Source: Branchiostoma floridae (Eukaryota; Chordata; Leptocardii; Amphioxiformes; Branchiostomatidae). Taken from it: 64,000 bases of DNA. Location of the stretch: positions 1-64,000 of the forward strand of contig NC_049983.1 in the NCBI RefSeq assembly GCF_000003815.2, read 5' to 3'. Below, one piece after another: positions 1-64,000 of the stretch. The translations under genes were made by a program, and so were the position numbers. The number at the start of each line of letters is the position of its first letter. Position 1 is the first letter of the stretch. Below the pieces are notes generated by a model that was given only the letters and a program-made list of their open reading frames with translations, searched no databases and was not told the DNA's origin.

Positions 1-579
1 TGTTGCTATTATATGTTTCTCTCAAATAAATCATTTGTCTACTTATATCCGATTAATCTGTTGTCCACAAACAGCAGTCAATCACCGAAAACATAAGTAT
101 GCAGTATATTTTTCATGACCCTGTATGAAACCGTACGAATCTGTATCCCTGTTGACTTCGTCGTGTTACCATCAGAAGGCATCAGAATGGGTAGTACTTG
201 TGCTTGACATAGCTGTAAAAAGACAATAATGATGGTCAATTTCAATGAATTTTTCATCCCATGTCATATTTGTCCCTAATATTTCATTGCAATTGTAATA
301 ACTAGAGTACCTTTCAGAGTAGGTCTGAGGTGAAACAGATTGTTGCCCAGAAATATATGGTACTATTGTCGTCATACCCACGAGGTATCTGTATAATTTG
401 TCTGTTTTAACCACCCCAGCAGGTTTTCTTTTTCACACTTTACAGGCATGATGTTATACTAGTATCGCATATCCTATATACAATATATAATATAAGAAAA
501 AGATATTCTGTAGAATTTGCAGCAAATATGTTGTTTTAATCCAATGTTTTTATCATCATCTAAAGGAAAAACAACTTAC
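1..579. other. No gene recognised; left flank
   Basis: AT-rich sequence. On the minus strand it would be the first intron of the gene whose first coding exon lies at 580-659. The open frame at 172-414 on the minus strand shows no domain and no clear splice sites. Confidence 0.4.
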
Positions 580-659
580 AGCTTGGCTCCTACGAGGCGC
601 AACTTCCGGTCCAGCTGACCGAGTGACGTCAGATCCTCCTTAGAAAGGCTGAAGTCCAT
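580..659 (-). CDS. First coding exon of an unidentified gene leaving the window
   Basis: An ATG at 659 opens 26 codons beginning MDFSLSKEDLTSLGQLDRKL and continuing RLVGAK. They run directly into a consensus donor: the exon ends at 580 and the intron starts GTAAGT. The frame is split after the second base of codon 27. The peptide is charged and helix-like, but I do not recognise the family. Composition and the strong donor make this look like a genuine exon rather than a chance frame. The remaining exons would lie left of position 1. The ATG faces away from the plus-strand hydrolase gene, so the two may share an intergenic promoter region. Confidence 0.5.
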
Positions 660-2871
660 GATCTTCAATATGCAAATAAAGAAGAAATCAACGTCATGAA
701 CCACACAGAAGTATGTTTGACAAAATATTAGCCTTTAGTTTGCCCATGATCACTCCTGCAAGAAATTTGTCAAAATAAACAAATTCATTCCAACGATCTG
801 AAACTTTTAATTCGATAATCGATCGACTGTGCGGCATTCCAAAAATGATCCGATTTTGCCTACACTTCTACTTGTTTAAAAACATAACAAGTTAAAGGGA
901 GCTTCATGTTTGATTAGCAGATGAGCGGACTGCCCGAGATGATTATAACATGTTGGCGTAACATGGAGAGAATAAAGTTATGACTACATGTAACAAGTGG
1001 AGCATGCAGTCAGTNNNNNNNNNNNNNNNNNNNNNNNNNNNNNNNNNNNNNNNNNNNNNNNNNNNNNNNNNNNNNNNNNNNNNNNNNNNNNNNNNNNNNN
1101 NNNNNNNNNNNNNNTATGTATGTCAGGTGTTGGAAATAAATTTTGTCATGCAAACTGTTATCTGCTAACTATAGCTCACCTTTACCTCACCCTACTATGC
1201 CCGTCTGTAAAGAGCATTCTATTCATTTAGAGGCAATTTAGCCAGCCTCCCTTTGTCCAGGGAAAGATGCAGGTCTAAAGATGGACAAGGGATCAAAAAG
1301 GGTGAAAAATGCTGCCAAAGGTTGATGGATGTTCCAGGGTCAGCAAGGGTGCTACTGTGTGCCCTACTTCTGGTCCATCTGCACCATATGGATGGAGTGG
1401 TCGCCTTTGTTCTGCTGCCAATATTGTTCTGCCTTGGTGGTGCCACGTTTGAAAGTCATAGGCATGGAAATTGCATAGAATCTGTGTTTGATCTATCATA
1501 GAAAAGCTTTAAAGGCAGGGGATTTCTCTTTAAGAGTAGGGTAACTAGCTTGTAGTACGGCTTGGTTTGCAAACATGATCTCCCCTTTGCCGTTTTCCTC
1601 TGCGTATTGTAATTTCACCCACTACTAAGTCTTTGAATTTTTCAATGGTGTACAACATATCATTCATATGATCTCGCATGACTCGCAATATCCCTTTCTA
1701 AGGAGTTTTCAAATTTCAATCCAACCATTATTTCTGACACAAGGGGTTACAAGATGTACTGTGTGATTGAATACCGCACGTTGGCTGAGGAGCTTTAGTA
1801 CGACCTGTCATGAGGGATGCTCCAATCCCAGGGTTTGGCTATTTTTAGCTCCTTGCCATAGAAACAGGCCCAGGAAACATACAGGGGAAATCTGCCTCAA
1901 TGGGCAAGAGCAACATCTGATAGGCGAAGGTCACAGGAAAACGTGTTCAATCCATTTGGAGTGACCTCTCCATAGAACAGGTGTACTTGTGTTGGCAGTG
2001 AAGGCCATTTCTGCATTTTGCTGGCTGTTGTTGTGCCATCTGTACAGACATGCCCAGGGCATAGTTGGCAGACATCTTTGAATATGATTTATTGAATTAT
2101 TCCTAGTCATTGTGCTAAGTTTCTATTATCGTTATTATATATTAGGGTCATCTGGTAATGCTAGTTATTATGTGTTTCTGAAATTCATCTCTTGTATTAA
2201 AAATATGACTCCCCATTCTTATGCAGTCTCTTTGAAAAGTGCTCCAGGGAAATGGTAAGAATTGGTTGGGAACTTCAGCATGTGAAACAGGTACTACATG
2301 GCCTTATGTAAACCTTTGCCACAAATGCCTTCTTTTGGCATTACAAAATTTTGTTTGCAAAGAACCTGACAAGTGGATACCTTTTGCTTCTCTCTAGTCC
2401 CTTTGGATGATACCTGAATTAAAGATAGCCACCTGTTCATATCAATACTGTAAATGTTGACACTTCCGAAGTGGTTTTGTATTTGCAGTGAGCTCTTCAC
2501 TGCAGCTTCATGACACCACGAATATGTCTCCCAAGTACCAGGCTATGACAACTGTGATACAGAATTGTTTTAATTGCTAATTCAAAACACATTTGAAGAC
2601 CTCCCTTTTCCTGCTACTGGGAAATAAACCAACTGCAATTGTAAATAGATTTGCAGTATGGTCCAATTCAGCTGGGCAAAACCTTCAAAATAGTAGCAAT
2701 CTTCACTATAACTTCAGTCCTCCAAGATCCCCAGGATTATAGAAGTATTGGACTGCACCTGCTCTGTCCTGTTCAGGCTGTTTTTCAGTGGGGAATGTTA
2801 GCCCAGAGGCATTAGTCTGTTATTTCATGGTGCCCACTTACCAACCACAGGGATAGATCCTGGCTCAAATG
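660..2871. other. No gene recognised; includes a 100-N gap
   Basis: This stretch should hold the upstream exons (signal peptide, SxxK active-site exon) of the serine hydrolase if they are in the window at all. I could not find them. They may be in the 1015-1114 or 2872-2971 gaps or elsewhere. Open frames at 1219-1501 on both strands are overlapping shadows without domains. Confidence 0.4.
1015..1114. other. Assembly gap, 100 N
   Basis: Exactly 100 N, the usual placeholder for a gap of unknown length. Confidence 0.95.
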
Positions 2872-2971
2872 NNNNNNNNNNNNNNNNNNNNNNNNNNNNN
2901 NNNNNNNNNNNNNNNNNNNNNNNNNNNNNNNNNNNNNNNNNNNNNNNNNNNNNNNNNNNNNNNNNNNNNNN
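2872..2971. other. Assembly gap, 100 N, inside a hydrolase exon
   Basis: Exactly 100 N. Coding sequence of the serine hydrolase emerges from its right edge at 2972, so at least part of an exon is lost in it. Confidence 0.95.
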
Positions 2972-3017
2972 CTTTGGGGCTGCTGGGTCAAGATTTCGAC
3001 AGGTCGGAGTTGGCAAG
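2972..3017 (+). CDS. Serine hydrolase exon (5' part in gap)
   Basis: Frame [14 protein letters not shown] followed by a split Arg codon (AG|A). Donor AAG|GTGGGT at 3018. The segment corresponds to the helix just before the RRMRYY block of exon 2, and phase 2 matches. Confidence 0.7.
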
Positions 3018-6000
3018 GTGGGTTAAAATCCCCTTCAATTTAGATTTTTAAAAATTATTTTGATAGTATGTCAAACATAGCTGTGTTGCGGTCTGCTAAT
3101 TTTTTTATTCTACTCCAACGTTGCTTTATTTGTGTACTTGGTATCTCTTGCAGAAGAATGCGGTATTACAGACAGGTCTACCCGTTCCGTACCTTCTTTC
3201 ATTACAACAACGCCCTCTACACCCTGGCCGGGCACGTCGCTGAGAGGCTAACAGGGCAGTCCTACGAGGCCCTCTTGCGGGAACGGATATTACAGCCGCT
3301 GGGAATGGACGACACAGTGTACCTGGCAGACGCACTGGAGGATGGGGGTTTCTCCAACTTTGCTCAAACGTACTTGACCTATAACAGAACAGGCCATTCG
3401 ATACCGTACAGTGAAGAGGAGTTCAGGTCAGTACCACTGGGCTATATCCCATTTAGCTTCAACAAAGTCCAGTTCAACAAACAAGAACGTGGTACAATCT
3501 TTATCTTTTTGTACTTGAAAACCTTTAAGTTATAACAGAGCCTATAAAAAGGTAAGGCCACACTGACTTCACAATTTTATGAATGACACCCGCGAGCGCA
3601 ATGATTTTCGCCCGTTTAGAAAAAATGTTGGCACATGTCACCCAATAGCTTCCCTGGTCAATTTTGTACTTCCCAGAGGATCTACTTTCCGGGGTAAGGG
3701 GCCACATGGTCAGGGCATGGGGCCACGTCATCCTTGTTTCATTCTTTAAACACGCATGGCAATACAAACATGATTGAAACTGCAACGATTCTCGCTTACA
3801 GTCTTACTGGAGGTGAGCATAAGACAAACCAAGCCTGGAAAAGAATGGACTGGATGTATAGTCCTGCAGTTTAGCCGCATCTTTTTGGCTGGGTTTCTCT
3901 TTTTTTTTCGCCCGTGAGCATTAGTTTTGCAAGGTCTCCAGAGGATGCCATCCTTAAAAGTAAGTCAGTATGGCCTAACCTCATATCTTTATACTTTTCA
4001 CTATCATGCTGTGCAGAATTATCGCTGTGAGACGATTCATCAAAAATCTGTCCTGATTTTTTCCGTTATTAGGCCTCTGAAGTTACATCTACCGGCAGGG
4101 GGCGTGGTGTCCAACGCCGTGGACATGGCCCGGTACATGAAGTTCCACCTCAGCGGGGGGAGGGACACGGTCGGCCGCCTGGTGGTCCCGGAGGACAACT
4201 TACGTCAGACCCACACTGTGAATTTCGTCTCGCCCCGGAAAAGTGCCCTCGACAAGTTGGAACCTGACTGGCCGGTGGAAGCGGGGACGACGCAAGGCTA
4301 TGGATTGGGATGGGGGATCGGCACCTATAGAGGTACTTGCATCCTTTTTCTAGGGTAACGTCACATGTCCAACCCAGGCCCGGTCGGGCTGTATGTGGAA
4401 ACGAAAAATAGAAAATTTCATGTATACGTAAAAACATACACAAATTTTGTATCATACTTTTCGTTCCGAAAGGATGCCCTGTAGGGCCCGGTCTGGTATG
4501 TGACGTAGACCTTTTAAGCTACTGGCAACAAGTGCCTGTCATTAAGTGTTTTAACATAGCTTGAAATCACGGTTAACGGTTAGACTCATTTCCATGTATA
4601 CATCGGCTGTACGTAGGGAACATGTCTTTTCGGACTTAGTGTCAGTGTAGATTTCTGTACCAAGAAGCAAATGTTCATAACCAGCACCGAAAATAATAAA
4701 GTCTCCACCCAACGTAAGCGTGGATTCATAAAAAGTTAAAGTCTACGGAAAAACATTGTTTCCTGGTTGTAAAATGAACGAATATATGGTACGTCCTTGT
4801 TGTGACAGTGACAATTCTTTATAACATTGCAAGGGGAGCTTCTGTTGTCCAATATTTTCACCGTGTTACAACAACCATTACTACTTCAAAGTTGGGAACC
4901 AAGTTATTGCCTTCGCCAGAATGGCAGAAGGTTATGCAAACTGTTGAGCCAGGGCTTTTTGGGTCTGTATGTAGGTCAACAGCATATAACTTAAGAAGTT
5001 GTGAATGGATTTTGATGATATTTGGTAGGTGTGTAGCAGTTGTGTAAAGGTTAGTCACGTTTGAAAATGGTATACCTGGTGTTTTCCTACTGGTCCCCAG
5101 GGAACTTTGTACGTAAGTGCGTTTGGCTGTAAACAGCATAACTCGAGATGTTGTTGATGGATATTAATGATATTTGGTGGGTAGGTAGGGGTCACAAAAT
5201 TAAAGGTCAAGTTCGAAAATGGTATACCTGGCGTTTTCCTACTGGTCCCCATGGAGCTTTGTACGTAAGTGCGTTTGGCTGTAAACAACATAACTCGAGA
5301 TGTTGTTGATGGAAATTAATGATATTTTATAGATCAAGGATCAAATGCTCTTACAAAGACTTGACATAAGTAAAGGATCGCAAGACGCAGAGAATAGAAA
5401 CAGGAAATTTTCTGCTGTTGATCAAATGGTTTGTTTCGTGTCTGAACTTTGAGCTTGATTAAGTGTGAAAAGGGGTAATTAGATAACAGAAGTTTATCAT
5501 GACATTTGCTATGAGATAAACATTTTACGCGGTTTTCATGAGTATGACCCCACAAATTTGCCCTTTGACAATAGCTAAAAAAATCCCGAACATTACATTG
5601 TTTTTCGCATGGTTTAACAGTGGATATAAGAGTGGACGACCTTACATCTGCTCGAAACACTAACCATAGCGAGAGACGAGCACAGAGACAACTCTCTATC
5701 TTTATGGCTACCTTAGCCAGTCCCCCTAACGACCTGGAGGTCAAGGAACTAGGTAGGTGTGCCGATATAACGCCAGTTCACCTTTATCCATTGGGTAACC
5801 TATATCCGTTGCTTTTAAGAACAGAGTATTTGGGGATGTCACGTTGATGGACATTAGTTTGAAATTGCAATATTGCAGTTTAAAACTATCACCCTCCGAC
5901 TTGTTGTGCCTAAATACACTGTTTTTAAAGAGCAACGGATATAGGTTACCCAATGGATAAAGGTGAACTAGCGTTAGAACTAACGCGGTGTCGCACAGAG

Positions 6001-9000
6001 TTGGTACGGATTCGGAGTCCATGTTATTCCAAGGATGCCGTCGGTGTTTGGTGGAGGAGCGCCCTCTGGCGTGTTGAAGGTAAATGACTGCAACAGGCAC
6101 GAGAAGAACAGGAAAAGCTCCATCCTGGCCAGCTGCTCACCAAGACACACACGGCGGCCTGGAAATAAAGAATACTCAGTTAATAGAATTTTCATCAATC
6201 CTTGACTACTTTTTGATACTAGGTAAACTCACGTACCTCCAAATTGTCGATAGCTATAAGTCTATCTTGATCACGGAGTGACCCAGTTCTCGCGAGAGTT
6301 GCGAGAACTGGATGGAGACTTGCGTGGATCTTCTGCCCCTCACCCACCTCCTTGCGGAGTAGAGGTAAGTAGGACATGTACAGCTCCCAGCCATCATTGC
6401 GGTTCAGCTTCGCACCTTCCAACTGGATGTGGACTGCTTCTTTGATCTTTCTGTGGGCCTTTAAACGTTAACAGATTCCAAAATAATAAGGGAAAATCCA
6501 TTTTATTCTTGGTCGATAACATCGACGGTGTCTGAGATGGTAACGATGTGGCGCGACTGGAGCAGATGTTGTCTCTGTGCGGATTTGCCGTCCTTGTTGT
6601 CTACGGAGTTTTGGTGCTCAGCGGTCCGTTCACCTAGTGATCTTTCTGTTTCGCCTACGTAAACCTCACCACACTCATCACACGCTATTTTTTTTTCTAT
6701 TAACTGTGTACATACGTGACTGATGAACCTCTTCAACGATAAAGAATACTTTGTAGTAAGAAGGCAGACAAGTGTAGAATAGAGTGTGTTCTATAACTAG
6801 GCCATGGTTACTAGTATATGGATGACATCCTACAGAAAACCCCAAACTGCTGCAAGCGTGCAAATAAAAAACTTTTGTCTTTAGTATGAAATCTAAGTCT
6901 TCAAGAAGGTATGCCCAAACGACAGATTTTCCATTTTTGTTCTTTAACATCTTCTTCTTTGGCTTTGGGATTAAGTTTGCGTCTTCCTATGTTTTTGTTC
7001 AACTAAGGGCATTACGTTATATATGTCAAAAAGTAGTTACTCAAGCAACTGCTTGTCCTGCCGGCCAACCTCGTGGAGGGCGGGAGGGCGCCCTCCCTCC
7101 TCAACGGCGGTCTGTTTGACAACCTCGGCTTTCTCGGCCTCGTCGCTCTGGGCACCGCCTACCTCGAGCTCAACACGCTGGACAACGTGCAGGGCCTCAC
7201 GCCGTCTGGCTACCTGGCAGGCTACCTAGGTTTCGACCCGCTCGGTCTCGGAGAGGGAAAGATGGATCACATGGCCGACGCGGAGATCAAGCACGGACGT
7301 GCGGCAATGCTCGCGGTCGTGGGGTTCGCCGNNNNNNNNNNNNNNNNNNNNNNNNNNNNNNNNNNNNNNNNNNNNNNNNNNNNNNNNNNNNNNNNNNNNN
7401 NNNNNNNNNNNNNNNNNNNNNNNNNNNNNNNACTAAGTTATAAAAACACGAAGTTGCCCAGTCGCTGCATGCACTTAGTTTAGTTCCCATGTTTCTGAAG
7501 CAACAGTACAGCAGGAATATACAATCCTGTGATATGCCTCTATACCTGGGTTCCTTTGGGAATGTCAAACTTCTGCACTTTGACGTCCTGTGTGGTGGAG
7601 TGGGGAATGGCTAAGGGAACCAGGGTGCGGATCCGCATAGTCTCCAGCAGGCAGGCGTTTACGTAGGGCAGCCGGGAACGGTGGGACAGGGTGGGCAGAC
7701 TCGCACCAACAACGGCATCTAGCTCCTCATGGACCTGTGTTGACACAGCCATTGACAATCTTAAAGCTACGTAATATTTGGACAATACAAAAAGATTTTC
7801 CTGCCATTTCTTTACACAGTAAACGAAATGTACCCTCTAGTATTGAATACTAAGTGTATTTCTGTACCTTATGTTGAATGGCTGGATTCTGGGTTAAGTA
7901 GAGCAGAGCCCACAGCAGAGTGTTTCCTGTCGTCTCAGTCCCGGCCAGAAACAGGTTCATGGCCATGTACATGACATTCTCCTCCGTCAGACCCTCCACC
8001 TTGTCCTGCTGGTCAATCTCCAGCAGGCAGAAATCCAGGAAGTCTCGCGGGTTCTCGCGATGCAGGTGTTCGCGACGGCGCGAGATCTCCTCCCACATCA
8101 CTTGATGTATCTTCGAGACGTGTTGTAACAAATCAGTACCCGCTCTGTTCACTGGAGAAAACATGTAGTTAATAGAATTTTCATCAATCAGTGACTAGTT
8201 TTTAAAGGTAAACTCACGTACTTACAAATTTTCGATGGCTATCAGTCCACCTTGATCACGGAGTGACCCAGTTCTCGCGAGAGTTGCGAGATTGATGAAA
8301 ATTCTATTAACTGTGTACATACGTGACTGATGATTCTCTTCAACGAGAAAAACATGTAGGGAAACAGGAATATGGTTCTGTCATCGATTCGGAGTTTTGC
8401 TTTGAAAGCTGGCAAACTTTAGGGGGGGGGGGGGTCAGATGATCTACACAAGCCTGGCTTAGTCTCGTGCTCTCTCGCGTGATCGAGACTAGGCGATTCT
8501 CCGTGAGCAAGATGTGCTGTTAGACGAACTTGACCTTGAGTAAGAAACAATTTACCTCCAGGAACAAACCGCAGGGCCGGGAAGACGCTGATGATTTGGC
8601 CGGCGGCAAGTTCAGTCACAACGGCAGTAACGGCCTTCGAGAGCTCCTGAAACGTCTCATCCTCGTAGTCGTAGCGCTTCCCGAACACCATGGAGCAGAT
8701 GACGTTTGCTACCGTCACGGTGACGTCATGGGCGAAGTCAAAGGGCTGTCCTTCGTATTCTGCCACCTGAAAAAGTTGACACATTGTGGACACAAGCTGG
8801 TGGACATACCGACCGATAAGTATCTAATACCAACTCAAAAACGAACTAGAAACAGTTATGCCTACAAGTACCAGAGGTACCAACCTAGGATTGATGTGTT
8901 CGAAAATTCGTATTTTCCCAGAACTAACGTTATTGTAGAGTGGAATATGTTATCATCAAACACAGTAGGGGCATCTTCTCTGGATATTTTTAAAGAACAC

Positions 9001-12000
9001 TTGCAGATAGATGTGCAAAAGTTAGGTGTGATGAATCGTTCAGTGTAATACAACCAGCTGCTGCCGCGCCGCGTGCCTGTTCAGCTGGTGTGCCAAAGGG
9101 GTGGTTATACCGGCTATATAAATTCAGATACAGATAGATCTAATATTAGGCCATTTGCTTGCTTAAACAAAAAAGAATACCAGACTTTTCAACATGGTCA
9201 ATGTCTTTGTTAAATCCTACCCTGCTGCGGAGACAGTTGGCTTCCTCTCGGATGTTGTCCTCGATGCTGCCACGTCCAACCTTCATACCCAGGTTCTTCA
9301 GGGCAATGGTGGCAAACCTCTTCCTCTGTCTGAACCCGGGCCCCCAACGTGCAGCAACCATATCTTGGGGAACAAAATAAATATAGCGGACTTCTTATGT
9401 CTCTGCAGACTTATCTGCAGCGTATCTGAACATGTCACAAGCAAAGTAGTGCGTTCTGGATATCAAAGATGCCCTTTGATCGGGTTATCAAAAAGTGCCC
9501 TTTGCTCTCTATGCGTTTACTGGAGCCCACACACCGAAGTATCGCTATCTCAAACCAAACCAAACAAACAAAACAAACCCCGCGCGGGGAGAACAAAGAT
9601 GGCGGCCTTCTGACCACAAAAAAATCACATGCAAGATAGTTTCCGCCTCCTAAGACACTATGCTCACCACACAAGTGCACGTTCCGGATAAAAACGTCGG
9701 ATCGCATTCAGAATATCCAGAATGCGCTCCTTCGCTTGCGACGTGTTCTGGATATCCCAGAAGCGCTTTTGGGATAAAAGCACATTTAGGATGCAAGTCT
9801 ATCCCAGATGTGCTTCTATCCCAGAAGCGCTTCTGGGATACAGGACTATTTGGGATATAACATGGAGCCCGTCTGGATATTAAAAGGAGCTTGAAGGAAT
9901 TTGTAGAGTCACCTTTTCCGTCACCAGCAATCGAATCAAGCATGTAGATTCGCGGCCGTGACGCGAACAGCTCGGACCTGTCCACGAGCGCGTCCTTGAC
10001 GGCAGTGTAGCCGTTCAGAACCACCACATCTTCCATCCCCATCCTGACGGTGAAGACGTCCCCGTACTGCCGCCTCCACGCCGTCAGCTTGAGGTGAGGC
10101 GCTCGGCCTAAGGCGAGGAGGTGCCCGAGAACAGGCACACGTCCTGCCGGGTAAGGAGGCAGGTTCTGGGAACGCCTCAAAAGTGTACATGTCAACAGAA
10201 AGGCCAAACAGAAGATAACGAACGTCTGCAGAGTCAGCCCAGGGGCCTGCAGAATCTCATGGACGGACTCAGCTATCCACTGGACAGCACCGGCCATTTT
10301 CTCACGTTTTTCTCACGTGGGTGAACTTTGAAGTTTGCACTTTATTTCACCTTTAAATCGGCGGCACATTATATACATAATAAACATGACACAGTTACAC
10401 GTTAACAAATGGCATTTAACGATATAGGTATAAACAGGTATGCGGAGATTGACTAATCGGTACATACGGTCAGATTGGTAGCCTGGGTACCATACCATCG
10501 AGGCGCTCGAGTTGCTCTTCGGCGGTGTAGGGGTGGCCGCCCGTGCAGTTAATTGCTACAGGCGAGGGCCGGGGGGTTCTTACGGGGTTAGGTTGATTTC
10601 GTCGCGTAAACTCCAAAGGCCGGCTACAAGCTCTGGCGGCCAAATCTCAAAGGGCAGATAACTAGACAGACTGACAAAAGCAGGTCGGTGCCTTAGCATT
10701 GGGCCGGGTAAAGCATCCCAAAGCCGACCCGCGGAGAATGGTACCCAGGTTATCAGATTGGACACCTGTGGGAATTATGCTCTAATTTACGACAACACGC
10801 CAGGTTTGTGGAGCAGTAATGCAGAGGGAACAAGTAACATCTCCGTCTGTGATCATCATCATATCTTTCCGTGTTTGTGGATCTCGGTTGGTGACAAGAC
10901 CATTTTACATCACTGTTGCCTCGTTGTCGCTTCACATGCAACATCGTAATATGACCCAGTGTGTTAAGAACCAGGTGACCTATGACCTAGTTGTTACCTT
11001 CGACAAGATTGTTTTCGGTTGAGCAGCTGTGGTTGTGGGGCAAAACTACGAAAACCTCCCCCTCCTTTTTCAGCACTGGAACCCAGTGCTGAAGATGGCG
11101 TCAGCACTGGAAAACGAGTGCTGACGAATATTCAGCACTGGAAACCGAGTGCTGAGAGATCGGGAGACTCTGAGATATACAGTAATTTGGAATTACGATA
11201 CGTCCTTTGCTTTACTACTAAACTTAAGACATTCCTGGATTATAAACGTCACCTATGGCAGACCTCATCCTTTTGGAAGTTCAGCGGCGCCTCTTCAACG
11301 ACAACAACAACGAGGAGGCAGGCTGACGGTCTGCCTCACAGCACCCCGGCCCTTTTCAGGGCCACCCAAATCTTTCCCAAAAGGGCTATATCTATCACAA
11401 TCACACAATAAAGTTGCTTATTGTTATAATGACAGCTATCCCTTAAACACCTCTTACACATATACATATATCTACCTTTCAATTACACATGTACAACGAA
11501 TAAAATACACAACTTTACACGAAGTTTTCTTTGCATGAAGTAGCTTTAGTCAAATTTGCGTCCTTTTACTAGTACCGCTATCAGTACTTTATAAAAAATG
11601 TGCAATAAAGGTCTTCATTCATTCATTCATTTTATAAATGATATATATCCCTTATACAGTATACATATATTCAATTAAATAACGAATGGATAGCACAACT
11701 ACAATTTTCTTTGCACGAAATAACTTATCTTTCCTTCGAATTTACGTCTTGTACCCCTCTCAGCACTGGGAGATTCCAGTGCTGGAAGGACGTCAGCACT
11801 GGTTCGCACATCGTTCCAGTCCTTTAAAGACGTCAGCACTCGTTTTCCAGTGCTGAAGATTTCATAGCACTGGTTTTCCAGTGCTGAAGTGTCCTCGAGC
11901 ACTGGTAAATCCAGTGCGGAAGGCGAGGTTTTTGTATATCAGCACTCGGTTCCAGTGCTGACGGCAGTTTCAACCAGTGCTGAATGACCTTTGCCCTGAC

Positions 12001-15000
12001 CCGGCCCCGATATCCCCGGATTTCAGCACTGGTAACCGAGTGCTGGCGGCAGTTCAGCACTGGAAAACGAGTGCTGACAGAAGTTCAGCACTGGAAAACG
12101 AGTGCTGAAAGAAATTCAGCACTGGAAAACCAGTGCTGAGGGAGTTTCAGCACTCGAACAAGGCCGATCAGCACTGGAAAACGCGTGCTGAAAGAATTTC
12201 AGCACTGGAAAACCAGTGCTGAGGCCGTTCAGACAATTGATTCAGCACTGGAACACCAGTGCGGAAGGCGAGGTTTTCGTAGACTTGCGGTTGTGGGTGT
12301 AAATGTAGGTCAATCAACGTATATTGAGAAGCTTTTGATGGATTTTCATGATATCTGGTATTTCAGGAGCGGTTGCAAAACGGAACGTACAGTTCGAAAG
12401 AGGTTGACCTGACATTTTCCGTCGGTACTGCAGCGGGCCGAGTGTGTGTGCCCGTTTATTTGCAGAATGCAGAACTCCAGACGTTGCGGATGGTTTTGCA
12501 TGATATTTGGCAGATATGTAGAGGTTGGGAAAAGGAAGGTCAAGTTCAAAAGCTAAGTAACAGTGAACATTATCAGGCACAAAGCATGCAAATCAGGGTC
12601 TTATTTACATAATATATGAGGAAATGCTATGATAGCCTTGTTTGCTAATAGAAGACTTTCATACTTTGGACAACACAATAATTAAAACATATTTTGTTAT
12701 TTGGTTAGACAAAGACGATCAGCTGATAATTTATGCTAATGAGGACATTATTTGCATAATGACTGAGAAACATTTATAATACATCAGCCGAAAAGGTTAG
12801 TTAAGATTTTAATCTAAGATTTCACTAATAAAGGGAACTCTACAGCCCAGTTATATCTACAAATTTTAAGAACATGACCATCATAACATCAACAATCTAT
12901 AAGGTTTCTTCATAATAAACCTTGTTAATTTGGTGAAGGTGCGTGGAACTCTAGATCAGATTAACATTAATTCACCTTTATCCGCGGATTGACCTATATC
13001 CGTTGCTTTCAAAAACAGGATATTTAGGAATATGATATGAAGTCCACGGATGGCGGTTACAAACTGTGATATTTTGAAAACGTTAAAATTTGAAAACATA
13101 ATCCGTAGAGTTGACATTACAAAGTTGTTAAAAGCAACGGATTTTGGTTACCCGCGGATAAAGGTGAATGTTTGCCCTCAGGATACAGACGACTGGAACA
13201 CAGCGGTGGTGTGGCAGGCTTTGCTTCTCTTCTAACCCTGTACCCTGACGCTTCGGGAGGAGTCTATACCTCCGTCAATGGTCCCAGTACGGCAGGGGTG
13301 GCCTCCGACGTCCACGAAATCATCCACGGCATGGTCGGAGATATCCTCACAGGTACAAAGTTTGATTACGAAATTGAGCTTTGGACATAGGAGTTTTCTT
13401 TTACACAACCATTTTTCTCACCTGCCTGTCAGACATCTTTCGAAGTATAGCTTCTAACTGGAGTTCTGCTTGTAGCCGATGTAGGTGGCGCTTTTCCGGC
13501 GAGAACACTATCCCAAACGTGGCTTAGCTTGTACCACCCCCCCCCCCCCACCCCCCTTCGTCCCGGTTCGTCACTAGGGTGGACTTCCTTACCTAAACTG
13601 CTTCTTGATTTCAACGGATTCGTCTGTTGTCTTCTCTGTCTATAACCTTTTCGCCACCGCGAAAGCGCAACCTACATCGGCTGCATATAGCGGCGAGAAG
13701 CAGAACTCCAGTTAGAAGCTCAAAGAAAGATCGATGTCTGACAGAAATCGAAACTTCAGCAGGTGAGAAAAACTGGTTGTGTAAAAGAAAACTCCTATGT
13801 CCTATGATCCATCAACCTGATGAAATTATTTTCGAAAGCTTTACGTTGTTCCAACACAAAAAAAGAAAAAAACTCACCGTAAAATTTCGGCCGATCTCAC
13901 CAACCTTCGTCAGATATCTCACCACGTTCCGGAAGTCGGATGTGTGATGACGTCAGGAGCGAATCGTAAATGGCGGGAAGGCGGAATCTACCACCTTCAC
14001 GGTTCAATGAGGGTTGATGACACCCCCCCCCCCCACGTCACAAACCAATATTGTATCTTATCCAAAATGCGTACTAAATTTGTGTTGCAACGAAGCTTAA
14101 CTTCGTGATTATGTCTCCTACCAACATAGATGAGTTTTCATTCGAAGGTACAAAGTTTCTAATCTCAAGGTAGAGGTTGGGATCAAAAATGGTTACGTTT
14201 TCCCCGTTTCTGTCACAGATCGTCTCCCTTAATTTTGGAGATACCAACGTTGTAACCTCGAAATTCTTGGTTGGATGAAAACAGACCGTTGCAAACCCAT
14301 AGACAATATTTCAAGCCGAGAGATAAATGGCATGGAGCTCCCCCCGACATTCCTCCTGACTTCTTACCGACTAAGGTTGGTGCTGCTAGGTTGGGAGTAG
14401 CCAGGAACACACACTTTTCTAGCTTCAGTTCGTTTCTCTGGTTACATCCGAGCAACATATGACCTTGTCACCTTTAAGTTGTCAAAAACGTGCAGAGAAC
14501 TTTTAAAAAGAAGGAAACCTCACTGAGCAACGCCCAACCACAGATGGGCTTAGTTAGGTGCAGTCTCACTGCACTTGCGTCAAACTTGTGTCACTGCGGG
14601 GTTCCTTCACAGCGTCACTGTTTTAGGATTTTCTAAATTTTTTTCAATTTATGATTTAGGTATTGTGTAATACGAAAAATTATGACTCAGAAGACAAAAA
14701 ATACACAAAAAAGTAAGAAAATTCGTTCTTTATTCCTGACATTCGTCGAGTATCTTTCGAACCCCGCAGTGACGCAAGTGCAGTGAGAGTGTACTATGGC
14801 CTGGAGAATGTCGGGAGACCATGGAAGGCTATGTGTGACTGATGGCCTTTAGAAATAAGCAAGAGAAAAACTGAAATTTTAATGTCTATTATTTCTTTTG
14901 CTCACCAATAGGCAAGGACCACTGGCTAAACGCCACCACAGCCTGCACGTATCCTGAGCCTTGGTGGACGAGACCGGAGCCCAACAGCACCGTCCTCCTC

Positions 15001-15447
15001 GAGATCTCGGACAACTTCCCGCGAGACAAACGTGACTACGAGGGTGTCTATGGCAACCACGCGGCAGGCAATTTGACGATAACCCTGAACACGACCGACA
15101 ACAAGTTATACTTCAGAATCGGTCTGACCGGACGTGGTCTAGTTCTTCCTACCGTTTCTGATTACCACATTCTCTGTCGAGCAGAACCGATAGCATATAG
15201 CCCCGCATTCGTTGCTATCATAGGCCAGAAAGATGGTAAAGTATTCTCTTTAGCCCTGCAAAGCGATCCCCCTGAACCTCTTGTACTGTTCGAGCGAGGC
15301 CTGAAGCTGACAGACCCGGACCCTACAGAGCCGGAGTGGGACGACTGTACAAGTGTCTCCGGCTCTGCAAGGGACATGTCCTATGGTTACATCTTCCTCG
15401 TCTTGTTCAGCATGGTCTTTGCGAACTACATGACCAATCTGATGTGA
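2972..15447 (+). CDS. Beta-lactamase-like serine hydrolase (partial 5'), five visible exons
   Basis: Joined exons 2972-3017, 3154-3426, 4073-4332, 13182-13352 and 14912-15447 keep a single frame (junction phases 2, 2, 1, 1) and give about 427 residues. Visible family marks are a Tyr-x-Asn motif ([12 protein letters not shown]) with the following GQSYE block, a [16 protein letters not shown] segment, and the third motif as HSGGVAGF in exon 4. The SxxK nucleophile motif should lie about 50-100 residues upstream and is missing (gap or outside). A C-terminal beta-rich domain with several Asn-x-Ser/Thr sites ends in a hydrophobic tail ([12 protein letters not shown]), suggesting a GPI-anchored or membrane-tethered extracellular protein. 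Family members (penicillin-binding-protein-like, class C fold; gigasin-6/LACTB-like) are serine hydrolases; the substrate cannot be read from sequence. Intron 3 (8.8 kb) contains a P450 gene on the other strand. Confidence 0.85.
3154..3426 (+). CDS. Serine hydrolase exon with Tyr-x-Asn motif
   Basis: Acceptor CTCTTGCAG before 3154 and donor CAG|GTCAGT at 3427. It encodes the HYNN active-site motif followed by [19 protein letters not shown] and [10 protein letters not shown], typical of class C beta-lactamase-like proteins. Confidence 0.9.
4073..4332 (+). CDS. Serine hydrolase exon with [16 protein letters not shown]
   Basis: Acceptor CCGTTATTAG before 4073 and donor AGAG|GTACTT at 4333. The [16 protein letters not shown] stretch is a conserved family block, and GYGLGWGI near the end leads toward the HSGG motif in the next exon. 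GC content is clearly higher than in the intron around it. Confidence 0.9.
4358..4508. mobile_element. Short inverted-repeat element (MITE) in hydrolase intron 3
   Basis: Ends ACGTCACAT.. (4358) and ..ATGTGACGT (4508) are imperfect inverted repeats with a CCCGGTC / GGGCCCGGT block inside. No coding capacity. Confidence 0.5.
4960..5335. repeat. Tandem repeat, about 152-bp unit
   Basis: Two close copies (about 5061-5212 and 5213-5335) share AATGGTATACCTGG and CTGTAAAC..AACTCGAGATG blocks with a 152-bp spacing. A more diverged third unit lies at about 4960-5060. Confidence 0.75.
5776..5968. mobile_element. MITE with TTCACCTTTATCC ends, copy 1
   Basis: Inverted arms of about 45 bp begin GTTCACCTTTATCC and end GGATAAAGGTGAAC. 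No open frame. A second copy sits at 12970-13169. This copy lies just downstream of the P450 stop codon. Confidence 0.8.
5980..6158 (-). CDS. P450 last exon (haem-binding)
   Basis: Acceptor TTTATTTCCAG before 6158 (minus). Encodes [20 protein letters not shown] with the haem-ligand Cys and ends at a TAG at 5980. Starts in phase 1. Confidence 0.92.
5980..10297 (-). CDS. Cytochrome P450, CYP2-like (clan 2), one exon missing
   Basis: Haem-thiolate monooxygenase of the endoplasmic reticulum. Exons 10297-9913, 9363-9221, 8766-8556, 8151-7868, 7734-7546 and 6158-5980 join with matching phases. Seen in order: N-terminal membrane anchor (residues about 21-40), Pro-rich hinge NLPPYPAG, helix-[12 protein letters not shown], helix-I AGTETTG, helix-K ETMR (ExxR), and haem loop [11 protein letters not shown] with the Cys ligand. 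An exon carrying the PERF region is absent between 7546 and 6158. Exon 5 ends in phase 0 and the last exon starts in phase 1, so its length must be 1 modulo 3. The 142 nt usual for CYP2 genes fits and would bring the protein to about 510 residues. The gap at 7332-7431 lies there. The whole gene is nested antisense within intron 3 of the serine hydrolase. The substrate is unknown. Confidence 0.92.
6178..6745 (-). mobile_element. Penelope-like retroelement fragment with GIY-YIG domain
   Basis: The frame at 6736-6503 reads [19 protein letters not shown] and continues TAEHQ. This is the zinc-ligand-like Cys pair plus the core of a GIY-YIG nuclease as found at the C-terminus of Penelope-like elements. 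After a short non-coding stretch with an AG, a second frame (about 6470-6320) reads [20 protein letters not shown], the usual continuation in that family. The copy is truncated and frame-broken, so it is a dead fragment. It lies in the P450 intron before the haem exon. Confidence 0.75.
7058..7331 (+). CDS. Light-harvesting chlorophyll-binding protein fragment (algal type)
   Basis: An uninterrupted 91-codon frame includes [40 protein letters not shown] and [24 protein letters not shown] followed by E-I-K-H-G-R-x-A-M-L is the chlorophyll-binding helix signature of LHC / fucoxanthin-chlorophyll proteins of algae. GC is about two thirds with C/G third positions, against AT-rich flanks. The fragment ends at the 7332 gap and has no start codon or splice context. 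Animals have no such gene. The likeliest explanation is food-alga DNA joined at a scaffold gap; gene transfer is possible but unsupported. Confidence 0.85.
7332..7431. other. Assembly gap, 100 N
   Basis: Exactly 100 N. The algal-type frame ends on its left edge, and a P450 exon is missing from this interval. Confidence 0.95.
7546..7734 (-). CDS. P450 exon 5 (K helix)
   Basis: Acceptor GTCAACACAG before 7734; donor CAG|GTATAG after 7546. Encodes [10 protein letters not shown], then the ETMR (ExxR) motif and PHSTTQD. Phase 0 at both ends. Confidence 0.92.
7868..8151 (-). CDS. P450 exon 4 (I helix)
   Basis: Acceptor TTTTCTCCAG before 8151; donor AAG|GTACAG after 7868. Contains [14 protein letters not shown], the oxygen-binding I-helix motif. 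Confidence 0.92.
8168..8311. mobile_element. Small inverted-repeat derivative sharing sequence with the 6178-6745 fragment
   Basis: Perfect 21-bp inverted ends (8168-8188 and 8291-8311). The interior matches 6180-6310, including CTTGATCACGGAGTGACCCA, and the sequence after 8311 (TGTGTACATACGTGACTGATGA) matches 6705-6725. It therefore looks like an internally deleted relative that lost the GIY-YIG part. It sits in P450 intron 3. Confidence 0.65.
8556..8766 (-). CDS. P450 exon 3
   Basis: Acceptor CTTTTTCAG before 8766; donor GGAG|GTAAAT after 8556. Encodes [11 protein letters not shown] ... [12 protein letters not shown] ... ALRFVPG, the standard CYP2 helix D-F region. Phases 0 to 1. Confidence 0.9.
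8836..9140 (+). mobile_element. 3' end of a non-LTR retrotransposon (LINE)
   Basis: The frame up to 9048 reads [33 protein letters not shown] and SLDIFKEHL. This R-NS / FPRT..EWN / SLD.FK pattern is typical of the last residues of CR1/L2-type reverse transcriptase ORFs. A short 3' tail with GATACAGATAGAT follows. 5'-truncated and inserted antisense in P450 intron 2. Confidence 0.7.
9221..9363 (-). CDS. P450 exon 2 (C helix)
   Basis: Acceptor TTCCCCAAG before 9363; donor AGG|GTAGGA after 9221. Encodes [20 protein letters not shown]; the Trp and Arg of helix C contact haem propionates in this family. Phase 1 to 0. Confidence 0.88.
9450..9860. repeat. Palindrome-rich repeat block in P450 intron 1
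   Basis: A perfect 24-bp palindrome at 9817-9840 (half-site TATCCCAGAAGC), a near copy at 9753-9776, and repeated GGATATC / TATCCAGA motifs around them. No coding frame. Confidence 0.6.
9913..10297 (-). CDS. P450 first exon
   Basis: ATG at 10297; donor AAAAG|GTGACT after 9913. Encodes the membrane anchor [20 protein letters not shown], the hinge [16 protein letters not shown] and [12 protein letters not shown]-rich exon in AT-rich surroundings. Confidence 0.93.
10298..10330 (-). promoter_or_regulatory. P450 5' flank with CACGTG E-box
   Basis: Just upstream of the ATG the minus strand has CACGTGAGAAAAACGTGAG, a palindromic E-box plus a half-site. No TATA box was recognised. Whether this is 5' UTR or promoter is not decided by the sequence. 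Confidence 0.3.
10479..10752. mobile_element. MITE with TAGCCTGGGTACCAT ends and 9-bp target duplication
   Basis: Left end TAGCCTGGGTACCAT, right end ATGGTACCCAGGTTA. Both sides are flanked by TCAGATTGG (10470-10478 and 10753-10761). Non-coding, about 274 bp. Confidence 0.85.
11066..11160. repeat. Cluster of three CAGCACTGG hairpins
   Basis: Three short palindromic units of the form CAGCACTGG-(4-6 nt)-CC/CGAGTGCTG follow one another. The same unit forms a larger cluster at 11760-12270. Confidence 0.85.
11760..12270. repeat. Cluster of about 15 CAGCACTGG hairpins
   Basis: Units of about 23-26 bp, each a near-palindrome (CAGCACTGG...CCAGTGCTG), separated by unlike spacers of a few to about 40 bases. 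Several units carry matched or unmatched changes in the arms (CGAGTGCTG, AGTGCGG). The blocks GGAAGGCGAGGTTTT before 11940 and at 12266 suggest the cluster itself was partly duplicated. Confidence 0.85.
12290..12590. repeat. Diverged relative of the 4960-5335 tandem repeat
   Basis: Shares the GATGGATTTTxATGATAT(C/T)TGG block twice (about 12338 and 12488), as in the 152-bp repeat. No gene in 12290-12960. Confidence 0.5.
12970..13169. mobile_element. MITE with TTCACCTTTATCC ends, copy 2
   Basis: Ends ATTCACCTTTATCCGCGG and CCGCGGATAAAGGTGAAT. Same family as 5776-5968. The right end stops 12 bp before the exon that starts at 13182. Confidence 0.85.
13182..13352 (+). CDS. Serine hydrolase exon with HSGG motif
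   Basis: Acceptor GTTTGCCCTCAG before 13182 and donor CACAG|GTACAA at 13353. Encodes [19 protein letters not shown] (third active-site motif) and ends [10 protein letters not shown]. Phase 1 at both ends, 171 nt. Confidence 0.92.
13383..13802. mobile_element. Foldback element with hammerhead-like arms
   Basis: The left arm (13383-13506, minus orientation) and right arm (about 13648-13802) are inverted copies sharing GCAGAACTCCAGTTAGAAGC, ATGTCTGACAG and AAACTCCTATGTCC. The spacer is C-rich. A related single arm lies at 40294-40466. Confidence 0.75.
13803..14560. other. Hydrolase intron 4, no gene recognised
   Basis: Contains a poly-C run and unremarkable AT-rich sequence. Overlapping frames on both strands at 14213-14462 show no domain. 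Confidence 0.4.
14561..14792. mobile_element. MITE with TCTCACTGCACTTGCGTCA ends
   Basis: Left arm TCTCACTGCACTTGCGTCA (about 14564) with GCGGGGTTC, and right arm GAACCCCGCAGTGACGCAAG then TGCAGTGAGA (to about 14788). Non-coding middle of about 150 bp. Confidence 0.65.
14912..15447 (+). CDS. Serine hydrolase last exon (C-terminal domain, membrane tail)
   Basis: Acceptor CTCACCAATAG before 14912, phase 1. Encodes [18 protein letters not shown], several Asn-x-Thr sites, a beta-rich segment, [20 protein letters not shown], and a hydrophobic C-terminus after [13 protein letters not shown] ends at 15447. Confidence 0.92.
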
Positions 15448-15499
15448 TATCACGACAGAATGTTAATCCACATGACTTGATTTTATAAATGACATTCAT

Positions 15500-15597
15500 G
15501 CGCGCGATCGTTCGAATGGTAACGATCACCAGTCGCATTGGCAGGAAGCGTACCTCTGGGAAACGACCAAAGCACAATATGGCTGGATTCCAGGCTA
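15500..15597. mobile_element. Solo end of a TAGCCTGGAATCC-type hAT-like element
   Basis: Sequence from about 15500 to GGATTCCAGGCTA at 15597 matches the right arm of the complete element at 40884-41444 (GGCAGGAAGCGTAC, CGACCAAAGCACAATA). The other end is missing. It lies about 50 bp after the hydrolase stop codon and may be in its 3' UTR. Confidence 0.7.
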
Positions 15598-16169
15598 ACG
15601 GCCGACTACATGTCAAGAAAAATAAACTAGGTGTATAGAGTAACTATTTCTAAATGAACAATGTGCAATGTAAGCCTACTCAGCTGAATCCCAGTGAGAC
15701 TTTACAGTACGTAAAAAGAAATTTCTATGGTTTAAATTTTAGATTGCAGACATGGCACTAATTTTACTCAGTATAAGATTTTCATCAAGCTCGCATTTTG
15801 AGAATGTGAAAAAAAAACGAAAATAAAACTTCTTGCTTTATATCGTCTATAGCAATAGAGGCTGTATTGTATGAGCAAAACACGACCCTGACTTCTACTT
15901 CCTGTCAGTATGCAAGTCATTTCGCCTCCTCTTCCTGTCACATTCCATTTCCCCCTTAAAATCCTGCCACTCTACTTTATTCATACGACTTCGATCATAA
16001 CTACGAACACAATTAAGGCCAGCAAATATCACAAGTTCTTAGAAATAAGTTACACTGCACAAAGAATATTTAACGTTTTTATGAATTTTATTTGTCAACA
16101 CGGCGTTTAATTTTTGCACATCACTGGAAACGCCGGTCTTCCGTTGATCTTCCATGCCGGGTACAGGAG

Positions 16170-16189
16170 TCAGCGTCGCCTCATGGCGT
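16170..16189 (-). CDS. Peptide precursor exon 2 (short, basic C-terminus)
   Basis: Acceptor CTTCTTTTCAG precedes 16189. Phase 1 completes an Asp codon and gives AMRRR and TGA. An acceptor in matching phase about 300 bp downstream supports it, but such a short exon is uncertain. Confidence 0.5.
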
Positions 16190-16731
16190 CTGAAAAGAAG
16201 CATACATATCAGATCTGACAGCAGAGCCAACGAAATTTCAGTAATTTTCAGCCATAAATTGTTAGATTTTAGAGGGTCTCTGAGGGGGATCCCAGACCGC
16301 CATAACGAAAAATACATGGAGGGTTTTAACAATATGGCTGTTCATAGTTCCACATATCTATCACACATACAAAGTATGTATATATTTGGCCGACTCCATC
16401 TTCCGGCCTCTGCCGGGTTTTGCCTGGTTTTCTTAAATGTATTTACAGTACATGGTAAAAAAAGGGACAGCAAAACGTGATTTTTCTTACCTTCTTGCTC
16501 CTCCAGATCCTGTACCTTCTGTGCACGTGCGTCAAGCTGCTCATCCACTTCATCCAACAGGTCATGTAGGTTATCCAGGAGGGACCTCGTTTCTTTCTCG
16601 TACCCCGGCAGCTCTTCATTTTCCAGCTTACCTCTACGCCGCCGGCGACCCCACAAGAAGCCCTCCGAGTGGTCAATCAGCATTGCGGTGAAAACCATCG
16701 TCACAAGCAGCACACAGACGAACAGCCTCAT
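16170..16731 (-). CDS. Small secreted basic peptide precursor, two exons
   Basis: Exon 1 (16731-16491) starts MRLFVCVLLVTMVFTAML, a clear signal peptide, followed by DHSEGFLWGRRRRRGKL and an acidic heptad-like helix (LLDNLHDLLDEVDEQLDARA). Donor GAAG|GTAAGA, phase 1. Exon 2 (16189-16170) follows acceptor CTTCTTTTCAG and adds six residues, Asp-Ala-Met-Arg-Arg-Arg, then TGA, for 86 residues in all. A spliced 5' UTR is likely because CCCCTCAG|GTG lies just before the ATG. GFLW-Gly before five Arg is a possible amidation/cleavage site (inference). I do not recognise the family. Confidence 0.7.
16491..16731 (-). CDS. Peptide precursor exon 1 (signal peptide, GFLWGRRRRR)
   Basis: The true ATG is taken at 16731 (MRLF). 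The upstream in-frame codon run has only a GTG. Ends at the donor GAAG|GTAAGA at 16491. Confidence 0.72.
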
Positions 16732-16744
16732 GGTGTACACTCAC

Positions 16745-17329
16745 CTGAGGGGAAAGGAAATAGTCTTCTTTATAGTTGGATATTTTCCATCGCATATAGA
16801 GATTTTCGTTTGATTTATTCGGCTGTACAGAGAAATACAGCCCGGGCTACCCAACTAGCCGAAGGCTATTTCAACGGCTAGCCCTGGTAACAACACAGTA
16901 TAGAATATACATCATTACGTTTACCAATTGTTTTTCGAAGTAGGTTATACAAATACAGACAACGCAAGATACGGATAATTTTGACTGTGCAGAGGCAATC
17001 TGTGTTCAGAACCTTGACTAGCATTCGTGTCGTCTGTGACTCTAGTATGAAAGCAGTCGTTACTCTCTGTGATATCAAGTCTATGATAATACAAGTATTA
17101 CGAGGTTATAACAATATAAGGCTATGTGAAGTAATTGCCACGTGTGAACGAATTAATACAGATCGTTCAGTAAGAACAGTGTTTGTTTTGGTGAAACTGA
17201 GTAGCACATATAGCGGACACAACTACATAGCAAGAGGTTGACTCCGATCGCAAGGGCTAGCGGATGTCAACAATCAGGACGAGCAAGGCGGGAAGAAATA
17301 GCTTGGCCGAGTTGACCAGGGTTTGGGCC
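16745..17329. other. No gene recognised
   Basis: Intergenic or 5' flank of the peptide gene; short imperfect inverted repeat GGCTA...TAGCC around 16855-16880. No domain in the open frames. Confidence 0.4.
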
Positions 17330-18085
17330 GAGTTAACGCTGGCCGAAATTCTAGATTGGTCAGAGCTTGCTGAATTTCAGCATCGCCCGAGCATCGACTG
17401 TATATTTTTAAAACAATCTGCTTCATCACAAATTGGACGGGGCTCGGTGTTTGACTCCGGAAAATTCAAGTGGTTGTCCTTTCTGCTTTTTTATTGTACA
17501 ACTGACATCACGCGGACGGACGAGCTTTTAAAAGTCGCCCGAAGCCCGCGTAACCGCCAAAACGCCGGTCATAGTCCGGCCGAAAATGTCCATTTGGAGC
17601 TTGTCGACAAATCGGCCGAGCTAAACTCTTGATTTGTAAAGGGTTGCTAGGAGTTCAGACCTGGAAAAACCAGTGCTCGGAGAAGTTCAGCACTGGAAAT
17701 CCAGTGCTGAGGTGTGAGCTTCAGTACTGGAACAAGGCCATTCGTCAGCACTGACCGCCCAGTGCTAAAGCCCCGTTTACAAATCAATAATTGAGCTCGG
17801 TCGATTTGTCAGCGCGAGCTCTAAATGGACATTTTCGGCCGGAGTATGACATTTTCGGCAGGAGTTTGGCGATTACGCGGGCTTCGGGCGACTTTTTCAA
17901 GCTCCGCGTGATGTCAGTTGTACATTAAAAAAAAAGCAGAAAGGACAATCACTTGAACTCTCCGTAGTGAAACACCGAGCCCCGTCCAATTTGTGACGAA
18001 GCCGATTGTTTAAAAAAATACAGCCGATGCTCGGGCGATGTTGAAATACGGCTAGCTTTGACCGATCTATAAATTCGGTCGGCGT
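17330..18085. mobile_element. Long foldback element with CAGCACTGG hairpins in the loop
   Basis: The left arm (17330-17643) and right arm (17773-18085) are inverted copies at roughly 85-90 percent by eye, sharing ACAAATTGGACGGGGCTCGG and GTCGCCCGAAGCCCGCGTAA. The 130-bp loop holds about four of the CAGCACTGG hairpin units. A further degenerate unit lies at 18128-18155. The arms encode similar frames on opposite strands only because they are inverted copies. Confidence 0.8.
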
Positions 18086-18571
18086 TCGCATGGATTGTAA
18101 AGCCGGCGTAAGGCCGATTCAACCGTTGATTCAGTACTGGAACACCAGTGAGGAACCCGCCAGTTTTGTACATTTGCCCTATTGTTGGGCCCGTAGTCTG
18201 TTACGCTGTTGCGATCAAGTTAAACTAAATAGACCAGCTTTAAGATACAATAAAATGAGCGATATATACTGACTGCTTTGTGAAAATGGATGCTATTCAT
18301 GTAATGCTAAATAAGAGTAGCTGATAATGTAAACTTGGTACCTACCCGGTGTGCAAGAGCGATCACGATGTCCCTTGCGTTCGCAGGGATAATTTGTTTT
18401 GGAGTAGCTATAGGGACAAAATGGAGTGTTCGCGGTTAAAATTGCCATATAGGGTTTGGACCAATGGCTTACTTACCATGGACCTTGCTTACATGTTACC
18501 CTGGGGGCCATCCGAGAACGGGCGGCTATTGGGACAGTTTATTCGGTAGCCCAAGACAGACAGGTCCGCCG

Positions 18572-18766
18572 AGCTCCTACAAAGCGATCCCTCTGAAACG
18601 CCTGTACTGTTCGAGCGAGGCCTGAAGCTGACAGACCCGGACCCTACAGAGCCGGAGTGGGACGACTGTACAGGTGTCTCCGGCTCTGCAAGGGGCACGT
18701 CCTCTGGTTACATCTGCCTGGTCTTGTTCAGCATGGTCTTTGCGAACCACATGACCATCCTGGTGT
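18572..18766 (+). pseudogene. Duplicated fragment of the serine hydrolase last exon
   Basis: About 195 bp matching 15256-15447 at high identity: [34 protein letters not shown] and a hydrophobic tail ending in the same stop position. The similarity runs a little into the 3' flank (GTGATAT). No upstream exons lie next to it and the left break is abrupt at 18572, so it is most likely a truncated copy. The frame is still open, so use as an alternative last exon is not excluded. Confidence 0.75.
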
Positions 18767-18880
18767 GATATGTCGAGTGTATGTTAGGCCAGACTACCTT
18801 AATGTTATGAACGACATTGATTTTCACCTGTTAAAAAAACACATGTCACCCACATGTTCTGGGGTCTACAGAGGATTTTA

Positions 18881-21800
18881 AGCATAAAACCAAGTCAGTG
18901 TGACCTTGTTGGAATTTAGAGTCAGCTTGTAAGGCTCTGGGATTTCCTCGCTTTGGAAAGTTTTTTCTCCAGTTTTCTGTTATAGCCCCCGAAATGTTTG
19001 GTACCGCATTCTTAACATTGCAGTTGCTAGCTGTACACCTAGCTGTACAGTAAAGTAATACCAGTCAGTATTGACCTGAAGAAAGTAACAGTCACCGAAA
19101 CGTCGGCAAGGTAAATAACGACTGGTTGTTATCTAAAATATTACATTAAAACTCCAACCATGCTAACTTGAAAAGGAAGACAACACACAAAATACACCTC
19201 TAATATTCCTTTATTTTTTTTGTTTGTTTATCAAAATTTTGGGTAAGAACACGTTACGTAGTTCTCTACTACATAGGAGGTTCTCGTCCGTCCTCCGAGT
19301 CTCTTGTGACATCAAAAGGACTAGAAAGGCATGGTTCAGTGGTACTTTGATACAAATTGTGCCTTGATTTACCCAATAACTTTCGCTGTGGAAATATAAA
19401 AATGCTTTGTCTCTATATACGGCCAGTCTATGTAATAAATATCTTAGACAATTGTTTCATTGGACGTTTTTCTTTCTTTACATAAATATCAGCTTTGCTA
19501 GTAAGCATCCTATCTTTTACCCCAGGTTGTTGAAAATGTTTGGGTTGTGTGCATGCTTGCAGTGTTAAGTATACGAGGTTGTGCAAAATCATGACATTCC
19601 TTACACTTACTGTCTACCGAACACCATTTCCTTGCAACAAACAGCAAATATGGCAACTCTGATGCTTTCATAACCCCCTAAAGCTCCTCCTGTACATGGG
19701 CAAATTCTTGTCGCCACCGGTGGTTAGAAAACAAACAAACGCTTCATCTTTTAGCAACTTCAAAAATGCGTCATTTTTGTACCCATCAAGTATGGGCCAA
19801 CATCTTTCTTACGTATAGACTTGGTATGCAGTGAAACATATTACAAGGCACAATTCCCAGAGAATACCCAGGTTTATATCAGTTTCTTTCCTTTTTGTGT
19901 TCTTAGTCAATTGGGCCATGTACATCTCGTGAGCGCGTATTTCATCGCTTTTTGGCAACAAGTCGTGCCCCTAGTTACTCGTGCATAACAAACGCTCGCA
20001 ATTGTGACAACATCTCTGTCAAAAACAGTCAGTGGTAGAACTGTGTACCTAAACATATTTCAGATACAGGTACAGTAATTTAGGTAAAGGTCCGGGCTTA
20101 AACAAGTTTGCTCAAATATCTGTAAGTCATACAAGTAACCAACTCTCTTTTGAATAATTGTATCTCAAAGCAATATTCTTGCAAGTTCTTTAACCGTAGG
20201 ACTGCCACAACAGTCCTCGTTGACAAGGAATTTACCCATCTTAAAGACCTAAGTCTTAAAATTGGTGTCCACTAGTATTTCAGTTTACTCAGGTCCAGGT
20301 ACACCTGTACATACCTGTACATGTACCTACACTATTTCATAGGTATGGACATTAGGTACACAGCCCTAGTCAGTGGTGAAGTGTATTACTACCTAACACA
20401 TCATTGCTTCTTCTACAGCTGCCAGTACTTTGATAACACTGATCAGAAAAAGCACTGCAAGTACAAAGCATGACGTTAGTACAAGTAAGCAACATCGTAG
20501 TCATCCCTTTATAATAGTTATCCTTCATAGCAGGTTTCAGGGCTTTGGTTTATTATGTCTACCTTCACAAAAGGTGGGAATTTTGTTTTTGCTCCGTTTC
20601 TTCTTCTTCTCTTCCCTTTCCAAACAAATAAGGGCAATGACCTCGATCAGACGCCTGTCACCATGGTTACTGGAGGTGCTTGCAGACCTCCTGTGATGTT
20701 CGATTTCATAATGTAGCAAGTGGAAGGACAGGGCTGGTCTTTGTTTGAGAAAGAACAAACCGGGCAGTAGCTTGTTACACTAGACCATGTGAAGGCAAAC
20801 ATAACACATTTGCTTGAAAATGTTGACAATTCTACTTATGTTTTCTGATTGTATATCAGTATTTTGATTAGCTGACTGGCAGCTTGAATTCTAATATACA
20901 AGTAGAAAACATTTCACAGTATTCCAACAATGTCAAGCCCTGCAGGTTGCTATGAAGGTTACAGTATAGTATAGGTGAGTCCTTACCTACTTGAATACAA
21001 TAATAGACAATGTAACAGCAAGCAAGAATCCCAAAGTGTCACACAATTGACATAATTACATGTGAACAACATGACTAGATGGAAAATCGTCTTCGTGGCA
21101 GCATCATATATGATCTGTGCATCGGTTTTGTAACATATTTCACATCTGGATTAGCGCCATTCAATAACATATTACTGTAATATACTAAATAAGACCATAA
21201 AATCATGTACCAATCATCACACAGCTATGGCACAGGAGGTATACTGGAGTATTCAGAAATACGCTATAGGATATATCAAATAATGACATTTCATAAGTAT
21301 TGCAATCTGAAATCTGAGAGCAGACACCATTGTGGTGGCGGCTCCCTTTTAAAACCATGCTAACAAAATAATTCACTTACTGAACGTTCACCTGTCAACC
21401 TTGTTAGACAAGCATTTAGTACCATACTTTCTTTCAAAATAGTTATGACATTATATAGATGTTAGAATATAACACGATGGCTATGGACATAATCACCAAT
21501 CTGGTAATACACCACCACTTGCAATACCGTATCCAGTACTAATGGCATTTCATAGAAACTATTGCCTAATCTGAAATGGACAACTCACCAACAAGGGCAC
21601 ATTTAATGTTGTCCCCTCACAAAAAAATCTTTCAATGTCTTTTGTTAACATCATTACCAGTGACTTCTATGACAACACTGCGTAATAATGCAAATATCAT
21701 ACATAAAATATACTGGCATTTTGATCACACGGTTTACCATACATGCTACACTGGTAAACAATCAAAGAATACATAACTGTTGAAATAACAGTTCAACTAT

Positions 21801-24800
21801 TTCAAGAATCAAAGAATACCCTAGTTCACTTAATTGCATCTTATAATAATCGAAGATTTCCACTGAAAGATACCAAAGAACAGCTTATTAGATAATAGTG
21901 GTTGAAACCTTTTTTACCAGTACCCATATACTGTACTTTGTTATACAACGTAACATGGAAGATCTAGATGTAATATACTGACGGCTCCGCCCCTGAGGCG
22001 TCGCCAAAACATGCAGCACTAAAAATGCCCTTTCTACTACCAAAAGGACTGGACTTTAGTAACAATATATAAACTAGGCTTTCCTAGGATCTCGTATAAC
22101 TGTTTATAACAAAGTATAAGCAAGTGCTCACATATTCTTTCAGTAGAGTTCAAAATCTGAATATTAAACATTGATAGAAAATGAGTAGTTGCTGTAGTAT
22201 GAATAAATAACTGCAACATATTACTGCATAATTTTTTTGCAAGAAGTGCTGTACTTCATATAAATAGATGATCAATATTGGCTTATAAATGGATATTTTG
22301 ATACCGTAAGCATTTGCAAATATTTGATAACAATGTAAATTGCCAATTTCTTTAAAAATAATACAAAACATAGATTGCGTTGAATATATATGTGTAAAAA
22401 TAAGAATATAGGCTTTGGAAGAAAAAATTCATTTACACTTACAGGTTGATTGGTGGGATCACGATTGGTTTGGCTGGAATACTTTGAGCTGTTTTACTTA
22501 GTCTGAATAGACACACAAACTTGTAATACGTTTCTGTGTTAATGACCATTACCAAGCCAAACAAGCCATTCAATAAAAGGCTAACAAGCATGCTCTCATA
22601 AACATGCTTTATATACGTGTATTAGAACACTTATACCACATAACTGGAATGTGAATATGACTTATTCTAAGGCCTACCCATTATTCCATTATATAATTAG
22701 TATTGTTACAATACATTGAACAAATGCACTTCTATAGTTAAGAGACGATAATATACAATACCACCAAAAGTGTTAGTTTAAGAGTCACGAAATTCAATGC
22801 TATAGTACATTTCCTTGCCCCCCTCCCACTCGGAAGAAACCATCATAGATGAGGGGGTGACCAGCGGGTGGATCGGTCCACAGGGCCCATGCACATGCAA
22901 AGATGGCTGCTGACATGCATGACTTCTAACACTGTGGAAAAGAGGAAAATCATAGAAAGAAACCATAGTTAAATAAGAGCCGATATACCTGTATAATGAA
23001 ATAAACCACTCACTGGTAATAAATAGCAAAGGAATGCAAAGACAAGTGTGTTTAAAATGTAGCAAGAAAGAAGTAAGAGAAAGAAACAGTAATAGTAGAA
23101 TGTTCTTTATAACTTAGTTTCATATTGAAGACAACGAATTGTATAAAAGTTGCAAACAAAAATTGCACAACATATTGCTATGCCACTTTGGGAATGACTT
23201 GATTTTTCCACCTTGCATAGATGCACAACATGCATGTTAACTACCCCATGTTGAGGGCCATTCTAGCAGCTAAGGTAAAACTCTTGAATCCTCACCTAAA
23301 CGTGTTAACAGTAACTTCCTTGACAATATGGCATCAGAAATTTTCAATATACATCAAGTATGGCAAATTTGCAGGCAAGACTACCCTAACCAAAACTACA
23401 ACACCTTTGGGGGCACTGTGTTGGTAATAATACATGATGCTGAACATATAAAAGAGTTACTTTGATTGCACCTATAGTGAAGACAACACCGCAAGCTAGC
23501 TAAAGGCATGGTTTAAGAAACTTGCTGTTGTCATTTTGTAGAAATGTCTACCTTCTCCTGGGTTATTCCAAGAACACTTTTGTTGTCATCGATACACTGA
23601 CTTATGAAGACTGGGAATTCTCTATTCTTTCACAGTGTCGTCAGTTGTGTTCTCATTCTGTATGTACCTTAATGCTGTGATAGGTAACATGGTACTAACA
23701 CCTAGCAGTAGTACTGAGAACACACGTGAACGTTTAACACTTTCGTTAACTCCTTTCTAGTCGTTCTTTCTTGCACTGTTGGATTAGGCCTCCTCCCCTA
23801 GCTTTGGCACTTTAGCGCTAGAGGGAGAGTGAGAGAGTTCTCCTATATATGCAGCATGGGGCTTGTGCTTCAGGTTTTGTCTCGATGGCGCCTGATGCGG
23901 GGCTCCGAATCCCTGCGATGGCTCTGAAACCAGGCAAGTCTTAGTTCTCACTTTAAGACATTACCAAAGGGGTTGACACTTGCATAATTATAGTAATACC
24001 AAAGTTTGTAAGTTGACAGGCTATTGGTTGGTTCATTCTTCAAGTTGAAGACAAGGTTACGTACCACTGATGGTAAGCCTTCATGCTAACACAGACCGAA
24101 ATGTTATGTTAAGAGTAGGGCTATACAAACTGCAATTGTTATGTCTTAGATATGCCATAAGTAGACATGCTTGCCATAATGTGTTATTGTGTTTACACAG
24201 TGTTAGCATATTGCAGGTAGCAAAGGGGCAAATCACATAGAACAAGCTGTTACCAGTAATTGTCAATGCTTAGATCATGACAGTGACACGCAAGTCTCTT
24301 ATGACATCACAGTAAGTCAGGAAAGAGTTTGTCAGACAAATTTGACAGTAGTTGCACATACTTGGCAGGGTACATTCATTCACAGCTCATAGCCTCATTT
24401 GCTTGAGAACTAAGTACAATGCCATCAAAATCATACCTCTACAACCACTTTTACAGCCGAGGCTAGTCATACACTTTTCCTACCTTCTATGTCCAAAGCA
24501 TGCCCATCATGACGTGCTAACTACATTGTCCATGCTGACACAAGATTGAAGACAGAAAAGTGGACAGGTTACACGTTCGTGCACAGAGATTGTATGTCAA
24601 AGTGGTAAGGGGTGCCTGGACAAGGTACAGGATCAGAGTGACCCAAAAAAGGTCTACTAGTAGTTTTATTGCACATTGTGGCATTACTGTTTTGAAACTA
24701 GAGGGTTTTATTGTAACTGCTGACACCCATTACAAAGCAGCTTTAAAAAGTTAAATCTTTAAACCCAATCCCATACCTTGCCCACTCACTTCTTTTGCAT

Positions 24801-25442
24801 GTTGACATGATTTTGACATTGTGAGGTATATAATGGATGCAGGATAGTAAAGTGTCATGGCAATTTCTTACCAAGATATCACCCAAGCTCACTCTGACAA
24901 CATCATGTATAACAGGATAGATTTTTTTCTGCAGATCTTTTCTTTACATTGCTCACCCAGAAAAATTAAGAAGCCCTAATTAGCATGAAATTACCATGCC
25001 AGTCGGCAACAACGCTACATGTACCTTCAGGCAGCATGAAAACATCAGTGCTGCAATGACCATCAGTTTCCATAGGGATTCTGTTTCTGCAATCACCAAG
25101 AGAAATGTATCCTTTGTAAAATTTGTTACACCTCTTCTCAAGAAGTGTTACCAGTAGTAGTTTTAGGTGACTATCTTGGCAAGAAAGCCATGTTGTTACG
25201 TACAGATTGTTCAACCTTCTCCCACGTACAGAAAGGTGTTACCTTAGTAGGAAGAAGGTTAATTCTCACAAAGTACAGATAATGTACAGCAACAGGAAAG
25301 GTGGATCGGACAATGATGCACAGTGAAAAGGCATTCTAATGGCATCTACTACCCTGAGAGACCGTATTTACCAGGTAGAATACGTAAAACCTTTGACATG
25401 CTGTACCCCCTTTCAAAAAAGGTGTGACAATGATCTAAATGC
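18881..25442. other. AT-rich region downstream of BicD, no convincing gene
   Basis: May include long BicD 3' UTR or downstream exons. Two places have good splice-like edges on the minus strand: 25086-25025 (acceptor GGTGATTGCAG, donor GAAG|GTACAT) and an acceptor TCCTCTTTTCCACAG before 22931. Their frames do not continue BicD convincingly. Short frames elsewhere have no domains. Confidence 0.4.
19071..19125 (+). ncRNA. Degenerate hammerhead-like motif (retroelement relic)
   Basis: CTGAAGA (19076-19082), a weak stem, then CGAAACGTC ending at 19104. Together these resemble the hammerhead core CUGANGA..GAAA..UH with an ACGU stem III. The following AAGGTAAATAACGACTGGTTGT resembles the sequence after the motifs at 13760 and 40387. 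Stem II is poorly paired, so it is probably inactive. Confidence 0.35.
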
Positions 25443-25542
25443 NNNNNNNNNNNNNNNNNNNNNNNNNNNNNNNNNNNNNNNNNNNNNNNNNNNNNNNNNN
25501 NNNNNNNNNNNNNNNNNNNNNNNNNNNNNNNNNNNNNNNNNN
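25443..25542. other. Assembly gap, 100 N
   Basis: Exactly 100 N in the region 3' of BicD. Confidence 0.95.
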
Positions 25543-25999
25543 CTTAGTTAACCTTGGTTTTGCATGTTTGGCATATTCAAACATTTGTTGTTTTAACAAA
25601 TTTTGTCAACTTTTTTTGGTAATGGCTAGGAGGAAGATAGGCAGACACTCACTAGCTTACCCTGACATGGCCCCTACCTGTTGCACAGTTCACGTTGGGG
25701 GCAAGGGGGTCGACTTGACTTTCCCTTACTACGTAGCCAAATACCCTGGGGTACGAGCATTAGCGAATCCCATTGTACAGAGCTGGTTACCTCTGTATGT
25801 TCTGTACAGTCTCAGTCCTGCATTCGACAGGCACGCCGAGCTTCGGGAACATGTTGAAAGGAAGCTGTGAGCAGCTGAGATTATTACAGATTAACTCAGC
25901 ACCCTCCCTCCGTCTAGCCCCGAGCAGCTATTCGCACAGTCGGCCTACACATGCAACACTGTTGTCTCCATGCTACAAGCACGGAACAGTGGGGCCGTT

Positions 26000-27014
26000 T
26001 TAGTGGTTTGTGGCCCCTCCTGGCCGATATGTAGCCCCTCCAAAGTGGTGAGAACCCCCCAACCCCGCCCCCGCCCCACCGTCGCGGTGGTGGTCTCTAT
26101 GCCTCATTGAGGGTTGCCTGCCCCTCGGACTTACTTTGGTGGTGGTGCCGCCGTATCGCGACGACATCCGCATGGAGCTGGACCTCTTGACGCGATTGGT
26201 CTGCTCGCGGTCGAACTCCAGGTCCTCCAGTCTCTGTGTGAGCGCCAGTTTCTGCTGTATGGCCATGCGCAGCAGGGAGTTGAGCGTCTTCTTCTCGTCC
26301 TCCGCGGCCGCCAGCTGCCTCTGCATCTCGTCCAGCTGGCTCACGTACTCGTCGCAGCGACTCGCGAACATTGCTCGCAAGGAAGAGAAAGTGGCCGCAT
26401 CTTCCTTGAGGGCCTTGAGTTCCTGACGAAGCTTCATCATGGTCTCGTGGACCATGGACTTCTCCGACTCGTATTTGCTCTTGAGGTTGGCGAGCGCCAC
26501 CTCGGCCGTCTGTTTGTTCGCCTTCAGCACCGTGCGTAGCGTGGCGATCTGTTCGCGTTTCGCGCTGAGGAGGGATTTCAGCTTCAGCACCTGTTCCTGC
26601 AGCTCGGCCTTGTCCATCGCATCCGAGGAATCCACTGGCGACCGCTGGCGCGCAACCTCCACCATGTGGTCGATTGCACGCTTGAGGTGCCTAATCTGGT
26701 CCCTGACGGTTTGCAGCAAGTTGTAGCACGTGGTGGGGTCTCCCTTGACCTCCCCGTTCTGTGCGGCGGCCCCCTCGGGTCCCGTCTCGGACGTGGGGCT
26801 CTCGGGGCTGGACGGAGGGGAGTCGGTGCCTCTTCGTCGGTGCGCTGCGGGGTCGGGCGTGCTGAGGCCGGAAGGCCTGATCTCCGCCATGCTGTTTCTG
26901 CGGGCCAGCGTGGGGCTGGTCTGCCTGCCGTGACCGTTACGGGATGAGAGGATGGGCATCGATCCCGCTCTCAACCTGTGACCGTGACTTTTTCTCTCCT
27001 TCTTCATACTGTTC
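26000..27014 (-). CDS. BicD: BicD exon 9 (cargo-binding coiled coil and C-terminus)
   Basis: Acceptor TTGTCCTGCAG before 27014, phase 2. Codes for a Ser/Pro-rich linker, [20 protein letters not shown], then the highly conserved C-terminal coil (residues about 625-770), and a Gly/His/Arg-rich tail to TAA at 26000. An internal AAA|GTAAGT donor at 26135/26134 could end the exon after TTTK. Confidence 0.95.
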
Positions 27015-30000
27015 CTGCAGGACAAATAGAACGTCAGCCTTAAGCTTATGATCTCTTTTTACATAAATCTACATTTGTACTAAGCATATAAAGATAATGC
27101 ATAAACACTTGTACAAGTTGAAAAGACAAAAAAAATTTAACAGTTCTTGGTGAATGTCAATGTGCAGATGTTGACACATCACTTTCAGTGTAGTATTTGT
27201 TGAAAGATATACACGAATAAATTCTCTCCTTCTTTTTACTGTTCCTGTGGGACACAACTAGGAAGAAAAAAGTTTGTGAATCAATCTCTGCCTACCGGAA
27301 ATTTCTCCAAAGGCATAAATTGTACCTACTGTCACTGACATACCTAAAAACATGCAATACCACATACATACGAACAAGTACACGAACACACAGACAGACA
27401 CACACACACAAATACACACACATACAATGTTCAAATATCTGCTACTGTCACTCCTCTAAGTTGCAGTGCTATTAGAAAGGGTTGCAGTCAAGAATATTGT
27501 AAGACATGTCTGACACCTTTCGGTATAAATGCAGTTGACTGTTCTACTATACAGTCAAACTTGATCTAATGACCACTTGCACAAGACGACATTCACCTCA
27601 AGATGACTGCTTTTTGACGGTCCCCAAATTTCCCCCATAGACACAAGTATGACACTGTACCTTCTGGCTCCCTTGGCAGTTCTCATGTGATCCAGCATGA
27701 TCCTGCTGGGCGTCTCCCCGTTCACCATGCAGATGTGGTGGTACAGTTGTGCGAGCTCCTCGCTAACCGTCACCAGCTCGTCCTGTGTCATGTTGATGCT
27801 GCTCTGGCCCTCGCTAGCCAGCTCGCTCGTCGAACACAGCCTGTCCTCCAGCTGGCGGATGGTCTGTTTGGGACAGAAGTGAGAAAACTGTCAGATTTGT
27901 CGTGACTTCAGCACTAAAACGGCATTGCTGTAATGTATAACAACTGGAGTCGGCACGCATGCATGCCAGTTTGGGGGGATGGCTGGGGACCAATTCATAT
28001 ATGAAATGCAGTCACTGGAGTCACCTAAATTCCAAGCAGATGTATTGGTCAGGCTTGTTTTGTGTGTGTTTTCTGTATTTCTATGTCTCCCTCTGTATCA
28101 ATGCACTCTTTACAACTACATGTACATGCATAAGTAGAGACAGACTTAGAAACCAGAAAAGACAACAAAGAGCCTCAGGTCAAGCTTGAAATGTATGTTC
28201 TGGCTGCGGATTAGGAAGAATGTCTACAATAGAACCTCGGCTATCAGACAGCTTTTGGATCAATGCAATCTTTTTCAAGATAACTAGAGGAATTGGGCTG
28301 GACTGCCAATTCATTGAAAGAAATTAAACAGTACTCGTTAGAAAATGCTTACATATAACATCAACGGATTAACCATTTTAAAGACCAGGCTAAAACTGTA
28401 GGGTCTAGTTCACCAGCTACTAGTCTTGTCTTTTATCGTGCAAATGTTTGAAAAACTCAATGTCACTTCCATGTAGCGTAGTCATACAACAAATCAGTGT
28501 GGTACAAATGTACAATAATTAACTTTTCATATCATTCCGGTTAACAACTAGCCTGGGTACCATCCGGGTAGTAGTTTGCTCCCATGTTCGCTTCTGCTAC
28601 CCATCCGTGGCAATGTACATTCAAATCTTTTGGTGTTGACGTCAGTTAATGAACGAATTAAGGAATGATTTATACTTTTAGAGCGCTCTGTCGAACAGGT
28701 GTTGTAAACAGGAATTCCAACACCTGTTCGAATACAGCGATCAATTTAACCATAATTTTCAAGTGTCTTGTGTGTCTGGTTAGGCACCAGTCAGCGCCCT
28801 TGTTAAAAATTTTGGACGAGAATCAAATACTCCAGGTATTAGAGATGTTGAAGTTTCTAAATGGAACAGGAGAAAAACAACTCTATATAATGTTTAATAA
28901 ACTAAGTTTGGAGAGAACTACTTCCTGGATGGTACCCAGGCTAGTTAACAACAGTTTGTTGCCTGTGGTAGCAAGGAATCATGGTACAACATTGAAGAAA
29001 CACAGTTCATCTGGGTTCCTTGAATCAAGTAGGCAGTCTTACAAGATGTTGGAATTTCTGCATCCAATAGTGGCTTCCTGATAAATTGGAGGTTCTAATA
29101 ATCGAGGTTGTACTGTTCTTATTGCCCTAGATCTCTCATTTGCAGGAAACGATCACAACATTTCAACTGTTTCATGTAACAGTTGAGGAAGAAAGTATCA
29201 ATGAATGGAGTTGGCCTAGTTGTTGAAAAAGAGTAGCAAATGCAAGACAAAACTTGAATAAGTATTGCATGTTGGGTCTGCCTTAGATCATGACTTGTAC
29301 TCGTTACTTAAACATCACACCATTTCACCAATTGAAATGTGCTAGGAAACAAACCAGAAAAGAAAAGGTAAAATCATCGTTAACTGAGCATGTGATGCAC
29401 TAGTATGTATGCTGCACATTCTGCTTGACCGAACGACAAACCAAATGCTTGGTAACCTGGCAGTTCTCTTGCTCACGGTTAGACGGGGGGAAGGCTGAAC
29501 GGTAAACAAAAGTACAGGCAAGGACAGGACAGGTAAACTTTTGTTCATGACACTCCAGCTCACAGAAAAGGGTCTAGAATTTGGTACATTTCTCTGGTTT
29601 GACATTAGTAGCAGGGGGTGAAAACAGTGAGTGGTAAAACATTTCAAATGCCGAAGCCCTAAGTGAATGCAAGACAAAAATTTTCACAGCAAGAATGCAC
29701 ATGTCATGTACAATTTTAAGCAAACATAGAGTTAAACGCATTCATGGAGAGGGTCAAGCAATAAGCCAGATACATTTGTAAGCGTAAGGGCACTGAGTGA
29801 AGGAAGTTTGTACTGGTACATATAAAGCAATATTGGCCAGCAAAGCTTTGACCATGGCCCGATATCATCACAATTTTGCTGTGGGCAAATGTTGAGCCAC
29901 ATTTATGTTAGTGCAGTAAAGAACCAACATTCTCTTTACCAAAGCAAGGCTTGGCGTATCTACCTGAGGTGCAGGGGCTGTGATAGCGGCGGCGGCGGTG

Positions 30001-32963
30001 ATACTAACAAAAAACGTCTACACAAGCCAAGTTACTGGATGAGAAAAGCTCTTTAAATGTTGAAAGCATCTTCCATGACGAGCTAATTATTAACGGTCCT
30101 GACCTGTAATCTTTCAAGCATTTGTCTGTGGAGTTGCGAGACTTGAGCCTCCAACCCATGAATGACGGATGCGGACTGCCTCAAACCCCACTCCTGATAG
30201 AGGACGAGAGAGAAACCCCTCAAGGAATCTTTACAGACCAGTTGGACGTCTCAAGTATTTCCTTAAACTTCTGTCTTAATAATTTGTATTGGCTTCTTTC
30301 AGTGGCAATGGGACCTGTCGACAGATGCCTTTAAACCTCTTTTTGTATCTTTGCATTACACAAAGGGACCATAAAGTTCCAAAATTCGGCTTCTTTGAGG
30401 TTGATCGTGCAGCAAGTTTAATACAAAGAGAACGTAGTAGTAGTAGTGGCAGAGCTTGCAAAGCAGTGCATTTGTTTGCCATCTAAAAGTGCAAGTTATC
30501 ATAAACAACACAGAGAAACGGCTAAGGAGAGTGCACACTGTGCTGTGTGTCCAGTATCGTGACAAGTGTAAAGACATATGCTGTGCAAACTCGCATCTCG
30601 GTCGAACTGTAGACGACGACTATTACAGTAAGCATTATGGCAATAGTGCGTGTGTATATGCTTGAAAAAGCGAGTATACTTTAGGGCCGAGACTTCTTTC
30701 TGTTTGTTGAAGTTTGTTGGGTACAAACATTTTGGACCAGTAAGTTACATGTATGATACTACGTAGATGAACGTGGCATGGTTACCTGTCTTGCTTCGAT
30801 GTTCCTCTTGTTCAGAGCAGACATCTGAGCTTGCATCTCGCTGAACCTGGACTTGTGTCTCCTGTCCTCGTCTTCCTGACTCTCCTGAAACATCTTCAGC
30901 TCTGACTCCAGGGTCCTCAATTTCGCCTGCAACATTTCTTTGCTCTCGTGGTCAACCTGTAAAATTGTGGGGGGACGACTCTTATCATTCCACATGATAG
31001 TTAACAGTTCAGTACTATCAAGAGTATATAAGAGTTACTAGTATGTACTATGACGTAGGGTCCTCAATTTCGCCTGCAACATTTCTTTGCTCTCGTGATC
31101 AACCTGTAAAATTGTGGGGGGGACGACTCTTATCATTCCACATAATATCATTGGGTAACAGTTATTATCTAGCATATATTTACTATAAAGCATATATGAG
31201 AGAAATGGATCATTCTCTAGAGTACTCAATTTCAACATTGGGAAATCCGATGACTCTTATCATTCCACATAATAGTTAACAGTTCAGTACTATCTAGAGT
31301 ATATGAGGGTTATGTACCATGACGTAGGGTACTCAATTTTGCCTGCAACATTTCTTTGCTCTCATGGTCAACCTGTGTAGTTGTGTGTGTGTGGGGGGGG
31401 GGGGGGGTGTTCTTATCATTCCACATAATAGTTACTATTTAGAGTATATGAGAGTTATGTACCATGACGTAGGGTACTCAATTTTGCCTGCAACTATTCT
31501 TTGCTTTATAATCTAATGGCAAAGTAGTGGAGGAACAACTGCACATATAGCATTGGCAGTTTAAAAGTTTTGTGTCTGTGATATCTTTGTTTCCTTCTGC
31601 TATTGGAGAGAAAGATATCAGCCAATCACATTGACTCTTGACTGCAGACGACGACGTGATTGGCTGATAACCTTCCCTTCAACAACAGGAGGGGTAGTAC
31701 CTGATTGGCTGATGGCTGGCCAGCCCAAGGCAGCAAGAAGAATAGATCAGGTATGATACATACAAGTATGGTATGACTTCAAGTACCCCTTGCAACTAAA
31801 ATGTGTTACCGTACATGTATCTCAGAGCAAAAGACGTAAAAAAAAGGAGGGGCCTGCGTGTCTTACCTTTTTCTTGGTGCCTTCGATCTCCGCAGTCATC
31901 TCAGACATCTTTAAGTCCTGCTCGGACAGTTTCTGCTGAGACTCCTGCAAAGTCTTCATCAGGGCCGCCTTCTCCATCTCAACCTGGGGGAAATTTGCAT
32001 ATCATGACATCATTTAAAACCCCACAATCCATCTGATTTTCTTTCTGTCACTTGTAAGTGTTGTATGACAACTGTATACATATGTATTTTTGTAGCCCTT
32101 GTCAATTAAACATTGAGCTGGAGATTTGGTGCCAGACAAGTCCTTGTGATGTTGCCGTTACAATGGGAAATTGAAGCATTCAAGGATCTAGAATGCAGGT
32201 TTCCACTCACCTGCCTCAACTTTAAGGCATGTCCCTGTAGCTCAACTGGCAGCGACCTCACAGTTGAGCTCCTACAAATGTATATGCAACTCGTTGGTAA
32301 CTCACGTGACCCTAGTCCATGTCCTGGGATGAGGACTGAACTGTCTTTCGGAAGGGACGTAAAATGGGGGGCCTGTGTTCGAGGAGGTGACTTGTGCAGC
32401 CCATACGACACTTGCTGACCTACGTACCACAACGCACTACAAGGTAACAACTCACCTGCTTCAACTGATGCTTCAGCTTCTGGATCTCCGACATGTGAAG
32501 TTCGCTGAGGAGGTCTGAGACGAGGCTGGGCCCCGGCTTGGCACCGTTGGTCTCCTCGTGGTAAACAATAACAACAACAACAACAACAACTCACCTGCTT
32601 CAACTGCTGCTTCAGCTTCTGGATCTCCGACATGTGAAGTTCGCTGAGGAGGTCTGAGACGAGACTGGGCCCCGGCTTGGCACCGTTGGTCTCCTCGTGG
32701 TAAACAACAACAACAACAACTCACCTGCTTCAACTGCTGCTTCAGCTTCTGGATCTCCGACATGTGAAGTTCGCTGAGGAGGTCTGAGACGAGGCTGGGC
32801 CCCGGCTTGGCACCGTTGGTCTCCTCGTGGTAAACAACAACAACAACAACAACTCACCTGCTTCAACTGCTGCTTCAGCTTCTGGATCTCCGACATGTGA
32901 AGTTCGCTGAGGAGGTCTGAGACGAGGCTGGGCCCCGGCCTGGCACCGTTGGTCTCCTCGTGG

Positions 32964-32995
<32 letters not shown>

Positions 32996-35900
32996 TCACC
33001 TGCTTCAACTGCTGCTTCAGCTTCTGGATCTCCGACATGTGAAGTTCGCTGAGGAGGTCTGAGACGAGGCTGGGCCCCGGCTTGGCACCGTTAGTCTCCT
33101 CGTGGTAAACAATAACAACAACAACAACAACAACTCACCTGCTTCAACTGCTGCTTCAGCTTCTGGATCTCCGACATGTGAAGTTCGCTGAGGAGGTCTG
33201 AGACGAGGCTGGGCCCCGGCTTGGCACCGTTGGTCTCCTCGTGGTAAACAACAACAACAACAACAACAACAACTCACCTGCTTCAACTGCTGCTTCAGCT
33301 TCTGGATCTCCGACATGTGAAGTTCGCTGAGGAGGTCTGAGACGAGGCTGGGCCCCGGCTTGGCACCGTTGGTCTCCTCGTGGTAAATAACAACAACAAC
33401 AACTCACCTGCTTCAACTGCTGCTTCAGCTTCTGGATCTCCGACATGTGAAGTTCGCTGAGGAGGTCTGAGACGAGACTGGGCCCCGGCTTGGCACCGTT
33501 GGTCTCCTCGTGGTAAACAACAACAACAACAACAACAACTCACCTGCTTCAACTGCTGTTTCAGCTTCTGGATCTCCGACATGTGAAGTTCGCTGAGGAG
33601 GTCTGAGACGAGGCTGGGCCCCGGCTTGGCACCGTTAGTCTCCTAATGGTAAACAATAACAACAACAACAACAACAACTCACCTGCTTCAACTGCTGCTT
33701 CAGCTTCTGGATCTCCGACATGTGAAGTTCGCTGAGGAGGTCTGAGACGAGGCTGGGCCCCGGCTTGGCACCGTTGGTCTCCTCGTGGTAAACAACAACA
33801 ACAACAACAACTCACCTGCTTCAACTGCTGCTTCAGCTTCTGGATCTCCGACATGTGAAGTTCGCTGAGGAGGTCTGAGACGAGGCTGGGCCCCGGCTTG
33901 GCACCGTTGGTCTCCTCGTGGCCACCGTCCCCCCGACTGCCCGCAGCGGCGGCGGCGGCGGCCTTGTCGTTGTCGTAGGTGAGATTGAGGGCACCGAGAG
34001 TGTCGTGACTCCAGCTGGAGAAGGAGTCGATGCTCATGAGGGAGTTGAGCTCGCGGCGCAGGCTCAGCTTCTGTTCCCTCTCCTCCTTCAGGGTGGTCAG
34101 GGCTTCTTCAAGCTGCCCAAGGAAAGATGGAGAGGCACTTTAAGTACAACATGTAACGCAGGGTTCTAGCCAGCCGAATTTTTGCAGCTGGGGACAGACA
34201 AAAATTTTGCCCATTTCGGACGAAAATCAGCATGTAATGATATTTTGCAAAGATCTCCAGAAATTTAGCACAGATGCCGTTGAACCAAGCTGAGTCTACT
34301 CTACCAGCAAAAATCTGCCCCTCAATATGCAGGAAATAGTGTTTCAGAGGGTCTTGATTTCAATAACGCCCTTGGATTGTTGCGCCTTCCACCCTCGACA
34401 GGATTTCCATTCAAAATGCCGGGAAAAAAAAATTCAGGCTGGCTAGAACACTGATACTGTAACAATAAATGTATATTGTTATAAATGATAGTCTTGTAGT
34501 TGTGTTTGTGTGTGTGCAGGGAAAGCCATGGGACAGGATGTTAAGGGAAAGAACAATAACCCACCAAACAAGAATCTCTTTCATACTTTCTTTTCTGGTA
34601 AGTGAACATGCAAGTGTGACTTCGACAGGTGTGTCTATGAGGTGGAGCAGAATACACGTATCCTCAACTACTAGAGATACTCTTTTATCTCAGTTGCCAA
34701 CTAGTAGACACTACTGGAGGCTCTAAGATCTTAAGTAAGGTGCATGTACAGTAAGCCATGCACTAAAATGTGTCCAACTCTCAGCCAGTAGCACACGGGA
34801 CCCAAGCAGCACATGCATGCATAATGTAGTCCCAAAGGTACACTGCACAGTGCAAAGCACAATTTTGGACAGACCTTCAGTATAAACAGTCAAGCTACAT
34901 TTGTAGACACATACATGTATGGGAATCTTATAACTACAAAAGAAACTAAGTATGAAACTTATAATGATAATGGATATTGCAGGAAACGGAACGTATTTTC
35001 TCAAGCCAACCAAACTCAGTCTCAGTTCAGTATACGGAAAATCCAATTTGAACACAACAACATTCTTTCATCGTTGTGTTTTATCGACAAAATAACTTCT
35101 CTTTGCAGCAATGTGCCAAATTCAAGGAAGCCTGGAGCAAAACCAGCAAAGCTGACATGTAACAGGTCATTCGGTGTAAATACAACTGCGTGCCTGCGAA
35201 GCTGGTGTGTTATGCCGAAGGACGGTTAAGCTGCCTATACAAAACATAGTCTGAGATAGATTTAAGGGAGCAAACATGCTGTCTTAGATTTATTCAGCCC
35301 AACGTTTGCAGGCAATACCAGACACAAGAAGCAGATCTGCTTTCAGCATGCCTTGGTGCAAAGCGATTTTGTTTCTCCGTGGAAGGATAAGAAAAAAAGC
35401 GGAGTTTCCCTGCTAGTGGGAAGACAGGTTCCACCCACCTTCGGCAAAACCTCACCGTCCCAAAGAGAGCATGCAGGGAATGAGCGATGGAAGAATTCGG
35501 GAGAGGTCGTTGACCCAAGTAGGTGACAAAGACAGACAGCTTCCAAGATTAACTCTTGCTGCGCACGGTCAACAGGTTTGTAACACGGACAATCAGTCTA
35601 CGAACTGGCATCTTCCCGCGTAAAACATAGCTCGAAATAGCTAGAAACGCCTCAATTTGCAGCTAATTTTTTTCACAATTTTCTTTGTAACATTCCTAAA
35701 CTTACATGAATTCAAGTACTTTATTAGCTGATTTTCTGTGAAAAATGTGTTTGAGTTTTGAACTTCAAAATCTTCCTTTTCTTAAGCATGAGAGCTGTCG
35801 ATTGTCACCGAAAAGAGCCAATGCGGTGGAGTATCAGTTTTTAACTCCAGAGGTTAGTACTAGTAGTAGTACAAATGTAACATACATACACGCATACCCC

Positions 35901-38900
35901 GTCAACCCAACATATACACAAAAAAGTTGAAAAACAGGACAAGAAAGAGGTCCACGACATGTTAGACTATCTACAACTAAGGCCTACGTCACATTTCCAA
36001 ACCTGGACCCAGCCAGCTGCAGGCAGCTTTCAGGAACGAAAACTCTAAAAGACAACAAACTACACAAGACATAAAGAGAATAGTCATAGGCATATTTTGC
36101 GTAAACATTTCTATTCTTTGTTTTCACCAAAAAGCCCGGCCAGGTTTGGAAATGTGACTAACTTGGGTGGTACAAAGAGCAGTGGGGAAGGATAGCATGG
36201 AGGTGAAAAGGGCAAGGCCCAACATGAAGGGACAGAAATAAAGATGTGTGATAGAGCACATAAGGCTATAGCTGAAAAGTTAATCCATACAGAATTGCTA
36301 GACCTAAGCTCAGCTCTCACATATAAAGCTCTCTGAACAATTCAGCCAGCAACATAGACAGCATCAAAACAAAAACAAGTGTTTTTCTCTGCTTCAAGCC
36401 CTAAAAAATGTGCCACAAGACAAAACGCCATACAGCTTATGCTTCGCATTGCGTTGCAAGCGACACCAGCAATAAGCCAGGAGAAGGATAGGATTTTATT
36501 TTAGTTTTACCTTGACAAAAGGTTCTAATCAGTTGGGAGAAGGAGGGGCATGTTAGAGACTGTCAAGGCTCGAAATACTTTTATCTGTTAGCTGTACCAT
36601 AGCCTGGGTGCTATCCTATTGGTAGTTTATTGGAGCTCTCATAACAAGGATAGAACCCAGGCTACCTGTAATATATGTATTGGGAGTTGTCAAAATTCTA
36701 TCTAAAATTTGGAAAGTCTTTCTGCAAATATGCAAAATTGAATATTCATTCCTTACTACAGATGACTACATGCACATACAACATTCATTGGTTGTACATG
36801 TATGTGTAGGCATTTTGAGCCCTGACACAAGGGAACACGGCAACTAAAGGAGTCGAATGGAAAACTCCTGATCTACATACATTTGCAGGTGGGCTGCCAG
36901 CATGGAGGATTCCCTGTTAATGCGGAATCCGGGAGCCAAAAACGGGACAGAAACACAGAACATGCACCGTTACTGCCACAAGCAAGGATTCGCTTGGGGA
37001 GGGGGACCTTTTAAAGTATGGCTAGCGACTTTGTAAAAATACTACTAAAATGTAGAAAAAACGTAACTTCATTGGCACAATATAAAAGGAATTTTCATAT
37101 CACTCTATGTGGATACAAGATAGCAGTACGTTATTTTTGCAAAATGGTAGAAGCTCTTTTTAACAGTGATACTTTCATACACTTCAAAAAAAAATCTGCA
37201 AGACATTTTACAAGACAATGTGCAGCTAATGATGCTTCACAGATGGTGTACTTGACAAGGTAGCTCAGGCATAGTGCATGGGGCCTTGCATTGTTAGCCT
37301 CCACAACAGACTCTACAGACAACATTTCAAAATTGCCATTTTTGGCTGGCTGGAAACTTTTCATGACGATTCTTTGAGATTGAAGAATATAAACAACTTG
37401 TAATATTTTGGCAAGACAAAAGAATACGGATTTAGTACCATGATTTCATATTGCAAAAAAAAAAAGAAGAGGTATTATGTGGCTCTCTGCTTTTTAGAAA
37501 ATAAGGCATCCATGAAATCAGCAACGAAAAAGGCAATATCTAGAGAATCTTAACCCCATCTTCGGCATTGAGTCAGCTAGTCGAACTTGCCAAAGCTCAA
37601 TGTTTCTGACTTAGGGAGAAGAGAAGCTACTACAGTGAGCATAGTTCAGTACCTAGAATGGTCATGTACTGGACAAGCTTGTTAACAAAAAGAAACAAAT
37701 GCTTGACACTGAGTAGGACAAAATCAGGACATGGATATCGATGTATTGAGATAACTGTATAGAATCAGCCTAAAACAGGCAATATCGAGAATGCTTGCTG
37801 TAGAGTCTGTTATAGAGGCTTGTGTTGTGAGTGGACAGCCCAGTTACCTGTTTCTCTGCAATCTGTTTCAGCTTCATGGCTTCCTCCATCTGACTGTTCA
37901 GTAGCTCTGTTTCCTCCATCAGTCGCTTGTTCTCGTGTTTCAGGGCCTCGTACTCAACCTGGGAGGACTTCAGCACAGACACCTGGCACAAACAAACAAA
38001 CGTTGATCAGAGATCTGTTTCAGCTTCAAGGTCTCCTCCATCCGTCGCTTGTTCTCGTGTTTCAGCGCCTCGTACTCAACCTGCGAGGACTTCAGCACGG
38101 ACACCTGGCACAAACAAACAAATGTTGATTTAAGAGAAAGAAGCAATTGTACTTAGACTGCTACAAATCCCCCATTAGAATTTCAGCAAAGACACCTAAC
38201 ACAAACAAACAAATGCTGATCAGACTTTTATCTAAAAGTATGAGAAAGAAGTAGTAATCGTACTACACTGCTACACATCCCCTTCAAGGATTTCATCACA
38301 GACACACAGACTAGAGTAAACAAAGAAAACTTGGTCTGTTGTTTTCAGGAGAAAAGAGCACTTGCAGAACATTGCTGTTAGAATAGGTCACAGTCCTTTG
38401 GAGGTAATGCCAGTATTGTCCAGGGGCATCCCCACCTCATCCTTCTTCCATGGTGTGGAGTTGTAGAAAATCTTACTAGAGCTTCCTGAGTGGCAAAGGT
38501 ACTGTTAGACTGGCCACAGTTGAAGACTGTGGACATATGTGATCTAGTAGCATCCCTGGTCAATCAGAATTTCATACTTGTCAGAGGATGTGGTCCTCAG
38601 GGTAAGAGCTGTCTAGCTTCAAAGTAGGGCGTCCAATTTCTTACTATTTTTAGAATAGTGCGTCCAAAAGACGCATGGACGCATGCCTAACTCAAAACCT
38701 TCTTACCTGTTTCTGTAGCGAGATGTTTTCATCCTCCAGCTCTCCGTAGTCCTGCATGAGCCGCGCCTCTCGGAACTTGTACTCCTTGATCTCGTCTCGC
38801 AGACCTTTCCTCTGTTTCTCCAGCGTCTCGATGGCCTGGCAGTACTCATGGTTCAGCCCTCCCAGCCTCTCGTTCTCCGACTGGACGTTACTCAGAACCT

Positions 38901-41900
38901 GGAGGTAAGACAAGTCATAGAAATGTTTCAGAAACATTTGTAAAGATTCAGGTGACTATATTGTTCCTTTTAGTGATATAGCCATGCACATCTTACCCCC
39001 CCATGACAAGTAGTGAGGGTGAATGAGTGAGACTAATGTCTGTTTTGGTGACAGATTAATAGGAACATCTGACCAATTGCTCCATGCAAGTTTGACTACT
39101 TGAATATGACTTATGTCATATGGTGACATACCTAGGCCACTATACAACGTTTGATACGGGTCTTCTAGACCAGGAGATAACTTTGCTTATCTCAAGGGGC
39201 TCCACTGTTATCACACGGGCTTCCATAGAATCATTACAATGAACATCAAAAGCTCTATTATTGATTATTCCAAAACCAGATTTGCACATTGGAATGCTGT
39301 TGTTACTTGTTCAAGAAGATCACATTTTCTGGCACAATTGGCATTAAAGCATGGTATATGACATAAATATAATTCAACACAGTGTATTGTGCATCACTCT
39401 CTGTCTCAACCTCCTGAAGCCTGAGTACGTACCATCCTCCATAGTGACCGCTGTTTCAAATATTGGAGAATAGTACTCAGGCCAGCCCTCCTGCAGCTCA
39501 GGCTGGTGCCTCGCGTGATACAGAATGACGCGAAAATGTTCGATACGGGTGTTCCGGACAGGGTGATAACTTCCGTAACAGACTGGCTCTAAGCTGTATC
39601 ACACGGGCTCCACTCGAAAAAACTGAACTGTTTCGAGTGTGGCGCCATAGAAATTCGAATACCATGTTCGGACGTTGGAACATTACTGTTGCAACACTTT
39701 GTTCGAGGGCACCAAATTTTCTCAACTTCTGGTGCATTTCTCATTGAAACGTGTTTTCCTGGGTGGGTATGACATCTATGAAAATTACTATACAACACAG
39801 TGTATTCTGCATCACCCTCAGTCCCAGCCCTTCCCCGGGTCGGCTTGTCCTCTGGCCAAATCCTACCCGCGGTTGGGCTGGTACCTTGGGTGATACAGAA
39901 TACACCGTGTTGTACTGTATACAAGTCATGTATTCTATATGTATATCAACCCCACCTGTTTGGCATGTTTGAGATCCTCCTCCAGGTCAGCTATCCTGGT
40001 GACCAGGTCGGCCTCCCTGGTGGCTGTTTCCTTCAGCAGGGTCTCCTCTCTGTCCTCCCCATCCTGGGACACTTTCTTATGGGTCAGGTGCACCTTCCCC
40101 AGGGTCTGAAACATACAAAACTATATGTTAGCAAAGTGACGCAGTGAAATAACATTAGACATTTTAGAGACACAAAACCTTTTCTTCATCTTCTATACTG
40201 TGGTATTTTAGTTTCTATGTTATTCTATGTACATGTATTTCATTTTCTTTTACTAAGTAATTTCTTCTATTCATCCTCATTTGGGATAGTGTTCTCGCCG
40301 CAAAAGCGCCACCTACATCGGCTACATATAGCGGCGAGAAGCAGAACTCCAGTTAGAAGCTCTGAGGAAGATGTCTGACAGACATCGAAAAGTCAGCAGG
40401 TGAGAAAAACTGGTTGTGTAAAAGATATGTCCTATGACCTACCAACCTGATTAAATTATTTTCGGTACTAAAATTCTAGTTTGAAAACACAATCATAGAT
40501 ATCCCACGATACAATAATACTACAGAGAAGTGCAATAATTCCTATCTGAAATGTACACAAAAGTATAGAATCTGATGCAGAACTACAGCTGCTATTACAT
40601 TGTAACTTATGTAAGTCCCATTTCATACCTCACTGCTTTTGACATCATTGTCAAAGGAGCCCAAAAGATACAATTTATGAATGTCTTGTGCTATAATCTA
40701 CCATTTCAATCACTTTTATTTCACATAAACTGATAAAGTATGTCAACATCTCCACAGGCTACTGTAATACTATAGTCTATACACATGAACAATCCATGAC
40801 TTTAAGCTTTAAGAGATCATTGAGACAGATGGGGTATATGAAATTTTGATGCTACTACTACTAGGGGTTTATGGCCCCTGTTTTAGCCTGGAATCCAGCC
40901 TTGTGCTTTGGTCGCTCCCCTGAAGTACGCTTCCTGCCAATACGACTGGCCTTCGTTACCATTCGAGCGATCAGCATTTGAATATTCGCAGAGATTTTAT
41001 GCGAGACATCTGATTGGATGAATTATGGATGGTTCAAGTGCTCGTTCGAACAGCCGTTCCATCATCATCAACATGACCACCGCGTCAGACGTTCATAATG
41101 CCTGAACTACCAAATCACCCGGAATTTCTTCACTAAAACGAGCAAACAAAGACCTTAGAGGCTTTTCTCAATGGAAAGGATGTTTGCATAGAGCTCTTGC
41201 CAACCGCATGTGGCAAAAGTTTGATTTATCAGATCGTTCCAATAGTCTCGAAGAAGATGGGTCGTTGATGATAATAGAACGCCTGTTCGAACAAGCGCTT
41301 GAACCAGCCAAACAGAAATCTCGCATAAAATCTCTGCGAATATTCAAATGCCGATCGTTCTTATGGTAACGAAGGCCAGACGTATTGGCAGGAAGCGTAC
41401 TTCAGGGGAGCGACCAAAGCACAATACGGCTGGATTCCAGGCTACCCTGTTTAGCATTAACTCTGAAAACCTGCCCTAGTGGAATAAAACCGTAATGGCA
41501 AAGGATGAGCCATGTACCAACAGACAGCTTCTTGTATCTACTGGTATGAATAATTAAGGAGTACAGAGGAGGCTGCAGTAAAATGTAATCAGTACAGGGG
41601 CAGGAAAGGGAATCTAATTGAGAGGGCAAATCAGTCAGACTCATTCGGACAAACGTCATCATAAATTTTATTGTAAAACGGTACATGGGTGAAGTTGCAA
41701 GACCTTTCCCTAAACACAGTATTACTTTTACACAATATAACAATATATCAATGATAACATTTTAGGGGCGATAATATGTCTATGAAAAAGTGTTTTAATT
41801 TAAAACTTAGATTAGATTTAGTTTCATATCAAAACACAGTCAGGATTTTTCTGTCGGATTTATTTATGCTATCAGTATAAGCACATGGGAATTACTGTTC

Positions 41901-44900
41901 AGTTTACCTTATTTTACCATTTTTGGCACCTGGCTGAAAAAAGAGACTGTAGTCAAATAATATCAACATTTATAACCACCCAAGGGTGCCTCTAGGAAAA
42001 GACCTCTGCACCGAGACAGAAATCTGCTTGTAACTTAAATGTTTGCAGTTAGGACAGACAAGATTCATGACAAGAAAACACAGCAACCACTTCTACATGT
42101 AGCTCTATTATGAAGAGTCTAGCCGTATGTGTACGTGTTGTTTCCAATGCCAATCTAGGTCAACAGATTCTGGATGGACGTGTTGGCAAATCTAATTTGA
42201 TGAATTGTTGGTTAGATGGCTTTTCGCCTCCCTCCTAACAAGGTAGATTGGGAACTCTAGGATTGAGGACGTAACAGATGGAAGAACAGATACAGTGGGA
42301 CAGGTTAATGTAATGGTCCTTGTAGTGACCAGGTGGAAATTCAAGTACCTTTCTACCTGCTACAGCACACATGTGTATGTACTACGAATAATATAATGTC
42401 TGCCTTCTGGGTCAGACATTTAGCCATTTGCAGAGAAGGATTGGCAATTTAGTTCACAATTATAACAAGATAATATCAAATTATAATACTAATAACACAT
42501 TTAATGTGATAAAACTAAATCTCTGAGCAGATCCTATGGTGCCATAATTAAGATAGTATCAAAGCTGGCAAAGGAGTACAGCCAGCCAAAGGGAGTCAAA
42601 CGGGCTCTGGCCTTTGGTCCCATACACACTCCTAGGCCAGCTTCACTCCTCTGTCAGCTTTTGCTACTGTAGGATCTGTTTGGAGAATACTAATAAAACG
42701 AGTAGTATGCCCAGCACCAGCATTGGTAGTAATATTAATAGTATACCGGGCCAGCACCGATACCAGAAATCTTCAATAATTTCTTCACTATAGCTTAGAC
42801 TTGGATGCTTTCAACATTGTGCTTAGATATTGACCCCAATTTCTTTATTGCTGACAGGTTTTCTTAGCCATGTTGCTAAGCCTGGATACCAGACCCCAGC
42901 CCGATCTCAAAATACCTATCGTGTACACAACAGATATTTTTTGAGATTGGGCTGGGGTCTGGTATCCAGGCTACCATGTCAGAGGCATGGTTTGGCAAAA
43001 GACGTTCAATGAAAATTTAATGGTGTTTGTAAGGTTAGGATGAATTCTTGCTTAACCCTATTCAGACCGGGCTTTTTTGGTCATCCCTGGACCGGGGGGG
43101 GGCTTTTGAGGCCCTCCACTTTGAAGTCCTATAACTCTAAAACGACGTGCCGTAGGGCCACCAAATTTTTAGGACATGATATCGACATAATATCTGACAA
43201 TTATTTGACGTTTGACGTTACGTTGACGTAAGATGACGTAATTATGACGTCATCAATTCGATTATATTGGCCGGACCCATGAAAAAAGGGTATTCTCAGA
43301 AAACTTCAAGTTATTCTACAAAAATGTAACAACAAGTGCAGATAACAGAATAATAATGTTTATTACGACTTGCGTTGCCAATAGCAACATCAATGACGTC
43401 AAAATGACGTCATAAAATGACGTCATGCACATCTAAGATACCAGTTGGGCTCCGCCATATTATATCCACCACCTTGAATTTTTAAAAATACTTTTTTTGC
43501 AACAAATAATCACAAAGGGCAATGGAAATAGACTCAATTCATTCATTTAGATGGTTTTTGATGAAAAAATACCAGGTAGTTATAAATTTTAAGGGATAAT
43601 TAGCTCGTTATTCTTGATCTGGTCATACGGTCCGCCATCTTGGATTTTGGGCTGATGACGTCATCAAATTAGCATAATTTATGCATATATAATTATGAAA
43701 GATATGCTAGATAACATAAGATTTTATTTATGTAACAAAATAGTTGCAATATAGCAAATAAATGTGAAAAATACATTGTTAGAACCAAAAATAGTGATTT
43801 TTGGCAAAACAGCCTGTCAACAAACGGTTGCCATGGCAACACGAAAAAATGGACAATTTGTCAAACTTCGTGAAATTGTTGCCAACAATATTTTAGGAAA
43901 ATTCACCAAATTTGGTGGCTCTAGCGTAAGCCGTTCTGGCGTTATAGGACATCAAAGTCAGCGCGGGCCTCAAAAGCCCCCCCCCCGGTCTGAATAGGGT
44001 TAAAGGGTCTGTTCGATAGTCATCACAAGTCAGACAGGCTCAACACAAGATTTCTTAACATAAAAACCTTATCTGTTCCTCTGAAACCACCCTGTAATGT
44101 GTAGTCTCTCCTTTCACACTTCATAATCATCATTTATCATCATCTAGTGAAAAACATTGTATATCATCCACGCACCAAATGATGCAGTTAAGTATTTCCT
44201 CCTTTCCTTGTTAGCTTTGGATGTAATTTACTTCAATTTACCAGGACCCACTCCGGTTGAAAAGTCGATGTGTCAAGACCCAACGTCCCATCTCTGATTG
44301 GCCGACCCATGATTGGTGGGCAATCTTGGGTAGTGACGGCAGGTGGTCCATTTTCCAAACAGCGAGAACCTTCCCAAGTATATTATGATCGATATGTAAC
44401 AGGCCAAAGCCAAGGAAGGGTTTGACCTATTTTACCTGATTTACAACAAAATCATCTTTTATTCATGCATTTATGATAGACTGTTGTGTATATGGTAATA
44501 TTGGATCTTCTTTTATGGCCTAGTAAAAACTAAGGGTTAAGAAAATTGCCTGCTTTTTTATCATTCATCAGCAAGATTAATTTCAATAATTTTGGTATCT
44601 TTATGATGGCTGGTTCTTATAATTTGGCATTTTATTTTTGTAAAATATATAATATATTTTCCTGACACACATGTCTACAAAAATGTTTATAAAAATGACA
44701 ACATTTTGTATGAGAATTAAGATGACACTACTCACATATCTAATAAGAATTGTGGATAGCAATATAGTAAAGATGTTAAACCTTAAATTCTGGCATCAGG
44801 CACATGACATTAACCATACATGGTTGGATCAAGGAGGTTATATATAACCTCCTTGATTGGATCAATAGTGAAGGAAATTTTTATAAGCCCTACAGACTTG

Positions 44901-47900
44901 ACCTGTCTGGTTTCCTTAGGCTCAATGCCCTAGGGTAATAACGTCAACTTTTAAAGTGTGGACAATTCTTCTCCGTTGGGCGCTTATTTTTTTCTATGTT
45001 GTAAATATTACTATCAGACATTAGTATCACGTCTGCTTTAATGCCATATATTGGTATCTGTACGTTACACTTACAGGAAGAAAACTTAAGTTCTATGTGC
45101 ATAGGTGTCACTGTCTAGGATTCTTATATAATCTTAATACTTGTATCGATATCGATGCGAAAGATTATCTAGGGGGCCATCAAAATGTGGTCAGGTGATA
45201 TTAGGACTCCTTATATGTAAAGGTAGCCACATGTACATGTCTGACTGTACTTCAACATGGTTGCATCCTGGTCAATGCTAATACAACTCAAACTCCACAT
45301 GGCTGATGCTTGTGTACACATTTCTCTGGGTGAGGAGATTGCTTTGGACACATGCCATGAGCTTTAGATGGGGGCTGGACTAACAGACTACACAACATCC
45401 CAACGCACGTCTGGGGCAATCTCAACACTTGGGAGCATTCTGATGATGTCATTTGGGTTGGTCGAAAATGAGCGCTAGAGCATCTGCCATATGATGCATT
45501 ATTTTGTCTCTTGAAGATATGATAGAAAAATGGCAATGATGTAGAAAGAACATATGTGTATGTGTGTGTATGTGTATGTGTATGTGTCTGTGCGTGCGTG
45601 CGTGCGTGTGTGTGAGTGAGAGAGTCTGTGTTTGTGAGTGTGTGTGTGTGAGTGTGTGTGTGTGTGTGTGTGCACGCAATACATCATTCACCTGTGCACT
45701 GCATTGGACATACAATGTAGTTTCTTAGATTTAAGTTAGAAATATGAATTTCAGAACAATACATTTTGTATGTTGTACTGTACTTCTTATTTCATCAGTA
45801 GAGTTCTATCACTTCTAAATTTTACAGTATTTCAAGTATTAGTTTACACATAGTAACAACGAATTTTACCGCATTTCATGTATTTAAGTAACAACAACAA
45901 ATTGCATGTACGTTCTAATGAGGACCATTATATAAGAATCCTGTGCTGACTCTGGTTACATGTCTCCTTTGATTAACACGTCAATGTATCATGTTATATC
46001 TTAGATCTAGTATTTCAAACATCTCGCCTATATCCGGAGACATGATACCCGATACCGCTGTAAGGTCCTGCAACTGAGAAAACATCCACGTCATTTAGGG
46101 ATGCTTGGAGGTAAGAAAATAAATCTTCAAACATTACAAAAAATGTCTCAATGAAAGCCCTTCACAAATGAGTCGTGGGTAGAAAATTAGGATGCCAATT
46201 AGTATATGGTACCTGACTACCAGTATGATGATGATGATGATGACCAGTATATAAAAGGTAAAGCCTTGTTTTGGTAATAATATTGGTACTGGTATCTTGT
46301 AAATGGCCTATCTGCATACATGAAATTCGTGTGATACTTCAAACTTCCACCCCTGACCAGCGCTCAGCATGGGAGGCATTTTATTATCATTCCGCTCTGA
46401 TATACGATACGATTCCCTACGAGGTATCAACAGTAAAATAGGATATGCCATAATCACAATACGGACCACTATAACATGTTTATACTGTAAATGCATTTAA
46501 GTTCGCGGGGATTTAATTTCGCGGTAGTGGGAAAATGGACTTTTCGCTGTGGATTTAAGTTCGCGGTAACACCATAGACTGCAATCTACGACCATAATAG
46601 AAAAAATGTTCGAGGTGGATTTAAGTTCGCGGTGAAGAGGTCACCGCGAAAACCGCGAACATTAATCCACCGCGAACATTTCTGCATTTACAGTACCTAT
46701 GCCTAGTGCTGACATTTGTCAGCATAATGTCTATTGCAAAAAAGCCTATATATTGCTTATTTTCTATTACTGTATAACCTATGATACATATATTTTGATA
46801 CATGTATGTATAAAACTATAATATAAACTGTATGGTAAAGGTTTATACCACATATGTTTATGGTGTAATAAGTTGTGGCAAAAATGTGAGGATCTTTATT
46901 ATCATTCCACTGTGAATATAATATACTTCCCTATATGGTACCATGGTAACAATCATGTATGCTTTTATCATCAATATTAAAGTGGGACAATATAATGACA
47001 TATGTAGGACTCTACATGAATTAGAAACATCCTATTCCAATTTCTGGACCAAATGATTAGAGGAGTGTGCAAAACTGTGCATATATGTATTAACTCAAGG
47101 AATGATCATAAAGATTGAAGGAATGCCTTAGGTTTCCCATTCATGGCTTGAAAAATGTCTTGAAGAACCATATTATGGAAAAACACATCATGTCTGTACT
47201 GAACAGTACAAGCTGCATATCCAGGCAAATTTATTTGATCCACTCACAATGACAAGGATCCCTACTCTATAAAAGTTGGGGGGGGGGTATGTGTAGAAAT
47301 TACTAAAATATTCTGCTATTAATATTATTATTATAGAGATGTCATACGATGTCAACTCATCAAATAGCTAGATATGAACATGAACTTGAGTACCCAGCGA
47401 ATAGTGCTCCATTTTCTTCTTCTCAAATATTCAAGGTCATAAAATATACGACATACCATAATAAATGCCTTATATATATAGGAAATCGATACAGAGATGG
47501 GCTGCAAAGATACCAGCCCTTAAAATCAATAGTAATCTGTTCAAAGCCCCATCCCTCGGGGATCAATTTTAAGAGAGTTGGAGAAAATTTAAGATAAGAT
47601 CTTTTCATATGAAATTATAGAGATGCTGTGTATTATTAGTATGTACACAGCTTGTGACAGAGAAAAAAATGCCAAAAATATATATCTATGCTTTGAATTG
47701 CTGTTTCCTTAATATTGGATTTAAAACATTGTATTCGTATAAGTTATACACTAAGTTAATTCTAGTTTGCTACCTAGCAAGTTGTTTCTCTTTTCTTCAA
47801 TCTCACTAAAATGTTTTGGCAAATTGTAGGCTATACATGAGTAATTCACTCACATAATTCAAGTACCAAAATATCAACTTTTACAGTAAAAAGGATAAAA

Positions 47901-50900
47901 CTGACATCCTCAATTGAGGCAAAGCATGATGACTTTTCAAGGAACTAATAAAAAATAATAATATTAATAGTACAAACTGAAGTGCATGTAGTGTTAACAC
48001 ATTGATGTACAATCCACATTGTAACACAACTTTCTAAATTCATTTCAAAAATTGTTGGGACTCAATTATCAGCTGGAATTTGCCACAGAATTCTTAAAAT
48101 TCTATTTGTAGCATTTTTTTTTCAATTCTATTTCCAAAAGACCACCCTGTTGGTAGACTGGCCTCTTCGAAAGCCATGTTGTGCCTTGAGCAAGAAAAAT
48201 CCAGAAATACTGGCCTGATAAAATCAATGAACTGGCACTACCGTTCCGCAAAACGAGTAATTGTGCTGATAGCCCAGATTTTGATAACATTCCAAGACTG
48301 CATTTTATGACGTTTATAATTACTGCCCTTCCTGTCATTTTCGAGTGGTAACGACTGACCGTTAGTGCAAACCAGGGTGCCAGTTTTCCGCCACTACTGG
48401 CATTACCACTTTGGTTCAATGTTTCGTCCGTGTTAATATTTCAGCTATGCCTCTCTTCTGGGATTCTAGCCAAAAGATTTCTGACGTCAACGCATTTTTA
48501 CGCTGACAAGTTCTAAAATTCTTGTTGCAGTGATTTTTTCGTCTGTGTCAAGAGTATATTTAACAGTGTTTGCAAAAGGCAATACATTGTACATATCATA
48601 GCAGATATTTTCCAATTCTAATCTGTCCTAGGACAACCTATAACAATCCGAGATTCTGCTAGTACTAGTAGTAGTAGTAGCAGTGTTTCCGCCAGACCTC
48701 AGCTGGGAGGCCGTCCACCTTGGGGCGCGAAAACCGCGAAAATTAAATTTAATTGCAAAACCGCGAACATTAAATTTAATTGTAAAACCGCGAAAATTAA
48801 ATTGAATTGTAAAATCGCGAAAATTAAAGTTGATGGTTAACTGTCGCAAGAAAAAACAAAACAACTAACGTCCGATTAAGGTATCTCGGTTGGCTAAATT
48901 GGCATTTTGACCTTCCACTGTTTTCTTATTAATAGATTAAGAAAGAATGGAGCCGTAACGAATGTTGATAGATGGGCACTAGAGAATTCTAATTCTGATT
49001 TTTTTTGGGCCGAATTTATGACGTCATCATTTTTATTACCTCTGATATTATTTTTTTCTATGACAAAATACAGCACTTTGGTACATACCACTGTAATGAA
49101 ACTTCGTTTTTCGTTGCATAATGATGGAAGCTACAAACGTAGTGTTGCGCAAACTGATATCTCCTAATGATCTGTAGTAATTAGAAAATGTTTGTTTTCA
49201 TCTAATTGAATCNNNNNNNNNNNNNNNNNNNNNNNNNNNNNNNNNNNNNNNNNNNNNNNNNNNNNNNNNNNNNNNNNNNNNNNNNNNNNNNNNNNNNNNN
49301 NNNNNNNNNNNNTTAGTAGATATCAATTTGCGCAACACTACGTTTGTAGCTTCCATCATTATGCAACGAAAAACGAAGTTTCATTACAGTGGTATGTACC
49401 AAAGTGCTGTGTTTTGTCATAGAAAAAAATAATATCAGAGGTAATAAAAATGATGACGTCATCAATTTGGCCCCAAAAAATCAGATTTAGAATTCTTTAA
49501 TGCCCATCTATCAACATTCGTTATGGCTCCATTCTTTCTTAATTCATTAATAAGAAAACAGTGGAAGGTCAAAATGCCAATTTAGCCAACCGAGATACCT
49601 TAAGTTCAGTGCCGAAGTGCTATGATCTGTGCCGCGTACCGGTATGCAGCACCGAACGGGTACTACGACTTTTAAAACGTTCTAGAAACGGTTCTTGGAC
49701 TTTCAAAAAAGAAATAGCATTTGTATATATTCTCTTTTATGTTGTAGTATACTTATAAATCATCTAAAAACTTCCAAAGATCGAGAAATTTGCGTTCAGA
49801 AATGACGAAAAACATCGTCTATCGGCGACAGTGAGCGTAATGGCGGCCGAAATCCCGCAATCTCACGTGGTGACTTCTCGCAAGATCTGGGAAAGCTAGC
49901 GACGTCACGGGAAACTAGCGCTGTGATTGGCTAGGATACACAACAGCTACTGACCGCCATTTTTGATGCGTATTTATCCCGAAAATTTCTGCCGTTTTCG
50001 GAGATTTTGCGGGCTCAAAACTCATATAAGAAGGAACCAAAGTTATACTTGATGTTTTTTACGTCCATCACCTCTTATGTGAACACTTTATTTTTCCGCT
50101 GTGTTGCCGATAACGAACTTGAAAGAGGTTGGGGATTTCCCGTGCCAAGCACCCGGTGGGAACATGTTTCTCAGATCATCGTGTTTTGTTTTGTTTACGC
50201 ATTACGATGATTGATGATGAAAACAGAGACTAAAGTTTTTAATATCTAGACAAAGTTAGTGTGTTTTCTTATTAGTTATCTCTCCCAATTACAACTATTA
50301 GTTTGTAGTGTAATATCGAGATCGACCTACCGCCAAGTTTTCGAAATGTGGCAGGGAAAATTCGCATAACTGAGACCTTGAAAAACGGGTTTTAATGAGA
50401 TTATCGTATGCAAAAGGCCGCCGACACACATTGTCAACAATCATAACAATAGCAAAACAAACAGTAAGCGGCTTTCTGACTGTGGACGGCGTCCCCGAGC
50501 GTCTAGCTTCAATACAAAACACAAAACTGCGGTTTACATTTATCGACTTTGTACAGATTTCTCGGCAAAATGTGGGTCGCATTTTTTTTATGAGGACGGC
50601 CTCTGTTTGCGTTCAAGCCATCCAAAACGAAATGAGACCGTCAATGGACGGGTGGACGCCCCTCTGGCGGAAACACTGAGTAGTAGTATAGGTTGGGTCA
50701 GGGTACACCAAACTGGACATGCTAACCCTAACCCAATATCCAGCGCTAGCAGAATTGCAGAATGTGCTTGAAGTTGGACAGATCCCAATCCAATATCAAA
50801 TCAAAACAGATTCTAGTTTGTCTTAAGACAGATTGTGGCCACAATCTGTAATGGTAATCTACACAGATTGTAGAACAGATCCCAGTTTGAATTCTAATCT

Positions 50901-53900
50901 CTTAGTTATTAGATTAANNNNNNNNNNNNNNNNNNNNNNNNNNNNNNNNNNNNNNNNNNNNNNNNNNNNNNNNNNNNNNNNNNNNNNNNNNNNNNNNNNN
51001 NNNNNNNNNNNNNNNNNNNNNNNNNNNNNNNNNNNNNNNNNNNNNNNNNNNNNNNNNNNNNNNNNNNNNNNNNNNNNNNNNNNNNNNNNNNNNNNNNNNN
51101 NNNNNNNNNNNNNNNNNNNNNNNNNNNNNNNNNNNNNNNNNNNNNNNNNNNNNNNNNNNNNNNNNNNNNNNNNNNNNNNNNNNNNNNNNNNNNNNNNNNN
51201 NNNNNNNNNNNNNNNNNNNNNNNNNNNNNNNNNNNNNNNNNNNNNNNNNNNNNNNNNNNNNNNNNNNNNNNNNNNNNNNNNNNNNNNNNNNNNNNNNNNN
51301 NNNNNNNNNNNNNNNNNNNNNNNNNNNNNNNNNNNNNNNNNNNNNNNNNNNNNNNNNNNNNNNNNNNNNNNNNNNNNNNNNNNNNNNNNNNNNNNNNNNN
51401 NNNNNNNNNNNNNNNNNNNNNNNNNNNNNNNNNNNNNNNNNNNNNNNNNNNNNNNNNNNNNNNNNNNNNNNNNNNNNNNNNNNNNNNNNNNNNNNNNNNN
51501 NNNNNNNNNNNNNNNNNNNNNNNNNNNNNNNNNNNNNNNNNNNNNNNNNNNNNNNNNNNNNNNNNNNNNNNNNNNNNNNNNNNNNNNNNNNNNNNNNNNN
51601 NNNNNNNNNNNNNNNNNNNNNNNNNNNNNNNNNNNNNNNNNNNNNNNNNNNNNNNNNNNNNNNNNNNNNNNNNNNNNNNNNNNNNNNNNNNNNNNNNNNN
51701 NNNNNNNNNNNNNNNNNNNNNNNNNNNAGACCTAGCCCTCTACATAATCATGTAAGTCAGATATGCCTATTAGAAACTTCACAATTCTCTACTCCCAATA
51801 TCTGCTTGGAGATGACTGTTCTTGACAATAGGGGAAGATTGAAGGAAGTGATCTCAACCTCCGGAAGTGCTGAACTCTTCCTTCCTGGTTCCCGTCTGTC
51901 TACAATTCCTGATCAGGAAGGAGGATAATATATCTGGTCTTTGAACTTACGAGAGCTTTTATGTCTGTCGCATATCTCATGATTACAGTCGTGCTCTTGT
52001 AGATGAAATCAGGTCTGTGTAGTTAAGATAATATGTGGACTGCATATGATTATGAGTATTCACTTCAGTGCTCAAAATATCCACGTGCATAAGCGTTTGT
52101 ATTTATATTTGATAACAAAAAACATATTACATAGTTATTATGAAGAAATTATAATAGATAAGTAGCTGATTTGAAGAACGTAAAAACTGGAAAGTGGGGC
52201 AACCTGAAATATTGATGGCACAACCTGTCTTAAATTTGACTCAGGTTGCCACTTGGACAACCTGGCTGAAAAAAGTATTTCGGGCACTGGCATTTCAGAT
52301 GGACTAAGTCAAATACAAATGTATTTCAAAATCATCAAATCTCACATTTAAACTATTGGTTGCTTTTCAGAGACAACAAGTAGTCACACAATAGAAAGCA
52401 AATATATAGACTTTACATAATGTACTCCAATTGAAATAGCTAAGAGTTTGCAGATCTATTTCCAGGCTTTACAGAATGCTTATAGTTATCAAAAGAACAG
52501 TGAACTTCTGATTGTAATGGTACCAGAAAATATACTGCTGAATGAAGCTGGATGAGCAAAGTAAACCAAAATGCATGAGGACACTTGTCTTTCCATGTCA
52601 AACTTTAATTTTCAATTGATAGATAGATTTATCCTTCATGAGATATGACAAGCTATGTTTTTACTACAATAGGCTGAATAAAATTAAAAATTCTAACTGG
52701 AAGCTATGTGACTCCACTGACCCCCCCCCCCCCCCAAAAAAAGTCTACGGTTGGCAGGTTTTCTAGTGTAGGTAGGGAAACGGGAAACACAACATTTTTT
52801 CCTAAGCCTTAAGGCAACATTTTCGCAAAAAAAGCAGAGTGATTTCTCAGTAGCCTTTTGTCACGCTACTCACACACAATACAGTAACATTAGGCTCAAC
52901 CTATATATAGTATTATTGTGTGAGACTTAAGAAAACTTTTTTAAAAATTGCTCATGTGAACAATAGCAGCTAATGATATCGAATCTAAGCTCTGATTGGC
53001 TACTGGTAAAAGAAGAAGAAAGAAAAAGACCAGCAAAAACAATATGCTTTTCCCCAAAGAGGAAATATAACTACATATTAGTGGTCTGGCTTGGGAAGTT
53101 TATGTCTGTATTTCTCTAAATCTAACAGTTCAGTTAACAATTAACTAGAAAAACAAACACTTCACTCTGAAGTTACATAAACACAAACAACGGGTGCGCT
53201 TGAGTTGATCTTAGTTCTTACTCAATGTTGACTTACTATTTTTGGTTGCACACATCATCCAAAAAACCCTTACACTATTGTTTACTATCACAAGTCAAAC
53301 ATATGACTCTTAGCATAACCTATATTGTAGGTACGCAACTTCCTTCAAAGACTTCAACCTTATTAATTCGTAAAATAGATATGGAAATAAACCATTCATA
53401 TGCACCTGGATGCTGTGCCATTACCAAAAGCTATTCATCAACCTTTTCCCAAGCTAAAAATATATTTCAAAAGCACTGGGGACTTGTTGAGGCATGTCTG
53501 AACATGGGCTGCTATAATTGCTGTATTAATCATAGATTGTCAGCCAAGGCAGCCACCCATAGTAAACAAGTTGTTACAAACTACAAGTAGTAAACTATTG
53601 ATGTTTTTTTCAAGTGCAAGCTATTTCCATCACTGCCAATATACTGGTTCTAGTGGTAGGAAATAGGAACACACAGTTACACCTACCGCCGGCTACCGGT
53701 AATATAACAATTTTGGTGCAAGAAAAAAATCTGAGGGGATTTAATTTCACAGTTAGCAGGGAAATGCAGCATTTGTGCTTGAGTTTGCAGTAGCGCCGAA
53801 CAATGTAGTCACATACTGTAACGGATAAAAGTTCGTTGTGGTTTTGAGTTTGGGATGAAGTGGTTACGCCTAACTTACGGTAAAAAGCGTGAACACAAAG

Positions 53901-55575
53901 CTGCAGCAAACTTTTCTGCATTTACAGTATTCTGACAGACAACAGTGGACAATAGGACTGACTGAGCCCTGTTAATGTATTTTCCAAGCAGATGTTGGGA
54001 GGGAGCAGTTAAAATCCCCAGCCACTAGTATCCTTCCTCCCCATTCCCCAACCTCTGCTTGGAGAATACCGTTGCACACTTCTAAGTTCTATAGACTACA
54101 CACTCCAGGACGCCAACATTATATAACGGCTAATGAGCAACTGATGATCCACAAAGCAAAGCATAAAAATTCAATTAAGTGTGTATAATTCAACTAACTA
54201 CTCTCTCTGGGAGGCCACCACAGGCATGAAAAAATAAAGACGAGAAGCACAAATGTGAAAGAAAAGACATGTCTGAAAGGGCTAATCATACAGAGGTTCA
54301 GCTCTAGCTGTTTCTGACATGTTTTAGGCATTTTTGTTGGGATTTCTACTATCTAGATATTTCTATTTCACCAGCAGGCATTTAAAAAAACGGGACAGAA
54401 TAAAGAGCCTGACAAAAATGCCTAGAACACAGGAGCCGAACCTCTGCTTGGAGAGTAAGAAACAGCCAGTATCTTGGAACAGTGAACACCTATGGGAGGC
54501 CACATTCCTGAGGTGAACAGCTACAAACACCTGATGGGACACAGGTGAACACAACTTCATGGGTCACATATGGTGAATGATTCACAAGGTCATAGGGAGG
54601 ACATGGCATGTTCAAAATAACAAACAGGCTTTTGAATGAAAACTCAAAGGGCCTCTGTTTAAGGGCCATGACTTCAGCAGATGTAGGATCTTTTGTTTTA
54701 GTGGAATTTACAACTACAAAAAGTCTTTTTACTCTACTCAAATAGTAGAAATATCTACTCAGTGATGTCAGTTGAAAGTGAATGTCATTGTAGTTGATCA
54801 TCCAATAGCTAAGTATGCTGAGTGCAATGTAAAATGCAGGGCTCGAAATTCATTTTTGGGAATAGGTGCACTGGTGCACCCAACCTAGAAAATTGGGTGT
54901 ACCAAACTATTTTTGGGTGCACCGCATAAAATAAAGTAGAATATCAGAATAACCTAATTGCAAACCTACTAAATTAGTAATTTAATCAGAGCTCTTCAGA
55001 AATCGGAAGTACTATGACAGTCATTTTATTATCTTTCTAACACGCAGATGTGAAGAATATGGTGTTTACCTAGTATACTGACATCTTAACATACATAAGC
55101 CTATGGAAATACATGGGTGCACCCTGTGCACCCAGAGAAAATAATTGGGTGCACATCTCCAATTTTGGGTGCACCTGGGTGCACAAAACCCCAGTATTTC
55201 AAGCCCTGAAAATGGCACAAGTGTTCTAATTTGTGGTACAAAAGTCCTGAGCTGAGGTTAGCTGAGGTGAGGACAACTCAGGTGTGACAGGTCCTTGGGT
55301 AAACAAACTCACATGTCATGCCAAGCAACACAAAATTACACACTGGCTAATTAAACAAATATATCTTCTTAAGCAAGGCAATCAACTGTTTCACTATAAG
55401 TTTAAGATGCTTCTGAAAGAATTGAGAGTTTTCTTTGTAATCCATAGCTTAGTAAACTGCCTCATGGCATAATACAGCAGGTTTGTACTAATCAACTTAC
55501 AAGCTGCATTTCCAGACAAATTTATAACTATTTTTACACACACACAACACACACACACAACACACACACACACAC

Positions 55576-55613
<38 letters not shown>

Positions 55614-58600
55614 AGACACACACACACATGAACCCTAGTTTCGCCTTCTCATTTTGGATAAATGTGATGGGTTCTTTAATGGGCCAGGTGTGACTTTCCT
55701 CGAACATGGGTATCCAAGGGACATCCCTAACCAAAGCTAGGTACTCATTTTCACCCAAGTGAAGTGAGGACATTGGTGCAGAGTGCCTTTCCATTGAAGC
55801 ATCAGAGCAAGCAACATTTGTGCAACTCACATGAGCAAATGTCACATCCTTTCAACAACGTCACTGAGGGGTTGAAAAACATCTCTGGTGGCATGTGGCT
55901 GCCAGTGTTTAGCCAACTTGTAAGCATGACCGTGTTGACAAGAAACCAGATATTGGATATGCCAGGGCGAACTTGTGCAAACAACTGCACACAAAACCTG
56001 TCTTCAAGCGAGCAGCAAGTTTGGGCAAAGCTCTGTTTAGTTCAACAAAAGTTGAAAGCAGGCATCAACACTTCTGCTTGGTTTTGTTTGACTCCCCAAG
56101 GACACATCATAGCATTGACACCACCCGCAATGCAGAACAGTCCTCCTCAAACTTGAAATAGATTCTCAACAAGCTTGTGGCACTGTCTTGATGTAGATTT
56201 TAAGTATTTAGGACATTGGGTCCAAGACCCAGAGGTCCTGGGTTCAAATCTGCTGTCGTGCCATCAATGTTGTGCCCCTAGTGGAAATGAAACTTTGCAT
56301 GAACTTAGTCATTTCAATCAGGCAAAAATTAGTTCTTCGGTAAGGGAAGGGACATTAAATGGAGGTCCCATTTTTGAGGAGAGAAACATCTTGGACAGGT
56401 TAAAGAATCCACCACACTGATCAAAAATAGAGGGAGGCCTTCCTGGTGTGCGCAGATCAAGTCAATCTGTCTCCATTATGAGTGTTTGTTTGCAAATTCT
56501 ATTTATGTGAGTGTAGAGTAATATGTTATCTTTGAAAGACATTCTTTGTTAGCTTAGCGCTTAGCATTTACATTATGTTGCTTTGTAGTCTACAAATCTT
56601 TAGTAGGAATTTTTGTAGTGCAAATAAACATACAAATACTACTACAGATCCTCTGAACTCGTTCCACTTTTGTGTACATAACAAGCGTTTCCATGTTCAG
56701 TGCCAGAGGCATGTTTATATATAACCTGTCTCTCCGCTAGGGTAGCCTTACAAAATGGCCTGGGTGACATACTGGTTAGTTTAATGTTTCCTGGGTTCGT
56801 CTCTCAATAAATTCTGTCAGCCTGGTGGTAACAACAACTGGCCTGGTGATAAAACTAGCCATCGCAGCTGCCAGGACACTCACAATACCAAACTGTAAAT
56901 TTCAACATTTCCTTGTTCATTCTCGAACTCGGGCTTTAAGTTTTACAGAAGAACATAGAAGCCAGTCAATTGCACGACAACAGATAACTGCACACTTCTG
57001 TTAATTGCACAGAATCTCAAAGTCCTGTAGTGATGCAGTCCAGCTCAATAACTTTGTTTTCTTGCAATAATTGCACAAATTGAAAATGTGCTGGCAAATG
57101 GAGAGTGCAATTAAACAGCTTCTACTATACTAGTAATTTCACCATACCAAAATTGCCATTAGGGCCCACTTACATGTAGGCTTAGTTAAATTAAAATGCT
57201 TTCTCTGGGCTACTTGAAACCTAGCAAAAAGAATAATGGTATTGGCCATAAAACTACCTAGGATGGCACCCAAGACACACACTACAACTGTGAGGGAAGC
57301 TTTCCAAAGGTGCTTTGGTGTCAAATCCTGCATTAGTCATTTGTGCATCACTCCCTACCCAAAGCCCACAAACTGACAGCTTGGAAAACTGATTTGCTCC
57401 GCCACACTCAAGGGTACTACCCAATCAAATTGCAGAGGATGGTGATGTACATATAACCCTCTAGGGTTCCTTGCTACAGCTGTCAGCTAACCCCATTTAT
57501 CTAAATTACTACAAGAACTGTGGCTCTTCTATTCTTACATACTGCCTGCCAGTTGGATTTCTCCCCATATGGACCACAGCTTGTTTCTTATATATGGAAG
57601 CAATCAGCAATCAGTATATACCGGTAGATATCAGTTTACTACTAGAGGCCCATAAAAATAGACAACATGCAATATCAAAAGGACCGTGTGTTTTGCTTCT
57701 ACTGGACTAATAAAATATGGCATTGTTATGGGATGGTAATAACAGGTGTGTTCTACTCCAATAATGTTGTTGTCAGCGAAATTTCTCTAGCAAGATTTTC
57801 TTATTTTCTATAATCACAAATCAGTGCTGTTTGTGTTCAGATCTGTATGTTTTAATTTGACAATCTTGCTTTGGGACAATATTCATATTGGGACATTTGA
57901 ATTTAAAAAGAACCTGACCAAAGCACATGTGGCCAGTGCAAGCCAAAACGTGTCTCTTCTATATGTAACATTTGGCTGGAAAGCTATCATTCCTTCCACT
58001 TTTTCCCTTTAAAGTTCTCTACAGATAAACTTGTAATACACATTTTTTGCAGTTAGTAAATGTATGCCATTTTTAGTACTATCCTTTTTTGTACAAAAAA
58101 ATGCTGCACAATTGAAGCTCACTTTGGCACAGTGAGGAAAAAAAAAGTAAACTTTGAGGCCTGATATTTTCTCCTTTTTAGAACAGACTGCCAAAAACTC
58201 CTTAGGAGGGCGGGGTTGTAATAAACACAGGTAAACTTGCTCCGCCTCTCCTTTAATTCTCACATAGGCCATAATTGGGACCTGTTCAATTCTTCACCTC
58301 AGATCATGGTAATTGCACATTAACACCAGAATGGTCCACTTTTAGACAAAGCATGCTTCAAATTCCTTGCATTAAAAAAGGCCAATTGTCGCCTTTCCCT
58401 CTTTCAGTCTTTGCCTGGCAAGAGACAAATCTCCCCATTGTTAGTGATAAAGGCTTACAGGAAACAAAGGGTGTTTGATATACATATAATTGTATTGTTG
58501 CTTTAGATATGCAACTTGACATCTAGTAATCTTCTAATTGATGGATAGATCTGGATGTTCATCTACTACATGTTTCAGGCTCTTTTTGGTCATCTTTCCG

Positions 58601-61026
58601 GAGCTTTAGATTTTTTGCCTTGCACATCATCTCAGAGAGGACCAAAACGAGCAAGCAAAGGGAGCTGAAAAAGAGCGCATCTGGTTGCATATTATTACAC
58701 ATATGGCGGATATGAAAGCCTGATGACAACTTAATATCAGCTGTCATACCATGTCAACAGTACACTTGCTTGTCTGCATTCTATAAATCAGTCATTATTG
58801 CTGTGACATATCTATAAAGTGCATAGTACTATACCATATGTTCACTTTTGTCACAAATAGTTTAACTTGTAAGATTATTCTGAAATCTCCTGCAATGTAT
58901 GATATAAGACTAACAGCCTTACAAGTCATAGAAAGTTTTTCTCACAACGTTTCTAACTCAAACTGAAAACTACTCTGCAACTGTACTTCCAAGCAGATGT
59001 CGGGAGATCATTTGTTAAATATTCAATTGATTCACCCTGCTTTCCTGTTTATAGTCAAACATCTTTGAAGTTTCCTCGAATCCATTTTAAGATTTAAACC
59101 CTCTCCTGAAGCAGGTCAGAAGCACAAACAGTTATTGGATCAAAGGTCTAGGTCTTGCCATGGGAGCAAAACTGGGTCAACTTCATTATACAAAGATCTC
59201 TTCTCCCTTCAAGGAGGCCTTTCATTCAGGCTCATTCAGCTCAATTTAATGGGAAGACTCCCTAGGTTAATACTTTAATCTCTTCTACACCATAGAAGAA
59301 TCTCTTCTACACCATAGAAGCACAAGCAAGCGAGCTAAATTGGTAAGGTAGACCGCAAGGAAACGTAAAGCTTATATAGGTCAAACAATAACACTGCATT
59401 ACCATACCGGTAATGAATACCTTTGAAGGCCTTTGTTCATATTTCCCAGGCGAAGAACCTGCAGTGATTTGGAATAAACTAAAACAATTGAAGCATAGCC
59501 AATGGATTTAGAAAAAGTATTTGACAGGTATTTCAGGTATGAGATCTATTCAGGTGCTAAAGACAGCCTCTTGGGCGTGAGAAGTGGTGTAGCTCTATTG
59601 TTTGGGGCGTGTACAAATAAGTTACTATTTTACCTAGCTTGACAATCTGTTTTTCATTAGTTGCCCGCCAAAATTTGTATGTACAATGTCACAGCGCGCG
59701 CTTGGTGACCATGCCAAGTGCGCCATGGGTACACTAAAAAGCAGAACTTCTGAATCACGCGGAAAACATGGCCATCTTTTTCTTTCAGTTTGAGATAAAA
59801 CTGACTAAATATTAGTGGTATCTAATGTTAAACTTTTAAACACTTTGAAGAGAATTATGTACGTGAATTATTGCTCTTGACATAGAATTACTGATTATTT
59901 TCTTTATAAATCATTGTCTCACAATAAATTAATCTTAATCATTCTTTAACTCTTAAGAGTAGGGTAGAGTACTTAGAGTAGAGTAGAGACTAGAGTGAAT
60001 AAATCTTGACCCCTAATACTATGGGCATCCCAAGAAAGAAAAGAAAACCTAGACTAGAGACATGACCCTAACATTCAATCTACACTTCGAGCCAAACTGC
60101 AAGTATTTACTTCTTCAACAAGTCTAGAATTACCCACCTATAAATAGATTTTTGGATGCTCCTTGTACATGATGAGATGCAAATTTTCCTCTTGAAAATA
60201 ATAATTTGAAATCCTTGAACATTTTCTTTCGTTGCAATAATTTTTGAAGGTCGTATTGAGGACAAAATTCCTTCCACTCCAGAATAATTATTACTTGTAG
60301 ATCTGATAATTTCAATTTTCTACCACTTCTGTCTGCGCTTCGCTACTAAACAAGCCGTAGCTAATTCAATCATAGTAAAACGGACTCCCTAGTGATTTAT
60401 GTGTTTTTCAGTATCCAATGCTGCAGTTTTTGTCCTAATCCAATTTCTGAATCATAAAATCGTTCTGCAGTGCTGCGCGTAAAAGGGGGAGGGGTGAAGA
60501 CCTCGTAACATTTCCACATAGGAAAAATATTTCTAAATTTGCATAAAAACGGGGTTCGCCAGCGTGGCAAACGGTACAAAACTGACGTAATCTGAGCCAC
60601 TAGTATACGTCTATTTCAGCTCTGCCTGGGTGATATGGTTGGATATATCGGACTGACAGAAATTTTTGTGGATACGTCAGTTTTGTGGGGAGGGCTGATA
60701 CGCCATCCGGCGCTCGCATGGGTGCGTGAAAGCGTCGTCTGACTTCCGCCCTTATATGATACGTATATATTTATGAACCATAACCGTAACAAACTATGAA
60801 TATGTCCTACCTCTTTGGCTAGGTCCAGCTCCCTGTTAGTCACTTCAAACAGCGCTTCCAAGTCTTCATATTGCTGGAGGATGAGCTGTTTTTCCTCCAG
60901 CACTTGCAGTCCGTACTCGGCCGCTTGGATTTTTTCCTGGGACGTCTGTTCCAATTCCTGCCGCAGCCGCAGCACCTCGACCCGTAACCCCTCCACCGAC
61001 GACGGTAACCCCTCCCCCCTCTCCAT
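26000..61026 (-). CDS. BicD: Protein bicaudal D homologue (dynein adaptor), 9 exons
   Basis: Cytoplasmic coiled-coil adaptor that links dynein-dynactin to cargo; the C-terminal domain in this family binds Rab6, RanBP2 or Egalitarian. Exons 61026-60811, 40105-39956, 38898-38707, 37982-37848, 34112-33816, 31983-31867, 30956-30786, 27863-27661 and 27014-26000 join in frame to about 831 residues, close to vertebrate BICD2 (about 824). Visible: the CC1 box [12 protein letters not shown] (residues 35-46), [58 protein letters not shown] and the cargo-binding coil [20 protein letters not shown] to [14 protein letters not shown]. No in-frame ATG lies upstream of 61026. Possible extra exon at 30104-30193 and alternative 3' splicing at 26135. 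Confidence 0.97.
27225..27257 (-). repeat. Partial copy of the BicD exon 9 start
   Basis: On the minus strand CCCACAG|GAACAGTAAAAAG and AAGGAGAGA repeat the exon 9 acceptor and first codons, 230 bp upstream. See findings for a possible 30-nt microexon. Confidence 0.5.
27661..27863 (-). CDS. BicD: BicD exon 8
   Basis: Acceptor CTGTCCCAAACAG before 27863; donor AGAAG|GTACAG after 27661. Encodes [11 protein letters not shown] ... [32 protein letters not shown]. Phase 0 to 2, matching exon 9. Confidence 0.95.
28549..28943. mobile_element. MITE with TAGCCTGGGTACCATCC ends and 9-bp duplication (BicD intron 7)
   Basis: TAGCCTGGGTACCATCC at the left and GGATGGTACCCAGGCTA at the right, flanked by GTTAACAAC (28540-28548 and 28944-28952). 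395 bp, no transposase frame. Confidence 0.9.
30104..30193 (-). CDS. BicD: Probable optional BicD exon (30 codons, coiled coil)
   Basis: Acceptor CTCGTCCTCTATCAG before 30193 and donor TTACAG|GTCAGG after 30104, 90 nt, phase 0 at both ends, so inclusion keeps the frame. Encodes [20 protein letters not shown] and [10 protein letters not shown], an amphipathic coiled-coil sequence. Exons 7 and 8 align with vertebrate BICD without it, so it is probably alternatively spliced or lineage-specific. Confidence 0.6.
30786..30956 (-). CDS. BicD: BicD exon 7
   Basis: Acceptor AATTTTACAG before 30956; donor AGACAG|GTAACC after 30786. Encodes [20 protein letters not shown] ... KRNIEARQ. 57 codons, phase 0/0. 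Confidence 0.9.
31057..31505 (-). repeat. Three partial tandem copies of BicD exon 7 start
   Basis: Copies of the first 13-16 codons ([15 protein letters not shown]) plus the upstream acceptor and GTGG-rich intron occur at about 31060-31130, 31320-31380 and 31470-31505. They share flanking ATCATTCCACATAATA blocks and decay with distance. They lack the rest of the exon. Confidence 0.85.
31867..31983 (-). CDS. BicD: BicD exon 6
   Basis: Acceptor ATTTCCCCCAG before 31983; donor AAAAAG|GTAAGA after 31867. Encodes [20 protein letters not shown] and [13 protein letters not shown]. 39 codons, phase 0/0. Confidence 0.93.
32226..32420 (+). mobile_element. tRNA-derived SINE (copy 1)
   Basis: A box-like TAGCTCAACTGG at 32238 at the 5' end, and downstream CTTTCGGAAGGGACGTAAAATG and GTGTTCGAGGAGGTGAC, a body shared with the element at 56175-56420. 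Confidence 0.55.
32451..33815 (-). repeat. Ten tandem copies of the 3' part of BicD exon 5 plus splice donor
   Basis: Units of 130-142 bp start at 32452, 32591, 32721, 32854, 32996, 33135, 33274, 33404, 33540 and 33679 (the real exon end is the eleventh, at 33812). Each has about 33 codons of exon 5 ([20 protein letters not shown] to QQLKQ), the GTGAGT donor and a (GTT)n intron tract on the minus strand. The units are nearly identical, and length differences are all multiples of 3 due to the triplet tract. Confidence 0.95.
33816..34112 (-). CDS. BicD: BicD exon 5
   Basis: Acceptor CCTTGGGCAG before 34112; donor AAGCAG|GTGAGT after 33816. Encodes [20 protein letters not shown], a seven-Ala run from (GCC)n, and [20 protein letters not shown]. 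99 codons, phase 0/0. Its 3' third is copied ten times in the following intron. Confidence 0.95.
34159..34453. mobile_element. MITE with CAGGGTTCTAGCCAGCC ends
   Basis: CAGGGTTCTAGCCAGCCGAA at 34159 and GGCTGGCTAGAACACTG ending at 34453 are inverted. No clear target duplication. In BicD intron 4. Confidence 0.7.
34454..37847. other. BicD intron 4, no further exon recognised
   Basis: AT-rich; contains an inverted pair GTCACATTTCCAAACCTG (about 35988) / CAGGTTTGGAAATGTGAC (about 36137) and a 65-bp TAGCCTGGGTG..CCCAGGCTA hairpin at 36600-36664, both MITE-like. Confidence 0.5.
37848..37982 (-). CDS. BicD: BicD exon 4
   Basis: Acceptor TTTGTGCCAG before 37982; donor GAAACAG|GTAACT after 37848. 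Encodes [20 protein letters not shown] and [12 protein letters not shown]. 45 codons, phase 0/0. Confidence 0.95.
38005..38106 (-). pseudogene. Internally deleted tandem copy of BicD exon 4
   Basis: Repeats the acceptor and [20 protein letters not shown] then jumps to [10 protein letters not shown], missing about 13 codons. No good donor follows at the equivalent place. About 120 bp upstream of exon 4 in transcription order. CAAACAAACAAA(C/T)GTTGAT flanks both copies. Confidence 0.8.
38707..38898 (-). CDS. BicD: BicD exon 3
   Basis: Acceptor CTTACCTCCAG before 38898; donor AAACAG|GTAAGA after 38707. Encodes [16 protein letters not shown] ... [20 protein letters not shown], one of the best conserved BICD segments. 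64 codons. Confidence 0.96.
39120..39920. repeat. Two diverged direct copies of a repeat in BicD intron 2
   Basis: GATACGGGT(C/G)TTC ... CACACGGGC and CAACACAGTGTATT(G/C)TGCATCAC occur in both 39150-39425 and 39540-39810. The second copy is followed by an inverted end, GGTGATACAGAATACACCGT, near 39892. Confidence 0.6.
39956..40105 (-). CDS. BicD: BicD exon 2
   Basis: Acceptor GTATGTTTCAG before 40105; donor AAACAG|GTGGGG after 39956. Encodes [20 protein letters not shown] and [16 protein letters not shown]. 50 codons, phase 0/0. Confidence 0.95.
40294..40466 (+). ncRNA. Hammerhead-like motif in a retroelement-type repeat
   Basis: Around 40359-40397: GCT, CTGAGGA, a perfect 7-bp stem (GATGTCT, loop GAC, AGACATC), GAAA, AGTC, AGC. 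This follows the hammerhead order stem I - CUGANGA - stem II - GAAA - UH - stem I. One extra A lies before stem II, and stem III is not paired in cis, so activity is doubtful. Two more decayed copies lie at 13383-13802. Confidence 0.45.
40884..41444. mobile_element. hAT-like non-autonomous element, TAGCCTGGAATCC ends, 8-bp duplication
   Basis: Inverted arms of about 110 bp (TAGCCTGGAATCCAGCC ... GGCTGGATTCCAGGCTA) and CCCTGTTT on both sides (40876-40883 and 41445-41452). No transposase frame. Confidence 0.9.
41445..43051. other. BicD intron 1 segment, no gene recognised
   Basis: AT-rich intron; only the 97-bp hairpin MITE at 42877 stands out. Confidence 0.5.
42877..42973. mobile_element. 97-bp hairpin MITE
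   Basis: Arms of about 36 bp (TAAGCCTGGATACCAGACCC and GGGTCTGGTATCCAGGCTA as ends) around a short loop; flanks share CCATGT. Confidence 0.8.
43056..43999. mobile_element. TTAA-flanked (piggyBac-like) non-autonomous element with CRE sites
   Basis: CCCTATTCAGACCGGG at the left, CCGGTCTGAATAGGG at the right, TTAA on both sides (43052-43055, 44000-44003). 944 bp, AT-rich interior without a transposase, and five perfect TGACGTCA palindromes (43244, 43393, 43405, 43418, 43655) plus several TGACGT halves. Confidence 0.88.
44004..46484. other. BicD intron 1 segment, no gene recognised
   Basis: Contains a 30-bp perfect palindrome at about 44828-44857 (ATCAAGGAGGTTATA half-site) and the microsatellite at 45555. 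The rest is featureless AT-rich sequence. Confidence 0.5.
45555..45672. repeat. (TG)n microsatellite
   Basis: TGTGTG and TGCG repeats of about 118 bp. They produce the His/Thr-rich open frames on the minus strand, which are not genes. Confidence 0.9.
46485..46693. mobile_element. TA-flanked MITE rich in TTCGCGG
   Basis: Ends CTGTAAATGCA and TGCATTTACAG with TA on both sides. The interior has repeated TTAAGTTCGCGG and CCGCGAACATTAA blocks. A diverged copy lies at 53727-53929. Confidence 0.85.
48724..48840. repeat. Tandem repeat of about 29-32 bp, AACCGCGAAAATTAAA type
   Basis: Four units of AAAACCGCGAAAATTAAATT with small changes, inside the left end of the 2-kb hAT-like element. Confidence 0.8.
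48880..49599. mobile_element. TTAA-flanked foldback element around a gap
   Basis: GGTATCTCGGTTGGCTAAAT at the left and its inverse at the right, TTAA on both sides (48876-48879, 49600-49603). Arms exceed 300 bp. The 100-N gap at 49213-49312 sits at the hairpin apex. Nested in the 2-kb hAT-like element. Confidence 0.88.
49213..49312. other. Assembly gap, 100 N
   Basis: Exactly 100 N at the apex of a long inverted repeat, a place where assemblies often break. Confidence 0.95.
50918..51727. other. Assembly gap, 810 N
   Basis: Sized gap in BicD intron 1. Left flank has repeated ACAGAT(C/T)... blocks. The 300-residue frame across it is an artefact. Confidence 0.95.
53727..53929. mobile_element. 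Diverged copy of the 46485-46693 MITE family
   Basis: GGGGATTTAATTTCACAG matches the GGGGATTTAATTTCGCGG of the better copy, and the right end reads TTTCTGCATTTACAG|TA. CpG sites have decayed. Confidence 0.6.
54837..55208. mobile_element. MITE with CAGGGCTCGAAAT ends and GGGTGCAC repeats
   Basis: CAGGGCTCGAAAT at 54837 and ATTTCAAGCCCTG ending at 55208, AAAATG on both sides. Inside, TTTTGGGTGCAC motifs recur at both ends. Confidence 0.8.
55536..55628. repeat. (CA)n microsatellite
   Basis: About 90 bp of CACACA with a few AACAC interruptions; source of the Cys/Val-rich minus-strand frames. Confidence 0.9.
56175..56420 (+). mobile_element. tRNA-derived SINE (copy 2)
   Basis: B box-like GGTTCAAATC at 56241, preceded by a tRNA-like head, then GGGACATTAAATGGAGGTCCC, TTTGAGGAGAGAAAC and GTTAAAGAATCCACCACAC. 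Shares the body layout with 32226-32420. Confidence 0.65.
56421..60810. other. BicD intron 1 segment, no gene recognised
   Basis: AT-rich, no exon or complete element that I can support. CCAAGCAGATGTCGGGAG at 58990 is one of several copies of a short motif also seen near 51790 and 53990. Confidence 0.5.
60811..61026 (-). CDS. BicD: BicD exon 1 (start codon, CC1 box)
   Basis: ATG at 61026, donor AAAGAG|GTAGGA after 60811, 72 codons. [15 protein letters not shown] leads into [25 protein letters not shown] is the dynein light-intermediate-chain binding CC1 box of BICD proteins. GC-rich, next to a likely CpG promoter upstream. Confidence 0.96.
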
Positions 61027-61140
61027 CTCCGCTACTTCTGAGCTAAAAAGTCCGACATCAAAGCTAGCTAGACGGTAAAAAAGCGTCCGTTTTGCCTGCA
61101 GCAGCGGTCCGCAGACGGTAGCAAGTCCTCAGCCCCGCCA
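61027..61140 (-). promoter_or_regulatory. BicD 5' UTR and probable promoter
   Basis: GC-rich stretch directly upstream of the BicD ATG with CTGCAGCAGCGGTCC-like sequence and no TATA box seen; it turns AT-rich after 61145. Position is inferred from the start codon only. Confidence 0.35.
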
Positions 61141-63141
61141 TTTTTAATTTATGTTAATGTATGCAAACGTTCGAAATCGGGGCCTCATGACGTCATGTCA
61201 ACACCATCTGTATACCTCAATGTATCAAATTTCAAAACACTTATAAAATGGTCTGGATTTAGTATGTTTTATAAACAAAATTATACATAAAACAGAGTGA
61301 CCTGTACTATAGAATTATGATGCAAGCAATTTGTTGATAATCAAAGGTACATAAAACATGACAAATTATGAGAGGTTTGGATGAGTCATCAACTGAGAAT
61401 GGCTTATCAATGCTATGGGGATGGGTTAGGTTTTAAGATCTTTCTTATTGTTGAGTCAAATGAATTTTCAAAATCAATGAAATTTCACGATCAGATCTCA
61501 ACGATATAATCTGCCATCATAAGTTTTGTTGGAAATTTGCACTTCTTTTGCCCAGTTTTCTATTCGGATATTCATCAATCAAATAACGTTATGTTACAGT
61601 CCTTTCTTTTAGCATATCTAGTAATATTTATTTATAAATATTTTGATACTTTTCCTTGCTGCACTATTTGTGTGTGATATCCCGACTTACTTGAATGATA
61701 GTGATTCAAGCCTGCAACATAAAGTGCAACATTATGGCCATATTGTTCGTCCAAATTAGTCAATCATAGGGCCATAAACCTTCTCCACAACTAGGGCAGG
61801 GTACACAAATGTGGTAAGCCAGGAAGCTAGACTGTTTTCAGGGCCTACTTAGGCCAGCTCCATGGCTCCAGGGACTTCCTCAAAGGAGGATGTACGAGGG
61901 GGGTTCCTGACAGTCCTTTACGCTGAATTGAGAAGAACCCCCTACGTATTATTTTTTATGCTAAAATCGAGGTAGGCAACTATACAAAAAAATATACCCC
62001 TCTCTAAGAATTGATATGAATAAGGACGTCCTTGATATGAATAAGATGGCTTTTCCTAAAAATTGTGGGAAACAGAAATAGGCTACCTACGCCTTACCAA
62101 GGAGCTTTTAAAAGCTCCTTGGCCTTACAGAAAGTACAGAGGTGTGTATGCAGGCCCTCTTGAACTTGTGAGGCAAAATTTCCAAGAGCCTTTGTATGCC
62201 CTGTAAAACAGCCTGGCTCCTAGGCTATGTATGGTTCCTTGGTAGTTGATTTCAATGACATATGGCTGATCTCCTTTGACAGTCCCCCGCAAATACTGGC
62301 CAAATTGTTAACAAACGTGACAGTGAGCTAACTCTGTACACTCTTTTGTCATGTTGTTTGCAGACCATATATATGTAAGATCAAGTGGCTAGATTACGTT
62401 TCAAAACCAAGAAAGTTCTATTCCAGCAAGGACTCAATGAAACCTCGATTCCTGAGGCTCTTTAAAACGGGCCTATGCCTGGCATTTTGGAGCATGGTGT
62501 TCTAATATAGCAAAACACTTGGACTTCATATACTCTTACATAGTCGGCATCTAAGAATGAACAAAATTAATTATTATTACATAATTGTATAAGAAGGTAC
62601 TGGTTGTATTACCTGTAGTATGTACCAGTGTCCATGGTAAGGTGTAAAAAAACAGCCACCTCCCATTCTAGGCTTCATATGATTTATTGCAAGAAAAATG
62701 TTGGCCGGTTGCCCAACTCGAGTGTACACACTAACCGACTTTTGATATATCACAAGTTTCCTTGACATAAAGCATGACTACATGGTTTGAATATTAACAG
62801 AAAGTTTGGTAGTCGCAATTATCGGCCATAACCATAACTTTTTCACCTAACAGCTTATCAGCCAACATAAAGTTGTGGTTGACAGTATTACAGTCAACAG
62901 AGACATATGTCCTGTTTGAAAAAATACCAGTTTTACTGGAGTCATTTAAAGTAACAATTCAGTCCCGGTTCTCTTGATAAGACAAGGATGTCCCTCGTTA
63001 ACCTCCTTGGACATTAAAGATAATTCGATTAAAGCTAGAGGTTTTAAGCATTTGCAAGCAAATACACACAATTCTTTACCTTCACTTGGTCTAGCCTAAC
63101 AAACTAATGGTCCTCTTTATTCTTACTGAGACCAAGGTTAA
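61141..63141. other. Upstream flank of BicD, no gene recognised
   Basis: AT-rich without supportable exons on either strand. A partial TAGCCTGG-like repeat is suggested near 61810. Confidence 0.45.
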
Positions 63142-63656
63142 CCTCCTTGCTGAAACACATTCATATACAGGGTGACCAGCCCCTCCAGCTCTGTCCTACC
63201 ACTTGCTACATAATGTAATCAAACACAATAGTGTCTGCTACAGTAACCATGGCGACAACAATCAGGTCATTGACCTTATTCGTTTGGAGAAGAAGAAAAA
63301 AGAAACTGAGCAAAAACAATATGTTACTGTTCGGTGGAGCCAAACATAATAATAAAATCCTCCAAGTCCATATTACATATTAAACAGACTGGCTGCCACA
63401 CCAAAACCAACAAAACGAGTCATACTTTCTTTTTTTTACATACAATTCTTAACTTCAACAAAGTCACCAACATATTGCATACAATGTTGACTATTCTTCA
63501 ATCATAGAATTTTTAACATCCAAAGTTCCAACAATTACAATTTGGAATAATCTCATTACAAGCAAATACTTCTAACGAGATTTGGTATGCGCAGTTATAA
63601 CAATAGGCACTTGATAAATATCCGTAAAATAAACTTTGTCAGTACAGACAAGGAGG
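63142..63656. mobile_element. Possible TTAA-flanked element with CCTCCTTG ends
   Basis: TTAA|CCTCCTTG at 63138-63149 and CAAGGAGG|TTAA at 63649-63660. A second TTAA|CCTCCTTG lies at 62998, so the left end could be there instead. Inverted similarity is only about 12 bp. Confidence 0.4.
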
Positions 63657-64000
63657 TTAACAGACGACCCCCCCCTACAGTCTCTGTCTCACTCAATTAC
63701 TTCTCACAGCAGACAACATATTGATAACTAATGAAGCAAGAAATTTGATCCTCAGTGGTTTGGATTAGACATTTACATGTAAATATGGGTGCTCATAGTC
63801 CTACCAAGGGGTCTATTCAATCTTTCTAGTCTTACATATTTTCATTCAAATGATCATGGACATGACAATGTGCTCTGTCTCTTGCCTTTTTTGTGGTTTC
63901 TTTTACATTCTATTTCAAGTTTAAGCACTTCTGTTGAGGCTTTTAGCCTGGATGCCAGACTGTTTCCAGGGCCTATACAAGCCAGTTCATTGTTGTTGTT

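Follow-up and report, generated by a model that had tools for sequence, protein, structure and literature searches.

Does the lancelet assembly studied here carry an algal light-harvesting protein (LHC) gene, or part of one, inside an animal cytochrome P450 gene, and if so, did the animal acquire it or was it joined to animal DNA on the way to the assembly? If true, algal nuclear DNA in the germline of a chordate would be very surprising. The locus also calls for caution, given that the tip of an algal gene at a contig end of an animal assembly could be turned by automatic annotation into a false claim of transfer or into a false exon. The whole stretch of DNA analysed, referred to as the window, comprises 64,000 nucleotides (C5:1-64000). 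The assembly to which it belongs, and which was the one searched, has 431 contigs and totals 513,431,437 bases.

Homology of the open frame

The features that define the fragment are:

7052..7331, plus strand: foreign stretch of 280 bases, putative internal fragment of an algal LHC gene (PF00504; PDB LHC proteins; single occurrence in the assembly search)
7208..7330, plus strand: predicted LHC membrane-helix region with LGFDPLG (frame translation; PF00504)

A frame of 91 codons occupies 7058-7330 on the plus strand. It contains LGFDPLG, is open from stop to stop from its frame start at 7037, and reaches into a 100-N gap, in agreement with the original prediction. Shuffling its bases 10,000 times leaves the frame open in 11% of cases, so the openness of the frame was not counted as evidence. 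The concern that the frame is open by chance was set aside for the reason that homology, to PF00504 and to PDB proteins, carries the case, and not openness.

The PF00504 profile (chlorophyll a-b binding protein, Pfam) matches 7058-7330 with an E-value of 6.6e-12 and 46.7 bits, the curated cut-off being 22.3. The alignment covers residues 51-90 of the product and profile positions 7-48 of 162. It corresponds to a single stretch of the profile in a frame cut by the gap, rather than to the complete protein with three membrane helices that full family membership implies. In the PDB, the product of 7058-7330 matches 509 distinct sequences at E <= 0.001, and the best 60 of the 509 are all named light-harvesting or chlorophyll-binding antenna proteins, in a ranking whose leading long chains owe part of their score to the addition of repeats. 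The protein search against LHC families that had been proposed as a check thus returned LHC matches. It is vanishingly improbable that these matches come from a protein of the host resembling LHC through chance or convergence: the open frame, and nothing more, speaks for it, while the PF00504 score lies above the cut-off by the margin given, no relative was found in the assembly, and the frame is truncated at the gap.

The fragment shares the GFDPLG ... EIKHGR.AML region with algal LHC antenna proteins (e.g., chains 9kc5_7, 9m4f_6, 7y5e_32, 8wm6_k and Lhcr8 6l4u_2), and its portion before the GFDPLG region aligns to the segment preceding what we take to be the last helix. It differs from these proteins in being a 93-codon internal piece only, and no near-identical sequence was found. 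On this homology, the foreign stretch is predicted to be an internal piece of an algal LHC gene, 93 codons long, whose frame enters from the junction at 7052 and is cut off by the gap at 7331.

With the EIKHGR part left out (residues 15-71, piece 7100-7270), 174 PDB sequences matched at E <= 10. Among the matches listed (the best 60 of the 174), the top chains are 9kc5_7 (E 1.6e-5), 9m4f_6, 7y5e_32 and 8wm6_k, and weaker matches to Lhca chains are present too. The matches to this part span several antenna types, with an E-value of 1.6e-5 at best and a RecA chain in fifth place (E 7.7e-4), which is a match by chance. We take the source organism of 8wm6 to be a cryptophyte, and assume that the Lhca chains belong to the green lineage. 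The structure 7y5e is red-algal, according to PMC12716418. A red-lineage donor for the fragment may be proposed from these matches as a lead only. The LHC/FCP family named in the original prediction holds up as regards LHC, which both PF00504 and the PDB return; FCP in the narrow sense was not borne out, given the matches of the specific part are to several kinds of antenna protein, including the red-algal 7y5e.

The 58 residues of 7037-7210 yielded no LHC protein in the PDB at E <= 1, with just two chains returned, SAKe6DEref and SAKe6DR. No relatives of the fragment were found in viral contigs, prokaryote genomes and phage records, sets in which algal nuclear genomes are not expected, and among the titles listed by literature searches none was on the LHC fragment.

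Base composition

The fragment was described beforehand as very GC-rich in poorer surroundings, and this was confirmed: 7058-7330 has a GC content of 0.663 and a GC3 of 0.835, in comparison with a GC content of 0.417 for the entire 64,000-nt window. In terms of GC3, 76 of the 91 codons of the LHC frame are counted, against 284/419 in the neighbouring P450 pieces (Fisher p 0.0023). The CpG observed/expected ratio is 1.03 in the LHC frame versus 0.62 in the rest, and among the 300-base gap flanks in the window (n = 12) the LHC-side flank alone exceeds 0.52 GC. As GC-rich or richer are 16 of the 6076 gap-free 273-base segments, with starts at 26591-26751, in a BicD frame. Because the BicD frame is richer, GC was not taken as proof of foreign origin; the contrast in composition is supporting evidence and is not decisive.

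The BicD frame is itself a long, GC-rich frame on the minus strand at 26003-27058 (PF09730, E 8.4e-103), and contains the richest 273-base segments of the window in terms of GC.

Junction with the host repeat

Three features describe the left-hand side of the fragment:

6780..6991, no strand: dispersed host repeat; numerous contigs carry diverged relatives of it (assembly similarity search)
7032..7051, plus strand: 20-base word belonging to a dispersed repeat of the host (exact-match count in the assembly)
7051..7052, no strand: junction between the host repeat and the putative foreign stretch (host match ends; exact copies diverge afterwards)

When 6985-7331 was searched against the assembly, three other matches were obtained, which contain host bases only and end at 7049, 7051 and 7051; no second DNA copy of the foreign stretch was found with this query. 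Exact matches to the word at 7032-7051 number 346 in forward and 382 in reverse orientation across the assembly (728, its own copy included), and its reversed control has 0. All 30 other distinct copies among the first 30 loci of the 728 matches, which are all on contig C1, continue as GA[T/C][A/G]T. The sequence of the window turns algal-like at 7052, directly after the host word. When up to 4 substitutions are allowed, seven of nine loose copies continue as GAT, the two others being L007, at 4 substitutions, and a copy located in L011, at 1.

Since 30 of 30 other exact copies examined continue differently, the host repeat is broken mid-element at 7051/7052, and the sequence changes abruptly there, inside the repeat, from that of the host to a foreign one. 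The foreign stretch had been given a start at 7058, and this is corrected to 7052 by the point where the host match ends and by the exact copies of the word. A natural end of the repeat at this word, which would favour a real insertion, was considered and rejected, given that all 30 exact copies examined run on.

The flank 6780-7060 presents 42 matches including itself (40 of the 306 candidates were scored), and the furthest-reaching of these ends at 6991. A local search of 24 host loci returned a 90% match to the 21 bases of 7052-7072 in L027 (E 0.014); this match, which falls within the fragment, is taken to be due to chance.

PF00504 has a single match in the assembly, the LHC fragment itself. 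Photo_RC (PF00124), which was positive in one of 14 control genomes (Synechococcus elongatus), has no match in the assembly. With PF00124 unmatched and PF00504 matched nowhere else, the assembly shows no sign of bulk algal contamination, which fits a rare chimera and does not prove it.

These searches also bear on an error of the pipeline, in which haplotype merging or scaffolding attached an algal contig, or a piece of one, to a host contig with no chimeric read involved. The window's assembly fits the 2020 B. floridae assembly. According to PMC7269912, the latter was produced with ARACHNE from approximately tenfold Sanger shotgun sequence of one diploid animal, after which haplotypes were merged by HaploMerger2 and HiRise scaffolding was applied; the same paper states 489 Mb of contigs. 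Such merging and scaffolding would leave room for an error of this kind, and the site does adjoin a 100-N gap. However, no N separates host and algal-like bases at 7051/7052, so that the join is internal to the contig, and neither PF00504 nor PF00124 has another match in the assembly. We consider this error very unlikely.

Contig end and the interrupted P450 gene

To the right, the fragment meets the following features:

7332..7431, no strand: 100-N gap, contig join (N run; P450 profile 364-406 not found nearby)
7543..7836, minus strand: P450 open frame, profile positions 295-363, right of the gap (PF00067 E 4.6e-19)
5983..6228, minus strand: P450 open frame, profile positions 407-461, last piece, left of the gap (PF00067 E 3.6e-14)

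The foreign stretch ends at 7331 and touches the gap. On the right-hand side of the gap, 7499-7560 matches contig C4 and 7516-7560 matches contig C18, while 7432-7498 matches itself alone. The P450 gene is encoded by the minus strand, with frames from 10312 down to 5983, and its pieces match PF00067 in order at profile positions 1-83, 118-203, 206-301, 295-363 and 407-461; by eye, and not by profile scan, the frame 9149-9394 resembles the exon for positions 84-117. The LHC piece is antisense to this gene and lies between its exons, in accordance with the position inside an animal P450 gene that had been claimed for it.

Profile positions 364-406, expected in 7540-6161, gave no match at E <= 1 in the 12 frames scanned, all of at least 25 codons and clear of Ns, and no P450-like piece was seen by eye in the three-frame translation beside the gap. 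Because this part of the profile was not found in 7540-6161, it is probable that genuine host sequence, with at least one exon of the P450 gene, is missing at the gap.

The contig end is also where a real integration has to be weighed, i.e., algal nuclear DNA in the lancelet germline, non-functional, within a repeat copy in a P450 intron, the contig happening to end inside it. In the assembly, the LHC stretch continues directly from host DNA and, so far as searched, is single-copy, as expected of integration. Nevertheless, horizontal gene transfer is judged by two junctions, and the assembly holds no right-hand one, the stretch being at a contig end. The 91-codon frame is intact even though an integrated copy would be functionless, its composition contrasts with that of the host, and PF00504 has no second match in the assembly. 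According to PMC9642861, subsequent work on genomes and transcriptomes contradicted the nearest precedent, the claimed transfer of algal genes into sea slugs. The Elysia chlorotica claim treated there is similar in that an algal photosynthesis-related gene was reported in animal DNA, and differs from the present case, in which a single truncated fragment lies at the edge of an assembly, in an animal that is not known to have stolen plastids. Integration is likewise highly unlikely in our judgement, although it ranks above the pipeline error.

Two further observations concern the P450 gene and the gaps. In a P450 intron, a minus-strand frame at 6506-6790 matches GIY-YIG weakly (PF01541, with an E-value of 0.017 that does not reach the cut-off), and is perhaps what is left of a Penelope-like retroelement. 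At 48876-49603, an inverted repeat with 168-nt arms that are 96% complementary, and a further 129-nt pair outside them, surrounds the 100-N gap 49213-49312, i.e., a palindrome is located at a contig join.

Origin of the fragment

Given the LHC homology, the lack of a second copy, the abrupt junction in the middle of a repeat, the position at a contig end and the missing P450 piece, we read the LHC stretch as an assembly artefact, with a probability of roughly 94%. Counting against this reading are the two loose copies of the host word that do not continue as GAT, the short host match to 7052-7072, and the lack of a close relative in the collections searched. Most likely, the stretch is neither a real genomic feature nor an animal photosynthesis gene, and the fragment is without function in the animal.

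The artefact may have arisen as follows. A very small number of Sanger reads or clone ends, perhaps a single one, would have been chimeras of the host repeat and eukaryotic algal DNA, or else an overlap between the two would have been called falsely. The resulting tail, which lacked support, would have been kept by the assembler at the contig end, where it forms the final 280 bases, and scaffolding would then have set the 100-N gap after it. A low-coverage chimeric clone or read that leaves a repeat would be expected to end a contig with a few hundred bases of foreign DNA, followed by a gap. We infer that host and algal DNA were joined in a clone, a read or the assembly, and not in the animal, and that the algal DNA came from gut content, from a surface alga, or from carry-over in the laboratory or sequencing centre. 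Captive amphioxus receive algae as feed, according to PMC3753313, and carry-over in the laboratory is as plausible a route. The original prediction had the DNA of an ingested microalga joined here during assembly. The join is retained, on account of the single copy, the abrupt start in mid-repeat and the contig end; ingestion is one possible source among others, since carry-over in a laboratory or sequencing centre would look alike.

Terminal contamination chimeras screened with FCS-GX, as presented in PMC10898089, share with this locus a short foreign stretch at a host contig end beside a gap. The contaminants tested there are of 1 kb, whereas the fragment here has just 280 bases. The artefact chiefly concerns the curators of the assembly.

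Other repeats in the window

A tandem array is located at a BicD exon, at 32307-33972, where a 300-nt reference copy has 13 matches with spacings mostly of 127-139 nt. The units of the array carry a reading frame, and the array represents a minisatellite that bears an exon or else an expansion introduced by the assembly. At 11070-12229, clustered units of approximately 31 nt (TCAGCACTGG...AGTGCTGA) occur in both orientations and contain internal palindromes.
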